This document shows, piece after piece, positions 1 through 64,000 of a stretch of 64,000 bases of DNA. The stretch comes from Agriterribacter humi (GTDB lineage Bacteria > Bacteroidota > Bacteroidia > Chitinophagales > Chitinophagaceae): NCBI RefSeq assembly GCF_009192765.1, contig NZ_VOHQ01000006.1:124001-188000 (forward strand). Reading direction: 5' to 3'. Position 1 is the stretch's first letter, and each line of letters begins with the position of its first letter. The translations under genes were made by a program, and so were the position numbers. A model generated the notes under the pieces. That model made no database searches. It saw nothing but the letters and a program-made list of their open reading frames with translations, and had not been told where the DNA came from.

Positions 1-565
1 TGGATACGATGCCTTCTACCGTTTCGGCCGACATGTAAAATACCAGTGTGTCATTGGTTGCTGCCAGTTCCTGCCAGTACTGGTCAGATACAATATCGGA
101 TTTATAATAAGTGAGTAACCGCACCGCTGTTGCATATCCTCTTGCTGTTAAAGGGATACCTGCGCATGCTGCTGCACCTAAAGCGGCGGTTACTCCCGGT
201 ATTATTTCATACGGAATTTTATTTTCGGCAAGTACCTGCAGTTCATCCAGTATATTGGAGAAGATGGATACATCGCCGCCTTTTAAGCGAACTACTAATT
301 TTCCGTTCTGTGCATATTGCAGCATCAGCCCGTTAATGGTTTGCTGGGGAGTAGACGCTCCGCGGCGGCATTGCTTGCCTACATATATAACTTCCGCTAA
401 GGGATTTACATATTCCTTCAAAATATCGTTGCTCACCAGGCGGTCTGTTAATACGATATCCGCCTGCTTCAGGTAGCGTGCAGTCTTCACTGTAATCAAT
501 TCCGGATCGCCCGGACCCGCGGCTGCCAGTACCACTTTTCCATATGTAGAAATTTCTGCTGACAT
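1..565 (-). CDS. cobA: Uroporphyrinogen-III C-methyltransferase, 3' end cut by window
   Basis: Transfers two methyl groups from SAM to uroporphyrinogen III, giving precorrin-2 for siroheme, the cofactor of sulfite reductase. The 188 visible codons begin at the ATG at 565 and stay open to the window edge. Motifs seen: GPGDPELIT near residue 17, a GKQCRRG stretch near 63, LKGGDVSIF near 94 and PGVTAALGAAA near 120, all in family order. The third motif is less canonical than the usual GGDPFIFGRG. It lies 51 bp downstream of cysE on the same strand, so it is the last visible gene of the cysH operon; a siroheme or sulfite-reductase gene beyond the window would fit. Identification is firm; the C-terminal third is not visible. 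Confidence 0.9.
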   Translation of the reverse strand, partial: MSAEISTYGKVVLAAAGPGDPELITVKTARYLKQADIVLTDRLVSNDILKEYVNPLAEVIYVGKQCRRGASTPQQTINGLMLQYAQNGKLVVRLKGGDVSIFSNILDELQVLAENKIPYEIIPGVTAALGAAACAGIPLTARGYATAVRLLTYYKSDIVSDQYWQELAATNDTLVFYMSAETVEGIVS

Positions 566-616
566 GATTAGTTAACTTATTTTGTAGACTTTCAAAAGAA
601 AAAAAATTATTATTTA

Positions 617-1423
617 TTAATGTTCTGTTTTCGCTGTTTGTGTTATGCCGCTCTGCTCTGCAATTGTATTCCGGGGCACACTTTTGGTTAGCCACATATT
701 TCCGCCAATAACGCTGTTTTTACCAATCACCGTTTCTCCGCCTAATATGGTTGCACCTGAATAGATGATAACATTATCTTCAATGGTTGGATGACGTTTG
801 CCTGTTGCTTTCTCCCTGGAACTGCTTAGTGCGCCGATGGTTACTCCCTGGTAAACTTTTACATTCTTTCCTATTATGGTCGTTTCACCTATTACAATAC
901 CCGTTCCGTGATCAATAAAAAATGATTCGCCGATGGTTGCACCCGGATGTATATCAATACCCGTTTTGCTATGGGCGTATTCAGTAAAGAGACGCGGCAG
1001 CATTTTTATGTGCTGTTTCCACAACTGGTTGGAAAACCGGTATATGGCTATTGCATAAAACCCGGGATAGGCAATGATTACTTCTTCAGGAGACTGAGCG
1101 GCGGGGTCGTACAGGAATATAGCCTGCGCATCTTTTTGCAAAGTATTGTACAGGCCGGGAAGCTCGGAAAAAAAATCATCGCTTGCCGTTTGCGCTGCTT
1201 TGCCATCTTTTACCACTTCATATACCAATGTAGAGAGGTGACTTTTCAGGGATTCAAAGGCCTTCTCCAGTTCGTAATGATTCTGCTGTCTTAAAGTAGC
1301 AGGAAGAAATAATAAGCTAAAAAGATCATCAATAAAAAGCGTAGCCAGTTCCGTATCGGGAATAGCTGAGAAAGTTTTGTTTTTCTGTTCGGCTAATTGC
1401 GCTATGAATTTTTTTTGAGACAT
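617..1423 (-). CDS. cysE: Serine O-acetyltransferase
   Basis: Makes O-acetylserine from serine and acetyl-CoA, the carbon acceptor for sulfide in cysteine synthesis. The protein has 268 residues: an alpha-helical N-terminal domain (about 1-140), then left-handed beta-helix hexapeptide repeats (about 155-255). The catalytic His motifs DIHPGA (His159) and DHGTG (His172) are present, followed by VYQGVTIGALS. The start at 1423 gives the family's expected length and is followed by an MSQKKF start. It sits between cysN and cobA in the same orientation with short gaps, so O-acetylserine supply is tied to sulfate reduction. No cysK is visible in the window. Confidence 0.93.
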   Translation of the reverse strand: MSQKKFIAQLAEQKNKTFSAIPDTELATLFIDDLFSLLFLPATLRQQNHYELEKAFESLKSHLSTLVYEVVKDGKAAQTASDDFFSELPGLYNTLQKDAQAIFLYDPAAQSPEEVIIAYPGFYAIAIYRFSNQLWKQHIKMLPRLFTEYAHSKTGIDIHPGATIGESFFIDHGTGIVIGETTIIGKNVKVYQGVTIGALSSSREKATGKRHPTIEDNVIIYSGATILGGETVIGKNSVIGGNMWLTKSVPRNTIAEQSGITQTAKTEH

Positions 1424-1487
1424 TTTGGCTTTACGAGTATGTGTTGTTTTACATATGAAACGAAAATCGCTTTATTTTTTATTGCTG

Positions 1488-2732
1488 CTATTGGATCATG
1501 CAGGCGCCTACCGTTACATTACTGGTTTCATCAATTAATATAGCGCCCCCGTTAACCCTTAAATCTTTATAGCTGTCATATACCACGGGGAGTGCCGTTT
1601 TGATCACTACTTTTACAATATCATTCAGTTCCGCCTGCGCCGGGGCATAGTTTTTTTCTAATGAGTTAACATCCATCCGGTAGGTAATATCCTTTACTAT
1701 ACTTCTTACCCTTGTACTGTTGATCTGCAGTAAATATTTATTGCCGGGGATCAGCGGCTTGCTGTCCATCCAGCATAAGAGTACTTCCAGTTCCTGTGCG
1801 GTTTGCGGCAGATCATTGTTCAGCACAATAACATCGCCGCGGCTAACGTCAATATCTTCTTCCAGGTGCAATACAATTGCCTGTGTTGCAAATGCTTCAT
1901 CAACGGGCCTTCCTCCATCTGTTTCTATCTCTTTGATCTTGCTGGTTGCTCCCGATGGTAAAACAGTTACGGCATCACCTTTTCTGTAAATGCCACTTAT
2001 TATTTTACCTGCGTATCCACGGTAATCGTGTAGTGTTTCAGTTTGCGGGCGAATAACGTATTGTACGGGAAAACGTGCTTTATCCAGGTTGATCACTTTT
2101 TCTACCTCTACATTTTCCAGGAGGTGAAGCAACGACTGCCCTTCATACCATTGCAGTTCCGCAGATCGTTCTACAATATTATCTCCTTTTAATGCGCTGA
2201 TGGGAATATAGGTCACATCATTTAATCCCAGGGCCCTGGCGAGTTTGGCATATTCTATAACGATGTTATTATACACGTCCTGCGAATAATCTACCAGGTC
2301 CATTTTATTAACGGCAACGATCACCTGCGGCATGTTAAGCAGGGATGCGATAATAGAATGCCGGCGGGTTTGTTCAGCAACGCCATTTCGTGCGTCAACC
2401 AAAATAATAATCAAATCGGAATTGGAGGCCCCTGTTACCATATTGCGGGTATATTGAATGTGCCCCGGTGCATCGGCAATAATAAACTTACGTTTGGGTG
2501 TAGTAAAATATTTATACGCCACATCAATGGTGATGCCCTGTTCTCTTTCTGCACGCAAACCATCTGTAAGCAGGGCCAGGTCAATATCGCCTTCTGCCCT
2601 GTTTTTGGTTTGCTTTTCCATGGCTTCCAGCTGATCCACCATTATGTTTTTACTGTCGTACAGCAAACGCCCTATTAGTGTGCTTTTGCCATCGTCCACA
2701 CTTCCTGCTGTTATAAACCTGAGTATATCCAT
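1488..2732 (-). CDS. cysN: Sulfate adenylyltransferase subunit 1 (GTPase)
   Basis: Regulatory GTPase of ATP sulfurylase, which activates sulfate to adenosine 5'-phosphosulfate with CysD. Of 414 residues, the G1 loop GSVDDGKST is at 10-18, DAPGH near 90 and NKMD near 145, followed by two EF-Tu-like beta-barrel domains. There is no C-terminal APS kinase domain, unlike CysNC fusions. This agrees with the neighbouring CysH being an APS reductase rather than a PAPS reductase. The gene is 83 bp downstream of cysD; that gap holds repeat-like sequence but no obvious promoter. Confidence 0.95.
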   Translation of the reverse strand: MDILRFITAGSVDDGKSTLIGRLLYDSKNIMVDQLEAMEKQTKNRAEGDIDLALLTDGLRAEREQGITIDVAYKYFTTPKRKFIIADAPGHIQYTRNMVTGASNSDLIIILVDARNGVAEQTRRHSIIASLLNMPQVIVAVNKMDLVDYSQDVYNNIVIEYAKLARALGLNDVTYIPISALKGDNIVERSAELQWYEGQSLLHLLENVEVEKVINLDKARFPVQYVIRPQTETLHDYRGYAGKIISGIYRKGDAVTVLPSGATSKIKEIETDGGRPVDEAFATQAIVLHLEEDIDVSRGDVIVLNNDLPQTAQELEVLLCWMDSKPLIPGNKYLLQINSTRVRSIVKDITYRMDVNSLEKNYAPAQAELNDIVKVVIKTALPVVYDSYKDLRVNGGAILIDETSNVTVGACMIQ

Positions 2733-2739
2733 TAATATT

Positions 2740-2815
2740 ATTTGTAGTTTATCGTTTGTAGTTTGTGTTTGCAGGTTTCAAAACCCCCTGCAACCTGTAT
2801 CCTGTACCTTGCAAC
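2740..2815. repeat. Intergenic repeat-like tract (GCAACCTGTA type)
   Basis: The cysD-cysN gap contains iterations of TTTGTAGTTT and then of CTGCAACCTGTA / CTTGCAACC. Similar CTGCAAC...TGTAACCTGCAA text recurs at 22.7 kb and 46.9 kb. It looks like an intergenic family carried in several places rather than a gene. No function is assigned. Confidence 0.45.
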
Positions 2816-3724
2816 CTAAAAATATCCATTCTTCTTCCTGTCTTCCATTGCCGCTTCCGACACCTTATCATCTATCCTTGTTTCGCCCCGTTCACTTGTT
2901 TTGGTAGCAATAATTTCGCTGATAATATCCTCAATGGTTGAAGCATTTGAAGCCACTGCGGCTGTACAGGTCATGTCGCCCACTGTGCGGTAGCGCACTT
3001 TTTTCTGTACAATTACATCTGTTTCGTCAATCCGTATAAAATCGGATATTGCCACGTATTGTCCTTCGTATTCCAGCACTTCACGGTCGTGTGCAAAATA
3101 AATGGAAGGCAATTCTATTTTTTCGCGGCGTATATAGTTCCAAACATCCAGCTCCGTCCAGTTGCTGATAGGAAACGCTCTTACGTTCTCGCCTTTATGA
3201 ATTTTACCATTATAAATGTTCCACAATTCAGGCCGCTGGCGTTTAGGATCCCATTGCCCAAATTCATCGCGAACAGAAAAGATCCTTTCTTTTGCCCTTG
3301 CTTTTTCTTCATCTCTGCGGGCGCCGCCAATACAGGCATCAAAACCAAACTCCTCAATGGTATCTAACAATGTATAGGTTTGCAACTGGTTGCGACTGGC
3401 AAACTTTCCTTTTTGTTCTGTAAGCCGTTTCGCTTTAATGGTGTCTTCCACATGCCGCACAATCAGTTTTTCTCCAATCTGCTCCGCCAGGTAATCCCGG
3501 AATTGTAAAGCTTCAGGGAAATTATGCCCGGTATCAATATGCACTAAAGGAAAAGGAAACTTTCCGGGGCGAAATGCTTTCAGGGCAAGATGCACCAGTG
3601 TTATAGAATCTTTTCCGCCGCTGAATAATAAGGCCGGTTTTTCGAACTGCCCTGCTACTTCACGAAAAATATGTATTGATTCCGATTCCAGTTCGTCTAA
3701 ATAATCCAAATGATAGTTACTCAT
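2816..3724 (-). CDS. cysD: Sulfate adenylyltransferase subunit 2
   Basis: Catalytic subunit of ATP sulfurylase: adenylates sulfate to APS using ATP. In 302 residues the PP-loop SGGKDS is at 35-40, followed by LVHIDTGHNFPEA (about 60-72), CIGGARRDEEKARAKER (about 131-147) and the family's C-terminal end KKNGYF. The start at 3724 (MSNYHLDYLDELE) gives the usual length. It lies between cysH (115 bp upstream, with a palindromic element in the gap) and cysN. Together with CysN and CysH it forms the APS route of assimilatory sulfate reduction. Confidence 0.96.
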   Translation of the reverse strand: MSNYHLDYLDELESESIHIFREVAGQFEKPALLFSGGKDSITLVHLALKAFRPGKFPFPLVHIDTGHNFPEALQFRDYLAEQIGEKLIVRHVEDTIKAKRLTEQKGKFASRNQLQTYTLLDTIEEFGFDACIGGARRDEEKARAKERIFSVRDEFGQWDPKRQRPELWNIYNGKIHKGENVRAFPISNWTELDVWNYIRREKIELPSIYFAHDREVLEYEGQYVAISDFIRIDETDVIVQKKVRYRTVGDMTCTAAVASNASTIEDIISEIIATKTSERGETRIDDKVSEAAMEDRKKNGYF

Positions 3725-3781
3725 CTATTTTAATTAATTGCGTTATCGTTAAATTTCATTTTCACAGTTCCAAATTCTGTA

Positions 3782-3817
3782 TGCGGTCCGACGTTCCTTC
3801 GTCACGTGCCGACCGCA
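3782..3817. repeat. Palindromic element between cysH and cysD
   Basis: A perfect 7-bp stem TGCGGTC (3782-3788) / GACCGCA (3811-3817) encloses a second stem GACG (3790-3793) / CGTC (3800-3803) with a TTCCTT loop. No U-run follows on the minus strand, so it is not a typical terminator. It could be an mRNA stability or processing hairpin, or a copy of a REP-like palindromic repeat. Only one copy is seen here. The flanking 3818-3850 is an iterated TTTTCCACATT-like tract. Confidence 0.55.
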
Positions 3818-3839
3818 ACATTTTCCACATTTCCACACT

Positions 3840-4574
3840 TCATATTTTCACATTTTCCTCATGTACATGCAGTCCGCACTCTTTTTGAGTTGCATCTTCC
3901 CACCACCATCTTCCGGCCCGGAAATCTTCACCCGGCTTAACGGCTCTGGTACATGGCGCGCAGCCGATGCTTACAAAGCCTCTGTCGTGTAGGGGATTGT
4001 AAGGAATATTATTGGTATTGATAAATGCAATTACTTCATCTGTTGTCCAGTGAAGCAGCGGATGATATTTTATGATGTTATTGGTAGCGTCCCATTCTAT
4101 TTGCTGCATATCGCTGCGATTGGGCGAATGTTCTGCACGGATGCCGGTGATCCATACTTTTTTATTTTTCAGGGCTCTTTGAAGAGGCTCTACTTTGCGG
4201 ATAAAGCAGCATTGTTTGCGGTTGTCAACCGACTCATAAAAGCTATTGGGACCTTTTTCGGCAACAAATTGCTGGAGTGCAGAACCGTTGGGATAATAAG
4301 CTGTAATAGGCTGATTGTATTTTTCCAGTGTGCGGCTCCAGGTAGAATACGTTTCCGGAAACATGCGGCCGGTATCTAAAGTAAATACCTGTATATTCAG
4401 CGCTTCACTAAATATGAAGTGGGTGATTGCCTGGTCTTCCCAGCTAAAGCTGGTAGAAAAAACCACATCACCGGGATACTGCTCCGATATGTTCCGGAGA
4501 TTTTGGATGATATCCGGCGTTTGAGTAAGTTGGGAAATTCTTTGAATTTCGCTTTGAGGAATCGTCTGAGTCAT
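3840..4574 (-). CDS. cysH: Adenylyl-sulfate (APS) reductase, [4Fe-4S] type
   Basis: Reduces activated sulfate to sulfite in the cytoplasm. The 244-residue protein has an adenylyl-binding N-half with STSFSWEDQA (40-49) and LDTGRMFPET (66-75). It has the two cysteine pairs that ligate a [4Fe-4S] cluster, Cys122-Cys123 and Cys205/Cys208 (CAPC), and the redox-active Cys233 in ECGLH. The cluster pairs mark it as an APS rather than PAPS reductase, consistent with the absence of an APS kinase. It is the first gene of the minus-strand operon. A 14-codon Cys-run ORF (4646-4690) and a promoter-like site (4725-4754) precede it, suggesting control by cysteine. Confidence 0.95.
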   Translation of the reverse strand: MTQTIPQSEIQRISQLTQTPDIIQNLRNISEQYPGDVVFSTSFSWEDQAITHFIFSEALNIQVFTLDTGRMFPETYSTWSRTLEKYNQPITAYYPNGSALQQFVAEKGPNSFYESVDNRKQCCFIRKVEPLQRALKNKKVWITGIRAEHSPNRSDMQQIEWDATNNIIKYHPLLHWTTDEVIAFINTNNIPYNPLHDRGFVSIGCAPCTRAVKPGEDFRAGRWWWEDATQKECGLHVHEENVKI

Positions 4575-4645
4575 AATACACTAAAATTGATAGCAAGCAA
4601 AGGTATCCGTTGATACTATTTTCTCCTGAAGGTTGCGCTGAAATA

Positions 4646-4690
4646 TTACCGGCAACAACAACAGCAACAATATTTTTTTTCGATTACCAT
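4646..4690 (-). CDS. Candidate cysteine-sensing leader peptide before cysH
   Basis: A 14-codon ORF, MVIEKKYCCCCCCR then TAA, lies 71 nt upstream of the cysH start on the same strand. Codons 8-13 are TGT TGC TGT TGT TGT TGC: six consecutive cysteine codons. It starts about 28 nt after the predicted transcription start of the operon. The middle of the Cys run (GTT-GCTG) is complementary to CAGC-GC-AAC just after the stop codon, so ribosome position could change folding. No U-rich terminator follows, which favours control of translation over termination. Poly-Cys leader ORFs that regulate sulfur genes are known in actinobacteria; a similar role here is inference. Too short to be an enzyme. Confidence 0.7.
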   Translation of the reverse strand: MVIEKKYCCCCCCR

Positions 4691-4724
4691 CAAAGCGATA
4701 TGATTACCCTATTAAACTGGTGGA

Positions 4725-4754
4725 CAAAGATAATATAGAAATTTATACGGCCAA
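4725..4754 (-). promoter_or_regulatory. Bacteroidota-type promoter for the cysH operon
   Basis: Minus-strand TATCTTTG (4732-4725) matches the -7 consensus TAnnTTTG, and a TTG (4754-4752) lies 19 bp upstream at the -33 position. Transcription would begin near 4718 and include the Cys-run ORF. A second TACCTTTG box at 4605-4598 is nearer cysH but lacks a clear -33 element; if used it would bypass the leader. Confidence 0.6.
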
Positions 4755-4782
4755 CTTATTTCAAAAACAATTTGCATTTTTT

Positions 4783-4815
4783 TTTGATTATTCAATTGAT
4801 TTGATCTTATCTTTG
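4783..4815 (+). promoter_or_regulatory. Bacteroidota-type promoter for the SAM riboswitch / met transcript
   Basis: TATCTTTG (4808-4815) is a perfect TAnnTTTG -7 box, with TTTG (4783-4786) 21 bp upstream as the -33 element. Predicted start about 4822, shortly before the riboswitch P1 stem. It is back to back with the cysH promoter, about 30 bp away. Confidence 0.7.
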
Positions 4816-4835
4816 CGCCAGTTCTTATTATTATT

Positions 4836-4956
4836 ACTTATCAAGAAAGGCTGAGGGACTGGCCCAACGAAGCCTTGACAACCTATTTCGCGCTGCAATT
4901 ATTGCGGTGTGAGAAAAGGTGCCAATTCCATTTCCGCCCATGCGGAGCAGATAAGT
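4836..4956 (+). ncRNA. SAM-I (S-box) riboswitch
   Basis: P1 is formed by ACTTATC (4836-4842) and GATAAGT (4950-4956). The conserved S-box core follows the first strand: AAGAAAGGCTGAGGGACTGG then CCCAACGAAGCC and GACAACC, with a later GGTGCCAATTCC segment. This is the classic SAM-binding four-way junction order. It lies downstream of a promoter and upstream of an intrinsic terminator and the metY gene. Expected action is that SAM binding favours termination and lowers methionine-pathway expression. Confidence 0.93.
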
Positions 4957-4997
4957 CGGACGAAAAGCTGATTACTCTTAAACTGGTTATACTATCA

Positions 4998-5032
4998 AAG
5001 CTCTTCCCGCTGCTGCCGGAAGGGCTTTTTTA
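4998..5032 (+). terminator. Intrinsic terminator of the SAM-I riboswitch
   Basis: AAGCTCTTCC (4998-5007) pairs with GGAAGGGCTT (5018-5027; one G-U), with a 10-nt loop, and runs straight into six T residues (5026-5031). It begins 41 nt after the riboswitch P1 stem, the normal place for an expression platform. A competing antiterminator helix was not worked out. Confidence 0.85.
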
Positions 5033-5271
5033 TTTACTGGCTGCCGGAAAGCACTTGCTACTGGTTGTTAGTTGCTTTGCTCCTATTTCTTGCAGGTTAT
5101 AATTTATATGAGAACAAACTTATTTGCCTGGATAGCTCTCCATTGGAATGATCATCCATTGATTTGCAGTTCCAGGCGAATATTAGCTCGGTGGATATAC
5201 GGCGAAACTTTACGTCCAAAAAATTGGGAATGATGGTAAAGTCTATTAATTTTACCTGATATATTAGTGAT
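5033..5271 (+). other. Long leader between riboswitch terminator and Cys-run ORF
   Basis: About 240 nt without a convincing gene. A 41-codon plus ORF beginning at 5109 has no family features, and the long minus-strand frame across 5097-5441 is a reverse shadow of the leader ORF. No second TAnnTTTG promoter was found here, so the met genes are probably read from the promoter before the riboswitch. Confidence 0.5.
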
Positions 5272-5370
5272 ATGTCATCAGCAACAATAAATAGAACATA
5301 TTTTGTTAATGCATGCCCGTGCATTGGTTGCTGTTGTTGTATGCCTAACGGCATACCATCTGACATATAA
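5272..5370 (+). CDS. Candidate Cys/Met-sensing leader peptide before metY
   Basis: A 32-codon ORF begins MSSATINRTYF and contains ACPCIGCCCCMPNG, with Cys at positions 15, 17 and 20-23 followed directly by Met24. An in-frame TGA at 5257-5259 makes the ATG at 5272 the first start. It ends 92 nt before metY. Two perfect hairpins lie inside its Cys-coding part, so a ribosome slowed at Cys or Met codons would cover or free them. It sits downstream of a SAM-I riboswitch in the same leader. The shared Cys run with the 14-codon ORF before cysH is the main support. It could instead be a small Cys-rich protein; it is too short for a known metal-binding family. Confidence 0.6.
   Translation: MSSATINRTYFVNACPCIGCCCCMPNGIPSDI
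5308..5356 (+). promoter_or_regulatory. Two perfect hairpins overlapping the Cys-run leader ORF
   Basis: Hairpin A is AATGCA (5308-5313) / TGCATT (5320-5325), loop TGCCCG, over the first two Cys codons. Hairpin B is GTATGCC (5339-5345) / GGCATAC (5350-5356), loop TAAC, beginning at the last Cys codon and the Met codon. The four-Cys run lies between them. No U-run follows hairpin B, so a direct terminator role is not evident. Confidence 0.6.
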
Positions 5371-5456
5371 CCCCACTTCAGGTTGTTTACCGCTTTGCAG
5401 TATTCACAGCACTTCTTTTTTGTATATTTAATATTTATCATTACTCAATAAATTAA

Positions 5457-6788
<1,332 letters not shown>

Positions 6789-6795
6789 AAATAAT

Positions 6796-6832
6796 GAAAC
6801 GTGAAACCTGAAAATTTCACGTTTCCTTTTTA
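6796..6832 (+). terminator. Hairpin terminator between metY and metX
   Basis: GAAACGTGAAA (6796-6806) and TTTCACGTTTC (6815-6825) form a perfect 11-bp stem with an 8-nt loop, followed by CTTTTTAT. It would uncouple metY from metX-hom at least partly; no clear TAnnTTTG box was found in the 40 nt before metX, so read-through or an unrecognised promoter is needed. Confidence 0.75.
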
Positions 6833-6871
6833 TGTTATAAATACGATGCAATAAAGTTAGTTGCTACAAAT

Positions 6872-7939
6872 ATGTCTACACAGGTGTACACACATACAGA
6901 ACCATTTATACTTGAAAGCGGAGAAACCATTTCCCAATATCATTTGGCTTATACAACACTGGGCAGGCTCAACGCCAGGAAGGATAATGTGGTATGGGTT
7001 TTTCATGCGCTTACTGCCAATAGCAATCCTACAGATTGGTGGCCGGGGTTAGTAGGCGAAGGAAAATTGTTTGATCCCGCAACCTGGTTTATTATTTGCG
7101 TAAACATGCCGGGAAGCTGTTATGGCAGTATTGGTCCGCTGGAAATTAATCCGGCCACCAATGAGCGCTGGTACCACGATTTTCCGCTATTTACCACAAG
7201 AGACATGGTAAGAACTTACCGTTCTTTGAGGGAACATCTCGGCATCAAAAAAATACAAATAGGGATCGGCGGTTCTATGGGTGGTCAGCAATTATTGGAA
7301 TGGGCGATAGAAGAACCGGAGCTGTTTGAGCATGTAATCGCATTGGCCACCAATGCGCAGCATTCGCCATGGGGAATAGCTTTTAATGCATCGCAACGCA
7401 TGTGTATAGAAACAGATGCTACATGGAAAGAGAAAATGCCGGAAGCGGGTTTACAGGGTATGAAGGCGGCGAGAAGTATTGCATTGCTCAGCTATCGCAA
7501 TAACAATACGTATAATCTTACCCAACCCAGGGATAAAAAAACGGCCTGGCCTGTTTCGCATCCTTTTGGCGGAGAAGCGGCCGAAAGTTATCAGCGTTAC
7601 CAGGGCGAAAAATTGGCCAAACGTTTCAATGCATTCAGCTATTATCGCCTTAGCCAGGCAATGGATGCGCACGATGTAGGCAGGGGAAGGAATTCTGTAG
7701 AAGAAGCTTTGGGCCGTATACGTTCCAAAACGCTGGTGATTGGCATTACCAATGATCTGCTTTTTCCGCCGGATGAGCAGAAAAAGATTGCGGATCATAT
7801 ACCCGGAGCTGTATATCATTTAATAGAATCGGCCTACGGACACGATGGCTTTTTGCTGGAATATGAAAAAATTGAACAGCTATTAAAGTCTTTTATAAAA
7901 GAAGATAAGGTGAGTTATTTAAAAATTGTAAATCAGTAA
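6872..7939 (+). CDS. metX: Homoserine O-acetyltransferase
   Basis: Acetylates homoserine with acetyl-CoA, producing the substrate of MetY. It is an alpha/beta-hydrolase of 355 residues. It shows HALTAN (45-50), WWPGLVGEGK (56-65), the nucleophile Ser135 in GGSMGG, Asp295 in GITNDLLFPP and His324 in YGHDGF, the complete MetX triad. It is followed 4 bp later by hom, so the two form a tight pair that turns aspartate semialdehyde into acetylhomoserine. Residues cannot formally separate acetyl from succinyl specificity, but the neighbouring MetY implies acetyl. Confidence 0.94.
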   Translation: MSTQVYTHTEPFILESGETISQYHLAYTTLGRLNARKDNVVWVFHALTANSNPTDWWPGLVGEGKLFDPATWFIICVNMPGSCYGSIGPLEINPATNERWYHDFPLFTTRDMVRTYRSLREHLGIKKIQIGIGGSMGGQQLLEWAIEEPELFEHVIALATNAQHSPWGIAFNASQRMCIETDATWKEKMPEAGLQGMKAARSIALLSYRNNNTYNLTQPRDKKTAWPVSHPFGGEAAESYQRYQGEKLAKRFNAFSYYRLSQAMDAHDVGRGRNSVEEALGRIRSKTLVIGITNDLLFPPDEQKKIADHIPGAVYHLIESAYGHDGFLLEYEKIEQLLKSFIKEDKVSYLKIVNQ

Positions 7940-7943
7940 AGAC

Positions 7944-9200
7944 ATGAACACACAGCGGCAGTTGAATATTGGATTATTTGGTTTTGGAGTGGTGGGAGAA
8001 GGCCTGTATAAAGTGCTGGAGCAAACGCCTTCACTGCAGGCCACAATAAAAAAAGTTTGTATAAAAAACCCCGGTAAAAAAAGAAACGCTCCTGCCGCGT
8101 TGTTTACTACAGACAGGTTTGAATTGCTTAATGACCCTGACATCAACGTAATTGTAGAAGTGATCAATGAATCCGAACCCGCATTTGAGATTGTGTCTAC
8201 CGCATTAAAAAATGGCAAAGCTGTAGTAAGTGCAAGCAAAAAAATGATCGCGGAACATCTTCCCGAAATATTGGCGTTGCAAAAGAAATATGATCAGCCT
8301 TTTTTATGCGAATCAGCCGCCTGCGCTTCCATACCGGTAATCAGAAACCTTGAAGAATATTACGATAATGATTTGCTGCATTCCATAAGGGCTATTGTAA
8401 ATGGTTCAACTAATTTTATTCTCACCAAGATGTTTGAAGAAACGCTTGACTTCAAACAGGCTTTAATACTGGCGCAGCAATTAGGATTTGCCGAAGCAGA
8501 TCCTTCATTAGACGTAGACGGATGGGATGCATTGAACAAGTGGACATTTTTGCTTACCCATGCTTATGGCATTGTTGAAAAACCGGAAAACATTGTTTTT
8601 AACGGTATTCAGAATATTAAGCTGAGCGATGCTGCTGTAGCGAGGGAAAGAAATTATGAAATAAAATTAGTGGCACAGGCTAAAAAATTAAATAACGGCA
8701 AAGTAGCCGCTTTTGTATTGCCGCAGTTTGTAACACACGATGATCCGCTGGCATTTGTAAAGAATGAATTTAACGGAGTGGTTATTGAAAGTAGTTTTGC
8801 CGACAAACAATTCTTTTATGGTAAAGGCGCCGGAAGTTTTCCCACGGCTTCAGCAGTGCTGAGTGATATTTCTGCGCTCAGGTATGATTACCGCTATGAG
8901 TATAAAAAACTCTACTATCATAATCCCCCTGAGCTTACCAATGATTTTTATGTCCGTACTTACCTGAGTTTTGACGAATGGAAGAGCATTCCCCGTGAAA
9001 AATTTGAGTGGATTGAGGAGTGGCATGCGGGTGAACGTAAATATCTTTCAGGAGTATTGCATTTTAACAACCTGAAAGGTGTTTCCTGGTGGAAGGAGAA
9101 CAATGTTTCGCTGATACTCACCCCGGATGCGATTATCGAAGATATAGAAATACGAAAGCTTAAAAAGAAAAGCCTTGAACTGGCAGGCATTGTGGATTAA
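7944..9200 (+). CDS. hom: Homoserine dehydrogenase
   Basis: Reduces aspartate semialdehyde to homoserine. The 418-residue protein has an N-terminal Rossmann domain with GFGVVGEG (13-20), VVSASKKMIAEH near residue 94, the family NGSTNFIL motif near 153 and ADPSLDVDGWDALNKW near 184, where the catalytic Asp and Lys lie. There is no aspartate kinase fusion. The last 90 residues do not show an obvious ACT domain. The gene begins 4 bp after metX and ends 64 bp before a terminator, so it appears dedicated to the methionine branch. Confidence 0.92.
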   Translation: MNTQRQLNIGLFGFGVVGEGLYKVLEQTPSLQATIKKVCIKNPGKKRNAPAALFTTDRFELLNDPDINVIVEVINESEPAFEIVSTALKNGKAVVSASKKMIAEHLPEILALQKKYDQPFLCESAACASIPVIRNLEEYYDNDLLHSIRAIVNGSTNFILTKMFEETLDFKQALILAQQLGFAEADPSLDVDGWDALNKWTFLLTHAYGIVEKPENIVFNGIQNIKLSDAAVARERNYEIKLVAQAKKLNNGKVAAFVLPQFVTHDDPLAFVKNEFNGVVIESSFADKQFFYGKGAGSFPTASAVLSDISALRYDYRYEYKKLYYHNPPELTNDFYVRTYLSFDEWKSIPREKFEWIEEWHAGERKYLSGVLHFNNLKGVSWWKENNVSLILTPDAIIEDIEIRKLKKKSLELAGIVD

Positions 9201-9264
9201 GTTTTTTTGTGCTGTTAAAAAAGAATAACTGTAATTGTTCGGGTATTAATCCTTTATCAAAAAT

Positions 9265-9300
9265 AAAGTCGCTCTCTCAAAGAGGCGACTTTTATTTTAT
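9265..9300 (+). terminator. Terminator after hom
   Basis: AAAGTCGC (9265-9272) / GCGACTTT (9285-9292), with an inner CTCT/AGAG helix and CAA loop, followed by ATTTTAT. Ends the metX-hom transcript. Confidence 0.8.
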
Positions 9301-9351
9301 CTTTATCAGGGTAATGAATTGTTCCAAACCATAACTGCATGGGCTGCTGCT

Positions 9352-12300
9352 ATGTGTATTAAGAAATGCTATATTTCAGGTATTATTCTGTTGTTTTGCC
9401 TGCGCGCTTCTTCGCAGGGAGAAGGATACCAGTTCATGCGGCTTGACCTGCGCCAGGGACTTTCACATAACCAGGTAAACTGCATATTAAAAGATAGCCG
9501 GGGATTTATGTGGTTTGGCACTATGTCGGGTTTAAACCGGTATGACGGCTATGATTTTAAAGTGTTTAAAAATGATCTTCGTGATTCCACTTCGCTTAGT
9601 GATAATTATGTAGAAAGAATTTTTGAATTGCCCGGCAGGAAGTTGTGGATAGCTACCCGGAACGGCAACAATATTTATGATCCTGTTACCGATAATTTAA
9701 GCAGGAATGATCTTCAGTATTTGTCGCAGTTGTCGCTCCCTCCCGGAAATGTATATGCTGTTGTAAAAGACCGGCAGGGAAATTACTGGTTCTTATACCA
9801 GAATAATGCAGGTGTATACCGATACTCGCCTTCCACTAAAAAAATCATGCCGTTGCAGCATAATCCGGATGACAGCTTAAGTATTGCTACTAATGATGTG
9901 GCGGCATTGGCACAGGATGGAAATAACAATATCTGGATCGTTCACCGCAATGGCATCATTGAAAAATTAGATAAAACTACCTACGATGTTATTCAGAGGA
10001 ATGATCAAATGAAAAACATCACAAAAAACAGTATTCAGAATTATACCCTATTTATAGATAGTGACAATGAGCTTTGGGTGAGTGTATTGTTAGCCGGTAA
10101 TCCGGGGGGTGTTTTTTATTATCAGCCTGCCGATGATCATTTGTCACATTTTTCTAAGGAAAAAGGAGCGATCAGGCTTAATACCAATATTGTAACCGGT
10201 ATAACCCAGGATGAGGATGGTATGATATGGATAGGTACCGATCATGGGGGGATTAATATTGCAGATAAAAGAAACAAAACTGTTCGTTACCTGCTCAACG
10301 ATGCCGAAGATCATACTACCATCAGCCAGAACAGTATTTATTCGGTATATAAAGACAGCAGCGGTATCATATGGCTGGGCACCTACAAACAGGGTATTTG
10401 CTATTATAATAACAGCATAGCCATGTTTAGTTTATTCCGGCATAAAGTTTCTGATTCCAATAGCTTGCCTTATGAAGATGTGAACAGGTTTGCGGAGGAT
10501 GCAAAAGGAAATTTATGGATAGGGACCAATGGCGGAGGGCTGGTATATTATGACCGCAGTAATAATAAATTTTCTGTTTTTCGTCACAACCCCACCGACC
10601 CTAACAGCCTGAGTAATGATGTGATCGTAAGTTTATTTGTGGATCACCGGCAAAAGCTATGGATAGGTACTTATTTTGGTGGGTTGAATTGTTACGATGG
10701 TAAAAAGTTTACGCAGTTCAGGCACAGCGCTGCCGATACCAACAGCATTTCAGACAACAGCATTTGGGAAATATTTGAAGACAGTGATAAAAACCTGTGG
10801 ATAGGTACGCTTAGCGGCGGATTAAACCGTTACGACAGGGAAAAAAATATTTTCCATCATTACAGGGTAGAAGACGGGCGTTCGCTGCATTCCAATTATA
10901 TCTCCGCCATTATTGAAGATACCGGTCATAACATCTGGATTGGCACATCCAATGGCATTGATGTACTCAACAAAAAAACCGGCACTTTCCAGTACATGGG
11001 TCACGATGATAGTGACAGCACTTCGTTAAGCAATAACAATGTAATTGCCATTCTGCAGGACAGCAGGGGACTAATATGGACAGGCACGCGGGAAGGGCTT
11101 AACCTGCTCAATAAAAGCAACAATACATTTACTGTTTTCCGCAAGGAGGACGGACTGGCAGATAATACCGTTCTTACTTTACTGGAAGATAACAAAGGTG
11201 ATCTTTGGGTGGGTACGCCCAACGGCTTAAGCAATGTGACAATAAAAAATATTTCAGGCAAAGTAACCATCCAGGTTGAAAACTATGATGAATCGAACGG
11301 TTTGCAGGGAAGGGAATTTAATGATAAAGCGGCTTTTAAAACCAGGGCAGGCGAACTTATTTTTGGAGGACCTTATGGATTTAACCTTTTTAATCCCGAA
11401 AAGTTTCTTTTGCATAAAACCATACCCAGGATAGCACTTACAGAGTTTTTGCTGTTCAACAAAACGGTAAATGTGGGAGAAAAAATAAATGGACGCATCG
11501 TATTAAATAAGGCTTTTACAGAAACGGAATCCATTACACTGCCCTATAATCAGAATGTATTTTCTATAGGGTTTGCTGCGCTGGGTTCCATCCAGTCGCT
11601 GAAGGGTAAGTTCATATATATGCTGGAAGGGTTCAACAAGGAATGGCTTACTACCGATGGTAAGCAAAGAATCATCACCTATACCAATCTTGATCCGGGC
11701 GAATATACATTCAGGGTGAAAGCGGAAGGCGACTTCCCGGAAACGAACAATGAAGGAATCGCACTGCGCATCACCATCCTCCCCCCTTTTTGGAAAACCT
11801 GGCCTGCTTTTCTGCTGTATATTGTTTTTGCGGCCGGCATCCTGTTGCTGGCACGCAGGCTTACCATTCAGCGGGCTAAAATGCGTTTTCAGTTTGATCA
11901 TCAAAAAAAAGAAGCGCAACGCATACATGAACTGGATATGCTGAAGCTAAAGTTTTTTACAAATGTGAGCCATGAATTCAGAACTCCTTTATCGCTGATC
12001 ATCACTCCTGTGGAAAAAATGATGAAACAGCCGGGAGATGACGGGCAAATAAAGCAGTTTCAATTGATATACCGTAATGCCAAACGGCTGCTCGGGCTGG
12101 TAAATCAATTACTGGATTTCAGGAAACTGGAGATGCGTGAATTGCGCCTTTATCCTTCTCTTGGCGATATTGTTGTTTTTGTGAAAGAGCTTACTTTATC
12201 CTTTACCGATCTGGCAGAAAGAAAAAATATCAGCTTTACTTTTTGTTCTTCGGCCGAATCATTGGAAATGCTGTTTGATCCTGAAAAGATCGAACGGATC

Positions 12301-13521
12301 ATGTTCAATCTTTTATCCAATGCATTTAAGTTTACTCCGGAACATGGACGTATAAGCGTGAATATGGCTGTTAAAGAAACAGCAGATGCAGGGGAGCATA
12401 TAGAAATTTCCGTTCAAGACAGCGGAATAGGGATCCCGCATGAAGAACAGGATAAAATATTTGAAAGATTTTTTCAGCATGAGGTTCCCGATAATATATT
12501 GAACCAGGGCAGTGGTATAGGCCTGGCTATTACACGTGAATTTGTTCGTTTGCATGGAGGAGGCATTGGGGTTAAAAGCAAACCCGGCGAAGGAACCGAA
12601 TTTACCGTAAGTATTCCCGTGAAATCTCAATCTGTCATTCATGAGCGTGATGGCATTGCAGAGACGGAAATTGTAATGCATACTGCGCACGATAGAGCAG
12701 CAGATGAAATGCAACATAAGCCATCACGGAAAAAGGAAAGCGTATTGATAGTGGATGATAACGATGATATTCGTTTTTATATTAAAGATAATTTGCGGGC
12801 GAACTATACAGTATATGAAGCAATAGATGGAAAAGAGGGATGGAAAAAAGCGCAGGAATTTCAGCCCGACATGATCATCAGTGATATCATGATGCCTGGA
12901 ATGAATGGTATGGAGTTGTGTCATAAAATAAAGAACGATGCACGAACCTCTCATATACCAGTGATATTACTAACGGCACGAAGTGCCGAAGAACAAAAAC
13001 TGGAAGGTTTTGAAACAGGCGCCAATGATTATATCACCAAACCGTTCAGCTTTGAAATGTTGCAGTCGAGGATTAAAAGTTTACTGGCACACCAGGAAGC
13101 CTTGAGGAGATTGTTTCAAAAGCAGATTGAAATTGAGCCCAGCGCCATCAGTGTAACGCCTGTGGATGAACAATTTATAAAACAGGCAGTTGAAGAAGTG
13201 GAAAAGAACATAGGTGAATCTGAATTTTCTGTTGAAGATTTGAGCAAAGCGTTGTTTATGAGCAGGGTGGCTTTATATAAAAAATTACTTTCGCTTACGG
13301 GCAAAGCACCTTTAGATTTTATTCGTGCCATCCGTATGAAAAGAGCGGCGCAACTGTTGGTTAAAACCCAAATGACCATTTCCGAAGTGGCGTATGAAGT
13401 AGGGTTCAGCAATCCAAAATATTTTACAAAATTTTTTAAGAAGGAATTCAGCATGCTTCCTTCTGAATACATTGCCGCCAACAGGGGTAAGCAATCAAAA
13501 ATGAAAGATAAGGAAGGATGA
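9352..13521 (+). CDS. Hybrid two-component system sensor/regulator (HTCS)
   Basis: A single-polypeptide signalling protein: periplasmic sensing coupled to DNA binding at the inner membrane. I place the start at the ATG at 9352, which opens directly into a signal peptide (MCIKKCYISGIILLF); an upstream TTG at 9319 is less likely. Order: about 14 two-component propeller repeats (residues 30-700, with repeated WIGT and LWIGT blades), Y_Y_Y domain (750-812), a membrane segment (815-835), HisKA with His in NVSHEFRTPL (near 874), HATPase (NLLSNAFKFTP, DSGIGIP, GSGIGLA), a receiver with Asp in IISDIMMPG (near 1177) and an AraC-type HTH (1288-1373). Such proteins usually sit beside their target polysaccharide locus; none is adjacent here. 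Confidence 0.95.
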   Translation: MCIKKCYISGIILLFCLRASSQGEGYQFMRLDLRQGLSHNQVNCILKDSRGFMWFGTMSGLNRYDGYDFKVFKNDLRDSTSLSDNYVERIFELPGRKLWIATRNGNNIYDPVTDNLSRNDLQYLSQLSLPPGNVYAVVKDRQGNYWFLYQNNAGVYRYSPSTKKIMPLQHNPDDSLSIATNDVAALAQDGNNNIWIVHRNGIIEKLDKTTYDVIQRNDQMKNITKNSIQNYTLFIDSDNELWVSVLLAGNPGGVFYYQPADDHLSHFSKEKGAIRLNTNIVTGITQDEDGMIWIGTDHGGINIADKRNKTVRYLLNDAEDHTTISQNSIYSVYKDSSGIIWLGTYKQGICYYNNSIAMFSLFRHKVSDSNSLPYEDVNRFAEDAKGNLWIGTNGGGLVYYDRSNNKFSVFRHNPTDPNSLSNDVIVSLFVDHRQKLWIGTYFGGLNCYDGKKFTQFRHSAADTNSISDNSIWEIFEDSDKNLWIGTLSGGLNRYDREKNIFHHYRVEDGRSLHSNYISAIIEDTGHNIWIGTSNGIDVLNKKTGTFQYMGHDDSDSTSLSNNNVIAILQDSRGLIWTGTREGLNLLNKSNNTFTVFRKEDGLADNTVLTLLEDNKGDLWVGTPNGLSNVTIKNISGKVTIQVENYDESNGLQGREFNDKAAFKTRAGELIFGGPYGFNLFNPEKFLLHKTIPRIALTEFLLFNKTVNVGEKINGRIVLNKAFTETESITLPYNQNVFSIGFAALGSIQSLKGKFIYMLEGFNKEWLTTDGKQRIITYTNLDPGEYTFRVKAEGDFPETNNEGIALRITILPPFWKTWPAFLLYIVFAAGILLLARRLTIQRAKMRFQFDHQKKEAQRIHELDMLKLKFFTNVSHEFRTPLSLIITPVEKMMKQPGDDGQIKQFQLIYRNAKRLLGLVNQLLDFRKLEMRELRLYPSLGDIVVFVKELTLSFTDLAERKNISFTFCSSAESLEMLFDPEKIERIMFNLLSNAFKFTPEHGRISVNMAVKETADAGEHIEISVQDSGIGIPHEEQDKIFERFFQHEVPDNILNQGSGIGLAITREFVRLHGGGIGVKSKPGEGTEFTVSIPVKSQSVIHERDGIAETEIVMHTAHDRAADEMQHKPSRKKESVLIVDDNDDIRFYIKDNLRANYTVYEAIDGKEGWKKAQEFQPDMIISDIMMPGMNGMELCHKIKNDARTSHIPVILLTARSAEEQKLEGFETGANDYITKPFSFEMLQSRIKSLLAHQEALRRLFQKQIEIEPSAISVTPVDEQFIKQAVEEVEKNIGESEFSVEDLSKALFMSRVALYKKLLSLTGKAPLDFIRAIRMKRAAQLLVKTQMTISEVAYEVGFSNPKYFTKFFKKEFSMLPSEYIAANRGKQSKMKDKEG

Positions 13522-13601
13522 GTAGTGCAATAAGGAGTAAATGACAATATCAGGATTACAATAGTTTGCAGTTCAATTCGAAATACAACAGGTGAAAAAA
13601 T

Positions 13602-13635
13602 TGAGCATTGAATACGGTTAAAACTTCAATGCTCA
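13602..13635 (-). terminator. Terminator hairpin of the dienelactone hydrolase gene
   Basis: TGAGCATTGAA (13602-13612) and TTCAATGCTCA (13625-13635) form an 11-bp perfect stem. In minus orientation it is followed by ATTTTTTCACC, so it ends the minus-strand gene; it may also act weakly on the convergent HTCS transcript. Confidence 0.75.
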
Positions 13636-13670
13636 TGGTCAGATTCTAATCGCGGAACACTTTATAATGT

Positions 13671-14522
13671 TTACTTCACATATTTTGCAAAAAAATCCAT
13701 TGAGCGTTGCCAGGCTAATTTAGCGGCAGTTTCATTGTAACGGGTGGGCGCCGTGTCGTTGTGAAAAGCATGGTTCACTCCTTCATAAATATATTTCTCA
13801 TAAGTAATACCGGCTTTTTTCAGCGCTTCCTCATAAGCAGGTATGCCGGCGTTAACGCGTTCGTCGAGCCCTGCATAATGCAATTGTACCGCAGCCTTTA
13901 TTTTAGGCACGTCAGCCGCATTGGGTTGTCCGCCATAAAAAGCTACAGCCGCCTGCAGCGAGGGCACATTTACCGCTAATTTATTAGCCATACTGCCGCC
14001 CCAGCAAAAACCAACGCAACCTGCATGCCCGTTATAATCCCTGCGGCCGGGCAAATAGTCAAATACTTTAATAAAATTGGACAGGCTCTCTTCTGCGTTT
14101 AACTGCTGGAATAATTTACGGGCATCATCTTCATTGGCAGGTGTGCCACCTAATGGAGATAAAGCATTGGGTGCAATGGCCAAATAACCGGCGTTGGCGG
14201 CTCGGCGGGTAACGTCTTCAATATGTGCATTTAAACCCCGGTTTTCATGGATAACAACAATAGCCGGGTATTTTGCTTCTTTTTTTGGCCGCGCTACATA
14301 GGCCTGCATATTTCCTTTTTCTGCCGGATAACTGATGTTCTCGGTAAATAGATCGGCCGCCGGTATTGTGGCTGCATGAGCATAATTTAATTCGAGCATG
14401 GGCAATAACGCCATAGCCGCAGTAGTACTTCCTGCTAATTTTGCAAGGCGCCCCAAAAATTCCTGACGGCTTAAGGGTTTATGCGTGTACTCATCGTATA
14501 GATTAATGATTTGCTGATCCAT
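13671..14522 (-). CDS. Dienelactone hydrolase family protein, secreted
   Basis: Alpha/beta-hydrolase of the carboxymethylenebutenolidase family. In 283 residues, Glu93 (HENRG), the nucleophile Cys173 in GFCWGG, Asp220 (AGLDERV) and His251 (VNHAFH) form the family's Cys-Asp-His set. The N-terminus has SRQEFLGRLAKLAG followed by a hydrophobic stretch, resembling a Tat-type export signal but with only one Arg in the motif. Substrate is unknown, and no aromatic ring-cleavage genes are nearby. It converges on the HTCS gene and ends in its own terminator. Confidence 0.88.
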   Translation of the reverse strand: MDQQIINLYDEYTHKPLSRQEFLGRLAKLAGSTTAAMALLPMLELNYAHAATIPAADLFTENISYPAEKGNMQAYVARPKKEAKYPAIVVIHENRGLNAHIEDVTRRAANAGYLAIAPNALSPLGGTPANEDDARKLFQQLNAEESLSNFIKVFDYLPGRRDYNGHAGCVGFCWGGSMANKLAVNVPSLQAAVAFYGGQPNAADVPKIKAAVQLHYAGLDERVNAGIPAYEEALKKAGITYEKYIYEGVNHAFHNDTAPTRYNETAAKLAWQRSMDFFAKYVK

Positions 14523-14877
14523 ATAGACTGATTTGGAAGTATAAAAATGAGAAAAATAAATTGTATACTAATATGGTTCAGGGTAGTTTTTTAATCAACA
14601 GCTTCAAAATCACCTTCTGTTTTAAGTGAGCCATTGCTGTTTGCCGTAATTTTTGTAGTAACTATAATATAAGTTAAAATTAAAATGCTAAAATAGCAAA
14701 TTTATATCCGGCTGAAGAAAGAGCCCCAACTTCCGGACGGAATTATGAAATGAACAGGAATAATGGTTGGGAATTTTTCCCGGTGTGAAAAAAATTACTC
14801 AATAGCGGGCTTTTTTAAATGGTTTATCCTCATTTCTTATTGGCATGGTATTCGTTTTTTTACATAAAACAAATGTT
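14523..14877. other. Intergenic, no gene seen
   Basis: 355 bp between divergent genes. AT-rich; no conserved RNA, promoter consensus or coding frame was recognised. An ATG at 14845 is in frame with the next ORF, but the added 11 residues look like translated leader. Confidence 0.5.
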
Positions 14878-15153
14878 ATGGATAAAAATGAAAAACGCAT
14901 GCTCATGGATAAAGTGCTCCGTGAGCTGGAAGATACCAGAAACACAGAGACATCCGTGGTTAAAAAGCTGGCGCAATTAGAAAGTGAAAATATTAACCTG
15001 GGAGACCGCTTCCTGGAAAAAAAATTGCCAGAAATATTCAACCTCGTAGACGATGCATTAAGTGCTACTATTGATTTACAAGCTGAATATACAGAGGTGA
15101 GGGATAAGTTTGTAAAGGACAATAAACTGGATGAAATTAATGCCGGGCAATAA
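14878..15153 (+). CDS. Small coiled-coil-like hypothetical protein
   Basis: 91 residues beginning MDKNEKRMLMDKVLRELED. The sequence is highly charged and helical, with heptad-like spacing of Leu and Val between residues 8 and 80, and no signal peptide. I chose the ATG at 14878 rather than 14845 because the upstream residues are unlike the rest. A strong terminator follows, which supports a real transcript. No family is recognised and neighbours give no clue. Confidence 0.6.
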   Translation: MDKNEKRMLMDKVLRELEDTRNTETSVVKKLAQLESENINLGDRFLEKKLPEIFNLVDDALSATIDLQAEYTEVRDKFVKDNKLDEINAGQ

Positions 15154-15181
15154 ATAAATTAAAAGCAAAGCTAAATTAACA

Positions 15182-15229
15182 GCAAAGCGTTTCAATTGCT
15201 GAAGCCTGAAACGCTTTGCCTGCTGTTTT
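15182..15229 (+). terminator. Terminator between convergent genes
   Basis: GCAAAGCGTTTCA (15182-15194) and TGAAACGCTTTGC (15207-15219) form a perfect 13-bp stem, then CTGCTGTTTTT. Oriented for the plus-strand small gene; the minus side lacks a U-run. Confidence 0.8.
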
Positions 15230-15910
15230 TCATCCCTTTATTAAGGGCATCGAAAGAAGGTCTTTACTGTTGATCAGCACTTCAAGAAAATAGTTGCCGG
15301 GGGCCATCGTTCCGGTTCCATCCAGTTCGTATGTGTTTAATCCTTCGTTGCCGGTACCTTTTCTTTTAACAACCTCCCTCCCATTTTCATCAGTAACTTT
15401 CATAACAATATAGGCGCGGTTTTTCAGTTGTACATTAATGTGCAGATCTTTTAAGGCGGTATTTGGCGTTACGCTTACCATGTATAAGTCATCCGAATTA
15501 TACAATTGTACCACCATTGTTTTTGAATACTTCACGTTGCCCTTATTGTCTGCAATTTTTAAACGGTAGTAATTGGTATTGCGTAGCGGGTTCTCGTCCG
15601 ATAATGCGAATTCCGCTATTTGTTTATTATCGGAAAGTGTAGCTATGGCTGAAAAACGTTTTCCGTTGCTGCTGCGTTCTACTATAATATTATAGCAACA
15701 ATTGCTTTTTATTTTGCAGAAAAGATCAATCTTTTTATTTTCTGCCGATTGTCCGCTAAAAGAAAGTATTTCTACACTTGCAGGAGGATCTAAGGCTTCG
15801 GAAGTGCTTTTCGCGGGGTTTAGGTCGGATGCATTTGCTGGAAAAGGCACAACTGTCAATAACATACAACAGCAGGCGATAATTGCAATATTCCCGATAA
15901 TACGTTTCAT
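15230..15910 (-). CDS. Secreted protein with T9SS-type C-terminal sorting domain
   Basis: 226 residues from the ATG at 15910, where a signal peptide begins (MKRIIGNIAIIACCCMLL...ANA). Residues about 50-135 resemble the fibronectin-like modules found before T9SS tails (IIVERSSNGKRFSAIA, then NTNYYRLKIADNKG). The last 85 residues fit a type A sorting domain: VTPNTALKDLHI, DENGREVVKRK, PGNYFLEVLI. Expected to be exported and handled by the type IX system. It seems a minimal carrier without an enzymatic domain. The upstream gene at 16241 carries a similar module. Confidence 0.72.
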   Translation of the reverse strand: MKRIIGNIAIIACCCMLLTVVPFPANASDLNPAKSTSEALDPPASVEILSFSGQSAENKKIDLFCKIKSNCCYNIIVERSSNGKRFSAIATLSDNKQIAEFALSDENPLRNTNYYRLKIADNKGNVKYSKTMVVQLYNSDDLYMVSVTPNTALKDLHINVQLKNRAYIVMKVTDENGREVVKRKGTGNEGLNTYELDGTGTMAPGNYFLEVLINSKDLLSMPLIKG

Positions 15911-16240
15911 TGTCTCTTGTTTTAGTTGATGAATACAGATTCGAACAGGGATGATTTCCTGATTGCCGGTTTTAATCAAAGGAGATAGAAATAGACAGAT
16001 TACAACAAGGGATTAAGAAATGGTATTTCGGGGGGTATAGATATATTAACTTAACTATTTTGGAATACCCGGGATCAGATAGCCGGGGTATTTTTGCTGC
16101 TTACCTGAGAAGATACGACATCTTATTGAATGTACAACAACGGAATAAATAATATGGAGGTTTTTTTAAAGGCCCCTTAGACAAGGGGCCTTTTTCCGAT
16201 TAGGAATTCACAACCTCTATAAACGCTTTCAAAAAATATT
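15911..16240. other. Intergenic with two terminator-like hairpins
   Basis: AATACCCGG (16064-16072) / CCGGGGTATT (16083-16092, one bulge) is followed by TTTT. AAAGGCCCCTT (16168-16178) / AAGGGGCCTTT (16183-16193) is a perfect 11-bp stem with loop AGAC followed by TT. Both look best as plus-strand terminators although no plus gene lies upstream. The second could also end the minus gene at 16241. No coding frame is seen. Confidence 0.55.
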
Positions 16241-16666
16241 TTATAAAACCGGGGAAACTGCTTTGCTGAAGGTATATCCTTCACTGGTATCTACCTGTTT
16301 AATTCTGTACCTTAAGCTTTTCCCTTTTACGCCTTTGAGTTCATCTTTAAACTTATAATTTTTCACATCGTTGCTGTCGTCTAATGTAAATACGATAGCA
16401 ATTGTTTTAAAATCTTCGCCGTTCGTACTTCTCTGAATTTCAAATTGCTTATTGTCTTTTTCGGTTATAGTGGACCAGTTGATTTCCGCCTTGTTTTTTA
16501 CCAGTTTAACGGTCAGGTCTTCAAAATTGACAGGAAAATCAATCGCTGGTTTATTGTTAATGATAACAGAAGATGAAGGAACGATATGGTTGAACACACC
16601 CGCCTTTGCATATCCGAACAGTATTGTTGCAGCAGCTATATAAATCAATACGATCAACTTTTTCAT
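16241..16666 (-). CDS. Small secreted hypothetical protein with fibronectin-like module
   Basis: 141 residues from the ATG at 16666, opening with a signal peptide (MKKLIVLIYIAAATILFG). The body, about 50-140, has AEINWSTITEKDNKQFEIQR, FKTIAIVF and LRYRIKQVDTSEGYTFSK. This is the pattern of the module that precedes T9SS tails, but the sorting tail itself is absent and the protein ends at SPVL. It may be a truncated relative of the gene at 15230, or a short periplasmic protein. Function unknown. Confidence 0.55.
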   Translation of the reverse strand: MKKLIVLIYIAAATILFGYAKAGVFNHIVPSSSVIINNKPAIDFPVNFEDLTVKLVKNKAEINWSTITEKDNKQFEIQRSTNGEDFKTIAIVFTLDDSNDVKNYKFKDELKGVKGKSLRYRIKQVDTSEGYTFSKAVSPVL

Positions 16667-17238
16667 TTTTATAGATTTAAGAGGTGGTAAAATCTTTTTT
16701 GGCCACAGGTAGAATTCGGATGGCTTTTGTACTGTGATATTGAAAAAGTGGATATGGTAATACAGCATTGCTGTATACGGCTGTAAACAGGATAAGGATG
16801 ATTACGGTAATAAGAATGGTTATGACTGAAGCCTGAAAATACAATTCCAAATGACAGTTCCCGGATCAGGAAGTTTGGCTTTATTCAGGAAGTTCCCCGC
16901 GGGATAGTTATGATCTGTTGGGGTGGATTGTTAAAACAAAAATAGGGGATGCGAGGTAATAAAAGTTGGTTTATTGTGTGTTTTTAGTTGATATAGATCA
17001 ATTAATGAAAAAGCATCAGGTGAGCCTGTGTTATCCTGCATGAATCCAGTATTTTACGCATATCCATAACTGTTATGTATGAAACAGGAAAAGAAAAAAG
17101 GATGCCATTTTGAAGCATCCTTTAGGTATCAGCTTAGCTGTTAGCTGTCAGCCTTGAGTTATCAGATAAAGATTACTACGATGGGCTATATACTCTCCTC
17201 TCACTTTTCACCTCTCGCTACTCACCAGCCATGGCACC
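16667..17238. other. Intergenic, mostly featureless
   Basis: 572 bp. Holds the terminator at 17097-17123 and, at 17160-17225, a CTCTCCTCTCACTTTTCACCTC tract resembling the dispersed TCACTTTTCAC / TCACTATTCAC intergenic repeats seen elsewhere in the window. No convincing ORF or RNA was found in 16667-17090. Confidence 0.5.
17097..17123 (-). terminator. Terminator downstream of the 17.2-18.6 kb oxidoreductase
   Basis: AAAGGATGC (17097-17105) / GCATCCTTT (17115-17123). Read on the minus strand the stem is followed by TTTCTTTTCC. It lies about 115 bp after the oxidoreductase stop. Confidence 0.7.
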
Positions 17239-18555
17239 TTATGCGTACGTTGTTACGCCAGGTACAGCTACAGGGTAAAACCCATCCGCATTGGGAACAA
17301 CCGGCGGCATTGCTGCCCAGTCGTATTCTTTAGGATGAATGTCTATGCCTGAATTAATCGCTTTATCCCATTCAATAACCTGTCCGCTATAGGTAGCCAT
17401 ACGGCCAAGTATAGACGTCATGGTGCTTTTAGCTCCCCGTTCGGCATCCCAGAATTTAAATTGTCCTTTGGCCACAGCTTCGAACAGTTCATCATGCTCT
17501 GTTTGATAAGGATTGTTTTCTGTTTTGCGGTCAAACTGGTACAATACTTTTCCTTTATGATCTACGATGTTGGCGGCGCCTGTAAATATTTTTCCTTTTG
17601 TGCCTATCAGCAATTCATCAACTTTGCTCATGGTTTTAGGCTGGTGGCGGCACTGGCTGTTGAGTATAGAGCCATCGGCATAATGAAATTCCACAAAGTG
17701 ATGATCGAATATTTCGCCATAGTCTTTTCCTTTTCTAACTTCTCTGCCCCCTATACCCTGTGCTTTAACAGGATAGGCGCCTTTAAACCAGTTGATCACA
17801 TCAATATTATGAATATGCTGTTCAGTAATGTGGTCGCCGCAGAGCCAGTTAAAATAATACCAGTTACGCATTTGATATTCCATTTCAGTTTGGCCTTCTT
17901 TACGGGGATGAACCCACACGCCATCACCATCCCACCAGGCTTGTGCAGAAGTGATGTCGCCGATAGCATCTTTGCGTTTAAATAATTCACGGTAAGAATT
18001 TTGATAATGCCTTTGCAGGCCTACCACTACGTTTAACTTTTTTTGTTTGGCAATGGTTGCCGCTGCCAGCACTTTTTGAATGCCTGCAGGATCTGTTGCT
18101 ACGGGCTTTTCCATGAAGATGTGTTTGCCTTGCTTAACGGCTTCTTCAAAATGTATGGGGCGGAAACCCGGAGGGGTTGCCAATATTACCACGTCGGCTA
18201 ATGCTATGGCTTTTTCATACGCATCAAATCCAACAAATTTTCTGTCCTGCGGAACATCTATGCGCTTGGCATCTATTTCTTCAGAAATGGCTTTGTATGA
18301 ATTGTCGAGCCGGTCCTGGAAGGCATCCGCCATTGCTACGAGCTTCACATTTTGTTTGGTAGATAAAGCCTGGGTAGCGGCGCCTGTTCCGCGGCCTCCG
18401 CATCCTACCAACGCTATTTTTATGGTATCATCGGCGCCGGAAAAATAATTGGCTTTTGAAAATAATGGTGCAGCCAGTAAACCTCCCGCAAGAAGAGAAG
18501 AGTTTTTTACAAATTCTCTCCGGGTTGATTGATTTGAAGAATTATTCTTATTCAT
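17239..18555 (-). CDS. Gfo/Idh/MocA family oxidoreductase with Tat signal
   Basis: 438 residues. The N-terminus STRREFVKNSSLLAGGLL is a Tat signal, so the folded NAD(P)-binding protein is exported. The Rossmann motif is IALVGCGGRGTGA (about 46-58), and EKPVATDP (about 150) carries the family's Lys. Members oxidise or hydrolyse glycosides or sugar alcohols; the substrate cannot be read from sequence. Followed in the same direction by nothing, and preceded 22 bp upstream by a formylglycine-generating-enzyme-like gene, so the two are probably co-transcribed. Confidence 0.9.
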   Translation of the reverse strand: MNKNNSSNQSTRREFVKNSSLLAGGLLAAPLFSKANYFSGADDTIKIALVGCGGRGTGAATQALSTKQNVKLVAMADAFQDRLDNSYKAISEEIDAKRIDVPQDRKFVGFDAYEKAIALADVVILATPPGFRPIHFEEAVKQGKHIFMEKPVATDPAGIQKVLAAATIAKQKKLNVVVGLQRHYQNSYRELFKRKDAIGDITSAQAWWDGDGVWVHPRKEGQTEMEYQMRNWYYFNWLCGDHITEQHIHNIDVINWFKGAYPVKAQGIGGREVRKGKDYGEIFDHHFVEFHYADGSILNSQCRHQPKTMSKVDELLIGTKGKIFTGAANIVDHKGKVLYQFDRKTENNPYQTEHDELFEAVAKGQFKFWDAERGAKSTMTSILGRMATYSGQVIEWDKAINSGIDIHPKEYDWAAMPPVVPNADGFYPVAVPGVTTYA

Positions 18556-18577
18556 ACAACTTGTTTTATGTGAGCAA

Positions 18578-19540
18578 TCATTTGTTTAAATACTTATTAT
18601 AAAATGTTTCTGCTTCCTCTGCTGTGGGTTGTTTTTCGGGACGCACTATCCTGAATCCTACAAACATAGCATCGGTGAGCCACCAGCGGCTCCTCGGTAT
18701 CTGGGGGTCTCTCTTGTTCCAGGAAGACTCCGAGTGCTGACGATCTGCACTTCTTAATCCTTCCGCCTCATCTAAGTAGCTTCCGCCTCTTATGCTCCTG
18801 GGATAACGTGTTGCCGGTGGCGTAAGCGGATCGGTAGCACCATCGCTTAACTTTTCGAAATACTTTTCATCATATTGATCCAGTGTCCATTCCGATACAT
18901 TTCCCAGCATATCATATAAGCCCAGTGTATTGGGCTGTTTTTCTCCTACTTTGTGGTACTTGTTTTTACTATTGCCTTTATACCATGCATATTTACCCAA
19001 TTCTTTCGGATTATCGCCAAAAGGATAAACGGTTGTGCTACCGGCCCTGCAGGCATATTCCCATTCTGCTTCGGTGGGCAAGCGATAAAAAATGCCCGTA
19101 TTTTTATACAGCCAACGACAGAACATCAGCGCCGCATCCTGGCTCATGCTGTTAACGGGGTAACCACCTGTTTTACCCATTCCCCAGCTAAGATCTATAT
19201 ACTGCGGGGTGGGCCGTGTTACTGCATCCACTTCGGAACCAACGGGTGTGCCCTCATCGCGAAAAAAAGCATCAAATATATCATGCGATACTTCGTATGC
19301 GCCCATCCAGAAAGAAGAAACCGTTACTTTTTTGGCGGGTATTTCATCAGGTTGCTTTGCATTGTCCGCAGCATTGCTGCCCATGGTAAATGATCCTCCC
19401 TGAACAGGAACCATTTTTAAATTAAACTGTGTGCCGGGAACTTTTTGATCATACGCTTTAAAATCCTGTTGGGTACTGTTTTGCGCATGCGTAATAAATG
19501 TCAGATTGATCAATACACATGCAAATCCAAGCTTTCTCAC
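18578..19540 (-). CDS. Formylglycine-generating-enzyme-like (SUMF1/EgtB/PvdO) protein
   Basis: 320 residues with a signal peptide (MRKLGFACVLINLTFITHAQ). The FGE-sulfatase fold is clear: VPVQGGSFTMGS (about 45-56), YEVSHDIFDAFF, YPVNSMSQDAALMFCRWL, RLPTEAEWEYACRAG, LGLYDMLGNVSEWT, RSIRGGSYLD and FVGFRIVR. Classic FGE activates sulfatases, but no sulfatase is in the window and the paired Cys of FGE near the C-terminus is not evident. It is therefore more likely a structural or other member of the family. It lies upstream of the Tat-type oxidoreductase, with a 22-bp gap. Confidence 0.85.
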   Translation of the reverse strand: MRKLGFACVLINLTFITHAQNSTQQDFKAYDQKVPGTQFNLKMVPVQGGSFTMGSNAADNAKQPDEIPAKKVTVSSFWMGAYEVSHDIFDAFFRDEGTPVGSEVDAVTRPTPQYIDLSWGMGKTGGYPVNSMSQDAALMFCRWLYKNTGIFYRLPTEAEWEYACRAGSTTVYPFGDNPKELGKYAWYKGNSKNKYHKVGEKQPNTLGLYDMLGNVSEWTLDQYDEKYFEKLSDGATDPLTPPATRYPRSIRGGSYLDEAEGLRSADRQHSESSWNKRDPQIPRSRWWLTDAMFVGFRIVRPEKQPTAEEAETFYNKYLNK

Positions 19541-19814
19541 TATTTGTAATCGTTTTTATATAAAGGAAAGGTAAGAAAAGAATTAATATCACCATTCATT
19601 TTCTTCGCATGCAGGCAAATTACAGAACAGCGGCATTATTGCTGTTCTGTGCTGTCCTGTAGAACCAATCATTTACCATAGCATTAAAAAATTGATGGGG
19701 AAAAATGAGCGGGATCAGCATTTATAAAAAGTAATGTGAAAGACAAGGATCATAAAAATGTTTTAATTATTGATGCGGTTTGTTCTATTTTTAACCCTTA
19801 AACTAACGATCAAT
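19541..19814. other. Divergent intergenic region
   Basis: 274 bp between divergent genes. Contains an imperfect inverted repeat CAGAACAGCGGCATTATTGC/TGCTGTTCTGTGCTG around 19625-19655. No consensus promoter identified. Confidence 0.4.
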
Positions 19815-20744
19815 ATGCAACGCAGAAATTTTTTACAAAAAGGAATTTTGGCCGGGGCTTCTACTTTAGTGGGGTCGGCTGCTTTTGCCACTGGAAATAA
19901 AAATGAAAAAGGAAACAGTCCCCTGGCGGAAAAGACGTTTAACCTGAATTACGGTCCGCATGATGGCATGTTTAAGAATAGTGGCGGTAATGATTTTATT
20001 GACCAGATAAAATATATGTACGACCAGGGTTTTCGGTCTATTGAAGACAATGGAATGACAGGAAGGAGTACAGACCAGCAAACCAAAATAGGTGAAACGC
20101 TTGCCAAATTAGGAATGACAATGGGTGTTTTTGTAGTGCCAAAAGGTGGCAACGGTGAAAATACACTTGCTGCTGGTAAGCAGGAGAATATTGATATTTT
20201 TTTGAAGGGTTGCCGTCAGTCGGTAGAAGTAGCCAAACGTGTAAATGCAAAATGGGTAACTGTAGTGCCTGGTGATTTTGAAAGGAATTTGCCCATCGGT
20301 ATTCAAACCGGTAATGTAATTGATGCGCTCAAACGGGGTGCGGAAATCCTGGAGCCACATGGTATTATAATGGTGCTGGAACCATTGAGCGATACGCCCA
20401 ATCTTTTTCTGCGCACATCAACGCAAACCTATGAAATCTGCAGGGGTGTAAACAGCCCTTCCTGTAAAATATTGTATGATATTTACCACATGCAGAAAAA
20501 TGAGGGCAACCTTATTAAGCATATAGAATTAACCTGGAAGGAAATCGCTTATTTCCAGATAGGCGACAATCCCGGCAGAAAGGAACCTACCACGGGTGAG
20601 ATCAATTATAAGAATGTATTCAAATACATTTATGAAAAAGGATACAGGGGAGTTATGGGTATGGAACATGGCAATTCCAAACCGGGCAAAGAAGGAGAAC
20701 AGGCGCTCATAAAAGCGTACAGGGAAAGCGATAACTTCCTGTAA
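19815..20744 (+). CDS. Sugar phosphate isomerase/epimerase-like TIM barrel with Tat-type signal
   Basis: 309 residues from the ATG at 19815 (MQRRNFLQKGILAGASTLVG), a twin-arginine signal; the longer frame from 19770 puts a second hydrophobic stretch in front and is unlikely. The barrel resembles hydroxypyruvate isomerase / xylose isomerase-like proteins: VTVVPGDFERN, VLEPLS (metal Glu, near 195), YDIYHMQKNEGN (Asp/His, near 225), FQIGDNPGRKEPTTGEINY and MGMEHGNSKPG. Those acidic and His residues fit a divalent-metal site. Together with the Gfo/Idh/MocA gene it suggests periplasmic sugar metabolism. Substrate unknown. Confidence 0.85.
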   Translation: MQRRNFLQKGILAGASTLVGSAAFATGNKNEKGNSPLAEKTFNLNYGPHDGMFKNSGGNDFIDQIKYMYDQGFRSIEDNGMTGRSTDQQTKIGETLAKLGMTMGVFVVPKGGNGENTLAAGKQENIDIFLKGCRQSVEVAKRVNAKWVTVVPGDFERNLPIGIQTGNVIDALKRGAEILEPHGIIMVLEPLSDTPNLFLRTSTQTYEICRGVNSPSCKILYDIYHMQKNEGNLIKHIELTWKEIAYFQIGDNPGRKEPTTGEINYKNVFKYIYEKGYRGVMGMEHGNSKPGKEGEQALIKAYRESDNFL

Positions 20745-20752
20745 GTGGAATA

Positions 20753-21859
20753 TTATTTTTCTGCTTCTCCCGCTTCTTCTATCTTTTCATCTTCCACATT
20801 GGTGAGTACAACGTCCGACATCCGTTTCATTGGATTGGAGCGGTTTTGGGCGTATTCGTACTGCTGTTGCAAAATGTCAACTGCGGTGTATATGGATTGC
20901 CGGAAAGACGATTCATCGGCCTTATCTTTTCCTGCAATGTCAAAGGCGGTTCCATGATCGGGAGATGTTCTTACGCCGGGCAAACCCGCGGTATAATTGA
21001 TGCCTTCGCCTTTTGCCAGCGATTTAAACGGGATCAATCCCTGGTCGTGATACATAGCTAATACGGCATCAAATTTTTCATAGCTTCCCCTGGCAAAAAA
21101 AGCATCCGCGCTATAGGGACCAAAGGCAAGTATATTATTGTGTTTGGCTTCCTTAATGGCCGGTTTTATTTGTTCTTCCTCTTCTTTTCCTACAAGTCCT
21201 TCATCACCTGCATGAGGGTTAAGTCCGAGCACGGCGATTTTGGGTTTATCTATGCCAAAATCTTTTTGCAGGCTTTCTTTTAGTATAAATAATTTTTTAA
21301 GAATGACCTGCCGTGTTATTTGCTGGGCAATGTCTTTTACGGGCACATGTTCCGTTACCAGTCCCACCCGCATATTATCGGAGCACATGAGCATCACTAC
21401 ATCATCTACCCCAAAAAATTGTTTTAAAAAGGGTGTATGTCCACTGAAACTGAATTCGGGCGACTGCACATTTTTTTTATGAATGGGCGCTGTAACTAAG
21501 GCCTGGATGTGTTTGGCTTTTAAGGCCTGTACTGCCGCCTGGAGCGATCTAACAGCATACTTACCGCCGGCATCAGTTAACTGGCCAGGGGTAATATTCA
21601 CTTCCTCTTCCCAGCAGTTATATAAATTTACCTGCCGTGCATAGGGCCTTGCGGGGTCTTTCAGGTTTTGAAAGCTGAAGCTGGATTCCGGTAATGTTTT
21701 CCTGTAAAAGTTGATCAGTTTGTTGGAGGCGAAAATTACAGGTGTGCAAACATCCAGCATCCTGCTGTCGGAAAAAGTTTTAATGATCAATTCTATTCCA
21801 ATGCCATTAATATCGCCGCAGGAAATACCAATAGCCGGTTTGCTGTTCTGATTTGACAT
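20753..21859 (-). CDS. pdxA: 4-hydroxythreonine-4-phosphate dehydrogenase
   Basis: Oxidises 4-phosphohydroxy-threonine in the DXP-independent branch of pyridoxal phosphate synthesis. In 368 residues: GISCGDINGIGIE (11-23), TAPIHKKNVQ, SGHTPFLKQFFG, NPHAGDEGLVGKEE and MYHDQGLIPFKSLAKGEGIN, with the metal-binding His residues of the family. The last 25 residues are an acidic tail not typical of the family. It is convergent with the TIM-barrel gene (8 bp apart) and divergent from rsmA (65 bp). Confidence 0.95.
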   Translation of the reverse strand: MSNQNSKPAIGISCGDINGIGIELIIKTFSDSRMLDVCTPVIFASNKLINFYRKTLPESSFSFQNLKDPARPYARQVNLYNCWEEEVNITPGQLTDAGGKYAVRSLQAAVQALKAKHIQALVTAPIHKKNVQSPEFSFSGHTPFLKQFFGVDDVVMLMCSDNMRVGLVTEHVPVKDIAQQITRQVILKKLFILKESLQKDFGIDKPKIAVLGLNPHAGDEGLVGKEEEEQIKPAIKEAKHNNILAFGPYSADAFFARGSYEKFDAVLAMYHDQGLIPFKSLAKGEGINYTAGLPGVRTSPDHGTAFDIAGKDKADESSFRQSIYTAVDILQQQYEYAQNRSNPMKRMSDVVLTNVEDEKIEEAGEAEK

Positions 21860-21924
21860 ACTACGCTGAGTTAATCCGCGAATTTACGGGATTGTAACTG
21901 GTTTTCGTATTTTTAGGCCTTTCA

Positions 21925-22677
21925 ATGTATACTTTAAAGAAATCATTAGGCCAGCATTTTCTGCGCGATGAAAATATGGTGCTCAGGATCATCGCTGCAT
22001 TGCAGGAGCGGCCTTTCGGGCAATTGCTGGAAGTGGGCCCCGGCGGAGGCGCTCTTACCAAACACCTCATTCAATTACCCGGTGTGGTATTTAAGGCAAT
22101 AGAATTAGATGAAGAAAAGATCCGCTTTCTTGAAAATACCTGGCCCGAAATAAAAGGGAAGCTCATTCATCAGAGTATCCTGGATGCAGACCAACCCTTT
22201 GAAGGGAAATTTACTGTGGTGGGCAATTTCCCTTATAACATATCTTCGCAAATCCTTTTTAAAATATTGGACTGGAAGAAAGATGTGGAAGGAATGCTGG
22301 GTATGTTCCAAAAAGAGGTGGCACAGCGTATAGCCTCAAAGCCGGGTAATAAGGTATATGGAATTCTCAGTGTGCTGGTGCAGGCTTTTTTTGAGGTGGA
22401 CTATTTATTTGAAGTGCATGAACAGTGTTTTACGCCGCCGCCCAAAGTAAAGAGCGCTGTTATTCGCTTAACGCCAAAAGCTGAACCACTGCAAATCCAT
22501 AGTGAAAAACATTTTTTTTTATTGGTAAAAACCGCGTTCAATCAAAGGCGCAAAACCCTGCGCAATGCCGTTAGGAATTTGTTTGATGAAGAAACGCTGA
22601 AAAAACCGATTTTTGACAAAAGGGCCGAGCAGTTAAGCGTGGCCGATTTTGTGGCGCTGGGAGATATGATGAAATGA
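21925..22677 (+). CDS. rsmA: 16S rRNA dimethyladenosine transferase
   Basis: Dimethylates the two adjacent adenosines in the 3' hairpin of 16S rRNA using SAM. The protein has 250 residues: [11 protein letters not shown] (8-18), [15 protein letters not shown] (34-48), the catalytic motif [11 protein letters not shown] (near 96) and [16 protein letters not shown] (near 168), in family order. [13 protein letters not shown]-like segment ([13 protein letters not shown]) is near 205. The start at 21925 has [12 protein letters not shown], as expected. No special context. Confidence 0.96.
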
Positions 22678-22820
22678 AGGGGGTAAGTGGTAAGTGGGCG
22701 GTTGTCAGGTGTGAGGGAATTTCCTGCAACATGCAACTTGTAACCTGCAATCTTCTCTTCTCACTTTTCACCACATACCCCGGCATTCACTATTCACTAT
22801 TGACAATTCACAATATAAAT
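22678..22820. repeat. Intergenic repeat cluster (TCACTATTCACTATT type)
   Basis: Contains GGTAAGTGGTAAGTGGG, CCTGCAACATGCAACTTGTAACCTGCAA, CTTCTCACTTTTCACC and ATTCACTATTCACTATTGAC in a row. These words recur at 2.75, 17.2, 30.3, 31.5 and 46.9 kb, always between genes. Frames read through it only as a false N-terminal extension of the next gene. Confidence 0.6.
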
Positions 22821-23744
22821 ATGAGAAAGGTAATCGTTACCGCAAAAGTACATCAGTACCTGTTAGATACCCTGCAACAAAAAAATTATACAGTAGTTTA
22901 TTCCCCGCAGATCACTTACCAGGAGTTAAGTGATGAGATCAAAGATGTTGAAGGTTTAATTGTTACCACGCGTCTTAAAATTGACAGGGCTATATTGGAT
23001 AAAGCGCCTCATTTGAAATGGATCGGCCGTTTGGGCAGCGGTATGGAACTGATTGATGTTGATTATGCCGAATCGAAGGGCATACAATGCGAAAGCAGCC
23101 CCGAAGGCAACCGCAATGCGGTAGGAGAGCATGTATTGGGGGTATTGCTTGCACTGATGAATAAAATTTGCAGCAGCAGGCAGGAAGTAGCGGAGGGCAA
23201 ATGGATAAGGGACGCCAACAGGGGAACGGAACTTACCGGTAAAACAGTGGGTATTATTGGTTTTGGCAATGCAGGCGGCGCCTTTGCCAAACTACTGTCT
23301 TCCTTTGATGTGGAAATACTGGCCTACGATAAATATAAATTTGGTTTTGCCAGCGGTAAGGTACATGAAGCCGGTCCGGAACAAATAGTCCGTTATTCAG
23401 ATGTGATCAGCCTGCACGTGCCTTTAACGGATGAAACTTTTCACATGGCAAACGATGCTTTTTTTGAGTCGTTGCAGCGAAAACCTTATTTTTTAAATGC
23501 CTGCCGGGGCAAGGTGCACGACATTAATGCTGTTATTAATGCCCTAAAAACCAATAAAATTTCGGGCGCGGGGTTAGATGTACTGGAAAATGAAAAATTG
23601 GATGCTTATACCGCAGCAGAAAAAGAGCAGTTAAACTGGTTGTCGGCACAGCCCAATGTAATAATTACACCGCATATAGCAGGCTATAGCCATGAAGCCT
23701 TTTATAAAATGTCGAAAATAATACTCGAAAAACTGGGCATCTAA
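22821..23744 (+). CDS. D-isomer-specific 2-hydroxyacid dehydrogenase (SerA-like)
   Basis: 307 residues from the ATG at 22821 ([14 protein letters not shown]); the frame extends upstream through repeat DNA and that part is not coding. Catalytic substrate-binding region [16 protein letters not shown] and [16 protein letters not shown], the NAD-binding [12 protein letters not shown] (about 145-156), catalytic Arg in NACRGKVHD (near 232) and His in TPHIAGYS (near 290). Most like D-3-phosphoglycerate dehydrogenase but without an ACT domain. It could supply phosphohydroxypyruvate for serine, and hence for CysE, or act on another 2-hydroxyacid. Confidence 0.85.
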
Positions 23745-23769
23745 GGATCAATATTTGCACCCCGCATCC

Positions 23770-23799
23770 TTGTTTGGCATGATTTTTTTACTACTTTTG
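23770..23799 (+). promoter_or_regulatory. Promoter of greA
   Basis: TACTTTTG (23792-23799) matches TAnnTTTG; TTG (23770-23772) lies 19 bp upstream. It places the transcription start near 23806, upstream of a terminator-like leader hairpin. Confidence 0.65.
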
Positions 23800-23815
23800 C
23801 TTCATAATACAATTG

Positions 23816-23860
23816 CAACGCTTCAGACAACCGTTTGGGGCGTTGTTATTTTTTTATTTT
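23816..23860 (+). terminator. Terminator-like hairpin in the greA leader (candidate attenuator)
   Basis: CAACGC (23816-23821) and GCGTTG (23840-23845) form the stem, followed by TTATTTTTTTATTTTT. It lies between the promoter and the greA start, so many transcripts may end here. E. coli greA also has a leader terminator (GraL); similarity in layout is observed, in mechanism inferred. Confidence 0.65.
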
Positions 23861-23885
23861 TAATAATCTAAAAACGAAGTCAGCC

Positions 23886-24359
23886 ATGAGTGAAGTAATG
23901 TACGTTACGCACGAAACACTGGAACAACTGAAAAACGAACTGCAAAAGATGAGAAGTGTGGACAGACCTGCTGCTTCAAGAGCAATTGCGGAAGCCCGTG
24001 AAAAAGGTGATTTGAAGGAAAATGCCGAATATGATGCAGCCAAAGAAGCACAGGGGATGCTGGAGGCCAGGATCGCCAAACTGGATGGCGAAATTGCCAA
24101 TGCACGCATTATTGAAATAGAAAGTATTGATACCAGTAAAGTGAGCATACTCACCAAAGTAACTTTAACCAATCTCAATACAAAGAAAAGAGTAACCTAC
24201 CAGGTGGTTTCCGAAAAAGAAGCCGATCTTAAAGTGGGAAAAATATCTGTTACTTCTCCCATTGGCCGGGGTATTCTTGGCAAACAGGTAGGCGAAGTGG
24301 CCGAGGTAAGAGCACCCGCAGGCTTATTGAAATTCAAGATAGAAGAGATTGCTATTTAA
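23886..24359 (+). CDS. greA: Transcription elongation factor GreA
   Basis: Rescues stalled RNA polymerase by stimulating cleavage of backtracked RNA. 157 residues from the ATG at 23886 (MSEVMYVTHETLEQL). The N-terminal coiled coil runs about 8-75, with the acidic tip DLKENAEYDAAKEAQ at about 40-55. The FKBP-like C-domain ends with SPIGRGILGKQVGEVAEV. A 17-residue upstream extension of the frame is leader. A terminator-like hairpin in the leader suggests autoregulation. Confidence 0.95.
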   Translation: MSEVMYVTHETLEQLKNELQKMRSVDRPAASRAIAEAREKGDLKENAEYDAAKEAQGMLEARIAKLDGEIANARIIEIESIDTSKVSILTKVTLTNLNTKKRVTYQVVSEKEADLKVGKISVTSPIGRGILGKQVGEVAEVRAPAGLLKFKIEEIAI

Positions 24360-24386
24360 CCAGGCATTTCAAAAATTGTATAAAGG

Positions 24387-24411
24387 AGGCGGATAATACC
24401 GCCTTTTTTTA
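24387..24411 (+). terminator. Terminator after greA
   Basis: AGGCGG (24387-24392) / CCGCCT (24399-24404) with loop ATAATA, then seven T residues. Confidence 0.85.
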
Positions 24412-24478
24412 TTTAAAATTTTTCCTGCATAATAGTGAAAAAATATATAATTTGTGCAACTCATATGCCTAACTGCAG

Positions 24479-25033
24479 CTGAAAAAGATTGTAACCATAT
24501 TCATGCTTGCTGTATACCTGTTTAACCTGGCAGGTTATTCCCTCGTTTTTCAGTTGATGATCAACCACAGCAATAAGCAAGCTTCTGCTGCTATTAATAC
24601 CGGCAATTATTCCAATGCTGAACTGGTTCATATAAAAATACCCGTGCTGCTGCCCTATAGCACCAACTGGAGCGATTATGAACGGTACGATGGAGAAGTG
24701 GAATATGAAGGTATTTATTACAAATACGTCAAACGCAAAATATACAATGATACCCTTCACCTGCTTTGTTTGCCAAATTATAAGCGTACCCGGTTACAAA
24801 GCGCTGAAAATAATTATGCACGGCAGGTAAATAATGTGAATGCTTCTTCCAGTGAAAAAACTGAGAACCTGGCCAAAAAGAATACGGCGGCGTCTGAATA
24901 TGATCAATTCCAAATGCAGTACACCCTCCCGGCTATACCTTTACATATACCTTCATTTCATAGCTTCATCTCTCCTTTTTTAACGGAGACCGACAGAGAC
25001 TGTTTGATCCATCCTCCTGATGACAGGGCGTAA
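24479..25033 (+). CDS. Hypothetical protein with N-terminal signal/anchor
   Basis: The frame opens after a stop at 24470-24472. The first ATG (24503) lies inside the hydrophobic segment (FMLAVYLFNLAGYSLVFQ), so translation may begin at a non-ATG codon such as CTG 24479, which restores LKKIVTIF before it. The mature part has IKIPVLLPYSTNW, YERYDGEVEYEGIYYKYVKR and LHLLCLPNYKRT, then an Asn/Ser/Lys-rich tail. I recall similar proteins as common in Bacteroidota near TonB receptors, but give no function. It lies 119 bp before the CxxC/TonB operon and may belong to it. Confidence 0.6.
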   Translation: MKKIVTIFMLAVYLFNLAGYSLVFQLMINHSNKQASAAINTGNYSNAELVHIKIPVLLPYSTNWSDYERYDGEVEYEGIYYKYVKRKIYNDTLHLLCLPNYKRTRLQSAENNYARQVNNVNASSSEKTENLAKKNTAASEYDQFQMQYTLPAIPLHIPSFHSFISPFLTETDRDCLIHPPDDRA

Positions 25034-25152
25034 TTTTTCTTATCCCATTGCTGTTTCGTGAACACCAATGGGTCTGCAACCTCATTTCATCATAGACATA
25101 ATGTGGACTAAGCCACCTGAAGTATTTGTATTCAATCAATTCTGAATATACC

Positions 25153-25725
25153 ATGCCTTATATAACATTGGAATCTCATTTACCCGGTATTACCGGACTG
25201 CTGGAATATCGTAAAGATTCAGCGCAACCTATCCGGGAGCTAACACAGTTCCTGCTTCGTGGACCTTCATCGTTATCGGAAGGTGAGAGAGAGCTTATCG
25301 CTTCCATAGTAAGCTCCGGTAATGAATGCCGCTTTTGCACTACAGCGCATACTGCCGCCGCCAATATGCTTTTGGGTGAAAATGAAACTTCGGACAAAGC
25401 ACTTAAAGATATTGCTACAGCGCCTGTAAGCGATAAAATGAAAGCGCTGCTGGTTATTGCAGCCAAAGTAAGAGAAAGTGGTAAGTCTGTAACGAATGAA
25501 GTCATTGCCGCGGCAAAAGCTGCAGGTGCAACGGATATCGAAATCCATGATACCGTATTGATTGCCGCATTGTTTTGCCTGTATAACCGCTATGTTGACG
25601 GGCTCGATACTTTTACACCCACTGATCCGCAGTACTATGAAAACCTTGCTGATCGTATTGTACATCATGGGTATACCCGGCTTCCGGAAGGGTATGATCA
25701 TTTAAAAAAAACAATTTCTTCCTAA
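25153..25725 (+). CDS. AhpD-like / carboxymuconolactone decarboxylase-fold protein, copy 1
   Basis: 190 residues starting at MPYITLESHLPGI, aligned with the starts of its two paralogues (MAHIN...LPGI). The AhpD core is all-alpha, with the redox motif Cys59-x-x-Cys62 and His66 (ECRFCTTAHTAAA), followed by DIEIHDTVLIAALFCLYNRYVDGL. This is the 'peroxidase-related' type, which in AhpD relays electrons to peroxiredoxin. Substrate not known. It is 18 bp upstream of the TonB receptor, and two further copies follow the MFS gene, so all five genes are probably one operon. Confidence 0.85.
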   Translation: MPYITLESHLPGITGLLEYRKDSAQPIRELTQFLLRGPSSLSEGERELIASIVSSGNECRFCTTAHTAAANMLLGENETSDKALKDIATAPVSDKMKALLVIAAKVRESGKSVTNEVIAAAKAAGATDIEIHDTVLIAALFCLYNRYVDGLDTFTPTDPQYYENLADRIVHHGYTRLPEGYDHLKKTISS

Positions 25726-25743
25726 ACGTTACAACCAACTGCA

Positions 25744-28515
25744 ATGAAAAATTTTCTTATTATAGTTCTGTTATTCGTTTCCACCGGTCTTTTTGCCCAG
25801 CAGGTAAAAATTACAGGCACGGTAACCACTTTCAATTCGGGTGAACCTGTTGAAGGAGCCAGCATCAGTGTTAAAGATAAGATCAGCGGTGCCGTTTCCG
25901 ATTCTAAAGGTGCGTTTACGCTTTCACTTTCCAAAATTAAATTACCTTTTACTATTATCATTTCCGCAGCAGGTTATGCTAATGCAATAGTTGAAATAAC
26001 CGATGGACAGCAAACTGTAAATGTGAAGCTGCAACAAAGGGAAGGCTGGTTGAATGAAGTTGTTTTTGCCGCATCCCGTGTGCATGAAAGCATTCTTCGT
26101 TCGCCCGTGAGCATTGAAAAAATGAATCAGAAGGCGATCAGGGAAAATCCTTCCTTTTCTTTTTACGATGGCATACAAAATCTTAAATCGGTGGAAGCGG
26201 TTACCAGCAGCGTTACCTATAAACAAATCAATACCCGCGGCTTTAATAATACAGGCAACCAGCGCTTCCTGCAATTGATTGATGGCGTAGACAACCAGAC
26301 ACCCGGTTTGAACTTCCCTGTGGGTAACCAGTTTGGCGTTTCTGATCTTGATGTTGAAAGTGTTGAAATTATCCCGGGCGCTGCTTCCGCTTTATATGGG
26401 CCTATCGCCTTTAACGGTGTGCTTATGATGCATACCAAAGATCCTTTTCAATACCAGGGATTGTCGCTGCAGGCCAAAACCGGTATCAATCATATAGGTG
26501 AAGATGATGTTAAACCACATGGCTTGTATGATTTTGCTTTGCGTTATGCAAAAGCGTTTAACAACCGTTTCGCGTTTAAAATAAATGCTGCTTACCTGGG
26601 CGGGCTCGACTGGTATGCGAACAATTATAATGATGTAGATCCGCAAACACCCGAAAATTTACGCGGACCCAATAATCCCGCACGGGATGCCGTGAATATA
26701 TATGGCGATGAAGTTGTGCGTACCATAGAAGGTATTGGGCGCATATCAAGAACGGGTTACGAAGAAAAAGACCTGATGAATTACAACGTGTATAGCCTCA
26801 AATTAAACGGATCGCTGCATTACCGCATCAACAATAATATGGAGCTTTCTTACCAGTATGATTATGGCAAAGGAACCGCCAGCTATACGGGCAGCAGCCG
26901 TTTCGATCTGAATAATTTTGTGCTGCAAAGACACCGTGCCGAATTAAAGGGCAGCAATTATTTTTTACGCAGCTACGCCGTTATTGAAAACTCGCACGAT
27001 TCCTATAATACCCGTTCGCTTGCACAGTTCATTAACCGGACATGGGTAAAAGATATTGCAGGCAATACCGTGGCGCCAAACCTGGCTGATGATACCTGGT
27101 TTGAAAGATACACGGCAGCATACAATGGTGATATTGGAAGTATAACTGCAGCTAATCACGCTGCTGCAAGAGCCTTCGCCGATGATGGAAAACTGGCGCC
27201 CGGTAGTTCTGCATTTGAAGCAGCTAAAGACAATTTGATCCATAACTATGGATTAAGCGGCGCCGGTGTTTTCAGCAACAGCAAGTATTACCATACCGAA
27301 GGGCAATATGATTTCAGCGATAATATCAAAATATTTGAACTGCTGGCCGGTGGTAATTTCCGCAATTATCACATGTTTACCAACGGGTCTTTGTTTGATG
27401 ACAAAGACAATGATATTACCATCAAAGAATATGGCGCGTTTGTGCAGGTAGCAAAAAGATTATTGAATGATAAATTAAAAATAACAGGCTCCGTACGGTA
27501 TGATAAAAATGAAAATTTTGAGGGCAGTTTTACGCCACGTATATCCGGTGTGTATACAGTTGCAAAGAATCATAATTTCCGCGCTTCTTATCAAACCGGC
27601 TTCAGGAATCCCACGCCGGTAGACCTGTACATTCACCTGAATGTTGGGCCCATTACTATTCTTGGCGGAGCGCCCGATAACAGCAAGGGAATGAACGTAT
27701 ATGAAAATTCATTCACTGCTTCTTCAGTGGGAGCTTTTGGCGCTGCTTTCGGACAGGCAATGGGCAGCGGTACACCTTTTCCGCAGGCAATATCAGAAAA
27801 TAAAGGGCTGCTGGAGAAGTCGGATGTATCCTATATCAAACCCGAAAAACAAAAAGCATTTGAAGTAGGATATAAGGGACTTATTAATAATAAGCTGATG
27901 ATAGACCTGAATTATTATTATAGCACCTACACCGATTTTATTATTAATACAGTGGTTATTCGTCCGGAACACACCATATTAGCGGGCGATGGTACAATCA
28001 GCAATGAAGCTGCCATGGATATACCTAACGGAGATATCCAGGTTTTTCAGTTGTATACCAATGCATCAGATAAAGTATCATCGCAGGGCATTTCGGCCGG
28101 ACTTACCTGGATGATGAACAGGGGTTATACAGCAGGCGCCAATATTACCTGGGCCGATTTTAATCTGAAAGATGCCAATCCCAATAATATCCCCGCTTTC
28201 AATACACCCGAATACACTAGCAATGTAACTTTCGGAAACAGCAATGTGTACAAAAACTTTGGCTTTAACCTGGCATGGCACTGGCAGGATGCGTTTGACT
28301 GGTACGGGACCTTTAATGGCAACCGTCCCGGCCGTATCAATGCGTATTCGCAGGTTGATCTGCAGGTCAATAAAAAAATCCCTTCTGTTAATGCTATAGT
28401 AAAACTGGGCGGCAGTAATATTTTAAATCACAGGGTATATCAGGCCTTCGGATCACCCAGCGTTGGGGCGCTGTATTATGTATCGGTTGTATTTGACGGA
28501 CTGTTGAATAAATAA
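25744..28515 (+). CDS. TonB-dependent outer-membrane receptor
   Basis: 923 residues. Signal peptide MKNFLIIVLLFVSTGLFAQ, then a CarboxypepD-regulatory-like beta domain (about 22-100), a plug domain (about 110-230; INTRGFNNTGNQRFLQLIDG, GAASALYGPIAFNGVL) and a 22-strand barrel ending in an aromatic-rich strand. It is not SusC-like: there is no SusD partner and the plug matches siderophore/cofactor-type receptors. It sits between an AhpD-like gene and an MFS transporter, forming an outer- plus inner-membrane uptake route. The ligand is unknown. Confidence 0.92.
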   Translation: MKNFLIIVLLFVSTGLFAQQVKITGTVTTFNSGEPVEGASISVKDKISGAVSDSKGAFTLSLSKIKLPFTIIISAAGYANAIVEITDGQQTVNVKLQQREGWLNEVVFAASRVHESILRSPVSIEKMNQKAIRENPSFSFYDGIQNLKSVEAVTSSVTYKQINTRGFNNTGNQRFLQLIDGVDNQTPGLNFPVGNQFGVSDLDVESVEIIPGAASALYGPIAFNGVLMMHTKDPFQYQGLSLQAKTGINHIGEDDVKPHGLYDFALRYAKAFNNRFAFKINAAYLGGLDWYANNYNDVDPQTPENLRGPNNPARDAVNIYGDEVVRTIEGIGRISRTGYEEKDLMNYNVYSLKLNGSLHYRINNNMELSYQYDYGKGTASYTGSSRFDLNNFVLQRHRAELKGSNYFLRSYAVIENSHDSYNTRSLAQFINRTWVKDIAGNTVAPNLADDTWFERYTAAYNGDIGSITAANHAAARAFADDGKLAPGSSAFEAAKDNLIHNYGLSGAGVFSNSKYYHTEGQYDFSDNIKIFELLAGGNFRNYHMFTNGSLFDDKDNDITIKEYGAFVQVAKRLLNDKLKITGSVRYDKNENFEGSFTPRISGVYTVAKNHNFRASYQTGFRNPTPVDLYIHLNVGPITILGGAPDNSKGMNVYENSFTASSVGAFGAAFGQAMGSGTPFPQAISENKGLLEKSDVSYIKPEKQKAFEVGYKGLINNKLMIDLNYYYSTYTDFIINTVVIRPEHTILAGDGTISNEAAMDIPNGDIQVFQLYTNASDKVSSQGISAGLTWMMNRGYTAGANITWADFNLKDANPNNIPAFNTPEYTSNVTFGNSNVYKNFGFNLAWHWQDAFDWYGTFNGNRPGRINAYSQVDLQVNKKIPSVNAIVKLGGSNILNHRVYQAFGSPSVGALYYVSVVFDGLLNK

Positions 28516-28521
28516 TTAATT

Positions 28522-29766
28522 ATGAATAGCAGCATAACAAATAATGAAGGCCAAAAAATAACGCCATACCTCTGGATGTTTTTTGCCGTATGTTTTATCA
28601 GCAGTGCGTTTGGAGGTATCGTGTCTACGTTAATGTCTGTTTACCTCCCCGTTGTAATTAAGGATGTACAACTGTCATCAGACCCTGGCGAACATGCACG
28701 CATCAGCGCTTACATCAATGCGGTATTCATTTTTGGATGGGCCATTGGTGGCTTTGCATGGGGGGTGATCAGTGACCGGATAGGAAGAAAAAAAGCATTA
28801 TTGCTTGCTATCGGCTCCTATGCGGTGTTTACCATTTTAACCGGCATGCTGCCCAACTGGTGGAGTATCGTATTGTGCAGGGTGTTGAGCGGGTTTGGCG
28901 TAGGAGGCGTGCTGGTGATTGGATTTACTTTTATAAGCGAAGTATGGCCCACAAAAAGCAAAGCCGTTTTCATGGGTATTTTGTCTATTGCTTTTCCCGT
29001 GGGCATTTTTTCTGCCGGTTTGATTAATTATATGGTATCATCGTGGCGGCAGGCTTTTTTATCAGGATTTGTACCATTGATCCTCGCTATTGCAGGAGTA
29101 TGGATCATAAAAGAATCAGCAAGCTGGAAAAAAGGTAAGCAGCATATCCTGCAAAACAATAACCCCGCTGAAAGCTTTTTATCCCCGGAGTTCCGGAAAG
29201 ACCTGCTGATCGGATCCATCACTTTTGGATCCATGTTAATTGGCCTGTGGGCAATCTTTTCGTGGCTGCCTACATGGGTGCAAAGCTTAATTGCAGATTC
29301 CGATGGTCAAAAGGAAAGAGGAATAACCATGATGCTGCTGGGCATGGGTGGATTAACAGGCGGGTTTTTTTCGGGCTGGTTCCTCAATGCGGTGGGCACA
29401 CGAAAAGCGATGCTTATGTGCTTTGCGGTATGTTCGGTGTTGTCTTTCGTACTTTTTAAAACCAATACGGTATTTACGCCCTTAGTGTATATAGAAACGG
29501 GCGTTCTCGCTTTTTTCTTTGGCATAAGCCAGGGTGTGCTGTCTTATTATATACCGCAGCTTTTTCCTACAGGCATCAGGGCAACAGCAACGGGTTTTTG
29601 TTTTAATATAGGCCGGTTATTTACCGGCACCGCTGTATTGTTTGTAGGTATACTGGTAACGGTGCTGGGCGGCTATGGCAATGCTATATACTTGTTTTCA
29701 CTGGTGTTTATAGTAGGATTGCTTGTGGTATTACTGATTAGAAAGATGGAACATAAACTTGTTTAA
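28522..29766 (+). CDS. MFS transporter
   Basis: 414 residues with about 12 membrane segments. The cytoplasmic loop signature GVISDRIGRKKALL (about 75-88) and its repeat in the second half (FSGWFLNAVGTRKAM) mark the major facilitator superfamily, sugar/organic-acid-porter-like. The start is 6 bp after the TonB receptor stop, so they are translationally close and probably act in series on the same compound. Direction (import or export) is not decided by sequence. Confidence 0.9.
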   Translation: MNSSITNNEGQKITPYLWMFFAVCFISSAFGGIVSTLMSVYLPVVIKDVQLSSDPGEHARISAYINAVFIFGWAIGGFAWGVISDRIGRKKALLLAIGSYAVFTILTGMLPNWWSIVLCRVLSGFGVGGVLVIGFTFISEVWPTKSKAVFMGILSIAFPVGIFSAGLINYMVSSWRQAFLSGFVPLILAIAGVWIIKESASWKKGKQHILQNNNPAESFLSPEFRKDLLIGSITFGSMLIGLWAIFSWLPTWVQSLIADSDGQKERGITMMLLGMGGLTGGFFSGWFLNAVGTRKAMLMCFAVCSVLSFVLFKTNTVFTPLVYIETGVLAFFFGISQGVLSYYIPQLFPTGIRATATGFCFNIGRLFTGTAVLFVGILVTVLGGYGNAIYLFSLVFIVGLLVVLLIRKMEHKLV

Positions 29767-29789
29767 ATCAACTTAAAAATTATTGACCA

Positions 29790-30335
29790 ATGGCACATAT
29801 CAACGTTCCGGAAGGCGTACCCGGTATAAGAAGCCTGGTAATGTTCAGACCCGAAACCGGGAAACATTTATACGAACTGGCACAGGTGCTGCTGCGGGAA
29901 GATTCTCCGCTATGCCCCGCCGACAGGGAACTGATAGCGGCTTACGTATCGCACAGGAACCATTGCATGTTTTGCAGGAACAGTCATGCTGCCGCTGCAA
30001 GATGCTTATATCATGAAGCTGCATCCGTAGTTGATGCGGTATTCCTGGATATGCAAGAGGCGCCCATAAGTGAAAAATTAAAGGCTTTACTCAACATAGC
30101 AGGTAAGGTGCAGATCAGCGGAAAAGCGGTTACTGCCGAAGACATTGAAGCGGCAAGGCAATTGGGTGCGGGAGACAGGGAGATACACGACACGGTTTTA
30201 ATAGCGGCCGCTTTCTGCATGTTTAACCGTTACGTAGACGGGCTGGCAAGCTTTACACCAACCAATGCAGACGATTATGCGGAGATGGGCAGGCGTATGG
30301 TGGAGAAAGGATATGTGCTGCCGGGGGAGAGGTGA
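29790..30335 (+). CDS. AhpD-like / carboxymuconolactone decarboxylase-fold protein, copy 2
   Basis: 181 residues, MAHINVPEGVPGIRSLVMFR. The redox motif is Cys59-x-x-Cys62 and His66 (HCMFCRNSHAAAA), and the C-part GDREIHDTVLIAAAFCMFNRYVDGL is nearly identical to copy 3 and close to copy 1. It follows the MFS gene by 23 bp. Retention of the CxxC-His set in all three copies argues for activity rather than decay. The three may form a hetero-oligomer, as AhpD trimers do; this is inference. Confidence 0.85.
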   Translation: MAHINVPEGVPGIRSLVMFRPETGKHLYELAQVLLREDSPLCPADRELIAAYVSHRNHCMFCRNSHAAAARCLYHEAASVVDAVFLDMQEAPISEKLKALLNIAGKVQISGKAVTAEDIEAARQLGAGDREIHDTVLIAAAFCMFNRYVDGLASFTPTNADDYAEMGRRMVEKGYVLPGER

Positions 30336-30368
30336 GTAGTAAGTAGTGAGTGGTGAGTAGTAAGTAGA
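30331..30368. repeat. Tandem GTGAGTAGTAAGTA repeat
   Basis: GTGAGTAGTAAGTAGTGAGT GGTGAGTAGTAAGTAG beginning within the stop region of the second AhpD-like gene. It is related to the reverse complement of the TCACTATTCAC words at other intergenic sites. Confidence 0.55.
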
Positions 30369-30449
30369 TAGCTTATGCGTGCAGGAGTATGAGCATTTAA
30401 GTAATCGGTAAATCAAAAATATCAAATCAAAAATCTCCAATTGCATCTT

Positions 30450-31001
30450 ATGGCACATATTAATTTAAACAACGACTTGCCGGGTATTAGAGGCCCCATG
30501 GCATACCGGCCGGAAACTGCAAAGCCCCTGAATGAACTGGCGGAAATATTACTGCGTGATGACAATAACACGCTGAGCCGCGGCGACAGGGAACTGATTG
30601 GAGCTTATGTATCTTACCTCAATGATTGTTTTTTTTGCCAGAACGTGCATGGCGCCATGGCGCAGCATTATATGCAATGCGATATGCATTTCATTGACGG
30701 TATAAAACAGGATTTCACCGCTGCCGCTATTTCCGATAAAATGAAATCGCTGCTGGCCATTGCGGCAGCCGTGCAAAAAGGTGGCAAACATGTAACTGCT
30801 GCATTGATTGACCAGGCCAAAGAACAGGAAGCCACCGACACGGAGATACATGATACGGTATTGATCGCTGCAGCTTTTTGTATGTTTAACCGGTATGTGG
30901 ATGGATTGGGCACTTTTGCGCCGCAAGACAGGCAGTTGTATGTTAACCGTGCGCCGCAAAGGGCCGAAGAAGGGTATGCAGGACTGGATTTATATAAATA
31001 G
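30450..31001 (+). CDS. AhpD-like / carboxymuconolactone decarboxylase-fold protein, copy 3
   Basis: 183 residues starting at MAHINLNNDLPGIRGPMAYR; an ATG 9 nt upstream is in frame but does not match the paralogues. The redox motif is Cys60-x-x-Cys63 and His67 (DCFFCQNVHGAMA), followed by DTEIHDTVLIAAAFCMFNRYVDGL. It is separated from copy 2 by 114 bp of repeat DNA. Likely a recent duplicate of copy 2. Role as for the other copies: thiol redox or small-molecule chemistry linked to the transported compound. Confidence 0.85.
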   Translation: MAHINLNNDLPGIRGPMAYRPETAKPLNELAEILLRDDNNTLSRGDRELIGAYVSYLNDCFFCQNVHGAMAQHYMQCDMHFIDGIKQDFTAAAISDKMKSLLAIAAAVQKGGKHVTAALIDQAKEQEATDTEIHDTVLIAAAFCMFNRYVDGLGTFAPQDRQLYVNRAPQRAEEGYAGLDLYK

Positions 31002-31021
31002 TATTTGCATAATTTTGCTGC

Positions 31022-31429
31022 ATGACCATTTTTTCAAAAATCATAGCGGGCGATATTCCTTCTTATAAAATTGCGGAGAATGATAAATGTTATGCTTTCT
31101 TGGATATATTTCCATTGGTAAAAGGGCATACATTGGTAATTCCCAAAATTGAAGTGGATAACCTTTTCGATCTTCCTCAGGATTATTTAAGTGAGCTGCT
31201 GGTTTTTGCGCAGCCCATTGCCAAGGCCATTGAGCGCTCTTTTCACTGCAACCGCTGCGGGATCAGCGTTGTAGGACTGGAAGTGCCGCATGCGCATATT
31301 CACCTGGTGCCTATCAATAGTATGGACGATCTCAATTTTACAAGGGGAAAGCTAAAACTATCGCAGGATGAATTAAAGGAAGCGCAGCAGAAGATATTAT
31401 CAAACTTAACAAACTCATCAGATAAGTAA
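31022..31429 (+). CDS. HIT family protein (nucleotide hydrolase/transferase)
   Basis: 135 residues. The histidine triad is His90-Ala-His92-Ile-His94 followed by LVP, and the N-terminal FSKIIAGDIPSYKIAEND is typical of Hint/PKCI-like purine phosphoramidases that cleave AMP-N or AMP-S bonds. A TAATTTTG (31010-31017) matches the -7 consensus just before the start and would give a nearly leaderless mRNA. It is 20 bp after the third AhpD-like gene, so it may also be read from that operon. Confidence 0.92.
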   Translation: MTIFSKIIAGDIPSYKIAENDKCYAFLDIFPLVKGHTLVIPKIEVDNLFDLPQDYLSELLVFAQPIAKAIERSFHCNRCGISVVGLEVPHAHIHLVPINSMDDLNFTRGKLKLSQDELKEAQQKILSNLTNSSDK

Positions 31430-31510
31430 GCATTGTCCGTTTTTACTAGTGCTAAGTCAGGCAAATTACCCTTGTATGTTATCGTGAAAAGTGAATGCCA
31501 TTCGGACGGG

Positions 31511-31582
31511 GATAAAGGTGAAAGGAAGTGAATAGGCAATAGTGAATAGTGAATTCACCATTCCTCCACTCACTTCTCACGT
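31511..31582. repeat. Intergenic repeat (AGTGAATAGTGAATTCACC type)
   Basis: AATAGTGAATAGTGAATTCA followed by CCACTCACTTCTCACG. Same word family as at 22.7 and 46.9 kb, here carrying both orientations and so a short GTGAATTCAC palindrome. Confidence 0.55.
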
Positions 31583-31641
31583 TTGATGCAGCAGTAACAC
31601 TTTAATTAACCTAACTTTAAGGTATCACTAAAACCAGGCAA

Positions 31642-32715
31642 ATGAAATGTCTCTTTGTTTTTGGCACTATATTCCTGGTTTTATATTTTGCCTCCTGTGC
31701 TAACAATGCAAATACCAACATGCAACAGCAGCAACAAATTACAGAAGAGCTTACTCAAATTACAAAGCTACTCCGCGACAGCAGCTTCGCCTTAGACATG
31801 GCAAAAAACCAGGAAGCTGCTTATTACAGGGCAGAGGGCCAACCGGCGCAGGAATTTTTACCTGCCAATGAGGAACCCGGCACCATAGAAAGAAGTGTAA
31901 AGGATGAAAAGATCGCAACCAGCATAGCGGCCTTTTATGCACTGGAATGTGCTATTGGTGAATTAATGGAGCAGGAAGGAGGAACGCCGTTGGAGTGGCT
32001 GAATAAAATAAAAACGAACCAACTGGATTCTTCCGGAGTGTTACTGGTGAACCGTTTTGCCAATGCTACCTGGAAAGCGGGCCAGCCCTTTCGCGGACTG
32101 GAGCGTATTACCCGCGAGGTTTTTATATCACCGGTGTTTTTACCGGAGGCTGAAGTAAAGAAAGATTATGATCAGATATCCGCTGCGGCAGATAAACTGA
32201 TAGAAGCCATGTGGGGTGTGAAGGATGCATCAAAAGAAAACCAGTTGCAAAAGCTGAAGGCGTTGCTGCAGGACAAATCATTTGCACTGGAGATGGCACA
32301 ACATATGGAAGCCGCTTATTATACGGCGCAGCAACAGGACGTGCCTGTTTTTGTAAAACCCGGTGAAGATACTGCCACGGTCAGCAAAAACGCGAAAGAA
32401 GAAAAGATCGCTACCAATATAGCCGGTTTCTATGCGCTGGAATGCGGACTGAGCTACCTGGCAACGGCACAGCAAAAATTGCCTTCGGTAGTGCTGCAGT
32501 CTATAGTAAACGATAGCCTTAATGCAAAATACAAAAAATTGTTTGCACGTTTTGCCAATGCTACCTGGAAAGCGGGCCAGCCCTTCAGGGGGTTAGACAG
32601 GATCACCAGGGAAGTGTTTATTCCTTTTGACCTTCTCTCTAAGGAAGAACAGGAAAAAGACTGGGTGCAGGTAAAAGCGGCTGCGGAAAAATTGCTGCAA
32701 TCGCTTTCTTTGTAA
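31642..32715 (+). CDS. Lipoprotein with a duplicated unknown domain
   Basis: 357 residues with a lipoprotein signal (MKCLFVFGTIFLVLYFASC; the Cys at 19 would be lipidated). Two copies of a roughly 160-residue unit follow, about 40-195 and 205-355. Each has FAL(D/E)MA...EAAYY, then KIAT(S/N)IA(A/G)FYALEC and an almost identical FANATWKAGQPFRGL(E/D)RITREVFI. The conserved Glu, Arg and Trp suggest a real fold, possibly ligand binding. I recognise no family. No partner gene is evident: HIT is upstream and decayed sequence downstream. Confidence 0.75.
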   Translation: MKCLFVFGTIFLVLYFASCANNANTNMQQQQQITEELTQITKLLRDSSFALDMAKNQEAAYYRAEGQPAQEFLPANEEPGTIERSVKDEKIATSIAAFYALECAIGELMEQEGGTPLEWLNKIKTNQLDSSGVLLVNRFANATWKAGQPFRGLERITREVFISPVFLPEAEVKKDYDQISAAADKLIEAMWGVKDASKENQLQKLKALLQDKSFALEMAQHMEAAYYTAQQQDVPVFVKPGEDTATVSKNAKEEKIATNIAGFYALECGLSYLATAQQKLPSVVLQSIVNDSLNAKYKKLFARFANATWKAGQPFRGLDRITREVFIPFDLLSKEEQEKDWVQVKAAAEKLLQSLSL

Positions 32716-33039
32716 CTTTATAACCATAAGCTCCGTTCCCCGGGGTAGTCAAAAATGCTTCGTCTGATTCAACTCCTTTCCATTTTATAGCCCACTCCAC
32801 TGATGTATATTCCGCTCCAATGTAAATGGCTACTTCGCCTTTATGTGGGTGGAACCAATGATAACCGCTTTTTTGCCATCATAAGTTGTGGCTAAAAGCG
32901 GATGCTTTATTTCTTGTTCATCTTTTCTCATTGCTTTTATTTCTTCATAAATTATAATAGTGTAATCAATTGCATTCTTTTCTATCTTTATAGGGCCTAC
33001 AACGGCAAGAAGGTGAGCAACCTTACGAGGAAAGGCATA
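32716..33039 (-). pseudogene. Decayed gene with a frameshift
   Basis: On the minus strand a frame opens at 33039 and reads ...KVAHLLAVVGPIKIEKNAID...EEIKAMRKDEQEIKHPLLAT...GKKAVIIG, ending at TAG 32830-32832. Shifting one frame near 32850 continues it as FHPHKGEVAIYIGAEYTSVEW...SDEAFLTTPGNGAYGYK up to the 3' end of the lipoprotein gene. Both parts have protein-like composition, and neither frame alone has a good start. The family is not recognised. It marks this interval as rearranged. Confidence 0.4.
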
Positions 33040-33096
33040 TCAGTCTATCCAAGGTGAAAGCCTGGTTAAGAAGGCGACTTTAATAAGCCTGATTTT

Positions 33097-34839
33097 ATGT
33101 TTATTACATTACAATTTCCGTTGTTTGATTACCGCTTTTTTAAAGCGGATCCCAACAAAACGGAAAGACCCAAATGGCCCGAACCCGGCAGCAATGACCG
33201 GGTGCGCTATTTTGGAGAAATTTTAGGCCGAAATAAAAAATACCTCGGCCCGTGGGATGATGAAAAAAAATATTGCAATGCAGGCAGTGTATTGAATTTT
33301 TGCGGATTAAAGGACGAGCACTTTTTTAAATCTCTATACAGCGATCCATACCGCGCCAGGATTCTTTTTCGCAGGTTTCAGTCGGACGGCAGATGCATGG
33401 CCAAATTTGAAGTGGGTTTCAATGATCAACTGTGCAATAGGGTAGCTGCACAGGCGGCCGGCCAGGAAGTTTCTCCCTTTAATCTTTTTAAACATATCGA
33501 ACGATATCTGCTCTGTCCTGTAAAAATAAAAATTGGCAGCCGGTTATCAGCATATCTTCCTTTAATTGAAGCGGGAGAAAAATTACGGGATGCCTATTAC
33601 TGGACTACAACCAAAGGAAAAAAATCTTTCGATGCCAGAGATATACGGCACCAGGCAGAACCCTGTGAACCCGTGCTTTTAATACAGCTTCATGCCGGTG
33701 AAATAAATCCGGATCAACTGTTTGCGCAAAAGGTAGATATGCCCTTTCTCAGCAAAGAAGGCATTGAGCTGTACTGCACGCATATTCCTTATACTATCGG
33801 GCGAAGAAAGTATCAGCTAAAAACATGGATGATCATTACGGCAGGCGATGAGGCCAACCCTTTATATTCCGGACAATTTCGTGCATACAATCAAACGGTT
33901 CGTTACCTGCGGATCAACCTGCTGCGCATACATGTGGAAACATGCATGCAGAAGAAACTCATAGAAACTTTTGGCACTACGGATGAAGCCTATCAAATAA
34001 AGGATCCCGCGGTAAGAGACAGACTTTATTTTTACCTGCACAAGATTTTACTCAATTTAACCAATATTCAACGCAATGACCAGCCTCAGACTGCGCTGGT
34101 GGAAGCCGCATTCCGGCTGGATGAGTATTATTATGGCTCTATGCGCATCGAAGACCAGGTGAAAGTACTGGATGAATATAAAACCTGGCTGAAAGCATTG
34201 GAGCTTAATCCCAAAAATCAACAGGTGCTTGGATATATACAGAAGAATACCGAAGACCTCCGGGATCAGCAAAAGCAGAAACCCGAAAATTGTGTTGTTT
34301 TTATTTCCTATAACCATGCAGATGAAGCAACCGCCGCCTTGCTGAAAGATAAGCTGGAACAGGAGCGCATAACGGTTATCCTTGATTCGGCTTCCATGCA
34401 GGCTGGTACGGCTATAAAGGATTTTATCAGTAAAAGTATACTCATGTCACATGCTATACTTTCAGTGGTTTCCGTAAACAGCCTTACATCGGGTTGGGTA
34501 GGAGTAGAAACGATAAACGCTATGTTTATAAAAGACTTTTTTCCTGACAAGAAATTTATTGCCTGTTGCCTTGATGTCAATTTTATGGAGGACGATTTTA
34601 CGGAAAAAGCCAATAAGAAAATTGATCAGCGGATTACAGCAATAAAGGAACTCGCCAGGTCACGGTCAGATAACGCATTGCGTTCAACCGATATAGATGA
34701 CGAATGGAGGCGCCTGGAAAGCCTTCGTTTGAAATTGCCGGATATAATAACACATCTGAAGAATGATCTGGGTATTGACATAATGGCAAAAAACATCAAT
34801 GCTAATTTTCCTAAAATCCTGGAAGCGATAAGAAATTAG
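33097..34839 (+). CDS. TIR-domain protein with a large unknown N-terminal region
   Basis: 580 residues. About 1-395 is an aromatic- and charge-rich region I do not recognise, containing RVRYFGEILGRNKKYLGPWD and PVLLIQLHAGEINPDQLF. A TIR domain follows: NCVVFISYNHADEA near 399, TVILDSASMQAGTAIKDFI and VSVNSLTSGWVGVETI with Glu471 at the position of the NADase catalytic glutamate. No signal peptide or membrane segment. TIR domains of this kind hydrolyse NAD+ or make signalling nucleotides in bacterial immunity. It is followed by an amidase-like and a trypsin-like gene in the same direction, which suggests a shared system. Activity is inferred. Confidence 0.8.
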   Translation: MFITLQFPLFDYRFFKADPNKTERPKWPEPGSNDRVRYFGEILGRNKKYLGPWDDEKKYCNAGSVLNFCGLKDEHFFKSLYSDPYRARILFRRFQSDGRCMAKFEVGFNDQLCNRVAAQAAGQEVSPFNLFKHIERYLLCPVKIKIGSRLSAYLPLIEAGEKLRDAYYWTTTKGKKSFDARDIRHQAEPCEPVLLIQLHAGEINPDQLFAQKVDMPFLSKEGIELYCTHIPYTIGRRKYQLKTWMIITAGDEANPLYSGQFRAYNQTVRYLRINLLRIHVETCMQKKLIETFGTTDEAYQIKDPAVRDRLYFYLHKILLNLTNIQRNDQPQTALVEAAFRLDEYYYGSMRIEDQVKVLDEYKTWLKALELNPKNQQVLGYIQKNTEDLRDQQKQKPENCVVFISYNHADEATAALLKDKLEQERITVILDSASMQAGTAIKDFISKSILMSHAILSVVSVNSLTSGWVGVETINAMFIKDFFPDKKFIACCLDVNFMEDDFTEKANKKIDQRITAIKELARSRSDNALRSTDIDDEWRRLESLRLKLPDIITHLKNDLGIDIMAKNINANFPKILEAIRN

Positions 34840-35002
34840 AACAGTTATAAGGCAGTAGAACCAGTTGCAGCATTTTAAGACAGCTATTGCATTTCCTTTA
34901 TATTTTGCTTACTTTTCTATTGGCCATACCGGTAACATTATTCCGTACCCCTGATTTAATGTTCGATGAATGTACCGATGTATGTATTACAGTTTACACA
35001 GG

Positions 35003-35995
35003 ATGGTTAATGCTCAAAAATCTATTCCCATGCGTTTCACGTCACTCTTTCAACTGGAAGAAAATTTACTTCAAACCGGAAATAACGGTGAATATGCTTT
35101 TAATAAAATCTCAATTCCTGTTAAAGGAGAAGATATTGTTTTAAACGGTATGCTTACTACGGCTAAAAACCGTTCAAAATATTATTATGCAGTGGAGCAT
35201 CCCAAACAAAGGATCGTTGTGCATTTTACGGCAGGGCAGCTTCGTTCCGACCTGTCGGCGCTTACCAGGGATAATTATCATGTTTCTGTAGCTTTTGTAA
35301 TTGGCAGAAATGGTATGATCTACCAGTTGTTTTCTTCAAAATACTGGTCGGGCCATATTGGCAAAGGTATCGGCAATGAAGGAACGGGTAATGCGCAGGA
35401 CAAATGCACAATAGGGATAGAATTATCGAACTATGGTTATTTAACTCAACGCAATGGCAATCTCGAAACTTATTATTCCAGGCAAAGAGATGCGCAGGGC
35501 CGGGAAGGTCCGGCTGATGTATATTGTTCATTGGATGAACTGGCGGCCTATCAAAAAATTGAAACAGCTTTCCGCGGGCAATCCTATTATGCTTCGTTTG
35601 CCGGCGAACAAATGGAAAGCCTGGTGATACTGCTACGCTATCTTACTGCACAATATAATATTCCACGGGCTTTCATGCCAGAACCTAAACGGTACCAGGC
35701 TACGGAAGAGGTGCTTTCATTTAAAGGCATCGTGTCACATATTAACTACCGTCCAACCGGTAAATGGGATATTGGTCCCGCATTCGACTGGAACACCCTC
35801 ATCGCTGATGTTCAGGCGCCCGTATTTGAACCCCGGTTTGCAAAACCGGAACCAGAACCGAAAAGCATACTTGAAAACGCAGATATGGAACTGAATTCAG
35901 AGGAACAGTTAGACGCATTTTTGCCTGAGCCAATGGATGCCGCCCGTGAAGATGAGCCCTATGAGGAAATACCTCACTTTGAAACGAATAAATAA
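35003..35995 (+). CDS. N-acetylmuramoyl-L-alanine amidase-like (Amidase_2/PGRP) protein, no signal peptide
   Basis: 330 residues from the ATG at 35003 (35030 is an alternative). The zinc ligands of the amidase_2 fold are visible: His74 in IVVHFTAG, His246 in VSHINYRP and Asp256 in KWDIGPAFDW, with Lys254. GMIYQLFSS and GNAQDKCTIGIELSNYG fill the core. There is no export signal, so the enzyme would stay in the cytoplasm unless released. The C-terminal 60 residues are Pro/Glu/Asp-rich (KPEPEPKS, EDEPYEEIP). Flanked by the TIR gene (163 bp upstream) and the protease gene (91 bp downstream). A lysis or effector role is possible. Confidence 0.8.
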   Translation: MVNAQKSIPMRFTSLFQLEENLLQTGNNGEYAFNKISIPVKGEDIVLNGMLTTAKNRSKYYYAVEHPKQRIVVHFTAGQLRSDLSALTRDNYHVSVAFVIGRNGMIYQLFSSKYWSGHIGKGIGNEGTGNAQDKCTIGIELSNYGYLTQRNGNLETYYSRQRDAQGREGPADVYCSLDELAAYQKIETAFRGQSYYASFAGEQMESLVILLRYLTAQYNIPRAFMPEPKRYQATEEVLSFKGIVSHINYRPTGKWDIGPAFDWNTLIADVQAPVFEPRFAKPEPEPKSILENADMELNSEEQLDAFLPEPMDAAREDEPYEEIPHFETNK

Positions 35996-36086
35996 AACGT
36001 AGTTATTCCGATTGAGCTTTGCCGTAATGCTATAATGCCGGATTTTTCTTTTAGATTAAACAGGAGTGAAAGTTAAAATTGCAAAA

Positions 36087-37796
36087 ATGTCTTTAGATGT
36101 AAATACTACCGCTTCACGTATTAAGGAAAGATTAGACAGGATGGATAAAAAAAGCGCCGCAGCATTGTGCGAAGAACTGATCCTATCCTTGTACGGGTCG
36201 GACGATGCATTTCCATCAGCCGAAGGCGAAAAGATATTGCAGTACCTGCGCAATAAAAGAATGTTTACACAAATGCAGCGGGTAGCAGATGCGCTCATTC
36301 AAACGGGCAGGGATACATTTACTATACAGCGACAATATGCGCAGTCGCTGATTGACCAGGGAAATTATACGGCTGCCCTGGCTGTGTTAAACCAGTTGAT
36401 CGCTGAAACAGGCAAAGCGGATAATAAAAATGCAAAAGCCGCAAAAGAAAATATGGAATCAAGGGGCTTGCTTGGGCGGGTATATAAACAGTTATATGTT
36501 AATGCAAACAATAATAGTGTACGTAAGGCAGATTTTATCCGGCGGGCCATTGATGCTTATAAGGCGGTGTATAATGCTGCTCCCGGAACCGCTTTATGGC
36601 ATGGCATTAACGTAGTAGCGCTTGTGCAGCGGGCAAAATCAGACGGTATAGAAGACCCCGCGTGGCCCAATGATCAGGAACTTGCCCAATCTATACTTAC
36701 GCTAATTCAGCAAAGGTATGATGACCGGGAAGCCACGATATGGCAATTTGCCACGGCCTGCGAAGCATGCGTTGCGCTGCAAAAGCCGAAGGAAGCTATG
36801 CATTGGTTAAGCGGCTACCTGCGCATGCCCAACGTGGATGCTTTTGAAGTGGCAAGTATGCTAAGACAAATGAAAGAGATCTGGCGGTTAAACATGCATT
36901 CGGAAATGGGTCAAATGATCCTTCCCCTGCTACAGGCTGAACTGCTGAAGCGGGAAGGAGGTAGCTTTACAATAGATACAGGCATGTTGCAGGAGCAGGC
37001 CGAAATGGAAACGCATATTACCACTGCGTATGCAGGTATTAAGGGAAAGTCCTCATCCAATAAACAGATACCAAAATTAGAAAAGATCTTTGGAGAAGAT
37101 TCCTTTAACACTTACAGGTGGTATATGACGGGCGCCAGCCGTTGTATGGCTATTGCCAGGATAGGCAGGGATGCTACCAAAGGATTTGGCACCGGCTTTT
37201 TGGTAAAAGGCACCGATTTGCATGAAAGCCTGGGAGAGGAGTTGTTGTTGATAACCAATGCGCATGTAGTAAGCAATGATGCCGCGGAAAAAGCGCTCCA
37301 TCCCGATGAGGCCATAGTAACTTTTGAAGTGTTAGACAAAGGCGCTGCCGAACTTCGGATCTCAGAATTAATATGGTCATCGCCCAGCAGTTTATTAGAT
37401 GCTTCCGTATTGCGTTTTGATAAGGAAAGCCTTGCTATAGTGAAAGCATTAACGAAGGATATTAGCTTTTATCCGTTGGCTAAAAGGTTGCCTGCTATTC
37501 AAACTGATGCGCCGGTGGAGGAACGGATTTATATTATTGGCCACCCGGCAGGCGGCACGCTGCAGTTATCTTTCCAGGATAATTTGTTACTGGATTATGA
37601 AGATCCCCGCATTCATTACCGTACGCCCACAACGGGTGGTAGCTCGGGCAGCCCGGTGTTTAATCAGCAGTGGGAGCTGATAGGATTGCATCATGCCGGA
37701 AGCGAAGAAATGCCCAGGCTGCATGGCAAACCCGGAACATACCAGGCCAATGAAGGCATGTGGATACAGGCTATTAAAAATGCGATCACATTATAG
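36087..37796 (+). CDS. Trypsin-like serine protease with N-terminal TPR / TRAFs-binding-like region
   Basis: 569 residues from the ATG at 36087; a GTG at 36066 is in frame but weaker. Residues about 60-340 are TPR-like helices (RQYAQSLIDQGNYTAALAVL; GLLGRVYKQLYVN; DAYKAVYNAAPGTALWHGIN), recalling the bacterial TRAFs-binding (DUF4071) type. The protease domain about 345-569 has GTGFLVKG, His393 in ITNAHVV, Asp438 in DASVLRF and nucleophile Ser522 in GSSGSPVF: a full triad. No signal peptide. Such proteases occur in bacterial conflict systems, where cleavage switches on effectors. It follows the TIR and amidase genes and converges on an unknown gene. Confidence 0.85.
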   Translation: MSLDVNTTASRIKERLDRMDKKSAAALCEELILSLYGSDDAFPSAEGEKILQYLRNKRMFTQMQRVADALIQTGRDTFTIQRQYAQSLIDQGNYTAALAVLNQLIAETGKADNKNAKAAKENMESRGLLGRVYKQLYVNANNNSVRKADFIRRAIDAYKAVYNAAPGTALWHGINVVALVQRAKSDGIEDPAWPNDQELAQSILTLIQQRYDDREATIWQFATACEACVALQKPKEAMHWLSGYLRMPNVDAFEVASMLRQMKEIWRLNMHSEMGQMILPLLQAELLKREGGSFTIDTGMLQEQAEMETHITTAYAGIKGKSSSNKQIPKLEKIFGEDSFNTYRWYMTGASRCMAIARIGRDATKGFGTGFLVKGTDLHESLGEELLLITNAHVVSNDAAEKALHPDEAIVTFEVLDKGAAELRISELIWSSPSSLLDASVLRFDKESLAIVKALTKDISFYPLAKRLPAIQTDAPVEERIYIIGHPAGGTLQLSFQDNLLLDYEDPRIHYRTPTTGGSSGSPVFNQQWELIGLHHAGSEEMPRLHGKPGTYQANEGMWIQAIKNAITL

Positions 37797-37852
37797 AACA
37801 CAGATCATGCGAATACCGGAATCAGTGTTTTCGCCACAATCCGTGTTCTATA
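37792..37852. repeat. Long inverted repeat between convergent genes
   Basis: TATAGAACAC (37792-37801) and GTGTTCTATA (37843-37852) form a perfect 10-bp stem overlapping the protease stop codon, continued after one mismatch by GAT/ATC. The spacer has CGGAATCAGTGTTTTCGCCA, a type of text often dispersed in genomes. It may be a bidirectional terminator or a mobile palindromic repeat. Confidence 0.5.
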
Positions 37853-37863
37853 TTCTTGCCATT

Positions 37864-38823
37864 TTAAAAAACATTTTCTTTCAGATCCACTTCTTTGATC
37901 TTCGCCTTTATGATAGCGTAAGTAATTTTTGAGAACGGGTTGTTGCCACTATCCTGTAAAGCATCTATTTCACTCATGCCATCGGGCGCCAGAATACCAA
38001 ATCCGGAATAGTAAACAGGGTTGGCGCTGAGGATGGTGTCATAATCCGTTTTACGGGCCATTACCCATAATCCCGGGTTCAGGCAGCTTACTTTAACGGT
38101 TGACAAGTCGCCGCCCAATTCTTCCTTTCCCGCCTGGGTAAAACTTAATTTTACTGCCTGGCTTTGAAAAAGTATCTCAGGTTCTTTATCAAAAAGATTA
38201 TCCAGCATGCCTGCAATGGAATTAACAGCTACTTCTGTAATGCCGCCGAATCCTATTAAAGACATAAGGTTTTTTGCGGAGTCGGATTTTGCAAAGGAAA
38301 ATATCTTCTGCCACCATTTCGGCTCATCGTGCTTAACTACGTTTAATGAAATTTGTCCTACGCCACCCGGTAATGAAATGGGTTTATTTCCTAAAGCGGT
38401 TTCCGTGCTTTGTTTAAAATCCTTAGGTTCTGCTCTTTTTCTTTTCACTTCATTATATAGGTCCAGCCCGCCGTTAATGCAATAAAAGAGTTTTTCCAGT
38501 CCTGTAATTTTGTGTTCCTGTCCTACCTTTAATTGTAAAGTAGCTTTTGTTTTAGGATCAATGTTTTCATTGGAGCCGATTTTAAAGCCCTCAAAGTCGA
38601 GCAGCATATTAATGTCGGGTTTTTCCGTTCCCTTTAGTTTGGGCACTACTTCGGTAGTATTGAGCACCCTTTTATCACCGTCTGACAATTGCAAAAGAAT
38701 GAACTGGTTAGATGCTTCATCAGCGCTTTCCAAAAATGATTTAGGCTGATTTCCTTCCTGCAGGTTTTGTTCCCAGGCTGCCTGGTTAAAAAGAGACCCG
38801 CTTTTTGATTGAAAAATGGGCAT
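37864..38823 (-). CDS. Hypothetical protein, possible member of the TIR/protease cluster
   Basis: 319 residues, MPIFQSKSGSLFNQAAWEQ. No signal peptide. The central part (about 185-225) has a semi-hydrophobic helix pair (SAKNLMSLIGFGGITEVAVN, GMLDNLF), and the C-terminus is beta-rich. I recognise no family. The glycine-containing helical stretch could insert in membranes, but this is only suggestive. It converges on the protease gene with a 67-bp gap holding a palindrome. Transcribed opposite to the TIR-amidase-protease run, so membership is uncertain. Confidence 0.65.
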   Translation of the reverse strand: MPIFQSKSGSLFNQAAWEQNLQEGNQPKSFLESADEASNQFILLQLSDGDKRVLNTTEVVPKLKGTEKPDINMLLDFEGFKIGSNENIDPKTKATLQLKVGQEHKITGLEKLFYCINGGLDLYNEVKRKRAEPKDFKQSTETALGNKPISLPGGVGQISLNVVKHDEPKWWQKIFSFAKSDSAKNLMSLIGFGGITEVAVNSIAGMLDNLFDKEPEILFQSQAVKLSFTQAGKEELGGDLSTVKVSCLNPGLWVMARKTDYDTILSANPVYYSGFGILAPDGMSEIDALQDSGNNPFSKITYAIIKAKIKEVDLKENVF

Positions 38824-39134
38824 AGATAAAAGTTTACAGTGTAAAAAATAGAGCGGTATTTATTCTGAGGCGCTGTATCTTTCTGTGGCGGCTTTATTAT
38901 TTTTAGGGTGGATGCTTTCGCAGATGCCGGATAAAAGGATTTCAGTCAGTATAGTAATATTGGAGTGTATATTTTCGCAGAGCAGGAATGTGAATTAACA
39001 GGAGCAATATGACATAGTGAATATAATAAAAATTAAATTACCATAGAAGTATATTTAACAGGTGGATAGTACGACAGATTGCCAGTGCAGTTCTTTGTCG
39101 GACTTGCTGGTTACTGGCTTTTACTTCCTTTTGA
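38824..39134. other. Intergenic, nothing recognised
   Basis: 311 bp between two minus-strand genes; AT-rich with no RNA, promoter consensus or protein-like frame detected. Confidence 0.4.
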
Positions 39135-39788
39135 TTATCCTACTATCTTTCCATCTTTCATATGCAAAACCCGGTCGCTCATTTTTGCCAGTTCCTCATT
39201 ATGCGTTACAATTAGAAATGTTTGCCGGTAACTATCGCGCAACTGAACAAACAAGCGGTGTAATTCCCTTGCATTCTTAGAATCAAGGTTACCTGTTGGC
39301 TCATCGGCAAATACAATGTCGGGCTCATTTATAAGAGCCCGGGCCACGGCAACGCGCTGTTGTTCGCCCCCCGAAAGTGCGGAGGGTTTATGCTCCATAC
39401 GGTCTTTTAGACCCAGTGTCTCCAATAATGCTTTCGCCCTGGTCTCTGTTTCTTTCTTCTTTTTATCCGAAAGCCATCCCGGTATACATACATTTTCGAA
39501 AGCGCTGAATTCGGGCAGGAGATGGTGAAACTGGAACACAAAGCCCATGTGCCGGTTCCGGAAACCTGCCAATTTTTTGCCATTAAGCAAATCCAGCCGC
39601 TGGTCCTGCAAGCTGATCTCTCCACTGTCTGCCTGATCAAGAGTACCGATAATGTGTAATAAAGTACTTTTTCCGGCACCGGAGGAGCCGGCAATACTCA
39701 CAATTTCGCCACGTTGTATATTAAGGCTTACCCCTTTAAGCACCTGAAGGTTGCCATATGATTTTATTATATTTTTTACAGATAACAT
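39135..39788 (-). CDS. lolD: ABC transporter ATPase, LolD-like
   Basis: 217 residues with Walker [10 protein letters not shown] (34-42), the Q-loop region [20 protein letters not shown], signature [15 protein letters not shown], Walker [15 protein letters not shown] and the H-loop IVTHNEEL. The [11 protein letters not shown] stretch is typical of the LolD/MacB/FtsE family, and LolD is the usual assignment for stand-alone copies in Bacteroidota. It drives release of lipoproteins from the inner membrane with LolC/E, which are not adjacent. Confidence 0.8.
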
Positions 39789-39900
39789 GTATAATGGCTT
39801 ATTTAAAACTGAAAATTAGTCATTACCCACACACTTAACAAAAGCAACCGCAATAATTACCCCCTGTAATCGTTCAATTTTGCCCATTCGGATAAGTGAA

Positions 39901-39931
39901 TTTGGAAATTACGTGCTAAACTTTACTTTTG
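39901..39931 (+). promoter_or_regulatory. Promoter of the DUF2795 gene
   Basis: TTTG (39901-39904) and TACTTTTG (39924-39931) are separated by 19 bp, a textbook Bacteroidota -33/-7 pair. Start expected about 39938. Confidence 0.7.
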
Positions 39932-39940
39932 CGGAAAAAT

Positions 39941-39979
39941 TGGCCGTAAAACCTTCTTTTAAAAAGAGGGCAACGGCCA
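39941..39979 (+). promoter_or_regulatory. Leader hairpin upstream of the DUF2795 gene
   Basis: TGGCCGT (39941-39947) / ACGGCCA (39973-39979) pair over an inner CCTTCTTTT/AAAAAGAGG helix, starting about 3 nt after the predicted transcription start. It would cap the 5' end of the mRNA and might stabilise it. No match to a known riboswitch. Confidence 0.5.
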
Positions 39980-40018
39980 TGAAAAGCAAAATCTGATCAT
40001 CGTTTAAAAAAATAATAA

Positions 40019-40240
40019 ATGTTCTGGACACTTGAACTTGCATCCTATCTTGAAGACGCTCCGTGGCCCGCTACCAAAGATGAATTGATTGATTATACCA
40101 TCCGTAGTGGCGCACCTATAGAAGTAATTGAAAATCTGCAGGAGCTGGAAGATGAAGGTGAGATATATGAAGGTATTGATGATATATGGCCGGATTATCC
40201 TTCGCAGGAAGATTTCTTTTTTAATGAAGATGAATATTAA
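40019..40240 (+). CDS. DUF2795-family small protein
   Basis: 73 residues beginning MFWTLELASYLEDAPWPATK and including IDYTIRSGAPIEVIENLQEL, the DUF2795 pattern, with an acidic tail (WPDYPSQEDFFFNEDEY). Members are small helical proteins of unknown role, widespread in Bacteroidota. It has its own promoter, a leader hairpin and a terminator, so it is an independent transcription unit. Confidence 0.85.
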   Translation: MFWTLELASYLEDAPWPATKDELIDYTIRSGAPIEVIENLQELEDEGEIYEGIDDIWPDYPSQEDFFFNEDEY

Positions 40241-40306
40241 GGCAAGCGAATTGCCCGTCATATGCGATATGTAAGGAGCACAGTTGCCTGCATTTGTATA
40301 ATACTT

Positions 40307-40336
40307 AACCGTTCTTAACAAGAGCGGTTTTTTTAT
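40307..40336 (+). terminator. Terminator after the DUF2795 gene
   Basis: AACCGTTCT (40307-40315) pairs with AGAGCGGTT (40321-40329; one G-U), then a run of T residues. Confidence 0.8.
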
Positions 40337-40499
40337 GCCGGTACCGAATTGCGGTTGCTCATATCTTGCAGGAATGGTGAAGACTTTTCATTTTCCGGTC
40401 AATCTCCGGGCCCGCATTAGCTGATACTAAAAGAGTTATGAACGGACTCTTAAAAGCGTTACAAAAAATGTGAATAAAAAAGAACAGGCATAGGTTTAT

Positions 40500-40515
40500 T
40501 TAGTAAATTTACTAA
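40500..40515. promoter_or_regulatory. 16-bp perfect palindrome (possible operator)
   Basis: TTAGTAAATTTACTAA is symmetrical over all 16 bases and lies 17 bp before the start of the next ORF. The form fits a dimeric-repressor site. No regulator is encoded nearby. Confidence 0.35.
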
Positions 40516-40532
40516 CCCTAAATTCCTTAACG

Positions 40533-40766
40533 ATGAGTTTTGTAAACAACCCTGAAGTGTTTCAAGCGCACTCTCCAAAAATTGCTTATACTCGACCATA
40601 TTCCCCCTCCTGTTCTTTTCATGAATATAAAGATCAAATCATCGCCTATTTTTCCGATAGATCTTCTAATGGAGCATACCAGTGGGATACAGAAAAGCTT
40701 AAAAATCGTTTTGAAGCTGCCTGTACGCAAGTCGAAAGACTTATTCTATTGCAGAAAGAAGATTAA
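40533..40766 (+). CDS. Small hypothetical protein
   Basis: 77 residues, MSFVNNPEVFQAHSPKIAYT, with a Ser/Pro/Tyr-rich first half (YSPSCSFHEYKDQII) and a helical, charged second half (WDTEKLKNRFEAACTQVERL). No family recognised, no signal peptide. A perfect palindrome precedes it. Coding status is moderately supported by composition. Confidence 0.5.
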   Translation: MSFVNNPEVFQAHSPKIAYTRPYSPSCSFHEYKDQIIAYFSDRSSNGAYQWDTEKLKNRFEAACTQVERLILLQKED

Positions 40767-40955
40767 GTACGGCCGAAATATATCCCTATAACCTGCACAG
40801 TTCCGGGCTATTTTTGTCTGTACTCTATTTTTTCCTCCGATTTCCCGGTCGTGATATTATTATCTGCTTCAACAGCCGGGCAAGCGCTTCCTGAATCGGA
40901 TTTATGCGTAAATTGAAGCCATTGAATATATTATTTTTACATTTAATATTCTTAT

Positions 40956-41588
40956 ATGAAATGGCCGGTAGAAAAGCGGACGATTGTTATGGTGTTATTA
41001 GCCATTCTGGTGCTGGCATTGATTAATAATTTTGTAAGCAGGCAGCAATATAATGACCTTACAAAAAATATATCTTCCATTTATAAAGACAGGCTTATAC
41101 CTGCCAGTTATATTTTTCAGATGAACGGGCTTCTTTACCAAAAGCAGCTATTGCTGCAAGCCATGCCGGCAGAAGCTGCATCAGCACAGTTGAATCAGCA
41201 CAATGCTGAGATATCGCGTATTATAGAAGCATATGAAGCTACTTACCTTACCAAAGAAGAGAAGCAGCAATGGGAAAGCTTCAGGCAACACCTCAAGGAT
41301 TATAACGAAGCTGAAGGCTTATACAGTTCATCCGTTGAATATACACATAAGAATAACCTGCAATTAAGTTTTGATAAGGCACTTCAATCTTTAAAGCAAT
41401 TAAATGAAACTCAAACCAGTGAAGGCATGCGACTCCAAAACGAGTCAAAGTCCATCATTAACAGCACAATAATCCAGGCTTATCTCGAAGTCTCTTTTCT
41501 TTTTATTCTTGGTATTATAGGATTAATGCTGCTAACCGCTTCAGAAAAAGTGGTTTATCCGGTTTCGCACAGGTATCTTCATAATTAG
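40956..41588 (+). CDS. Four-helix-bundle MCP-type sensor domain protein without output domain
   Basis: 210 residues. An N-terminal membrane helix (about 8-28, IVMVLLAILVLALINNFV) is followed by a periplasmic helical bundle (30-170; SIYKDRLIPASYIFQMNGLLYQ and a repeat of long amphipathic helices), then a second membrane helix (about 172-193). It ends shortly after, with only about 17 residues in the cytoplasm. This is the 4HB_MCP ligand-binding module alone. There is no kinase, methyl-accepting or HTH domain, and the adjacent 41.6-41.9 kb is transposase debris, so the output could have been lost or be on another protein. Confidence 0.7.
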   Translation: MKWPVEKRTIVMVLLAILVLALINNFVSRQQYNDLTKNISSIYKDRLIPASYIFQMNGLLYQKQLLLQAMPAEAASAQLNQHNAEISRIIEAYEATYLTKEEKQQWESFRQHLKDYNEAEGLYSSSVEYTHKNNLQLSFDKALQSLKQLNETQTSEGMRLQNESKSIINSTIIQAYLEVSFLFILGIIGLMLLTASEKVVYPVSHRYLHN

Positions 41589-41628
41589 GGCTTGCCCAAT
41601 AACTTAAAAACATGCAAATAGGGTGTAG

Positions 41629-41946
41629 TTGTATCTTTTGGGAATAAACAACGGAACAAATGCAAGGAAAAACGACAGAGCACTGCTGGTATCCCGGTAT
41701 AATAAGTCTTTCAAATCAGCCGAAAGTTGCCCACCCCTTAATGGTGGTATTATGCTGGGAGCAGTCATAATCAAAAATATGCTCAAGCTTTCCGATCGCG
41801 ATACCGTACAACAGATACAGGAAAATGTGTTCATGCAATATTTTCTGGATTATTCGAACCATCATTTTGATAAGCAAAGCCCTGAAAAAAATAATAGTGG
41901 CACCCATGAATATTTCTTGCAGATTCCTCCATGGTTCAAACAATAA
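41629..41946 (+). pseudogene. Transposase N-terminal remnant (IS1182/IS5-like)
   Basis: The frame contains GGIMLGAVIIKNMLKLSDRD, TVQQIQENVFMQYFLDYSNH, the dimerisation/DUF772-type start of IS1182-group transposases. Where intact copies would continue with a PFDPS...R-rich segment and the DDE core, this one runs into unrelated sequence and stops at 41946. There is no DDE catalytic part in the window. It is an immobile fragment and marks past insertion at this edge of the accessory region. Confidence 0.7.
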
Positions 41947-41949
41947 AAG

Positions 41950-42423
41950 TTATTCTAATATCCTTTTCCACTTTACCGTTTCTGCAAATTCTTTTATGAT
42001 ATGGTTTCTGTGCGTAAGCAATTTTTTCAAATAGTTGGATAGTATAAGTTTGTCGGCCAATTTGCCAGCGAATCCAAAAGGAGATTGAAATTTAAAGATG
42101 TCCCGCATTACAATTTTGTCGTATTGCTTTTCAAAATAATGATCGTGAACAATAAATTTGAAAGGCCCTTTTAGTTGTTCATCTCTAAAATGAAATGGCC
42201 TGTGAAAAGCTGTTATTTTTGAGGTCAGTTTTTGTTTGATTCCAAAATGTGTAGCTTGCCAGGTTACAAATTCGTCAATATTTATCAATCCGCCTGTTTT
42301 TCCATCAATTGCTTTTTCGTTCGTTTTTGCAGTGGAAATCTGGTGCAGGTCAATACTTCTTGACAAATCAAAGCAAATTTCAATCTCAGATTTAATATGT
42401 GTTTCTAATTCAATTACTGGCAT
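41950..42423 (-). CDS. SRPBCC-family (START-like) protein
   Basis: 157 residues beginning MPVIELETHIKSEIEICFDL, a common opening for START/polyketide-cyclase-like small-molecule binding proteins, with FKFIVHDHYFEK and DIFKFQSPFG further on. Enzyme or carrier role and ligand are unknown. It ends 4 bp from the transposase remnant, on the other strand, and so probably predates or survived the insertion intact. Confidence 0.7.
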   Translation of the reverse strand: MPVIELETHIKSEIEICFDLSRSIDLHQISTAKTNEKAIDGKTGGLINIDEFVTWQATHFGIKQKLTSKITAFHRPFHFRDEQLKGPFKFIVHDHYFEKQYDKIVMRDIFKFQSPFGFAGKLADKLILSNYLKKLLTHRNHIIKEFAETVKWKRILE

Positions 42424-42743
42424 TTTGCTTGTCTTTCTGATGAAGCTCGTTTAGGGTTTGGTTTTTTTTGGCGCTTGGTTCGTGAAAGGGCAGGGCTTTA
42501 GGTGCTGGGCGTTACAGTGATTAGCCCTTAAATATACTTTACCTTATCCGGATTTTTTAAAACATTGCGAAAGCGTATCAACAGGTCATGAACAGGTATA
42601 TTTTTATTGGCTATTGTATTTATCGGAAAATGATTTTATAGCATAAAAAGAGGTATCAGGCGCTTCAATGGTTAAATTGTGTGCTGTAAGTATATTCATT
42701 GCTATAAATGATTTTGCGGCAGACCTGTTTTCCTGAATTGGGT
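42424..42743. other. Intergenic with a possible small or decayed ORF
   Basis: On the minus strand, 42604-42699 encodes MNILTAHNLTIEAPDTSFYA then IKSFSDKYNSQ and a stop, and the frame is open upstream into the GNAT stop region (NRSAAKSFIAMN). This protein-like text may be a small gene or a remnant. The rest (42424-42600) is AT-rich or repeat-like with GCCCTTTCACGAACC text. Confidence 0.3.
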
Positions 42744-43196
42744 TTATTGCTTCAGCCTTTTCTCAAAACATACACTGTTTTCAATGCCTTCATACTGTCC
42801 GTAATTTGGAATAATACTGTATCCATTCTTTTGGTACAGCGCAATGGCTTCCGGTTGTTTTTTTCCTGTTTCCAATATGCACTTTTCGCAGCGCAATTCG
42901 GTTGCCCATATTTCTAATTCACGCAATACTTTACTGGCAATGCCTTTTCCCCTGCTGTCTGGCGAGGTATACATTCGTTTTACTTCCATGATATTTAGGC
43001 TATATGCTTTTAACGCACCGCAGGCAACTGGTTTATCGTTTTCATACGCAATAACTACATACTTGATTTTGTCAATGGTATTGAACTGCGCGTAAAATGA
43101 ATGATCCGTCCCGTCCCTTTCGGTTAAATCCGCATCAAGATGTTTTACGAGTTCAATAAAGTCCCTATGGTTTGAATCGGTTCTTATTATCATCAA
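42744..43196 (-). CDS. GNAT family N-acetyltransferase
   Basis: 150 residues. The acetyl-CoA-binding segment is SPDSRGKGIASKVLRELE (about 78-95), preceded by MEVKRMYT and followed by CILETGKKQPEAIALYQKNG and YGQYEGIENSVCF, the standard GNAT order. It transfers acetyl groups to a small molecule or protein that cannot be named. It overlaps the preceding gene's end by 32 bp in another frame, so the two are translationally coupled. Confidence 0.85.
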   Translation of the reverse strand: MMIIRTDSNHRDFIELVKHLDADLTERDGTDHSFYAQFNTIDKIKYVVIAYENDKPVACGALKAYSLNIMEVKRMYTSPDSRGKGIASKVLRELEIWATELRCEKCILETGKKQPEAIALYQKNGYSIIPNYGQYEGIENSVCFEKRLKQ

Positions 43197-44709
43197 TGAG
43201 CCTTAATTCATAAAAGTCTTTTCGCCTGTCTTTCAAATTTCTTACGCTGCCATAGCTGTGCAGTTCATCTAATAGCGAAAGATCAACTCCCGCTATCAGT
43301 ATCATTTCTGTATTGGCTGTGGCTTCACTGATAATGCAGTTGGAAGGAAAGGTGAAATCGCTTGGCGTAAATACCGCTGCCTGCGAATATTGAATATCCA
43401 TGTTCTCCACTTTGGGCAGATTGCCCACACTACCGGTAATGGCTACGTAACACTCATTTTCTATGGCGCGTGCCTGCGAACAAAGCCGCACACGCATATA
43501 AGCATTTTGCGTATCGGTAAGGAACGGAACAAATAATATCTGCATTCCTTCTTCGCTCAATAACCTGGGCAACTCCGGAAATTCTACATCATAACATATC
43601 AGTATGCCAATTTTGCCGGCATCGGTATCAAATACTTTCACACTATTGCCACCCTTTATTCCCCAGTGTTTGGCTTCATCGGGTGTGATGTGTATTTTTT
43701 CGTACTGGTCAACAGCGCCATTGCGGTGACATAAAAAGCCAATATTTTTCAGAGACTCTCCTTCTATGCTGGGCAGGCTGCCGGTAATGATATTTACATT
43801 ATAACGGATGGCCAGTTCCTGGAAACGTACTTTGATCTCCGGTGTATATTGGGCCAGTGATCGCATGGCTTCTGCTTCCGGCATTTCGTTGAAACCCGCC
43901 AGCAGCGGGCCGTTGAATAATTCCGGGAACAGGGCGAAATCACTTTTGTATGCAGAAACAGAGTCAACAAAATATTCTGCCTGGCGAAACAACTCATCTA
44001 AATTATTGTAGGGCCGCATTTGCCATTGTATTAATCCCAGCCGCACAAATGTTTTTACATTGAACAGGTGTTTGGGATCGGGAACATAATATACATTGAA
44101 CCATTGCAGCAGGGTAGCAAATTCTTTGCTTTGCTCATCTTCCGGCAAATAGTTGTGCAGCACTTTTACTACATGAAAATCATTAGCAAGCTGAAAGCTC
44201 AGTACCGGGTCATATATTTCTTTGCTTTTTACTTTCACTATGTATTCCTTAGGACTTAATTGATCCGCGTATTCATGATACATTGGCAATCGTCCGCCAA
44301 ATACGATCGCTCTCAGATTCAGGTTCTCGCAAAGATCTTTGCGGGCATCATATAATCTTCTGCCCAGCCGCAGTCCGCGGTAATCGGGGTGAATGAATAC
44401 CTCTATGCCATACAATACATCTCCTTTAGGGTCGTGTGTATTGAATGTGTAATTGCCGGTGATTTGTTTATAGGTATGATTGTCTCCAAATCTTTTGTAA
44501 TCTACAATGATGGATAATCCACAGCCTACCACAACGCCATCCGCTTTGATCACAATTTGTCCTTCAGGGAATTTTTCGATGAGTCTTTCAATAGCGCCCG
44601 GACTCCAGTAGCCGCCCTGCCAGCCACCATACGAAGCTTTCATTGCTTCCAGCAGTTGCCTGTAGTCTTCAAAACGCAGCCCCCCTATTTCTATTTGCTC
44701 TATATTCAT
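43165..44709 (-). CDS. Bifunctional GNAT acetyltransferase / carbon-nitrogen hydrolase
   Basis: 514 residues. The N-terminal GNAT domain (about 1-190) contains IEVFIHPDYRGLRLGRRLYD. The C-terminal nitrilase-superfamily domain (about 225-510) carries the catalytic set: Glu in FPELFNG (near 262), Lys in YEKIHITPDE (near 336) and Cys in ILICYDVEFPE (near 371). Such fusions are known in Bacteroidota, but the substrate amide is not established. It is in front of, and overlaps, a second GNAT gene. The length is typical of the fusion. Confidence 0.92.
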   Translation of the reverse strand: MNIEQIEIGGLRFEDYRQLLEAMKASYGGWQGGYWSPGAIERLIEKFPEGQIVIKADGVVVGCGLSIIVDYKRFGDNHTYKQITGNYTFNTHDPKGDVLYGIEVFIHPDYRGLRLGRRLYDARKDLCENLNLRAIVFGGRLPMYHEYADQLSPKEYIVKVKSKEIYDPVLSFQLANDFHVVKVLHNYLPEDEQSKEFATLLQWFNVYYVPDPKHLFNVKTFVRLGLIQWQMRPYNNLDELFRQAEYFVDSVSAYKSDFALFPELFNGPLLAGFNEMPEAEAMRSLAQYTPEIKVRFQELAIRYNVNIITGSLPSIEGESLKNIGFLCHRNGAVDQYEKIHITPDEAKHWGIKGGNSVKVFDTDAGKIGILICYDVEFPELPRLLSEEGMQILFVPFLTDTQNAYMRVRLCSQARAIENECYVAITGSVGNLPKVENMDIQYSQAAVFTPSDFTFPSNCIISEATANTEMILIAGVDLSLLDELHSYGSVRNLKDRRKDFYELRLIDDNKNRFKP

Positions 44710-44840
44710 TTTTTATACTTTTCTTAGGTAGAACTTCTGTAATATAAATTATTCCTTTTGTTTTAATATTCGCTCGTATAAAATTACTTCGTTTCGTAAA
44801 GGTTGCCTAAAGAAAGCATAAGATATAATAGGCGCGATTT

Positions 44841-45575
44841 TTATTTTTCGGTTTGGTTTTCATTCCAGTAATAGCTGTCGGGGCGTATTCTTTTGCCAAA
44901 TACAGCCGTGCCTACCCTTACCATTGTGGCGCCTTCGGAAATGGCCGTTTCCAGGTCGCCGCTCATTCCCATCGAAAGCTCGTCCATAGCAACATTGGCC
45001 AGGTTTAAGCCGGTAATTTGCTTTTGAATGTTTTTGAGCGATTGAAAACACTTCCTGACCTTTTCGGTTTCCGCGCTAAAAATACCAATCGTCATTAATC
45101 CTTTAATCCGGATGGCGTCCATTGCGGCTATTGCTTTAACCAGTTCAACAGCGTTTTCGGGCGCTACGCCAAACTTACTTTCTTCAGCGGAGGTATTAAC
45201 CTGTATCAAAACAGCCATGCTCCTGCCTTCGTATTGGAGGCGCTGGTTGAGTTTTTGAGCCAGTTCCAGCCGGTCAACAGATTGGATGCAATCTGCATAT
45301 TTAAGTACTTCTTTTATTTTGTTGGTTTGCAGATGCCCGATAAAATGGGTTTCGTGTGGGGTATCTTTTAGTGCTTCAAATTTTTCTTTCAGCTCCTGCA
45401 CTTTGTTTTCGCCAATCAGGGTTTCGCCTTGTTTCAAAGCGATTTTAATATTTTCGGCAGATACGGTTTTGGTAGCAAGTAACAGCTTTACCGAACCTTC
45501 ATCTCTGCCGCATTGATCGCAGGCGGATTTAATGCGCTGTTTAATGATCGCAAGGTTTTCAATAATCATGCTCAT
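44841..45575 (-). CDS. yggS: YggS-family PLP homeostasis protein
   Basis: PLP-binding alanine-racemase-like barrel that buffers pyridoxal phosphate. I place the start at the ATG at 45575 (next in-frame 45569), giving about 244 residues; the frame is open upstream, but the added 17 residues look like leader. The PLP lysine is in LLLATKTVSAENI. THFIGHLQTNKIKEVL and the phosphate-binding SMGMSGDLETAISEGATMVR with GTAVFGKR are family signatures. A nearby pdxA at 20.8 kb is the only other PLP gene in the window. Confidence 0.93.
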   Translation of the reverse strand: MSMIIENLAIIKQRIKSACDQCGRDEGSVKLLLATKTVSAENIKIALKQGETLIGENKVQELKEKFEALKDTPHETHFIGHLQTNKIKEVLKYADCIQSVDRLELAQKLNQRLQYEGRSMAVLIQVNTSAEESKFGVAPENAVELVKAIAAMDAIRIKGLMTIGIFSAETEKVRKCFQSLKNIQKQITGLNLANVAMDELSMGMSGDLETAISEGATMVRVGTAVFGKRIRPDSYYWNENQTEK

Positions 45576-45667
45576 ATTAATACAAAGGTGCCGATTAATT
45601 GAATGCTGCTTTGCTTTTATCCGCATCTGTATTTATCCGTAGCCGGAGACTGAACTTCCTTGCAATC

Positions 45668-46573
45668 TTAAAGGATCAGCCCCATTTCCTTCATCCAGTG
45701 CACACATCTGCCAAACCATTCATCAAAGGAGGGAGTGGTTAAAAAACCGTGTTCACCCTTTGCATAAATGTGTATTCCCACCGGCACGCCACTGCGCTGT
45801 AATGCATTATAAAAAGAAAGACTGTTGGCTACCGGAACTACTGAATCGGCATTGGAATGTACTAAAAAAGAGGGTGGCGTAGTTTTGTCAACCTGCAATT
45901 CATTTGAATAGAGGCGGATTTGTTTTTCCGTGGGAGCATCTCCCAGTAAGTTGTTTCGTGATCCTGTATGTCCTATGCTATCTGTAAAACTAATTACCGG
46001 GTTAATCAGAAGCATGAAGTCCGGACGAAGACTCACGCCTTTTGTATTTTCAATTAAGGCTCCACGGTAATGCGTACCTGCTGAGGCAGCCAGGTGTCCT
46101 CCTGCTGAAAAGCCCATGATGCCGATCTTTTGCGGATCAATATTCCATTCAACGGCTTTTTGCCGAACCAGTTGAATGGCCCTTTGTGCATCCTGCAATG
46201 GTCCGATGGATCTGTCTTTCATGGTTTTACCGGAAGGCAGCCTGTATTTCAAAACAAAAGCGGTTACGCCCAGTTTGTTGAAAGTTCTGGCTACATCTGT
46301 TCCTTCTCGTTTTGTAAGCAACACATGGTAGCCGCCTCCGGGGCAAATGATAACTGCAGTGCCGTTTGCTTTATCTTTTGGTGGAAGAAAAACAGTAAGC
46401 GTTGGAATGGATACGTTGAATGTGAGTGAATCTACCAGTTCATTCGCTTTTCTGTTTTCTTCATTTGGGGCGCCTGTTGAATTGGGAATCTTTCCGGCGT
46501 ACAAAGGAATTTCCTGTTGTGCAAAACAACAGTTCCCTGTTAGTATAAAAAGTAAAGCAAGACGGTATATCAT
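45668..46573 (-). CDS. Secreted alpha/beta-hydrolase (BD-FAE / xylan-esterase-like)
   Basis: 301 residues with a signal peptide (MIYRLALLFILTGNCCFAQQ). Oxyanion region CPGGGYHVLLT, nucleophile Ser in GIMGFSAGGHLAAS, Asp in VHSNADSVVP and His in KGEHGFLT. This is the BD-FAE-like esterase fold common in Bacteroidota polysaccharide loci, removing acetyl or acyl groups from sugars. It lies upstream of the SusCD locus region but is separated by other genes, so linkage is uncertain. Confidence 0.85.
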   Translation of the reverse strand: MIYRLALLFILTGNCCFAQQEIPLYAGKIPNSTGAPNEENRKANELVDSLTFNVSIPTLTVFLPPKDKANGTAVIICPGGGYHVLLTKREGTDVARTFNKLGVTAFVLKYRLPSGKTMKDRSIGPLQDAQRAIQLVRQKAVEWNIDPQKIGIMGFSAGGHLAASAGTHYRGALIENTKGVSLRPDFMLLINPVISFTDSIGHTGSRNNLLGDAPTEKQIRLYSNELQVDKTTPPSFLVHSNADSVVPVANSLSFYNALQRSGVPVGIHIYAKGEHGFLTTPSFDEWFGRCVHWMKEMGLIL

Positions 46574-46615
46574 ATTGGCACTGAATAAATTTTATTTGAG
46601 AATAGCATTTTTATA

Positions 46616-46876
46616 TCAATCTGCAACTTCCCAATGTCCACCCTTTGCAGGACCAACACGGGTGAGTTTTTTAGACTGGACTAATTTCTTTATATTTTCC
46701 GCTACATTTGTTGGAGCTATGCCTACAAGCTTCGATAGTTCTGTGTTGGTTATCTTCTGATTGTCTTTTATAGCATTAATAATTCTTTGTTGGTTTGGAG
46801 AAAGTTTTTCACTCACGTTTACGATGTTCGTTCCTGTTTTTTTGCCGGGTATAAGATAAAGACACATGCAAACCAT
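46616..46876 (-). pseudogene. Winged-helix DNA-binding fragment
   Basis: 86 codons. Residues about 25-80 (LSPNQQRIINAIKDNQKITN, TELSKLVGIAPTNVAENIKK, VGPAKGGHWEV) match the C-terminal winged helix of AlbA_2 / RecG-like regulators. The preceding 20 residues (MVCMCLYLIPGKKTGTN) are not like that family, so this is probably the surviving C-terminal part of a longer gene. It could still be a functional small HTH protein. Confidence 0.5.
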
Positions 46877-46905
46877 TGGGAATTTTTGTTTTAAACTAAT
46901 ATTCC

Positions 46906-46962
46906 CTGCAACCTGTAGCCCGTCAGCATCTCAAAATTCACTATTCACTATTCACCTTTCCC
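46906..46962. repeat. Intergenic repeat cluster
   Basis: CCTGCAACCTGTAGCC followed by ATTCACTATTCACTATTCAC just before the stop of the next minus-strand gene. Same words as at 22.7 kb. Confidence 0.55.
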
Positions 46963-48246
46963 CTACAGCAAATCCCACTTCTTCCTTGGCTTTCTGGAAA
47001 GCAGGCCATTGGCTTCCCTGTCGCCAACAAACTTTTCTTTGTCTGCATTCCACTGAAGCGGTCTTCCGAGCCGGTAAGAAATTAATCCCAGGTGCATGGG
47101 CAATGTCATTTCGCGGGCATAAGCGAGGTTCGATTCGGGCTGCGATCTTGATTTCACCGCATCCACAAAATTTTGCTGGTGACCGGGTGACCGCGGTATA
47201 CTTTTCGGTATTTCGGGAATGTCGGTAACGGTTTCGCCGTTGATGGTAATTTCCATTGAGCCATAATCGCAGATCAGTGTTCCTTTATCTCCTTCAAAGA
47301 AAGCACCAATGCCTCGCTTAGCCGCTCCCGGTACATCGGGTGGCTCGGTTGTCCAGTGTATTTTTAATCCATCAAATTCATAATCTACATTTATCCATTT
47401 GGGTGCGTCTGCTATGCCGGTTGGCGCTTCTCCTTTGGAGCTGATGCTTTTCAATCCTTTGGGCTGTATGGACCAGAATACGATATCCGCAATATGGCAC
47501 CAGAAATCTGCAAACACGCCGCCGGAATAATCTAAAAAATAACGATAGGTGAAATGACATTTCGCAGGAATATAATCCACATAGGGAGCGGGTCCGAGCC
47601 ACATATCCCAATTGAGCGTGGACGGTACAGGTTCGGGTGATGGTGAGCCCAGATCGGGAGGCGCACCGGTTTTCCACAAACGAACCGTATGTACTTTTCC
47701 TATAGCGCCCGATCGGATGATCTCTACCACGCGGTGAAAATTATCTCCGGCATGGATCTGGTTGCCGAGCTGAAATATCCTGTTGTATTTTGTTGCGTTT
47801 TTGAGCATCGTATTTCCTTCCTTTACATCATACGAAAGCGGCTTTTCGCCATACACATCTTTGCCCGCCTGGAATGCCAGGGAAGCAATGGTGGCATGCC
47901 AATGATCCGGCGTTGCACAGGTAATGGCATCAATATCTTTCCTGTCGAGAATATGCCGGAAGTCGCCATAGGTTTGTGCCTTTGTTCCGGGCTGAAGTTC
48001 CTGCAGGGTTTTCAGTGTACTGCCTAAGTGTAATTCATCCACATCGCAAAGCGCAACAATGTCCACTTCGGGAATATTGGCAAACCATTTCATATGATTG
48101 TTGCCCATGCCACCCAGGCCAATATGCGCGATACGCAACTTGTCGCTGGGCGCAGCTTTACTGTACAACGAAGGCAAAATGGCGAAGCCCGCGGCGCCTA
48201 TTCCCACTGTTTTAATGAATTTTCTGCGGCTGAAATTGTGGCTCAT
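46963..48246 (-). CDS. Gfo/Idh/MocA family oxidoreductase with Tat-type signal
   Basis: 427 residues. N-terminus SRRKFIKTVGIGAAGFAILP is a twin-arginine signal. NAD-binding LRIAHIGLGGMGNNH (about 38-52), the catalytic-region YGEKPLSYDV (near 130), and a long C-domain with FTYRYFLDYSGGVFADFWCH containing His. Similar enzymes process sugars or glycosides in the periplasm. It is downstream of the SGNH/dehydrogenase lipoprotein gene in the same direction, separated by 419 bp. It is a paralogue type of the gene at 17.2 kb, but not close. Confidence 0.9.
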   Translation of the reverse strand: MSHNFSRRKFIKTVGIGAAGFAILPSLYSKAAPSDKLRIAHIGLGGMGNNHMKWFANIPEVDIVALCDVDELHLGSTLKTLQELQPGTKAQTYGDFRHILDRKDIDAITCATPDHWHATIASLAFQAGKDVYGEKPLSYDVKEGNTMLKNATKYNRIFQLGNQIHAGDNFHRVVEIIRSGAIGKVHTVRLWKTGAPPDLGSPSPEPVPSTLNWDMWLGPAPYVDYIPAKCHFTYRYFLDYSGGVFADFWCHIADIVFWSIQPKGLKSISSKGEAPTGIADAPKWINVDYEFDGLKIHWTTEPPDVPGAAKRGIGAFFEGDKGTLICDYGSMEITINGETVTDIPEIPKSIPRSPGHQQNFVDAVKSRSQPESNLAYAREMTLPMHLGLISYRLGRPLQWNADKEKFVGDREANGLLSRKPRKKWDLL

Positions 48247-48665
48247 ACAAGTATTTTAGAAATAAGGAAAGATGAAAATTTCTTTAAACTTAAGAAAGAA
48301 ATAGTTATCATCATTTTTTATCCGTGATAAATCTGCTATAACCCTGGCTAAGGTTACCGAATGGTGCTTGTTCATTTTAAAAGTTGAGCATTTAAAAGAT
48401 GTATTTCTTTTTTGCTTGCCCAAAAAAGAAACAAAAAAAGGCACACGAAAACGATTACTGCCCGTTTTCGTGCTTGTTCCCTGAGGCAGCTTTTGTACTG
48501 CTGTGACCTCACCGACAGGAAGTCTATTGCAGGCATCTGGTTCAATCAGTTTGTTCAAATCGGTTCATTACCGGGACAAGGCTTATAGCAACAATTGTTC
48601 AGACAAAGTCGCTTTGCATAAAAGTTTTCACGGTTTAAACGACTAATTCTATAAGTTTTTCCAAT
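48247..48665. other. Intergenic with a TTTCTTTTTTGCTTGCCC-type element
   Basis: 419 bp. At about 48405-48475 is TTTCTTTTTTGCTTGCCCA followed by AAAAAAGAAACAAAAAAAGG and a perfect 10-bp hairpin CACGAAAACG (48444-48453) / CGTTTTCGTG (48463-48472). I recall similar text as a recurring intergenic element in Bacteroidota. The rest is featureless. It may attenuate transcription between the lipoprotein and oxidoreductase genes. Confidence 0.4.
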
Positions 48666-51600
48666 CTATTTCACCACTTTTATCACCCCTTTCATGGTTT
48701 GCCAGTGGCCCGGAAAAGAACAAATGAAAGGATAATCTCCGGGTTTATCGGGCACTGTAAAATCCAGCCTGAAATTTTTACCGCTGTTCACCAATGGCGT
48801 TGCAAAAAGCACTTCGGGTATTTTGGGTACAAAGCTTTTTTCATAACCATCTTTCTGCGCTGCCATGGCTTCTGCTGCCTTACCTACTTTTTCGGAACTG
48901 CCCGGTTTTATAATTACAACATTATGCGGCATCCCGTCTGCATTTTCAAAAATCAACGCAACCTCGGCCCCTGCGGTAACAGTGATGGACGTTTTATCAA
49001 AGGCCATCCTGGCAGGTACCGCAGTTAAACGGATCACTGTTTTTCCGGGAATGGAAATTGTTGCGGGTTTTGTTTCTTCAACAGGCGCTTGAATGGTTTT
49101 TCTGAAATTATTTACGGCTATTACATCTTTTAATTCGTTGTAGTCTTTTTCTGTGAGGGCTTTGTAACCATATTTTGGCCATGCAGGATCATCGGTGATA
49201 AAGCCGGGAACCTGTAATTCCTTTTTGTTGGAAAGTGAGCCTAAGAGGTAACTGGCTTTTGCGGGTTCGTTGGCCAAAAAGTTCTTATCTTTTTTAAACA
49301 TAGCCATCCACACAGGCTCTAAATGCCTGAAAGACTCTTTTAAGGCATAGTCAATATAATAGTCAACCGGCATTGTTGTTGTTGCCAGCAAAGCGTTTAA
49401 TGCATCTTCCGTATTATAATGACTTAATGATATAATGGCCTGCAATCTTACTTTAGCCGAACTGTCCTGCGATAAGTTAATCAATTTGTTTTCTGCATCT
49501 TTTATATCAGTTCTCCAGTAAAATAAAACTCTTGCAGCGGCAGTTCTTATATACTGATCTTTGCTTTTCAATAATTCATTCAGCAATTTTTCATTAGGAC
49601 GATTGAATTGCTGGTATACCCATAGCGCTTCCAATTTGTTTTGTTCGTACTCCTTATCATTATGATCAAGACCAGCAATCCATTTCTCTAAAGCGGGAAT
49701 AACCGTTTCGGCAGGCAGTTGCCTGAGCTGTGTCCTGGTTGTGTATCTGTGCCTGTCTTCGTACACTTTAAGTTGATCAAGTAATTGTTCTAAGGAAAGT
49801 TTCGTAAGATCTACCGGTGTTAATAATTTTTTATGCTTATACGTCAGCCGCCATATTCTTCCATGTGTATGATCCCTTAGCGGTTCACGCAAAGCTCTTT
49901 CACCATGATTAATGATTGGATTGTACCAGTCTACTATATACAATGCACCATCAGGGCCAAACCGCAGATCAACCGGGCGGAAATTCGGATCTGTGGATTG
50001 CAGTAACGGTTCTGTTTCATGGGCGATGATACCACTGCCATCTTCGTGTATACGGTGCTGTTTGATGCCCTGAAAGCCAATGAAAGTGTTGAACAGCACA
50101 TTGCCCTGTACTTCATCCGGGAACTGCCTGCTTGAAATGATTTCAGTACCACAGGTTTTGGGTTTGGCAGCGGATGTTAAAAAATCCTTCATGCCTGTGT
50201 GTTTTACAGGATAAGTGCTGGCAACAGAAAGTGGCGGAGCGAAATAGTTCATCCCTGTAGAAACATCACTTATAATTTGCGTTCCGTTCCGCAAAAAAAC
50301 ATGCCCCCAGGGATTGGCATAGGGATAGGAAACATATGGTTCTAATTTTTGGGTAAGTGGATCAAAACGCCATGTAATGCCATAGTCTCCCCGTTGTGGA
50401 CCATAAGGCGTTTCCACCTGCGAATGCAGGAAAGTGCCGGTATGCCAGTACAATCCGCCATCGGGGCCCCAGGTATACGTATCTATGGAATGATGCACGT
50501 CTTCTGTTCCAAATCCATGCAGAATAATTTCTTTCTCATCTGCTTTTCCATCACCATCTGTATCCTTCATAAACAAAATATTCGGTGGCTGCGATACATA
50601 AATTCCTCCTTTGCCCAGTTCCATGCTGGTTGGCATGTATAAGCTGTCAGCAAAAATGGTTTCTTTATCAGCCGTCCCATCGCCATTGGTATCTTCCAGG
50701 ATAACAATTTTATCATTGGGTTGAGCGCCCGGCAGATATTGAGGGTAGGAAGCCATATCTGCAACCCATAGCCTGCCTTGCGGATCGAATGTTATTTTTA
50801 CCGGGTTGCTGATAGAAAAGTCAATTTCGGAGGCAAAAAGATTGATCTCATATCCTTCAGGCAAAATAAACTGGTCGGTGGATGGCTTTTTAAGAGCCGC
50901 TTTATCTATGGGGGTATACTGAATGGTATCATTTAATATTTTACCAGCGCTCACATAGTTATTTGCGTCATCGGCTTTGCTTTGCGCCCATACAATACTA
51001 TCAAGGCGCGTAACCATATTGTTTAATTTAGCCAGTTCACCGGGGTAGGAGATAGGCCCGCCAGGTGGCTGAACCCAGGGTTCTTTGCGCCTGCCTACAA
51101 TGTATTCGCTGTTCACGGCCCTGTATAAATAAAAGAACTGCTGGTTTTTTTGATCAATTATTTTTTTGAGCGTGATGGTATGACTGTCGGCCGCCCATGT
51201 AGCAGCAGGTAGCGCCAGTGATCTGGCTATTATTTCACTCACCGCTTTATACCCTTTATCATTGAGGTGAATGCCGTTAATGGTTACAGAGTCAGTGCCT
51301 GACTGTAATTCTTTTGTGGGCTCAAAAAGGTTGATGAGAGGGATGTTTAAGCTTTTAGCCACCTCCTGCATGCCATTGGTATACAATTGTAAATTTTGAT
51401 TGTGGTCTGCACCATCGGGTAAAAGCCCGCCCAGGTTTTCATGAGCAATAGGTGAAACAAGAATGATTTCAGGGGGTGTTTTTTCATTGTATTTTTGCTG
51501 CTGCAGGTGCTGCAGAAAACCGGAAAGCTGTTGCTTGAAACTTTCAAGACTATCCGGTCCATTGAAGGCTTCATTGAGTCCGTAACAGGCAAAGATGATA

Positions 51601-51917
51601 TCAGCTTTTTGTTTTGCCAGGTACTCATCCTGTGAAGGGAAATTTAACGGGCGGGATTGCATATTGATTTCGTCAGCGCTCCATCCCAGGTTCCTTACGG
51701 TAAGATTCCGATCGGGAAAGCTTTTATACAATAAGGGTTCAAAATAATTGTAGTTCTGCAATCTTTCTGCAAAAGTATTTCCTATAAAAACAATGTGGCT
51801 GTTTTGGCCGGGATCCAGTTGATGAACCACGCTCACTTTTGTGGAACAGGAAGACAAAAGGAAAAAAAAGAAAAGCCATACAGGAGAATAACGATGAAGG
51901 GAAAGCTTTTTTATCAT
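48666..51917 (-). CDS. Large lipoprotein: SGNH-like + PVC-type dehydrogenase + HEAT-like + cupredoxin domains
   Basis: 1083 residues with a lipoprotein signal (FFFFLLSSC). About 35-240 is SGNH-hydrolase-like, but block I reads VFIGNTFAE instead of GDS, and block V is NGIHLND rather than DGIHL, so the catalytic Ser and Asp appear lost. About 350-700 is the beta-propeller 'membrane-bound dehydrogenase' domain (LPEGYEINLFASEI; LWVADMASYPQ). HEAT-like helices follow (about 735-905), then a cupredoxin with type-1 copper ligands His (GMPHNVVI), Cys, His and Met (FICSFPGHWQTMKG). Found beside SusCD, it may oxidise a sugar and pass electrons to copper. Confidence 0.85.
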   Translation of the reverse strand: MIKKLSLHRYSPVWLFFFFLLSSCSTKVSVVHQLDPGQNSHIVFIGNTFAERLQNYNYFEPLLYKSFPDRNLTVRNLGWSADEINMQSRPLNFPSQDEYLAKQKADIIFACYGLNEAFNGPDSLESFKQQLSGFLQHLQQQKYNEKTPPEIILVSPIAHENLGGLLPDGADHNQNLQLYTNGMQEVAKSLNIPLINLFEPTKELQSGTDSVTINGIHLNDKGYKAVSEIIARSLALPAATWAADSHTITLKKIIDQKNQQFFYLYRAVNSEYIVGRRKEPWVQPPGGPISYPGELAKLNNMVTRLDSIVWAQSKADDANNYVSAGKILNDTIQYTPIDKAALKKPSTDQFILPEGYEINLFASEIDFSISNPVKITFDPQGRLWVADMASYPQYLPGAQPNDKIVILEDTNGDGTADKETIFADSLYMPTSMELGKGGIYVSQPPNILFMKDTDGDGKADEKEIILHGFGTEDVHHSIDTYTWGPDGGLYWHTGTFLHSQVETPYGPQRGDYGITWRFDPLTQKLEPYVSYPYANPWGHVFLRNGTQIISDVSTGMNYFAPPLSVASTYPVKHTGMKDFLTSAAKPKTCGTEIISSRQFPDEVQGNVLFNTFIGFQGIKQHRIHEDGSGIIAHETEPLLQSTDPNFRPVDLRFGPDGALYIVDWYNPIINHGERALREPLRDHTHGRIWRLTYKHKKLLTPVDLTKLSLEQLLDQLKVYEDRHRYTTRTQLRQLPAETVIPALEKWIAGLDHNDKEYEQNKLEALWVYQQFNRPNEKLLNELLKSKDQYIRTAAARVLFYWRTDIKDAENKLINLSQDSSAKVRLQAIISLSHYNTEDALNALLATTTMPVDYYIDYALKESFRHLEPVWMAMFKKDKNFLANEPAKASYLLGSLSNKKELQVPGFITDDPAWPKYGYKALTEKDYNELKDVIAVNNFRKTIQAPVEETKPATISIPGKTVIRLTAVPARMAFDKTSITVTAGAEVALIFENADGMPHNVVIIKPGSSEKVGKAAEAMAAQKDGYEKSFVPKIPEVLFATPLVNSGKNFRLDFTVPDKPGDYPFICSFPGHWQTMKGVIKVVK

Positions 51918-52068
51918 GATAACACTGTATTTAATTTGAAAGATTTTGCATAGGGCATTGGCATATTAATAAAAAGAAAAGGAAATGGACACCTCACAAT
52001 AATAAAAAATGAATATACGGTTTGTGTGGAATTCCATCTCCTTTTCCCATTAGCCTCTGTTCATTGTT

Positions 52069-53685
52069 TTACCAATCCTTGTTTTGTTCCAGGTTAGGAT
52101 TTTTTTCCAACTCCCTTTGTGGAATCGGCATAAAGTACATTTTTTCCTGGAATACACAGGGCACTCCGTCAACAGGTTTTACTTCATATGTATATGAGCC
52201 GTTATCGTGTTTGGTTATATACATGGCTCCAAATTGTTTTCCGTTCAATACCGATACTGCAGTTTTCCACCTTCTCAGGTCCCAGTATCTTTTTTGCTCG
52301 AAGCCTAATTCAATATATCTTTCATGTCTTATTTTTTCACGCATTTGTTCTTTTGTAAGTCCTGCAGGCAATTGATACGGACTGAGCCCGGCTCTTTCAC
52401 GAATTTTTTCCACAGCATCATATACCGTTTGATCCGGCGCAGCCAGGGTTTCATTTTTCGCTTCAGCATAATTAAGTAAAACTTCGGCAAACCTCAGCTC
52501 AATCCAGTTTTGATCGCTGCCACTGCCGCCATAATAGTCCTTGTTGGTTTCGTCGGTTCCTTTTCTCATTAAATAACCGGTTACTGTTTGATAAGGTATG
52601 TTAATACCATCTGCTCCACCAACGTAGGTATAAACGGGCAGTCCCTGGAATCCGAAAACGGACCCGTTGACGATCAATGTCGCATCAAAGCGGGGATCGC
52701 GGTCTGCATAAGGATCTGTGGGGTCGTAACCGGAAGTAGGATCATCAATGCTTTTACCATTCTTCATTTCAAAGGCATCAACAAATTCCTGTACAGGAGA
52801 GCGGCGTGAAGCATCCTGTCTTGATCTTGAATCGGGCATGGCCCATGAATCCCATCCATGTTCACGCAGCGTTTTCAGAAATTGCACACTGAAAATTTCC
52901 TCCTCATTGTTTTTATCCAGCATTATTCTCCTGAAGTTATCATGCAAACGGTATACGTTGCTTTCTATTACTTCTTTATTGATGGTTGCTGCGGTTTCCC
53001 AGCGGGCTGCTACATTATCGGGATTGTATAACGGGCTCGCCCAAAACAGCCATACTCTTCCCAGAAATGCCTTTGCAGAATGTTTATTAATCTTTCCTAC
53101 ATCAATAGAGCGATCTCCGTAGGTTTCCGGCAAAAGATCAATCGCTTCCTCCATTTCTTTAATGATAAACGCAAAGCTTTCATCGGTTGTAGCTCTTTTT
53201 ACAAACAAATCATCGTCGAGATTCTGGGGCTCTGTTATTATAGGTACTCCCCCGTATCGCTTCACCATATCGAAATACAGTTTGGCGCGCAAAAACTTAA
53301 CCTGCCCTGTCAGAGAAGATTTTTCCTCATCCTCCAGTACCGATTCATCTACTTTTGCAAGGAACATGTTTGTTCTTCTTACAGCTTCATAAGCCCAGTA
53401 GTCCATTGGATTGTTATCTGCAAACCATTGCCCCTGCACCACGTTTCGGGGTGCGCCACCCCAGAAATTCCTTGACTCATCGGTTATATTATCATAGAGG
53501 TCATGATCAAAAGAAGGAACATCAGCATATATATTGTTTACAAACAATTGAATCAGTGCCGGGTCATTAAATATTTTATCTTCCGGAATGGTGGTTTTTG
53601 ATTCACGGTCGAGGAAGTCTTTGTTGCACGAGCTTGTTGTGCAGCATGCGGCAATCAATAATGCTATTATATTTAATTTTTTCAT
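52069..53685 (-). CDS. SusD/RagB-family outer-membrane lipoprotein
   Basis: 538 residues. Lipoprotein signal (IALLIAACCTTSSC), then DRESKTTIPEDKIFNDPALI and other TPR-like helices typical of SusD; RAKLYFDMVKRYGGVPI near 135 and RHERYIELGFEQKRYWDLRR near 470 are diagnostic. SusD caps the SusC barrel and binds the polysaccharide or glycoside. It is 11 bp downstream of susC, as usual, so they form one transporter. Substrate cannot be predicted from this sequence alone. Confidence 0.95.
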   Translation of the reverse strand: MKKLNIIALLIAACCTTSSCNKDFLDRESKTTIPEDKIFNDPALIQLFVNNIYADVPSFDHDLYDNITDESRNFWGGAPRNVVQGQWFADNNPMDYWAYEAVRRTNMFLAKVDESVLEDEEKSSLTGQVKFLRAKLYFDMVKRYGGVPIITEPQNLDDDLFVKRATTDESFAFIIKEMEEAIDLLPETYGDRSIDVGKINKHSAKAFLGRVWLFWASPLYNPDNVAARWETAATINKEVIESNVYRLHDNFRRIMLDKNNEEEIFSVQFLKTLREHGWDSWAMPDSRSRQDASRRSPVQEFVDAFEMKNGKSIDDPTSGYDPTDPYADRDPRFDATLIVNGSVFGFQGLPVYTYVGGADGINIPYQTVTGYLMRKGTDETNKDYYGGSGSDQNWIELRFAEVLLNYAEAKNETLAAPDQTVYDAVEKIRERAGLSPYQLPAGLTKEQMREKIRHERYIELGFEQKRYWDLRRWKTAVSVLNGKQFGAMYITKHDNGSYTYEVKPVDGVPCVFQEKMYFMPIPQRELEKNPNLEQNKDW

Positions 53686-53696
53686 GAGTAGTAGGT

Positions 53697-56600
53697 TTAA
53701 AAGGTAAGATTAATACCCAGGTTTAAAGTGCGCTGCTGGGGATAGTATGCACCATCTGTATTTTCAATTTCCGGATCAAACATTTTCATCTTGTCAAACA
53801 GGAAGATGTTCGCCCCTGAAAAGTAAACACGGATAAGCTGAGCCCCTATTTTTTCGCTGGCAGATTTTGGGAACGTATAGCCGAAATCAATTGCTTTTAA
53901 CCGGATATAGCTGGCATCCCTCAGGTATAAGCTGGATTCAAGAGAATTGTTTGGGTGTTGGTTTTCCCATGGCCTGGGGTATTTCGCATCGCGATTCTCC
54001 GGTGTCCAGTAATCGAGCAGGTCTGCAAAATTATTGTGAGAACCTCCGTTAAAGAATGTTTTGGATCTGCCGTTCAGCAATTTCTTCATTTTTGACGCTC
54101 CCTGAAATAGAATGGACAGGTCAAAACCTTTATATGATCCGCCAAATGATAAGCCGCCTAATATTTTTGGAATATTATTATCCATTGAAATAATGGTTCT
54201 GTCATTTGCATCAATTTTTTTATCACCATTGATATCAGCATATTTAACATCACCTGCTTTTTGTCCGCCATTAAATTGAGGCAAATAATTCTGCACCTCT
54301 TCGTCTGACTGGAAGAATCCCAAGGCTTGATATCCTACTAAAAATCCCAGCGGGCGGCCTGTTTGCAGCAGGTAGTCCGGGATATTTGCAGGTTCATCCA
54401 GTAATATTACTTTACTCTTTGCAAAGCTTGCATTGGCTCTTACAAAATAGTTCAGGGCGCCGATATTGTTCTGGTGGGACAATGATATCTCGATCCCCTG
54501 GTTATCAACTTTTGCATAGTTCTCCGCAGGCAATGCAGCGCCAATGGTACCCGGAATGGATCGGATCCTGCTGAGCAGAATATTGGATGTGCGTTTATAA
54601 AAATAATCTATCTCGAATTGAAGCAACCTGTTCCAGAAAGAACCGTCTAAACCTATATCCAGGATAGATGCACTTTCCCAGGTCACTACAGGGTTAGGTA
54701 GTATGCCCGGTCGTACACTGGTGTAAGCGTTGGATCCTGAAATAATGGTGGATGAAAGGTTATATACCTGTTGGTACTGAAATGTAGGAACTCTACCGGA
54801 ATATACATTTCTATCGTTTCCTACTAATCCGTACGATGCCCTCAGCTTTAAATTGTCAAAGAAATCAAGGTTGCTGTTGTTCCTGAAAAAAGATTCTTCC
54901 GATATTTTCCAGCCTGCCGATACTGCCGGAAAGAATCCATATTTTTTGCTGGCGGGAAAGGCTACCGAACCATCACTCCTGAACGATCCTTCCAATAAAT
55001 AACGATTTCTGAAAGCATAATCAACCCTTGCTACAAAACTGCGCCTTCCGTCATTAAATGAGCTTCCGTTGGCGTCTTTTTGAACCTGGCCGCCATATAA
55101 CAATTCATCTAATCCAATAGCAGGAAAATTGGTTCTGAAACCGTAAAAGTTTTTTGATTTTGCATCAAACTGCTCGAAAAGGGCAATAGCCTTTACATCG
55201 TGTTCACCGAATGCCGCCTTGTAATTCAGGCTAGCATTTAAAGTAGTGGTATTGTAATCACTATAACTTTCTGTAAGTGCGGTTTTGCCATTCCATCCGC
55301 CAAATGGATATATTTCAAGGGTATTTCCATCGGCATCCTGCCTGTTCATAAAAATGGGAACCTGGTAAAATTTGGAAGTAAAGCCTTCCTTTCCAAAGGA
55401 AGCCCTGCCTGAAACGGACAAGCCGGTTATAAAAGGCAGCTCATGTTTTAAAGTAAGCGTAGCCTGTAAAACATCTGTTACGTTTCTTTGATATCCCGTT
55501 TTTATTTCTTCAACCGGATGCTGTTCACGGGTGTAAAAAATGGTTCCATCGGGATTATAGGTCCTGTCGAATGGATAGGCAGCCATAATATCACTGAATA
55601 TGGCTTCGGGCGAATAGGAGCTGCCGTTACTGTTCCTGCGGCTCGCATCAAGGTCTACAGAAACCGTAAAGTTTTTATTGATGCTGGCATCCACATTCGA
55701 ACGGATAGAATATCTTTTATAATTTAAATTATCATACAATCCGTTCTGGTTTAAATAGCCCGCAGCCATAAAGTATTTGACCATCTCTGTTCCCCCGGTA
55801 ACACTTACATTTTGCTGGGTTTGAAAAGCGCTTTTATTAAGTGTTAAGTCGTACCAGTCAATTTCAGGCTTGGTGCCCTGCTGTATTTCCGTCATTTCCT
55901 GGTCCGTAAAAGCCGGCTGTAACCCCATGTTTTGCCTGGCTACGTTTTTGGTAGTGGCGTATTGAAGTCCGGTCATTAATTTGGGGTAGGCCGTAGGATT
56001 TTGAATTCCTGCAAAACCGTTATACGATATGGTAGGTTTTCCCGTGCGCCCTCTTTTTGTGGTTACCAGTATTACACCGTTCGCCGCCCTTGATCCATAA
56101 ACAGCGGTTGCAGATGCATCCTTTAATATGGAAATGCTTTCAATTTCATTGGGATCAATCTGGTCGAAACTTCTCACGATCCCGTCAACAACGATCAAAG
56201 CGCTGTTATCTCCAAATGTGCTTACACCTCTTATTGTAATTTGAGATCCCGTTCCCGGCTTACCGTTGCCATTTACTGCTGTTATGCCCGGTAATCGTCC
56301 TGCAAGTGAGTTGGTAACATTTGTGGCAGACGATTTTACGAGGTCCTTACCATTAACGGAAGCTACAGATCCCGTAAGGTCTGTTTTCTTCTGGGTTCCG
56401 TATCCTACTACCACAATATCATCCAGTCCTGTTACTTCAGGCTCTAATATGATGCTTATGTTTGTTTGTGAGCCAACAGTTATTTTTTTTGATATAAATC
56501 CGATACTTGTAACCTCAAGTACAGCATTTTGCCCGTCAGGTATACTGAGCGTAAATCTTCCGTCAGCATCGGTTGTAGTGCCACCTGCTTGTCCGGTAAT

Positions 56601-57077
56601 GCTTACAGATACGCCCTGCAACGGATTCCCGTCTTTGTCTGTAACTGCTCCTTTTATCTCCACAGGTGGAGCTAAAACTTTCTCAGGAATGGTTTCTCTT
56701 TGAGCAACTTCCTTCCGGGGTTCTATTACAATTGTTTTGCCAACAATGGAATAGCCGAGGTTTTGATTGCTCAATGACAACGATAATACTTCCTCTAATG
56801 GAGCGTTTTTTACTTCCAGCGTTACTCTGTTAGCATTTTCAAGAATTTTGTAGTTACAAAATACCGTGTAACCAGTTTGCTTTTTTATTGCTGAAAATAC
56901 TTTTTTCAGCGAAACGTTTGTACCGGAAAAACTAACGTTTTGCGCATATCCCTCTGCATTTACCTGAATACAGGCCAGGAATAAAATAATTGCCGTCAAT
57001 TTTACTTGCATAAGCAATCTTTTTGGATTAAGTGCCAACCTGCTTAAATGGGTTCGGCAAAAAGCTTCTAAATTCAT
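53697..57077 (-). CDS. SusC/RagA-family TonB-linked outer-membrane protein with STN domain
   Basis: 1126 residues. After the signal (LLMQVKLTAIILFLACIQVNA), an STN (secretin/TonB short N-terminal) domain at about 50-125 is followed by a CarboxypepD-like domain, plug (TGSVASVNGKDLVKSSATN; SILKDASATAVYGSRAANGV) and barrel ending in LGINLTF. The STN domain is the mark of transporters that signal to an anti-sigma FecR, and the neighbouring FecR and sigma genes complete that circuit. It imports oligosaccharides or glycosides with SusD. Confidence 0.95.
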   Translation of the reverse strand: MNLEAFCRTHLSRLALNPKRLLMQVKLTAIILFLACIQVNAEGYAQNVSFSGTNVSLKKVFSAIKKQTGYTVFCNYKILENANRVTLEVKNAPLEEVLSLSLSNQNLGYSIVGKTIVIEPRKEVAQRETIPEKVLAPPVEIKGAVTDKDGNPLQGVSVSITGQAGGTTTDADGRFTLSIPDGQNAVLEVTSIGFISKKITVGSQTNISIILEPEVTGLDDIVVVGYGTQKKTDLTGSVASVNGKDLVKSSATNVTNSLAGRLPGITAVNGNGKPGTGSQITIRGVSTFGDNSALIVVDGIVRSFDQIDPNEIESISILKDASATAVYGSRAANGVILVTTKRGRTGKPTISYNGFAGIQNPTAYPKLMTGLQYATTKNVARQNMGLQPAFTDQEMTEIQQGTKPEIDWYDLTLNKSAFQTQQNVSVTGGTEMVKYFMAAGYLNQNGLYDNLNYKRYSIRSNVDASINKNFTVSVDLDASRRNSNGSSYSPEAIFSDIMAAYPFDRTYNPDGTIFYTREQHPVEEIKTGYQRNVTDVLQATLTLKHELPFITGLSVSGRASFGKEGFTSKFYQVPIFMNRQDADGNTLEIYPFGGWNGKTALTESYSDYNTTTLNASLNYKAAFGEHDVKAIALFEQFDAKSKNFYGFRTNFPAIGLDELLYGGQVQKDANGSSFNDGRRSFVARVDYAFRNRYLLEGSFRSDGSVAFPASKKYGFFPAVSAGWKISEESFFRNNSNLDFFDNLKLRASYGLVGNDRNVYSGRVPTFQYQQVYNLSSTIISGSNAYTSVRPGILPNPVVTWESASILDIGLDGSFWNRLLQFEIDYFYKRTSNILLSRIRSIPGTIGAALPAENYAKVDNQGIEISLSHQNNIGALNYFVRANASFAKSKVILLDEPANIPDYLLQTGRPLGFLVGYQALGFFQSDEEVQNYLPQFNGGQKAGDVKYADINGDKKIDANDRTIISMDNNIPKILGGLSFGGSYKGFDLSILFQGASKMKKLLNGRSKTFFNGGSHNNFADLLDYWTPENRDAKYPRPWENQHPNNSLESSLYLRDASYIRLKAIDFGYTFPKSASEKIGAQLIRVYFSGANIFLFDKMKMFDPEIENTDGAYYPQQRTLNLGINLTF

Positions 57078-57188
57078 AACTTTGTTTTAGTTTGGGTTAT
57101 AGAATACCTGTTACCCCTTTCGGGGGAAATAATTAGCCTTATTTTGGGTTAGCCCAGACTTCATCCTTCCTTCCCGGAAGAATGCTGC

Positions 57189-57213
57189 CAGGAAGTGGTT
57201 CCAACACTTCCTG
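57189..57213 (-). promoter_or_regulatory. Hairpin in the fecR-susC intergenic region
   Basis: CAGGAAGTG (57189-57197) / CACTTCCTG (57205-57213) is a perfect 9-bp stem, with CTTCCGGGAAG-like symmetry just 3' in minus orientation. No U-run follows on the minus strand. Possibly an mRNA processing or stability element separating regulatory from transport genes. Confidence 0.4.
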
Positions 57214-57281
57214 CTTTTATTTGGGTTAATACCAACTGCGTTGTTACTGACTTTATATTACCGATAAAATAGCTCTTCCAT

Positions 57282-58487
57282 TTATTTATCATTTCCTTTA
57301 ATAACTGTTACTTTTTTCCCTTCTATCCGAAACTTCAAGCCACTCATTTCCAAAACTTTTAAAACAGTTGACAAGGTAGCATCCCTTTGTATATCGCCCC
57401 AGTACTTGTCATCAGGCACAATCCCGTTTTCGTAATCCACTTCAATATCATACCATCGCGATAGTTGTTTCATCACTGTTTGTATATCTGTTTTATCATA
57501 GGTAAAGTATCCGTTTTTCCATGCTATTTCAGCTTCTACATTGGCGTTTTTTAGTATTTTGATTATTCCTTTTTTGTTTAATTGCGCCTGTTCGCCCGGC
57601 ATTAACTGTTTTTCTGAATCTCCTTTATTAAACGCTATGCTTCCTTCTATTAACGTGGTTTTTATAAGGGATTCATCTTCATAGGCGTTGATATTAAAAT
57701 GTGTGCCTGTTACTTTTATCGTTCCGCCATCATCGCCCGTGCCCGATAATATCTTCACTAAAAAGGGAACTTTTTCTTTTCCATTAGCAGCCTGCCGGGA
57801 AGCCACTTCAAAATATACTTCTCCTGATATTTCTACTGTTCTGCTGTTCTGTGTAAACCTTGCCGGGTAACGAATGGAAGACGCTGCATTGAGCCATACC
57901 CTTGTTCCATCTGAAAGCTGCAGTTTAAATTGTTTTGCCCGTGGTGTAGAAATAGTGTTGTATACCACTTCATTTGTGCTGCTGCTTTTAGAATCATAAA
58001 TGAGCTGACCTCCTTTATTAATCACTTTTACATCCGACTGGATTGCAAGCGTTCCGTTGCCCGCACTGTCTAATACTATTTTCTCGCCATTTGCCAGGGT
58101 AAGGATAGCGCCATTTTCACCTGGTTGTATATCATTGCCTGGTTGTGGATCCGGCTTATGTGTTAGCGTTTCTTTTTTTTCCGTACTCCTGAAAAACAGG
58201 CTATAGGCGCCGGCTCCCATTATCAAAATAATAGCAGCAGCCGCCACAAAATGGAAAACACGGAACCTCTTTTGTGGAATAACCGGAACAGCATCTGTTT
58301 CATCAATTTCTCTCCCGATGCGCATTTGCAGCGTTTCCTTAAATGTTTCCTTTTCCTGTGCTGTCCATTCCCATTGGCCTTCTTCAGCAAGGGAAGCAAG
58401 CCATTTTTCAATAACAAGCTTTTCCTCTTCTGTGCATAATCCCATCCTGTATCGTTGCAGTAGTTCCTTAGCTTGCTCTGTATTCAT
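57282..58487 (-). CDS. FecR-family anti-sigma factor
   Basis: 401 residues. The N-terminal cytoplasmic domain (1-75; LLQRYRMGLCTEEEKLVIEK) binds sigma, a membrane helix is at about 77-96 (FVAAAAIILIMGAGAYSLFF), and the periplasmic FecR domain has QLSDGTRVWLNAASSIRYPA and FKVTGTHFNINAYEDE-type text (IKVTGTHFNINAYEDES). The C-terminal DUF4974 part ends in FRIEGKKVTVIKGNDK. It receives the STN signal from SusC and controls the sigma factor encoded 293 bp upstream. Downstream is susC. Confidence 0.95.
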   Translation of the reverse strand: MNTEQAKELLQRYRMGLCTEEEKLVIEKWLASLAEEGQWEWTAQEKETFKETLQMRIGREIDETDAVPVIPQKRFRVFHFVAAAAIILIMGAGAYSLFFRSTEKKETLTHKPDPQPGNDIQPGENGAILTLANGEKIVLDSAGNGTLAIQSDVKVINKGGQLIYDSKSSSTNEVVYNTISTPRAKQFKLQLSDGTRVWLNAASSIRYPARFTQNSRTVEISGEVYFEVASRQAANGKEKVPFLVKILSGTGDDGGTIKVTGTHFNINAYEDESLIKTTLIEGSIAFNKGDSEKQLMPGEQAQLNKKGIIKILKNANVEAEIAWKNGYFTYDKTDIQTVMKQLSRWYDIEVDYENGIVPDDKYWGDIQRDATLSTVLKVLEMSGLKFRIEGKKVTVIKGNDK

Positions 58488-58780
58488 TAATATTTACTTT
58501 TAAATAAGGGACTAATGAGGAATCATATATATGTTCCATTTATAAGCCTTTGGTAGTAGATTGAAAAAAATAAAAATAAAAATGCCTGTAGAATTGAAAA
58601 GGGGAGCCAAATGATCAACAAATAGTACCTGAAACGCGCCAATAGTATGTGGAATTATTTTATCCGTATGTTGGATGAAACAAGGCAACCACCGGTATAA
58701 TGCATCAGTCTGTTTGATTGGCTTTGACTTTTGCCCGGTTGCAATAAATGTTCAGGTGTAATGTTATGTTATTTCTATAT

Positions 58781-59365
58781 CTATGCAAATAGAGAAAAAA
58801 GGAATATCAATACCATAATATCTGCGCTGCTCACTTCAGTTCTGATCAGCTTTAATGCGTTGCTTACCTGTTTTTTAACGGTGGTTTCCGCTATTCCCAA
58901 TCGTTTTGCAATTTCTTTATGAGAAAGATTTTCATGCCTGCTCAATACATATACTTCCTGCATTTTATGTGGCAGCCTGGCTACAACGCCTGCAAGCCTT
59001 GATTCAAGTTCCTGCAGTTCAAGTTTGTTCATAGCGGAGGTGTCTAAGTGCTCGTAGTATGCAGATAAAGCGTTTAAAAAACCCTGCTTATTGATGTTCT
59101 TTTCTATATAACGGATAGAGAGATTGCGAACGCTCTTTAAAAGATAGGCTTTCATGGAGCCTGAGAGGTTCAATTCATATCTTCTTTTCCAAATGGAAAC
59201 AAACACATCCTGCACAATATCACAGGTATCTTCGGGTGAGCGGGTTATTTTGAGTACATATAAGGACATTTGTTCCCAATAGCGATCGTATATTTCAGCG
59301 AAAGCCTGCTTATCATTCTTGCGGAGCAAGCTTAATAATTCCTCATCCGTTAAGTGCTGGTACAT
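58781..59365 (-). CDS. ECF RNA polymerase sigma-70 factor
   Basis: 194 residues. Region 2 (FAEIYDRYWEQMSLYVLKIT, DTCDIVQDVFVSIWKRR) and region 4 (RLPHKMQEVYVLSRHENLSH, KEIAKRLGIAETTVKKQVSN) are clear. The C-terminus has a hydrophobic stretch (DIMVLIFLFSLFA) after region 4, which is seen in Bacteroidota FecI-like factors. It directs transcription of the SusCD locus when FecR is signalled. No promoter for it was identified. Confidence 0.94.
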   Translation of the reverse strand: MYQHLTDEELLSLLRKNDKQAFAEIYDRYWEQMSLYVLKITRSPEDTCDIVQDVFVSIWKRRYELNLSGSMKAYLLKSVRNLSIRYIEKNINKQGFLNALSAYYEHLDTSAMNKLELQELESRLAGVVARLPHKMQEVYVLSRHENLSHKEIAKRLGIAETTVKKQVSNALKLIRTEVSSADIMVLIFLFSLFA

Positions 59366-59603
59366 GGCAGCGGCAATGTTAGATAAAATCGTTAAATGAA
59401 AAAAAATAAAATAGTGCTAAAATGTTTGTTGCAAATTGCTTCCGGCTGAAAGATAAAGGAAAGCTGTAAAATAAGTATCCTGTACATACATGGTTGCATG
59501 CAAAAGGTACAGTACTTGCAGACCTGAAATTAACGCGGTGCAGATTTTTGCTCCGCTTGTAATTTGTGAATCAATAATAGTTTATATACACGATGATATC
59601 TTT

Positions 59604-59813
59604 CTACTGTAACAATTTTAATAGTTCATCCTTCACCTTGTCATAATCATCCCCATGCTCACTCCATGGAACCGCTTCCGGCATAGAAACTTCACTTAAA
59701 GCCTTTGGAATTATTTTGTTGATGAGGTTTATAACTTTCTCTCTTCCCCATTTTTTTTCTGTCATTAACAGAATAAACCGTCCTGCCTCCAGTTGGCCTT
59801 TTGCTTCCGTAGC
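59604..59813 (-). pseudogene. In-frame 69-codon tail after the amidohydrolase stop
   Basis: Immediately after the TAG (59814-59816) that ends the amidohydrolase, the same frame runs 69 more sense codons to the next TAG (59604-59606): GQLEAGRFILLMTEKKWGRE, KVINLINKIIPKALSEVSMP, VPWSEHGDDYDKVKDELLKL. Composition is protein-like. It may be the remnant of another gene joined here, or the amidohydrolase may carry a nonsense change. No family recognised. Confidence 0.4.
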
Positions 59814-61166
59814 CTATTCATTGGAAGCAATCCAAACTCCATTGAGCATCACTTTTTCAATATCCCGCATGGCCTTAATATCAACCAATGGATTGCCCTT
59901 TATCATCACAAGATCTGCTATTTTCCCTTTTTCAATACTGCCAAGCCGGTCGTCAATCCTGAAATACCTGGCATTTTCAATTGTGGCACCCGTAATCACC
60001 CGGCCGTTGGGGATACCGCTTTCTACCCATAGCTCCATTTCCCGCTGATAGGCCCAACCCTCCTCCGCGTAAGGTATCATGGAATGAGAGCCAAGCACAA
60101 GGCGCACCCCGCCTTTACTTAATTTGGCCGTCATCGCCTTCATATTATTAAAGCCTGATAATTTTGCACTATCTATTGGGCCATTACCCGCCTGATATTC
60201 AAATGGACCTAAAGTGGGACTTACAAAAGTGCCTTTGCGCACTAAGTACCGGGTTAAACTATCCGCCGCAGCACTGTTAATATTGATATCCTTCCACATA
60301 TTATAACGCCCCGGCTTGCGAAAATTATTATCGGCCAACATTCCCTGTCGATATTTCTCTCCTTCTCTTTTAGGCAGGAGTGATAAACCAAATGAAGTAA
60401 TATGCTCCACTCCATCCAACCCCGCCTCAATGGCGATCATAGCTTCCGTAATTTCTAAGTGTGCGGTTACCGGGATACCGCGTTGATGAGCGGTACTGCA
60501 AATGGCTTGTATCATTCCGGGTGGAACCCTGAAATAAATTTTGAGGGCCGTTACACCCTGATCAGCCAGTGCGTTTACCTGTTGAATGGCTTCGTAATTA
60601 TCCCGCACTATATAGGCATCGTAAGGATAGGCGGGAGGAGGCATGTCGAAATGCGGGCCGGTTAAAAACAGACGGGGAATCTTTTTACCTGATTTCCTTT
60701 CCTCATCATAAGCTTCTATCCACGCGCCGGGATCGCGAATGGATGTTACGCCATGCTGAAGAAATTTCGCGGGGAGCCCTTTAGTCCTGTCTAAATGAAA
60801 ATGCGAATCAATAAATCCGGGTAGCAAATACATCCCACTGGCATCCGTAATTTCAGCAGCAGCGGGGATGGAAACATCACCCATCTTTCCTGCATATTGT
60901 ATTATTCCCTCTTTAATCAACACACAACCTTCGGTAAGCGGTTCGCCTCCCAATCCATTAATGATGGTTACGTTAATAATTGCTTTACTATTTGTTCCGG
61001 TTGATATTTCGCCTGCATTAATTTCAATAATCTGGTGTTTATTTTTCTTCGTTTGCGCAATGGTAATGCTGCAGCTACAAAGCATAAGGATGAAAGATGA
61101 TAACAGTGTGGTGTAAGTGCTCTTTTGATGTAGAAAAGAACTGGTAAAAAATTTGTTTGCTGTCAT
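59814..61166 (-). CDS. Amidohydrolase (imidazolonepropionase-like), secreted
   Basis: 450 residues with an N-terminal export signal. Metal-site motif DSHFHLDRT (near 117), Lys in TALKIYFRVP (near 212), His in PVTAHLEIT and GVEHITSFG: the amidohydrolase series in order. The usual metal Asp in the late 'GTDS'-like motif is replaced: LVLGSHSMIP. ADLVMIKGNPLVDIKAMRDI near the C-terminus is typical of the family's beta-sandwich. Activity may be altered by the missing Asp. It is 23 bp downstream of the Asp-box gene and upstream of the sigma factor, in the same direction. Confidence 0.85.
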   Translation of the reverse strand: MTANKFFTSSFLHQKSTYTTLLSSFILMLCSCSITIAQTKKNKHQIIEINAGEISTGTNSKAIINVTIINGLGGEPLTEGCVLIKEGIIQYAGKMGDVSIPAAAEITDASGMYLLPGFIDSHFHLDRTKGLPAKFLQHGVTSIRDPGAWIEAYDEERKSGKKIPRLFLTGPHFDMPPPAYPYDAYIVRDNYEAIQQVNALADQGVTALKIYFRVPPGMIQAICSTAHQRGIPVTAHLEITEAMIAIEAGLDGVEHITSFGLSLLPKREGEKYRQGMLADNNFRKPGRYNMWKDININSAAADSLTRYLVRKGTFVSPTLGPFEYQAGNGPIDSAKLSGFNNMKAMTAKLSKGGVRLVLGSHSMIPYAEEGWAYQREMELWVESGIPNGRVITGATIENARYFRIDDRLGSIEKGKIADLVMIKGNPLVDIKAMRDIEKVMLNGVWIASNE

Positions 61167-61188
61167 GAGCTATTAATTTTTTAAATTC

Positions 61189-63582
61189 TCACATCGCCTT
61201 TCCCTGCCAAACCCCGCCACCAAAGGTGATGATGAAAATTCTTGTCGGGTCGCGGATATCTAAGTCCACCCTTTTACCCCATTTAAAATCATATCCTTTT
61301 ATGCGTTGCCAGGTTTCGCCTCCATCCTGAGAGCGATAGGCCGCACTATTAAAGCCACAGGCATAAAAAGTTTTAATACGCGGGTCGTAAGTTATATCAT
61401 GAATGTGCTGATCATTCTGCAATACGGGTATCCAGCTTTTACCTTCATCTTTCGATATAAAAATACCACCTCCAATATCCGGCGTAAATTCATTCTTCGT
61501 TTTTCTTCCCCAGGCCGACAACAACAACCTTTCCGGATTATCAGTATCCACCACCAAACTCATTGGACCATTTGTTTCCTGTGGGAGTGGTATTTTTTTC
61601 CAGGTTTCCGCACCATCATCTGAGCGGTAAACAGCGCCATCGCCTTCGTTGCCTATACTGCCATCTTCGCCGCGGCGACAAACAACTAAAAACAAAGCCC
61701 CATCTTGTTCGCGGCGGGTTATTCTCCATGCAAAGGGTTCTTTTCCTTCAATCCCTTTATTTTTTTGTTTCCAGGTTTTTCCACCATCGGTTGATTTATA
61801 AACTCCTTTTCCAAATGCGCAGGCATATAAGGTTCTGTTGTTTTTAGCACTCAAAGGATCAATTAAAATATGCGTGATGGCAGCTTCACCAATATCGGCG
61901 CTAACGGGTTGCCAGCTTGCACCACCGTTTTCAGTAACTAATATACCGCCTTTATAATTTGATATACCGCTTCTTCTCCACATTTTTGGACGGGGCAGGT
62001 CATGCGTTCCACTCATAGCGGCCCATGCTTTTCCTTTTACCTGCGGATCAAACGTTAACCAGTAAGTACTATTAATCCAACTTCGTGGAATACCATTATT
62101 AACTGTTGCACTACTCCAGCTTTCAGCTCCATCTTTACTTTCCATTAACCCTATATCGGTAGCAGCAATAAAAACATGATCCTTGTTAAACGGATCAAAC
62201 ACAATGGCATAACTGGTGGTTACTTCCAGTCCCCGCGACATCCAGGCATCGCCTGATTTTTTTTGGGTATATACCTGCTCCCAGGTTTTGCCACCATTTA
62301 CGGATTTGATGGTACGTCCAAAATCAGTAGCATAACATATATCAGCGTTAGCAGGTGCAACGCCAATGGCAAATGGGTTCTCTCCCCAGCCTGGGCCAAA
62401 GCGTTCATTGAGCCATCCACTTTTAAAATTAGGAGAAACCTTATCTCCATTTGCAGTAAATACATCTTTCCAGGCCAGCATCCATGTTTTTCCATAGTCT
62501 TCACTCTTAGCAACACCTATGCAAGTAGTATCCTTACCCAGTTTAAAATTGTTGTAAGAAACATAAAGCACTTGTGGATGCAATGCACTGGTAGCAATGG
62601 CTCTCCATTCGGGCAGGGCTGCGTTCTTCATACCTAACTGTAACAAACCATCCTGCCTGTTTTGCCAGGTTTTGCCTCCGTCACCGGTATAAAAAATTCC
62701 GGATTGACCGGCATTCGCATTAAAATAAGAAGTACCCGCCATGGCATAGATGATGAATTTGTTTTGTTGCGCATCAAACCCGCCGGTGCAGGAGGTAAGC
62801 AAAGCAACCCCTTGCGGACCTTTATTTAGTTTCCATGCGCCGCCTTCCCTTTGCATAATCGTATTTCTACCGGTAACGTATAGAGTACGGTCTTGCTTCG
62901 GAGAACCAGGTACGATAAAAATATTTGTTGCGCCATCTTCCAACTCTTTTTCCTTGGTCCATTGCACTCCTCCATCGTCTGAAAAATAAAGGGCGTTATT
63001 TTTGTTGATGGAAATAGCGGCGTATAATTTATTAGAGGCGGCGGGGTCAACCGCCAGGGCCAGCACATGTCTTCGGGTACTGTCTTTGGTAACCACCACT
63101 TCCTCCGCATGATCTCCTTTGGATACAAAGCCGGAAATTTCAGCGGGAGCGGGATATAGAACCTGCCAGGTAGCGCCTTTATCCATGCTTTTGTATAACG
63201 CAATTGAATTAGCGTATACGATATTGGAATCCAACGGATCAAATACATAAAAACGAACGGGGCTGTGCAGGTTAAACCTTGTCCACTTTGCACCGGCATT
63301 ATGGGTAACATAAGCCCCGGTCATATCGCAACTCACAAACACATCATCGGGGTTATGCGGACTAATAGTTGGATGAAACATGGCGCCACCGCCGCCCGGC
63401 CCGGTATAAGCTGGGGCATTTGTTGTTGGGCTCAGGCTCGAACCTGTGGGTTTATCGGCGTCAGTCCGCGTTACATTATTACAGCCTTTAATCATGGCGC
63501 CTGCAAAAAATAGCAATGCTGCAAAAAAAATATTTTTGAGTGTTGAATGTTTTTTCGTGCTGACTGTAGAATAATTATTCAT
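61189..63582 (-). CDS. Asp-box (BNR/VPS10-like) glycosidase-like lipoprotein
   Basis: 797 residues from the ATG at 63582; the longer frame overlaps the preceding gene. Lipoprotein-like signal with AMIKGC. About ten Asp-boxes (SxDGGxTW type) are spread along the chain: FSDDGGVQW, YTGDGGKTW, KSEDYGKTW, SVNGGKTW, TENGGASW, KSTDGGKTW, RSDDGAETW, ISKDEGKSW, RSQDGGETW. This gives two seven-bladed propellers as in GH74 xyloglucanases and sortilin-like proteins. Catalytic residues were not located. It may bind or hydrolyse glycans taken up by SusCD. Confidence 0.88.
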   Translation of the reverse strand: MNNYSTVSTKKHSTLKNIFFAALLFFAGAMIKGCNNVTRTDADKPTGSSLSPTTNAPAYTGPGGGGAMFHPTISPHNPDDVFVSCDMTGAYVTHNAGAKWTRFNLHSPVRFYVFDPLDSNIVYANSIALYKSMDKGATWQVLYPAPAEISGFVSKGDHAEEVVVTKDSTRRHVLALAVDPAASNKLYAAISINKNNALYFSDDGGVQWTKEKELEDGATNIFIVPGSPKQDRTLYVTGRNTIMQREGGAWKLNKGPQGVALLTSCTGGFDAQQNKFIIYAMAGTSYFNANAGQSGIFYTGDGGKTWQNRQDGLLQLGMKNAALPEWRAIATSALHPQVLYVSYNNFKLGKDTTCIGVAKSEDYGKTWMLAWKDVFTANGDKVSPNFKSGWLNERFGPGWGENPFAIGVAPANADICYATDFGRTIKSVNGGKTWEQVYTQKKSGDAWMSRGLEVTTSYAIVFDPFNKDHVFIAATDIGLMESKDGAESWSSATVNNGIPRSWINSTYWLTFDPQVKGKAWAAMSGTHDLPRPKMWRRSGISNYKGGILVTENGGASWQPVSADIGEAAITHILIDPLSAKNNRTLYACAFGKGVYKSTDGGKTWKQKNKGIEGKEPFAWRITRREQDGALFLVVCRRGEDGSIGNEGDGAVYRSDDGAETWKKIPLPQETNGPMSLVVDTDNPERLLLSAWGRKTKNEFTPDIGGGIFISKDEGKSWIPVLQNDQHIHDITYDPRIKTFYACGFNSAAYRSQDGGETWQRIKGYDFKWGKRVDLDIRDPTRIFIITFGGGVWQGKAM

Positions 63583-63589
63583 TGCCTGC

Positions 63590-64000
63590 TTATTCTGTTT
63601 CGGGATATCCATGTAAAACACCGGACCCAAAACTGGTGATATAAATTTTATCGTGCTGGTTCTCATCCACAACTATGCGATGACCCCAATGAAAATCATA
63701 GCCTTTTATTTTCTTCCAGCTTTTGCCATAATCATCGCTCCGGTAAGCCGCTTTATTAAACGTGTTGCAATATACCCGTCCGGGATGATAAGGATCTGTG
63801 GTAACATCGTACACATATTGCTGCTGATCAAAAATGGGAATCCAGGTTTGTCCGGCGTCTTCCGAAAGAAAAATACCACCGGGCATAGTAATGGTTTCAT
63901 TGCCTCCGGTAGAACGGGCAACGGTGCCACCAATTAAATCGCTTAACGAAATGCTTGCCCAGCATGCCAGGTAAATGCGGTTGGGGTTTTGTTTATCAAA
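63590..64000 (-). CDS. Second Asp-box protein, 5' end beyond the window
   Basis: The last 136 codons are visible; the frame is open to the window edge. It contains NRIYLACWASISLSDLIGGT, Asp-box FLSEDAGQTW and RSDDYGKSW, then IKGYDFHWGHRIVVDENQHD. The last matches the preceding gene's IKGYDFKWGKRVDLDIRDPT closely, so the two are tandem paralogues. It lies 7 bp upstream of that gene in the same direction. Function as for its paralogue, presumably on a related glycan. Confidence 0.85.
   Translation of the reverse strand, partial: FDKQNPNRIYLACWASISLSDLIGGTVARSTGGNETITMPGGIFLSEDAGQTWIPIFDQQQYVYDVTTDPYHPGRVYCNTFNKAAYRSDDYGKSWKKIKGYDFHWGHRIVVDENQHDKIYITSFGSGVLHGYPETE

Follow-up and report, generated by a model that had tools for sequence, protein, structure and literature searches.

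A short ORF with a cysteine run before the cysH operon of Agriterribacter humi as a probable leader sensing cysteine-tRNA in Bacteroidota

The sulfate assimilation operon cysH-cysD-cysN-cysE of Agriterribacter humi is preceded by a short ORF with six consecutive cysteine codons. We consider it fairly probable that this ORF is a cis-acting leader which gauges charged cysteine-tRNA and controls the operon, with OFF states that would differ between clades and a second leader at metY. The ORF lies in a stretch of 64,000 nucleotides, which is called the window here. Judged from comparison of sequences, the sensor reading appears strong and the switch appears only partly worked out. To our knowledge, little has been described of cysteine sensing for sulfate assimilation in Bacteroidota.

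The leader ORF is located on the minus strand at 4646..4690. Translation of 4690-4646 gives MVIEKKYCCCCCCR followed by the stop codon, which lies 71 nt before the cysH ATG at 4574, and the six Cys codons (TGT TGC TGT TGT TGT TGC) occupy 4652..4669. A first-pass annotation of this DNA had described a six-Cys ORF on the same strand and at this distance from cysH, and the translation confirms it. All four genes of the operon are on the minus strand and score over their NCBIfam cut-offs, namely cysH, the first gene after the leader, for a (phospho)adenylylsulfate reductase (3840..4574), cysD (2816..3724), cysN (1488..2732, TIGR02034) and a cysE/epsC-like gene for a serine O-acetyltransferase (617..1423). 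The ORF had also been placed close to a promoter, which agrees with the box TATCTTTG at 4725..4732 on the minus strand, ending 34 nt before the leader ATG. This box fits TAnnTTTG, which we take to be the consensus of the Bacteroidota -7 promoter element, and TAnnTTTG is found upstream of 30 of 36 cysH leaders where 4.6 would be expected. From the end of the box, a conserved block runs over 4725-4707 on the minus strand (roughly GTCYAYCA-N-TTTNATAGRG) and is seen at the same place in L004-L014 and L090-L094. The block is nearly palindromic by eye and is possibly a repressor site. A similar GTCTATTAATTT block precedes the metY leader in several loci. No Rfam match over gathering is found for the cysH leader, no NCBIfam protein family matches three leader peptides at E 0.01, and shuffled versions of the window leader reach minimum-energy folds of similar stability (z -0.57).

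Conservation of the Cys run before cysH carries most of the case. A leader was counted when an ORF of 6–60 codons had at least three consecutive Cys in its last 16 residues and ended at most 260 nt before cysH. In Chitinophagaceae such a leader is present in 35 of 88 loci, while dinucleotide shuffles give an expectation of 0.38; with at least four consecutive Cys the count is 24 of 88 against 0.02 expected. Among other genes of the same family loci, used as control, only one of 140 is positive, and this one is metY. Outside the family, 2 of 40 loci of a sample from the order, class and phylum carry a leader (0.05 expected). A further set of named genomes, which partially overlaps the other sets, gives 9 of 78 (0.19 expected) after two of its 80 loci were dropped for too little upstream DNA, and its positives include Rufibacter ruber with the leader MVYPSHIERMRFCCCSPCCCCC and stop. 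To be noted, five named loci repeat the cysH upstream of loci in the other sets (L163 and L096, L170 and L031, L174 and L041, L179 and L104, L226 and L055); among the nine named positives, L174 therefore duplicates one already counted in the family. G089, a weak match, was left out of the survey.

Loci that bear a leader cluster in the CysH phylogeny. The family positives are 30 of 53 loci at a CysH identity of at least 60%, 4 of 30 at 45–60% and 1 of 5 below 45%. Within the genus of the window, a run of at least three Cys precedes cysH in 6 of 12 genomes and is absent in the other 6. On a CysH tree of 88 rows, of which 37 have the run and six were chosen by hand (three of these for carrying it), presence of the run requires 14 changes; shuffling gives a mean of 28.5, and so low a number was never reached in 500 shuffles. 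In a clade of 29 rows on this tree only two rows have the run, and these two belong to other families of the order. This absence, like that in half of the genus, speaks against a simple account. The outcome that the first-pass annotation had named as refuting, related cysH leaders without conserved Cys codons, did not occur, and the cysH leader ORF is real, conserved and very probably functional.

Several features are shared by the leaders. The Cys codons in runs of at least three are mixed, with 124 TGT and 40 TGC. In 23 of 36 leaders the stop codon directly follows a Cys codon. The gap between leader and cysH ranges over 40–156 nt, and its median is 65.5 nt. Outside the Cys run, the peptide sequence differs between genera by eye. 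From the -7 boxes, the mixed codons, the Cys ends and the differing flanks together, the leader is most likely the first ORF on the cysH transcript, and the Cys run would be kept at the amino-acid level. Further short ORFs of a related kind are also seen. Three loci of Flavobacteriaceae type, L208 and L211 (both named Flavobacterium) and L111, have two short ORFs with mixed Met/Cys runs before cysH; one holds MMMCMCC, and in the other MMMCCM precedes RNFARGRL or a slightly different sequence. This is perhaps a combined Met/Cys leader. In three distant loci, short ORFs upstream of cysH-like genes end in CMCCC or CACCC directly before the stop, or contain MCCCMC. They lie about 300 nt before the gene in L134 and L135, which puts these two beyond the 260-nt counting window, and 94 nt before it in L088.

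A second Cys leader, absent from the first-pass annotation, is observed on the divergent transcript. On the plus strand, a SAM riboswitch (RF00162, 71.4 bits with a gathering score of 44.4) at 4835..4957 is followed by a Cys-rich ORF at 5272..5370, MSSATINRTYFVNACPCIGCCCCMPNGIPSDI and stop, and then by metY at 5463..6788. The metY product scores over the NCBIfam cut-off of TIGR01326, whose name is O-acetylhomoserine aminocarboxypropyltransferase/cysteine synthase, in the O-acetylhomoserine sulfhydrylase/cysteine synthase family. Downstream on the same strand are a MetX-like gene, which scores below the MetX cut-offs, and a homoserine dehydrogenase gene over its NCBIfam cut-off. From 30 metY loci, four of low identity (L319-L322) were left out of the scan. 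In the remaining 26 (metY identity at least 66%), a Cys-rich ORF ends 87–105 nt before metY in 15, the window's included, as a raw count, and CCMP occurs in 10 of these ORFs. A conserved hairpin, GTATGCC-TAAC-GGCATAC at 5339..5356 in the window, overlaps the end of the Cys run. In an alignment of 19 of the 21 hairpin-bearing loci (without L092 and L316), the consensus fold is one hairpin of seven pairs with one two-sided change. Since the pairs are mostly invariant, covariation says little here. A SAM riboswitch is detected in 11 of 20 metY loci scanned. Among L293-L318, a second hairpin of variable sequence is seen by eye in several loci between the leader hairpin and metY, and in L308 it carries a T run and is terminator-like. 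We read the metY ORF as a putative cysteine-tRNA-sensing leader like the one of cysH. Control by cysteine would be sensible here, because the metY product is named a cysteine synthase as well.

A way in which the leader could act on cysH is seen in the clade of the window, which comprises 18 rows of the CysH tree (support 99/98), 12 of them with the Cys run. The leader start, a TTGATGG-like sequence, has its complement shortly upstream of the cysH ATG in 16 of the 18 loci. In the window the 5′ arm of this helix, TTGATGGTAA, surrounds the leader ATG at 4684..4693, and the 3′ arm, TTGCTATCAA, at 4587..4596, ends 12 nt before the cysH ATG, both on the minus strand. The minimum-energy fold involves the same two regions and pairs the leader start region TCGCTTTGA (4690-4698) with the early cysH codons TCAAAGCGA (4549..4557, minus strand), an alternative partner for which there is no covariation result. 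Over the 16 loci the best helix has a mean of 9.06 with the matched partner versus 7.94 with mismatched partners (p 0.0015, with windows set post hoc from the alignment). The p value is 0.0023 on 12 dereplicated loci, again 0.0023 on seven loci with one per pattern, and 0.027 with broad windows on 11 loci. The two loci without the start motif, L013 and L014, are left out of the 16-locus test; with them included the p value is 0.008 on 18 loci, with the arm of L094 mis-placed. Taken individually, 12 of the 16 loci are below 0.05 against a shuffled 3′ region. The helix is 8–12 bp long in 13 of 16 loci, 7 bp in L008 and L010, and 6 bp in L009, where the match is weak; it is absent in L013 and L014. 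Its 3′ arm ends 6–14 nt before the cysH ATG in 15 of 16 loci. A compensatory change is found between TTCATTG/CAATGAA (L091, L143) and TTCGTTG/CAACGAA (L094), and on the other flank of the helix the forms GGT/ACC, GGG/CCC and GGA/TCC are likewise compensatory. Three loci of the same genus, L005-L007, keep the helix without the Cys run. In these three, the stretch from the leader start to cysH is rich in inverted repeats by eye.

The first-pass annotation had proposed a different pairing as the switch, between the Cys run itself and the sequence just after its stop. This part is not supported; such pairing exists for a few bases and is at chance level against shuffles, both in the clade of the window (p 0.96, 11 loci) and in the other leaders (p 0.38, 24 loci). 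Instead, the pairing that covaries joins the leader start site to the cysH initiation region, and does so only in the clade of the window; in the 24 leaders outside it the start-to-start helix is not found (p 0.79). These pairing tests and the tests of composition and -7 boxes were carried out on 36 leaders, without L143, and L088 (29% CysH identity) was left out of pairing and composition.

Computed folds of 12 loci of this clade indicate which ribosome position would open cysH. With a ribosome placed at the leader start, the cysH initiation region is 3.2 kcal/mol cheaper to open (p 0.0015). The saving is 1.2 kcal/mol when the ribosome sits on the first Cys codon (p 0.11), 0.7 kcal/mol when it sits on the last (p 0.18) and 0.1 kcal/mol when it sits on the stop (p 0.91). 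Because the helix covaries and a ribosome at the start has this opening effect, a lock between the two start sites is favoured, and the comparison suggests that in this clade it is a translational lock on cysH. The values for a stall at the first or last Cys are small, so a queued ribosome or some further step would have to connect stalling with opening. The proposed mechanism would work as follows. With ample cysteine, ribosomes would pass quickly over the leader and the OFF state would form, which in the clade of the window is probably translational, the leader start pairing just upstream of the cysH start codon. With scarce cysteine, the ribosome would be slowed on the Cys codons at low charged Cys-tRNA, and its stall would keep the operon ON. 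A ribosome sitting on the leader start, or presumably one queued there behind the stalled one, would break the pairing. For the other genera, in which no such helix was detected, Rho termination in a C-rich, G-poor stretch after the leader is a possible OFF state.

Such a Rho-dependent attenuation, similar to that of TnaC, can also be considered as the explanation in its own right. Here a ribosome that stalls over the final Cys codons would mask the point where a Rho-loading stretch begins; without the stall, Rho would load and terminate transcription before or in cysH. A Rho-loading stretch is expected to be C-rich and G-poor. From the leader stop to cysH, C exceeds G in all 24 leaders outside the clade (22 of the family and 2 from other families of the order), with a mean C-G of 0.122. 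The corresponding mean is 0.022 upstream of 140 control genes (p 4e-7) and 0.014 upstream of 49 cysH genes without leader (p 3e-7), the control stretches being fixed at 65 nt and those of the leaders 42–156 nt. Three neighbouring stretches of the same loci are also lower (0.012, 0.065 and 0.037). The genome of the window has a rho gene, and the frequent Cys at the leader end would suit a stall there. However, the skew is weaker in the window's own clade (0.078, 8 of 11 loci, p 0.07), the post-stop stretch is short at its median of 65.5 nt, and a G-poor stretch would equally keep the initiation region unstructured. Computed folds of 19 of the other leaders give little guidance, since stalling where the longest run begins opens the cysH start by 1.2 kcal/mol (p 0.055) and a ribosome placed on the stop codon does about as much (1.1 kcal/mol, p 0.011). 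As an account of the leader, we regard Rho-dependent attenuation as rather unlikely, though deserving attention. Transcription attenuation of the trp/his type, in which the leader would govern an intrinsic terminator, is highly unlikely. The first-pass annotation had noted that no terminator U-run follows the ORF, and indeed no terminator-like site is found between leader and cysH on that strand in the window. Nor are such sites enriched in cysH leaders. In 43 rows, which are the 46 with the run less L088, L174 and L214, three were found where 1.8 would be expected; one is located ahead of the leader, and the other two have their end inside the TGY run. What speaks for terminators comes from metY, where 9 of 39 upstream rows (two of them repeats) have terminator-like sites against 1.3 expected, and at least some of these resemble the terminators that follow SAM riboswitches.

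The peptide itself could be the active part instead, as a Cys-rich binder of metals or thiols, or in the manner of CruR, an upstream ORF that responds to metal. Every listed leader is indeed short and Cys-rich, but the flanks of the Cys run differ between genera and the genes downstream are those of sulfur assimilation, and we find this explanation very unlikely. A functionless TGY repeat arising by chance or by repeat slippage is hardly credible as the origin of the run. Such repeats do occur elsewhere in the genome of the window, mostly inside other genes. Six tandem TGY codons are found at two places, the other one antisense to poly-Q in a 221-aa ORF. Five are found at 12 distinct places. 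Of the 11 apart from the leader, ten fall within long open frames that are read in a different frame or on the opposite strand, and the last is in the intergenic space between two genes of the minus strand. Four Cys codons followed by TAA have a match in 84 of 117 genomes searched. When 30 of these loci were examined, one per genome, 29 had a central match, and all 29 matches are inside other open frames; therefore the codon pattern alone is not diagnostic, and its context is. The enrichment before cysH, about ninety-fold over shuffles, refutes chance as a general account. Furthermore, the codons are a mixture of TGT and TGC, and the run is in frame behind a promoter box.

The proposed sensor resembles known leaders in part. 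The mycobacterial polycysteine ORFs of Canestrari et al. 2020, which are leaderless and short, confer translational attenuation on cysteine genes through a ribosome speed that depends on cysteine, as described in PMC9031893, PMC9094748 and PMC13236596. Both types are conserved short ORFs with consecutive Cys codons before sulfur genes. Unlike the mycobacterial ones, the window ORF is predicted from its -7 box 34 nt upstream not to be leaderless. The Bacteroidota leaders also differ in belonging to another phylum, in the start-to-start pairing of one clade and in their additional occurrence before metY behind a SAM riboswitch. The peptides are too short to assess common descent. Within Bacteroidota, clues to leader-peptide attenuation before amino-acid biosynthesis operons are described for Flavobacterium psychrophilum (PMC9723704); these concern transcriptional elongation, and the accessible text of that paper names no cysteine case. 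Leader-like short ORFs are mentioned for Bacteroides thetaiotaomicron in the accessible text of PMC7366714. No description of Cys-run leaders in Bacteroidota was found in the literature searched, the scope of which excluded supplements and most subscription journals.

The lock proposed for the clade of the window also recalls antibiotic-responsive systems, and the composition seen in the other genera recalls tnaC. In the translational attenuation of erm, cat and tetQ, a leader ORF is accompanied by a pairing that hides the next start, and a stalled ribosome opens it in response to an antibiotic. The pairing described here would likewise hide the downstream initiation region, in the window's clade only, but its proposed signal is cysteine-tRNA, and the start site of the leader itself would supply the hiding strand. 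Rho-dependent attenuation at tnaC depends on a nascent peptide that stalls with tryptophan at the leader end, before a Rho-loading stretch. A stall at the leader end before such a stretch is proposed here as well, from composition that is weak in the clade of the window; it would be caused by hungry Cys codons rather than by a nascent peptide and tryptophan.

A broader reading is that Bacteroidota have a widespread cysteine-tRNA sensor on the sulfate assimilation operon and on metY, with an output that has been exchanged between lineages, the start-to-start lock in one clade and Rho in others. We put this forward tentatively, as possible but short of probable. If the sensor is conserved while its output changes between related genera, these leaders would offer a natural series for the study of how attenuators evolve. 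Since the ribosome does the reading, such a leader works without a regulator protein, and gene finders easily miss ORFs of this kind. If the reading is true, the metY Cys leader stacked behind a SAM riboswitch would form a two-input gate, and the two elements together would provide compact control of the methionine/cysteine branch.
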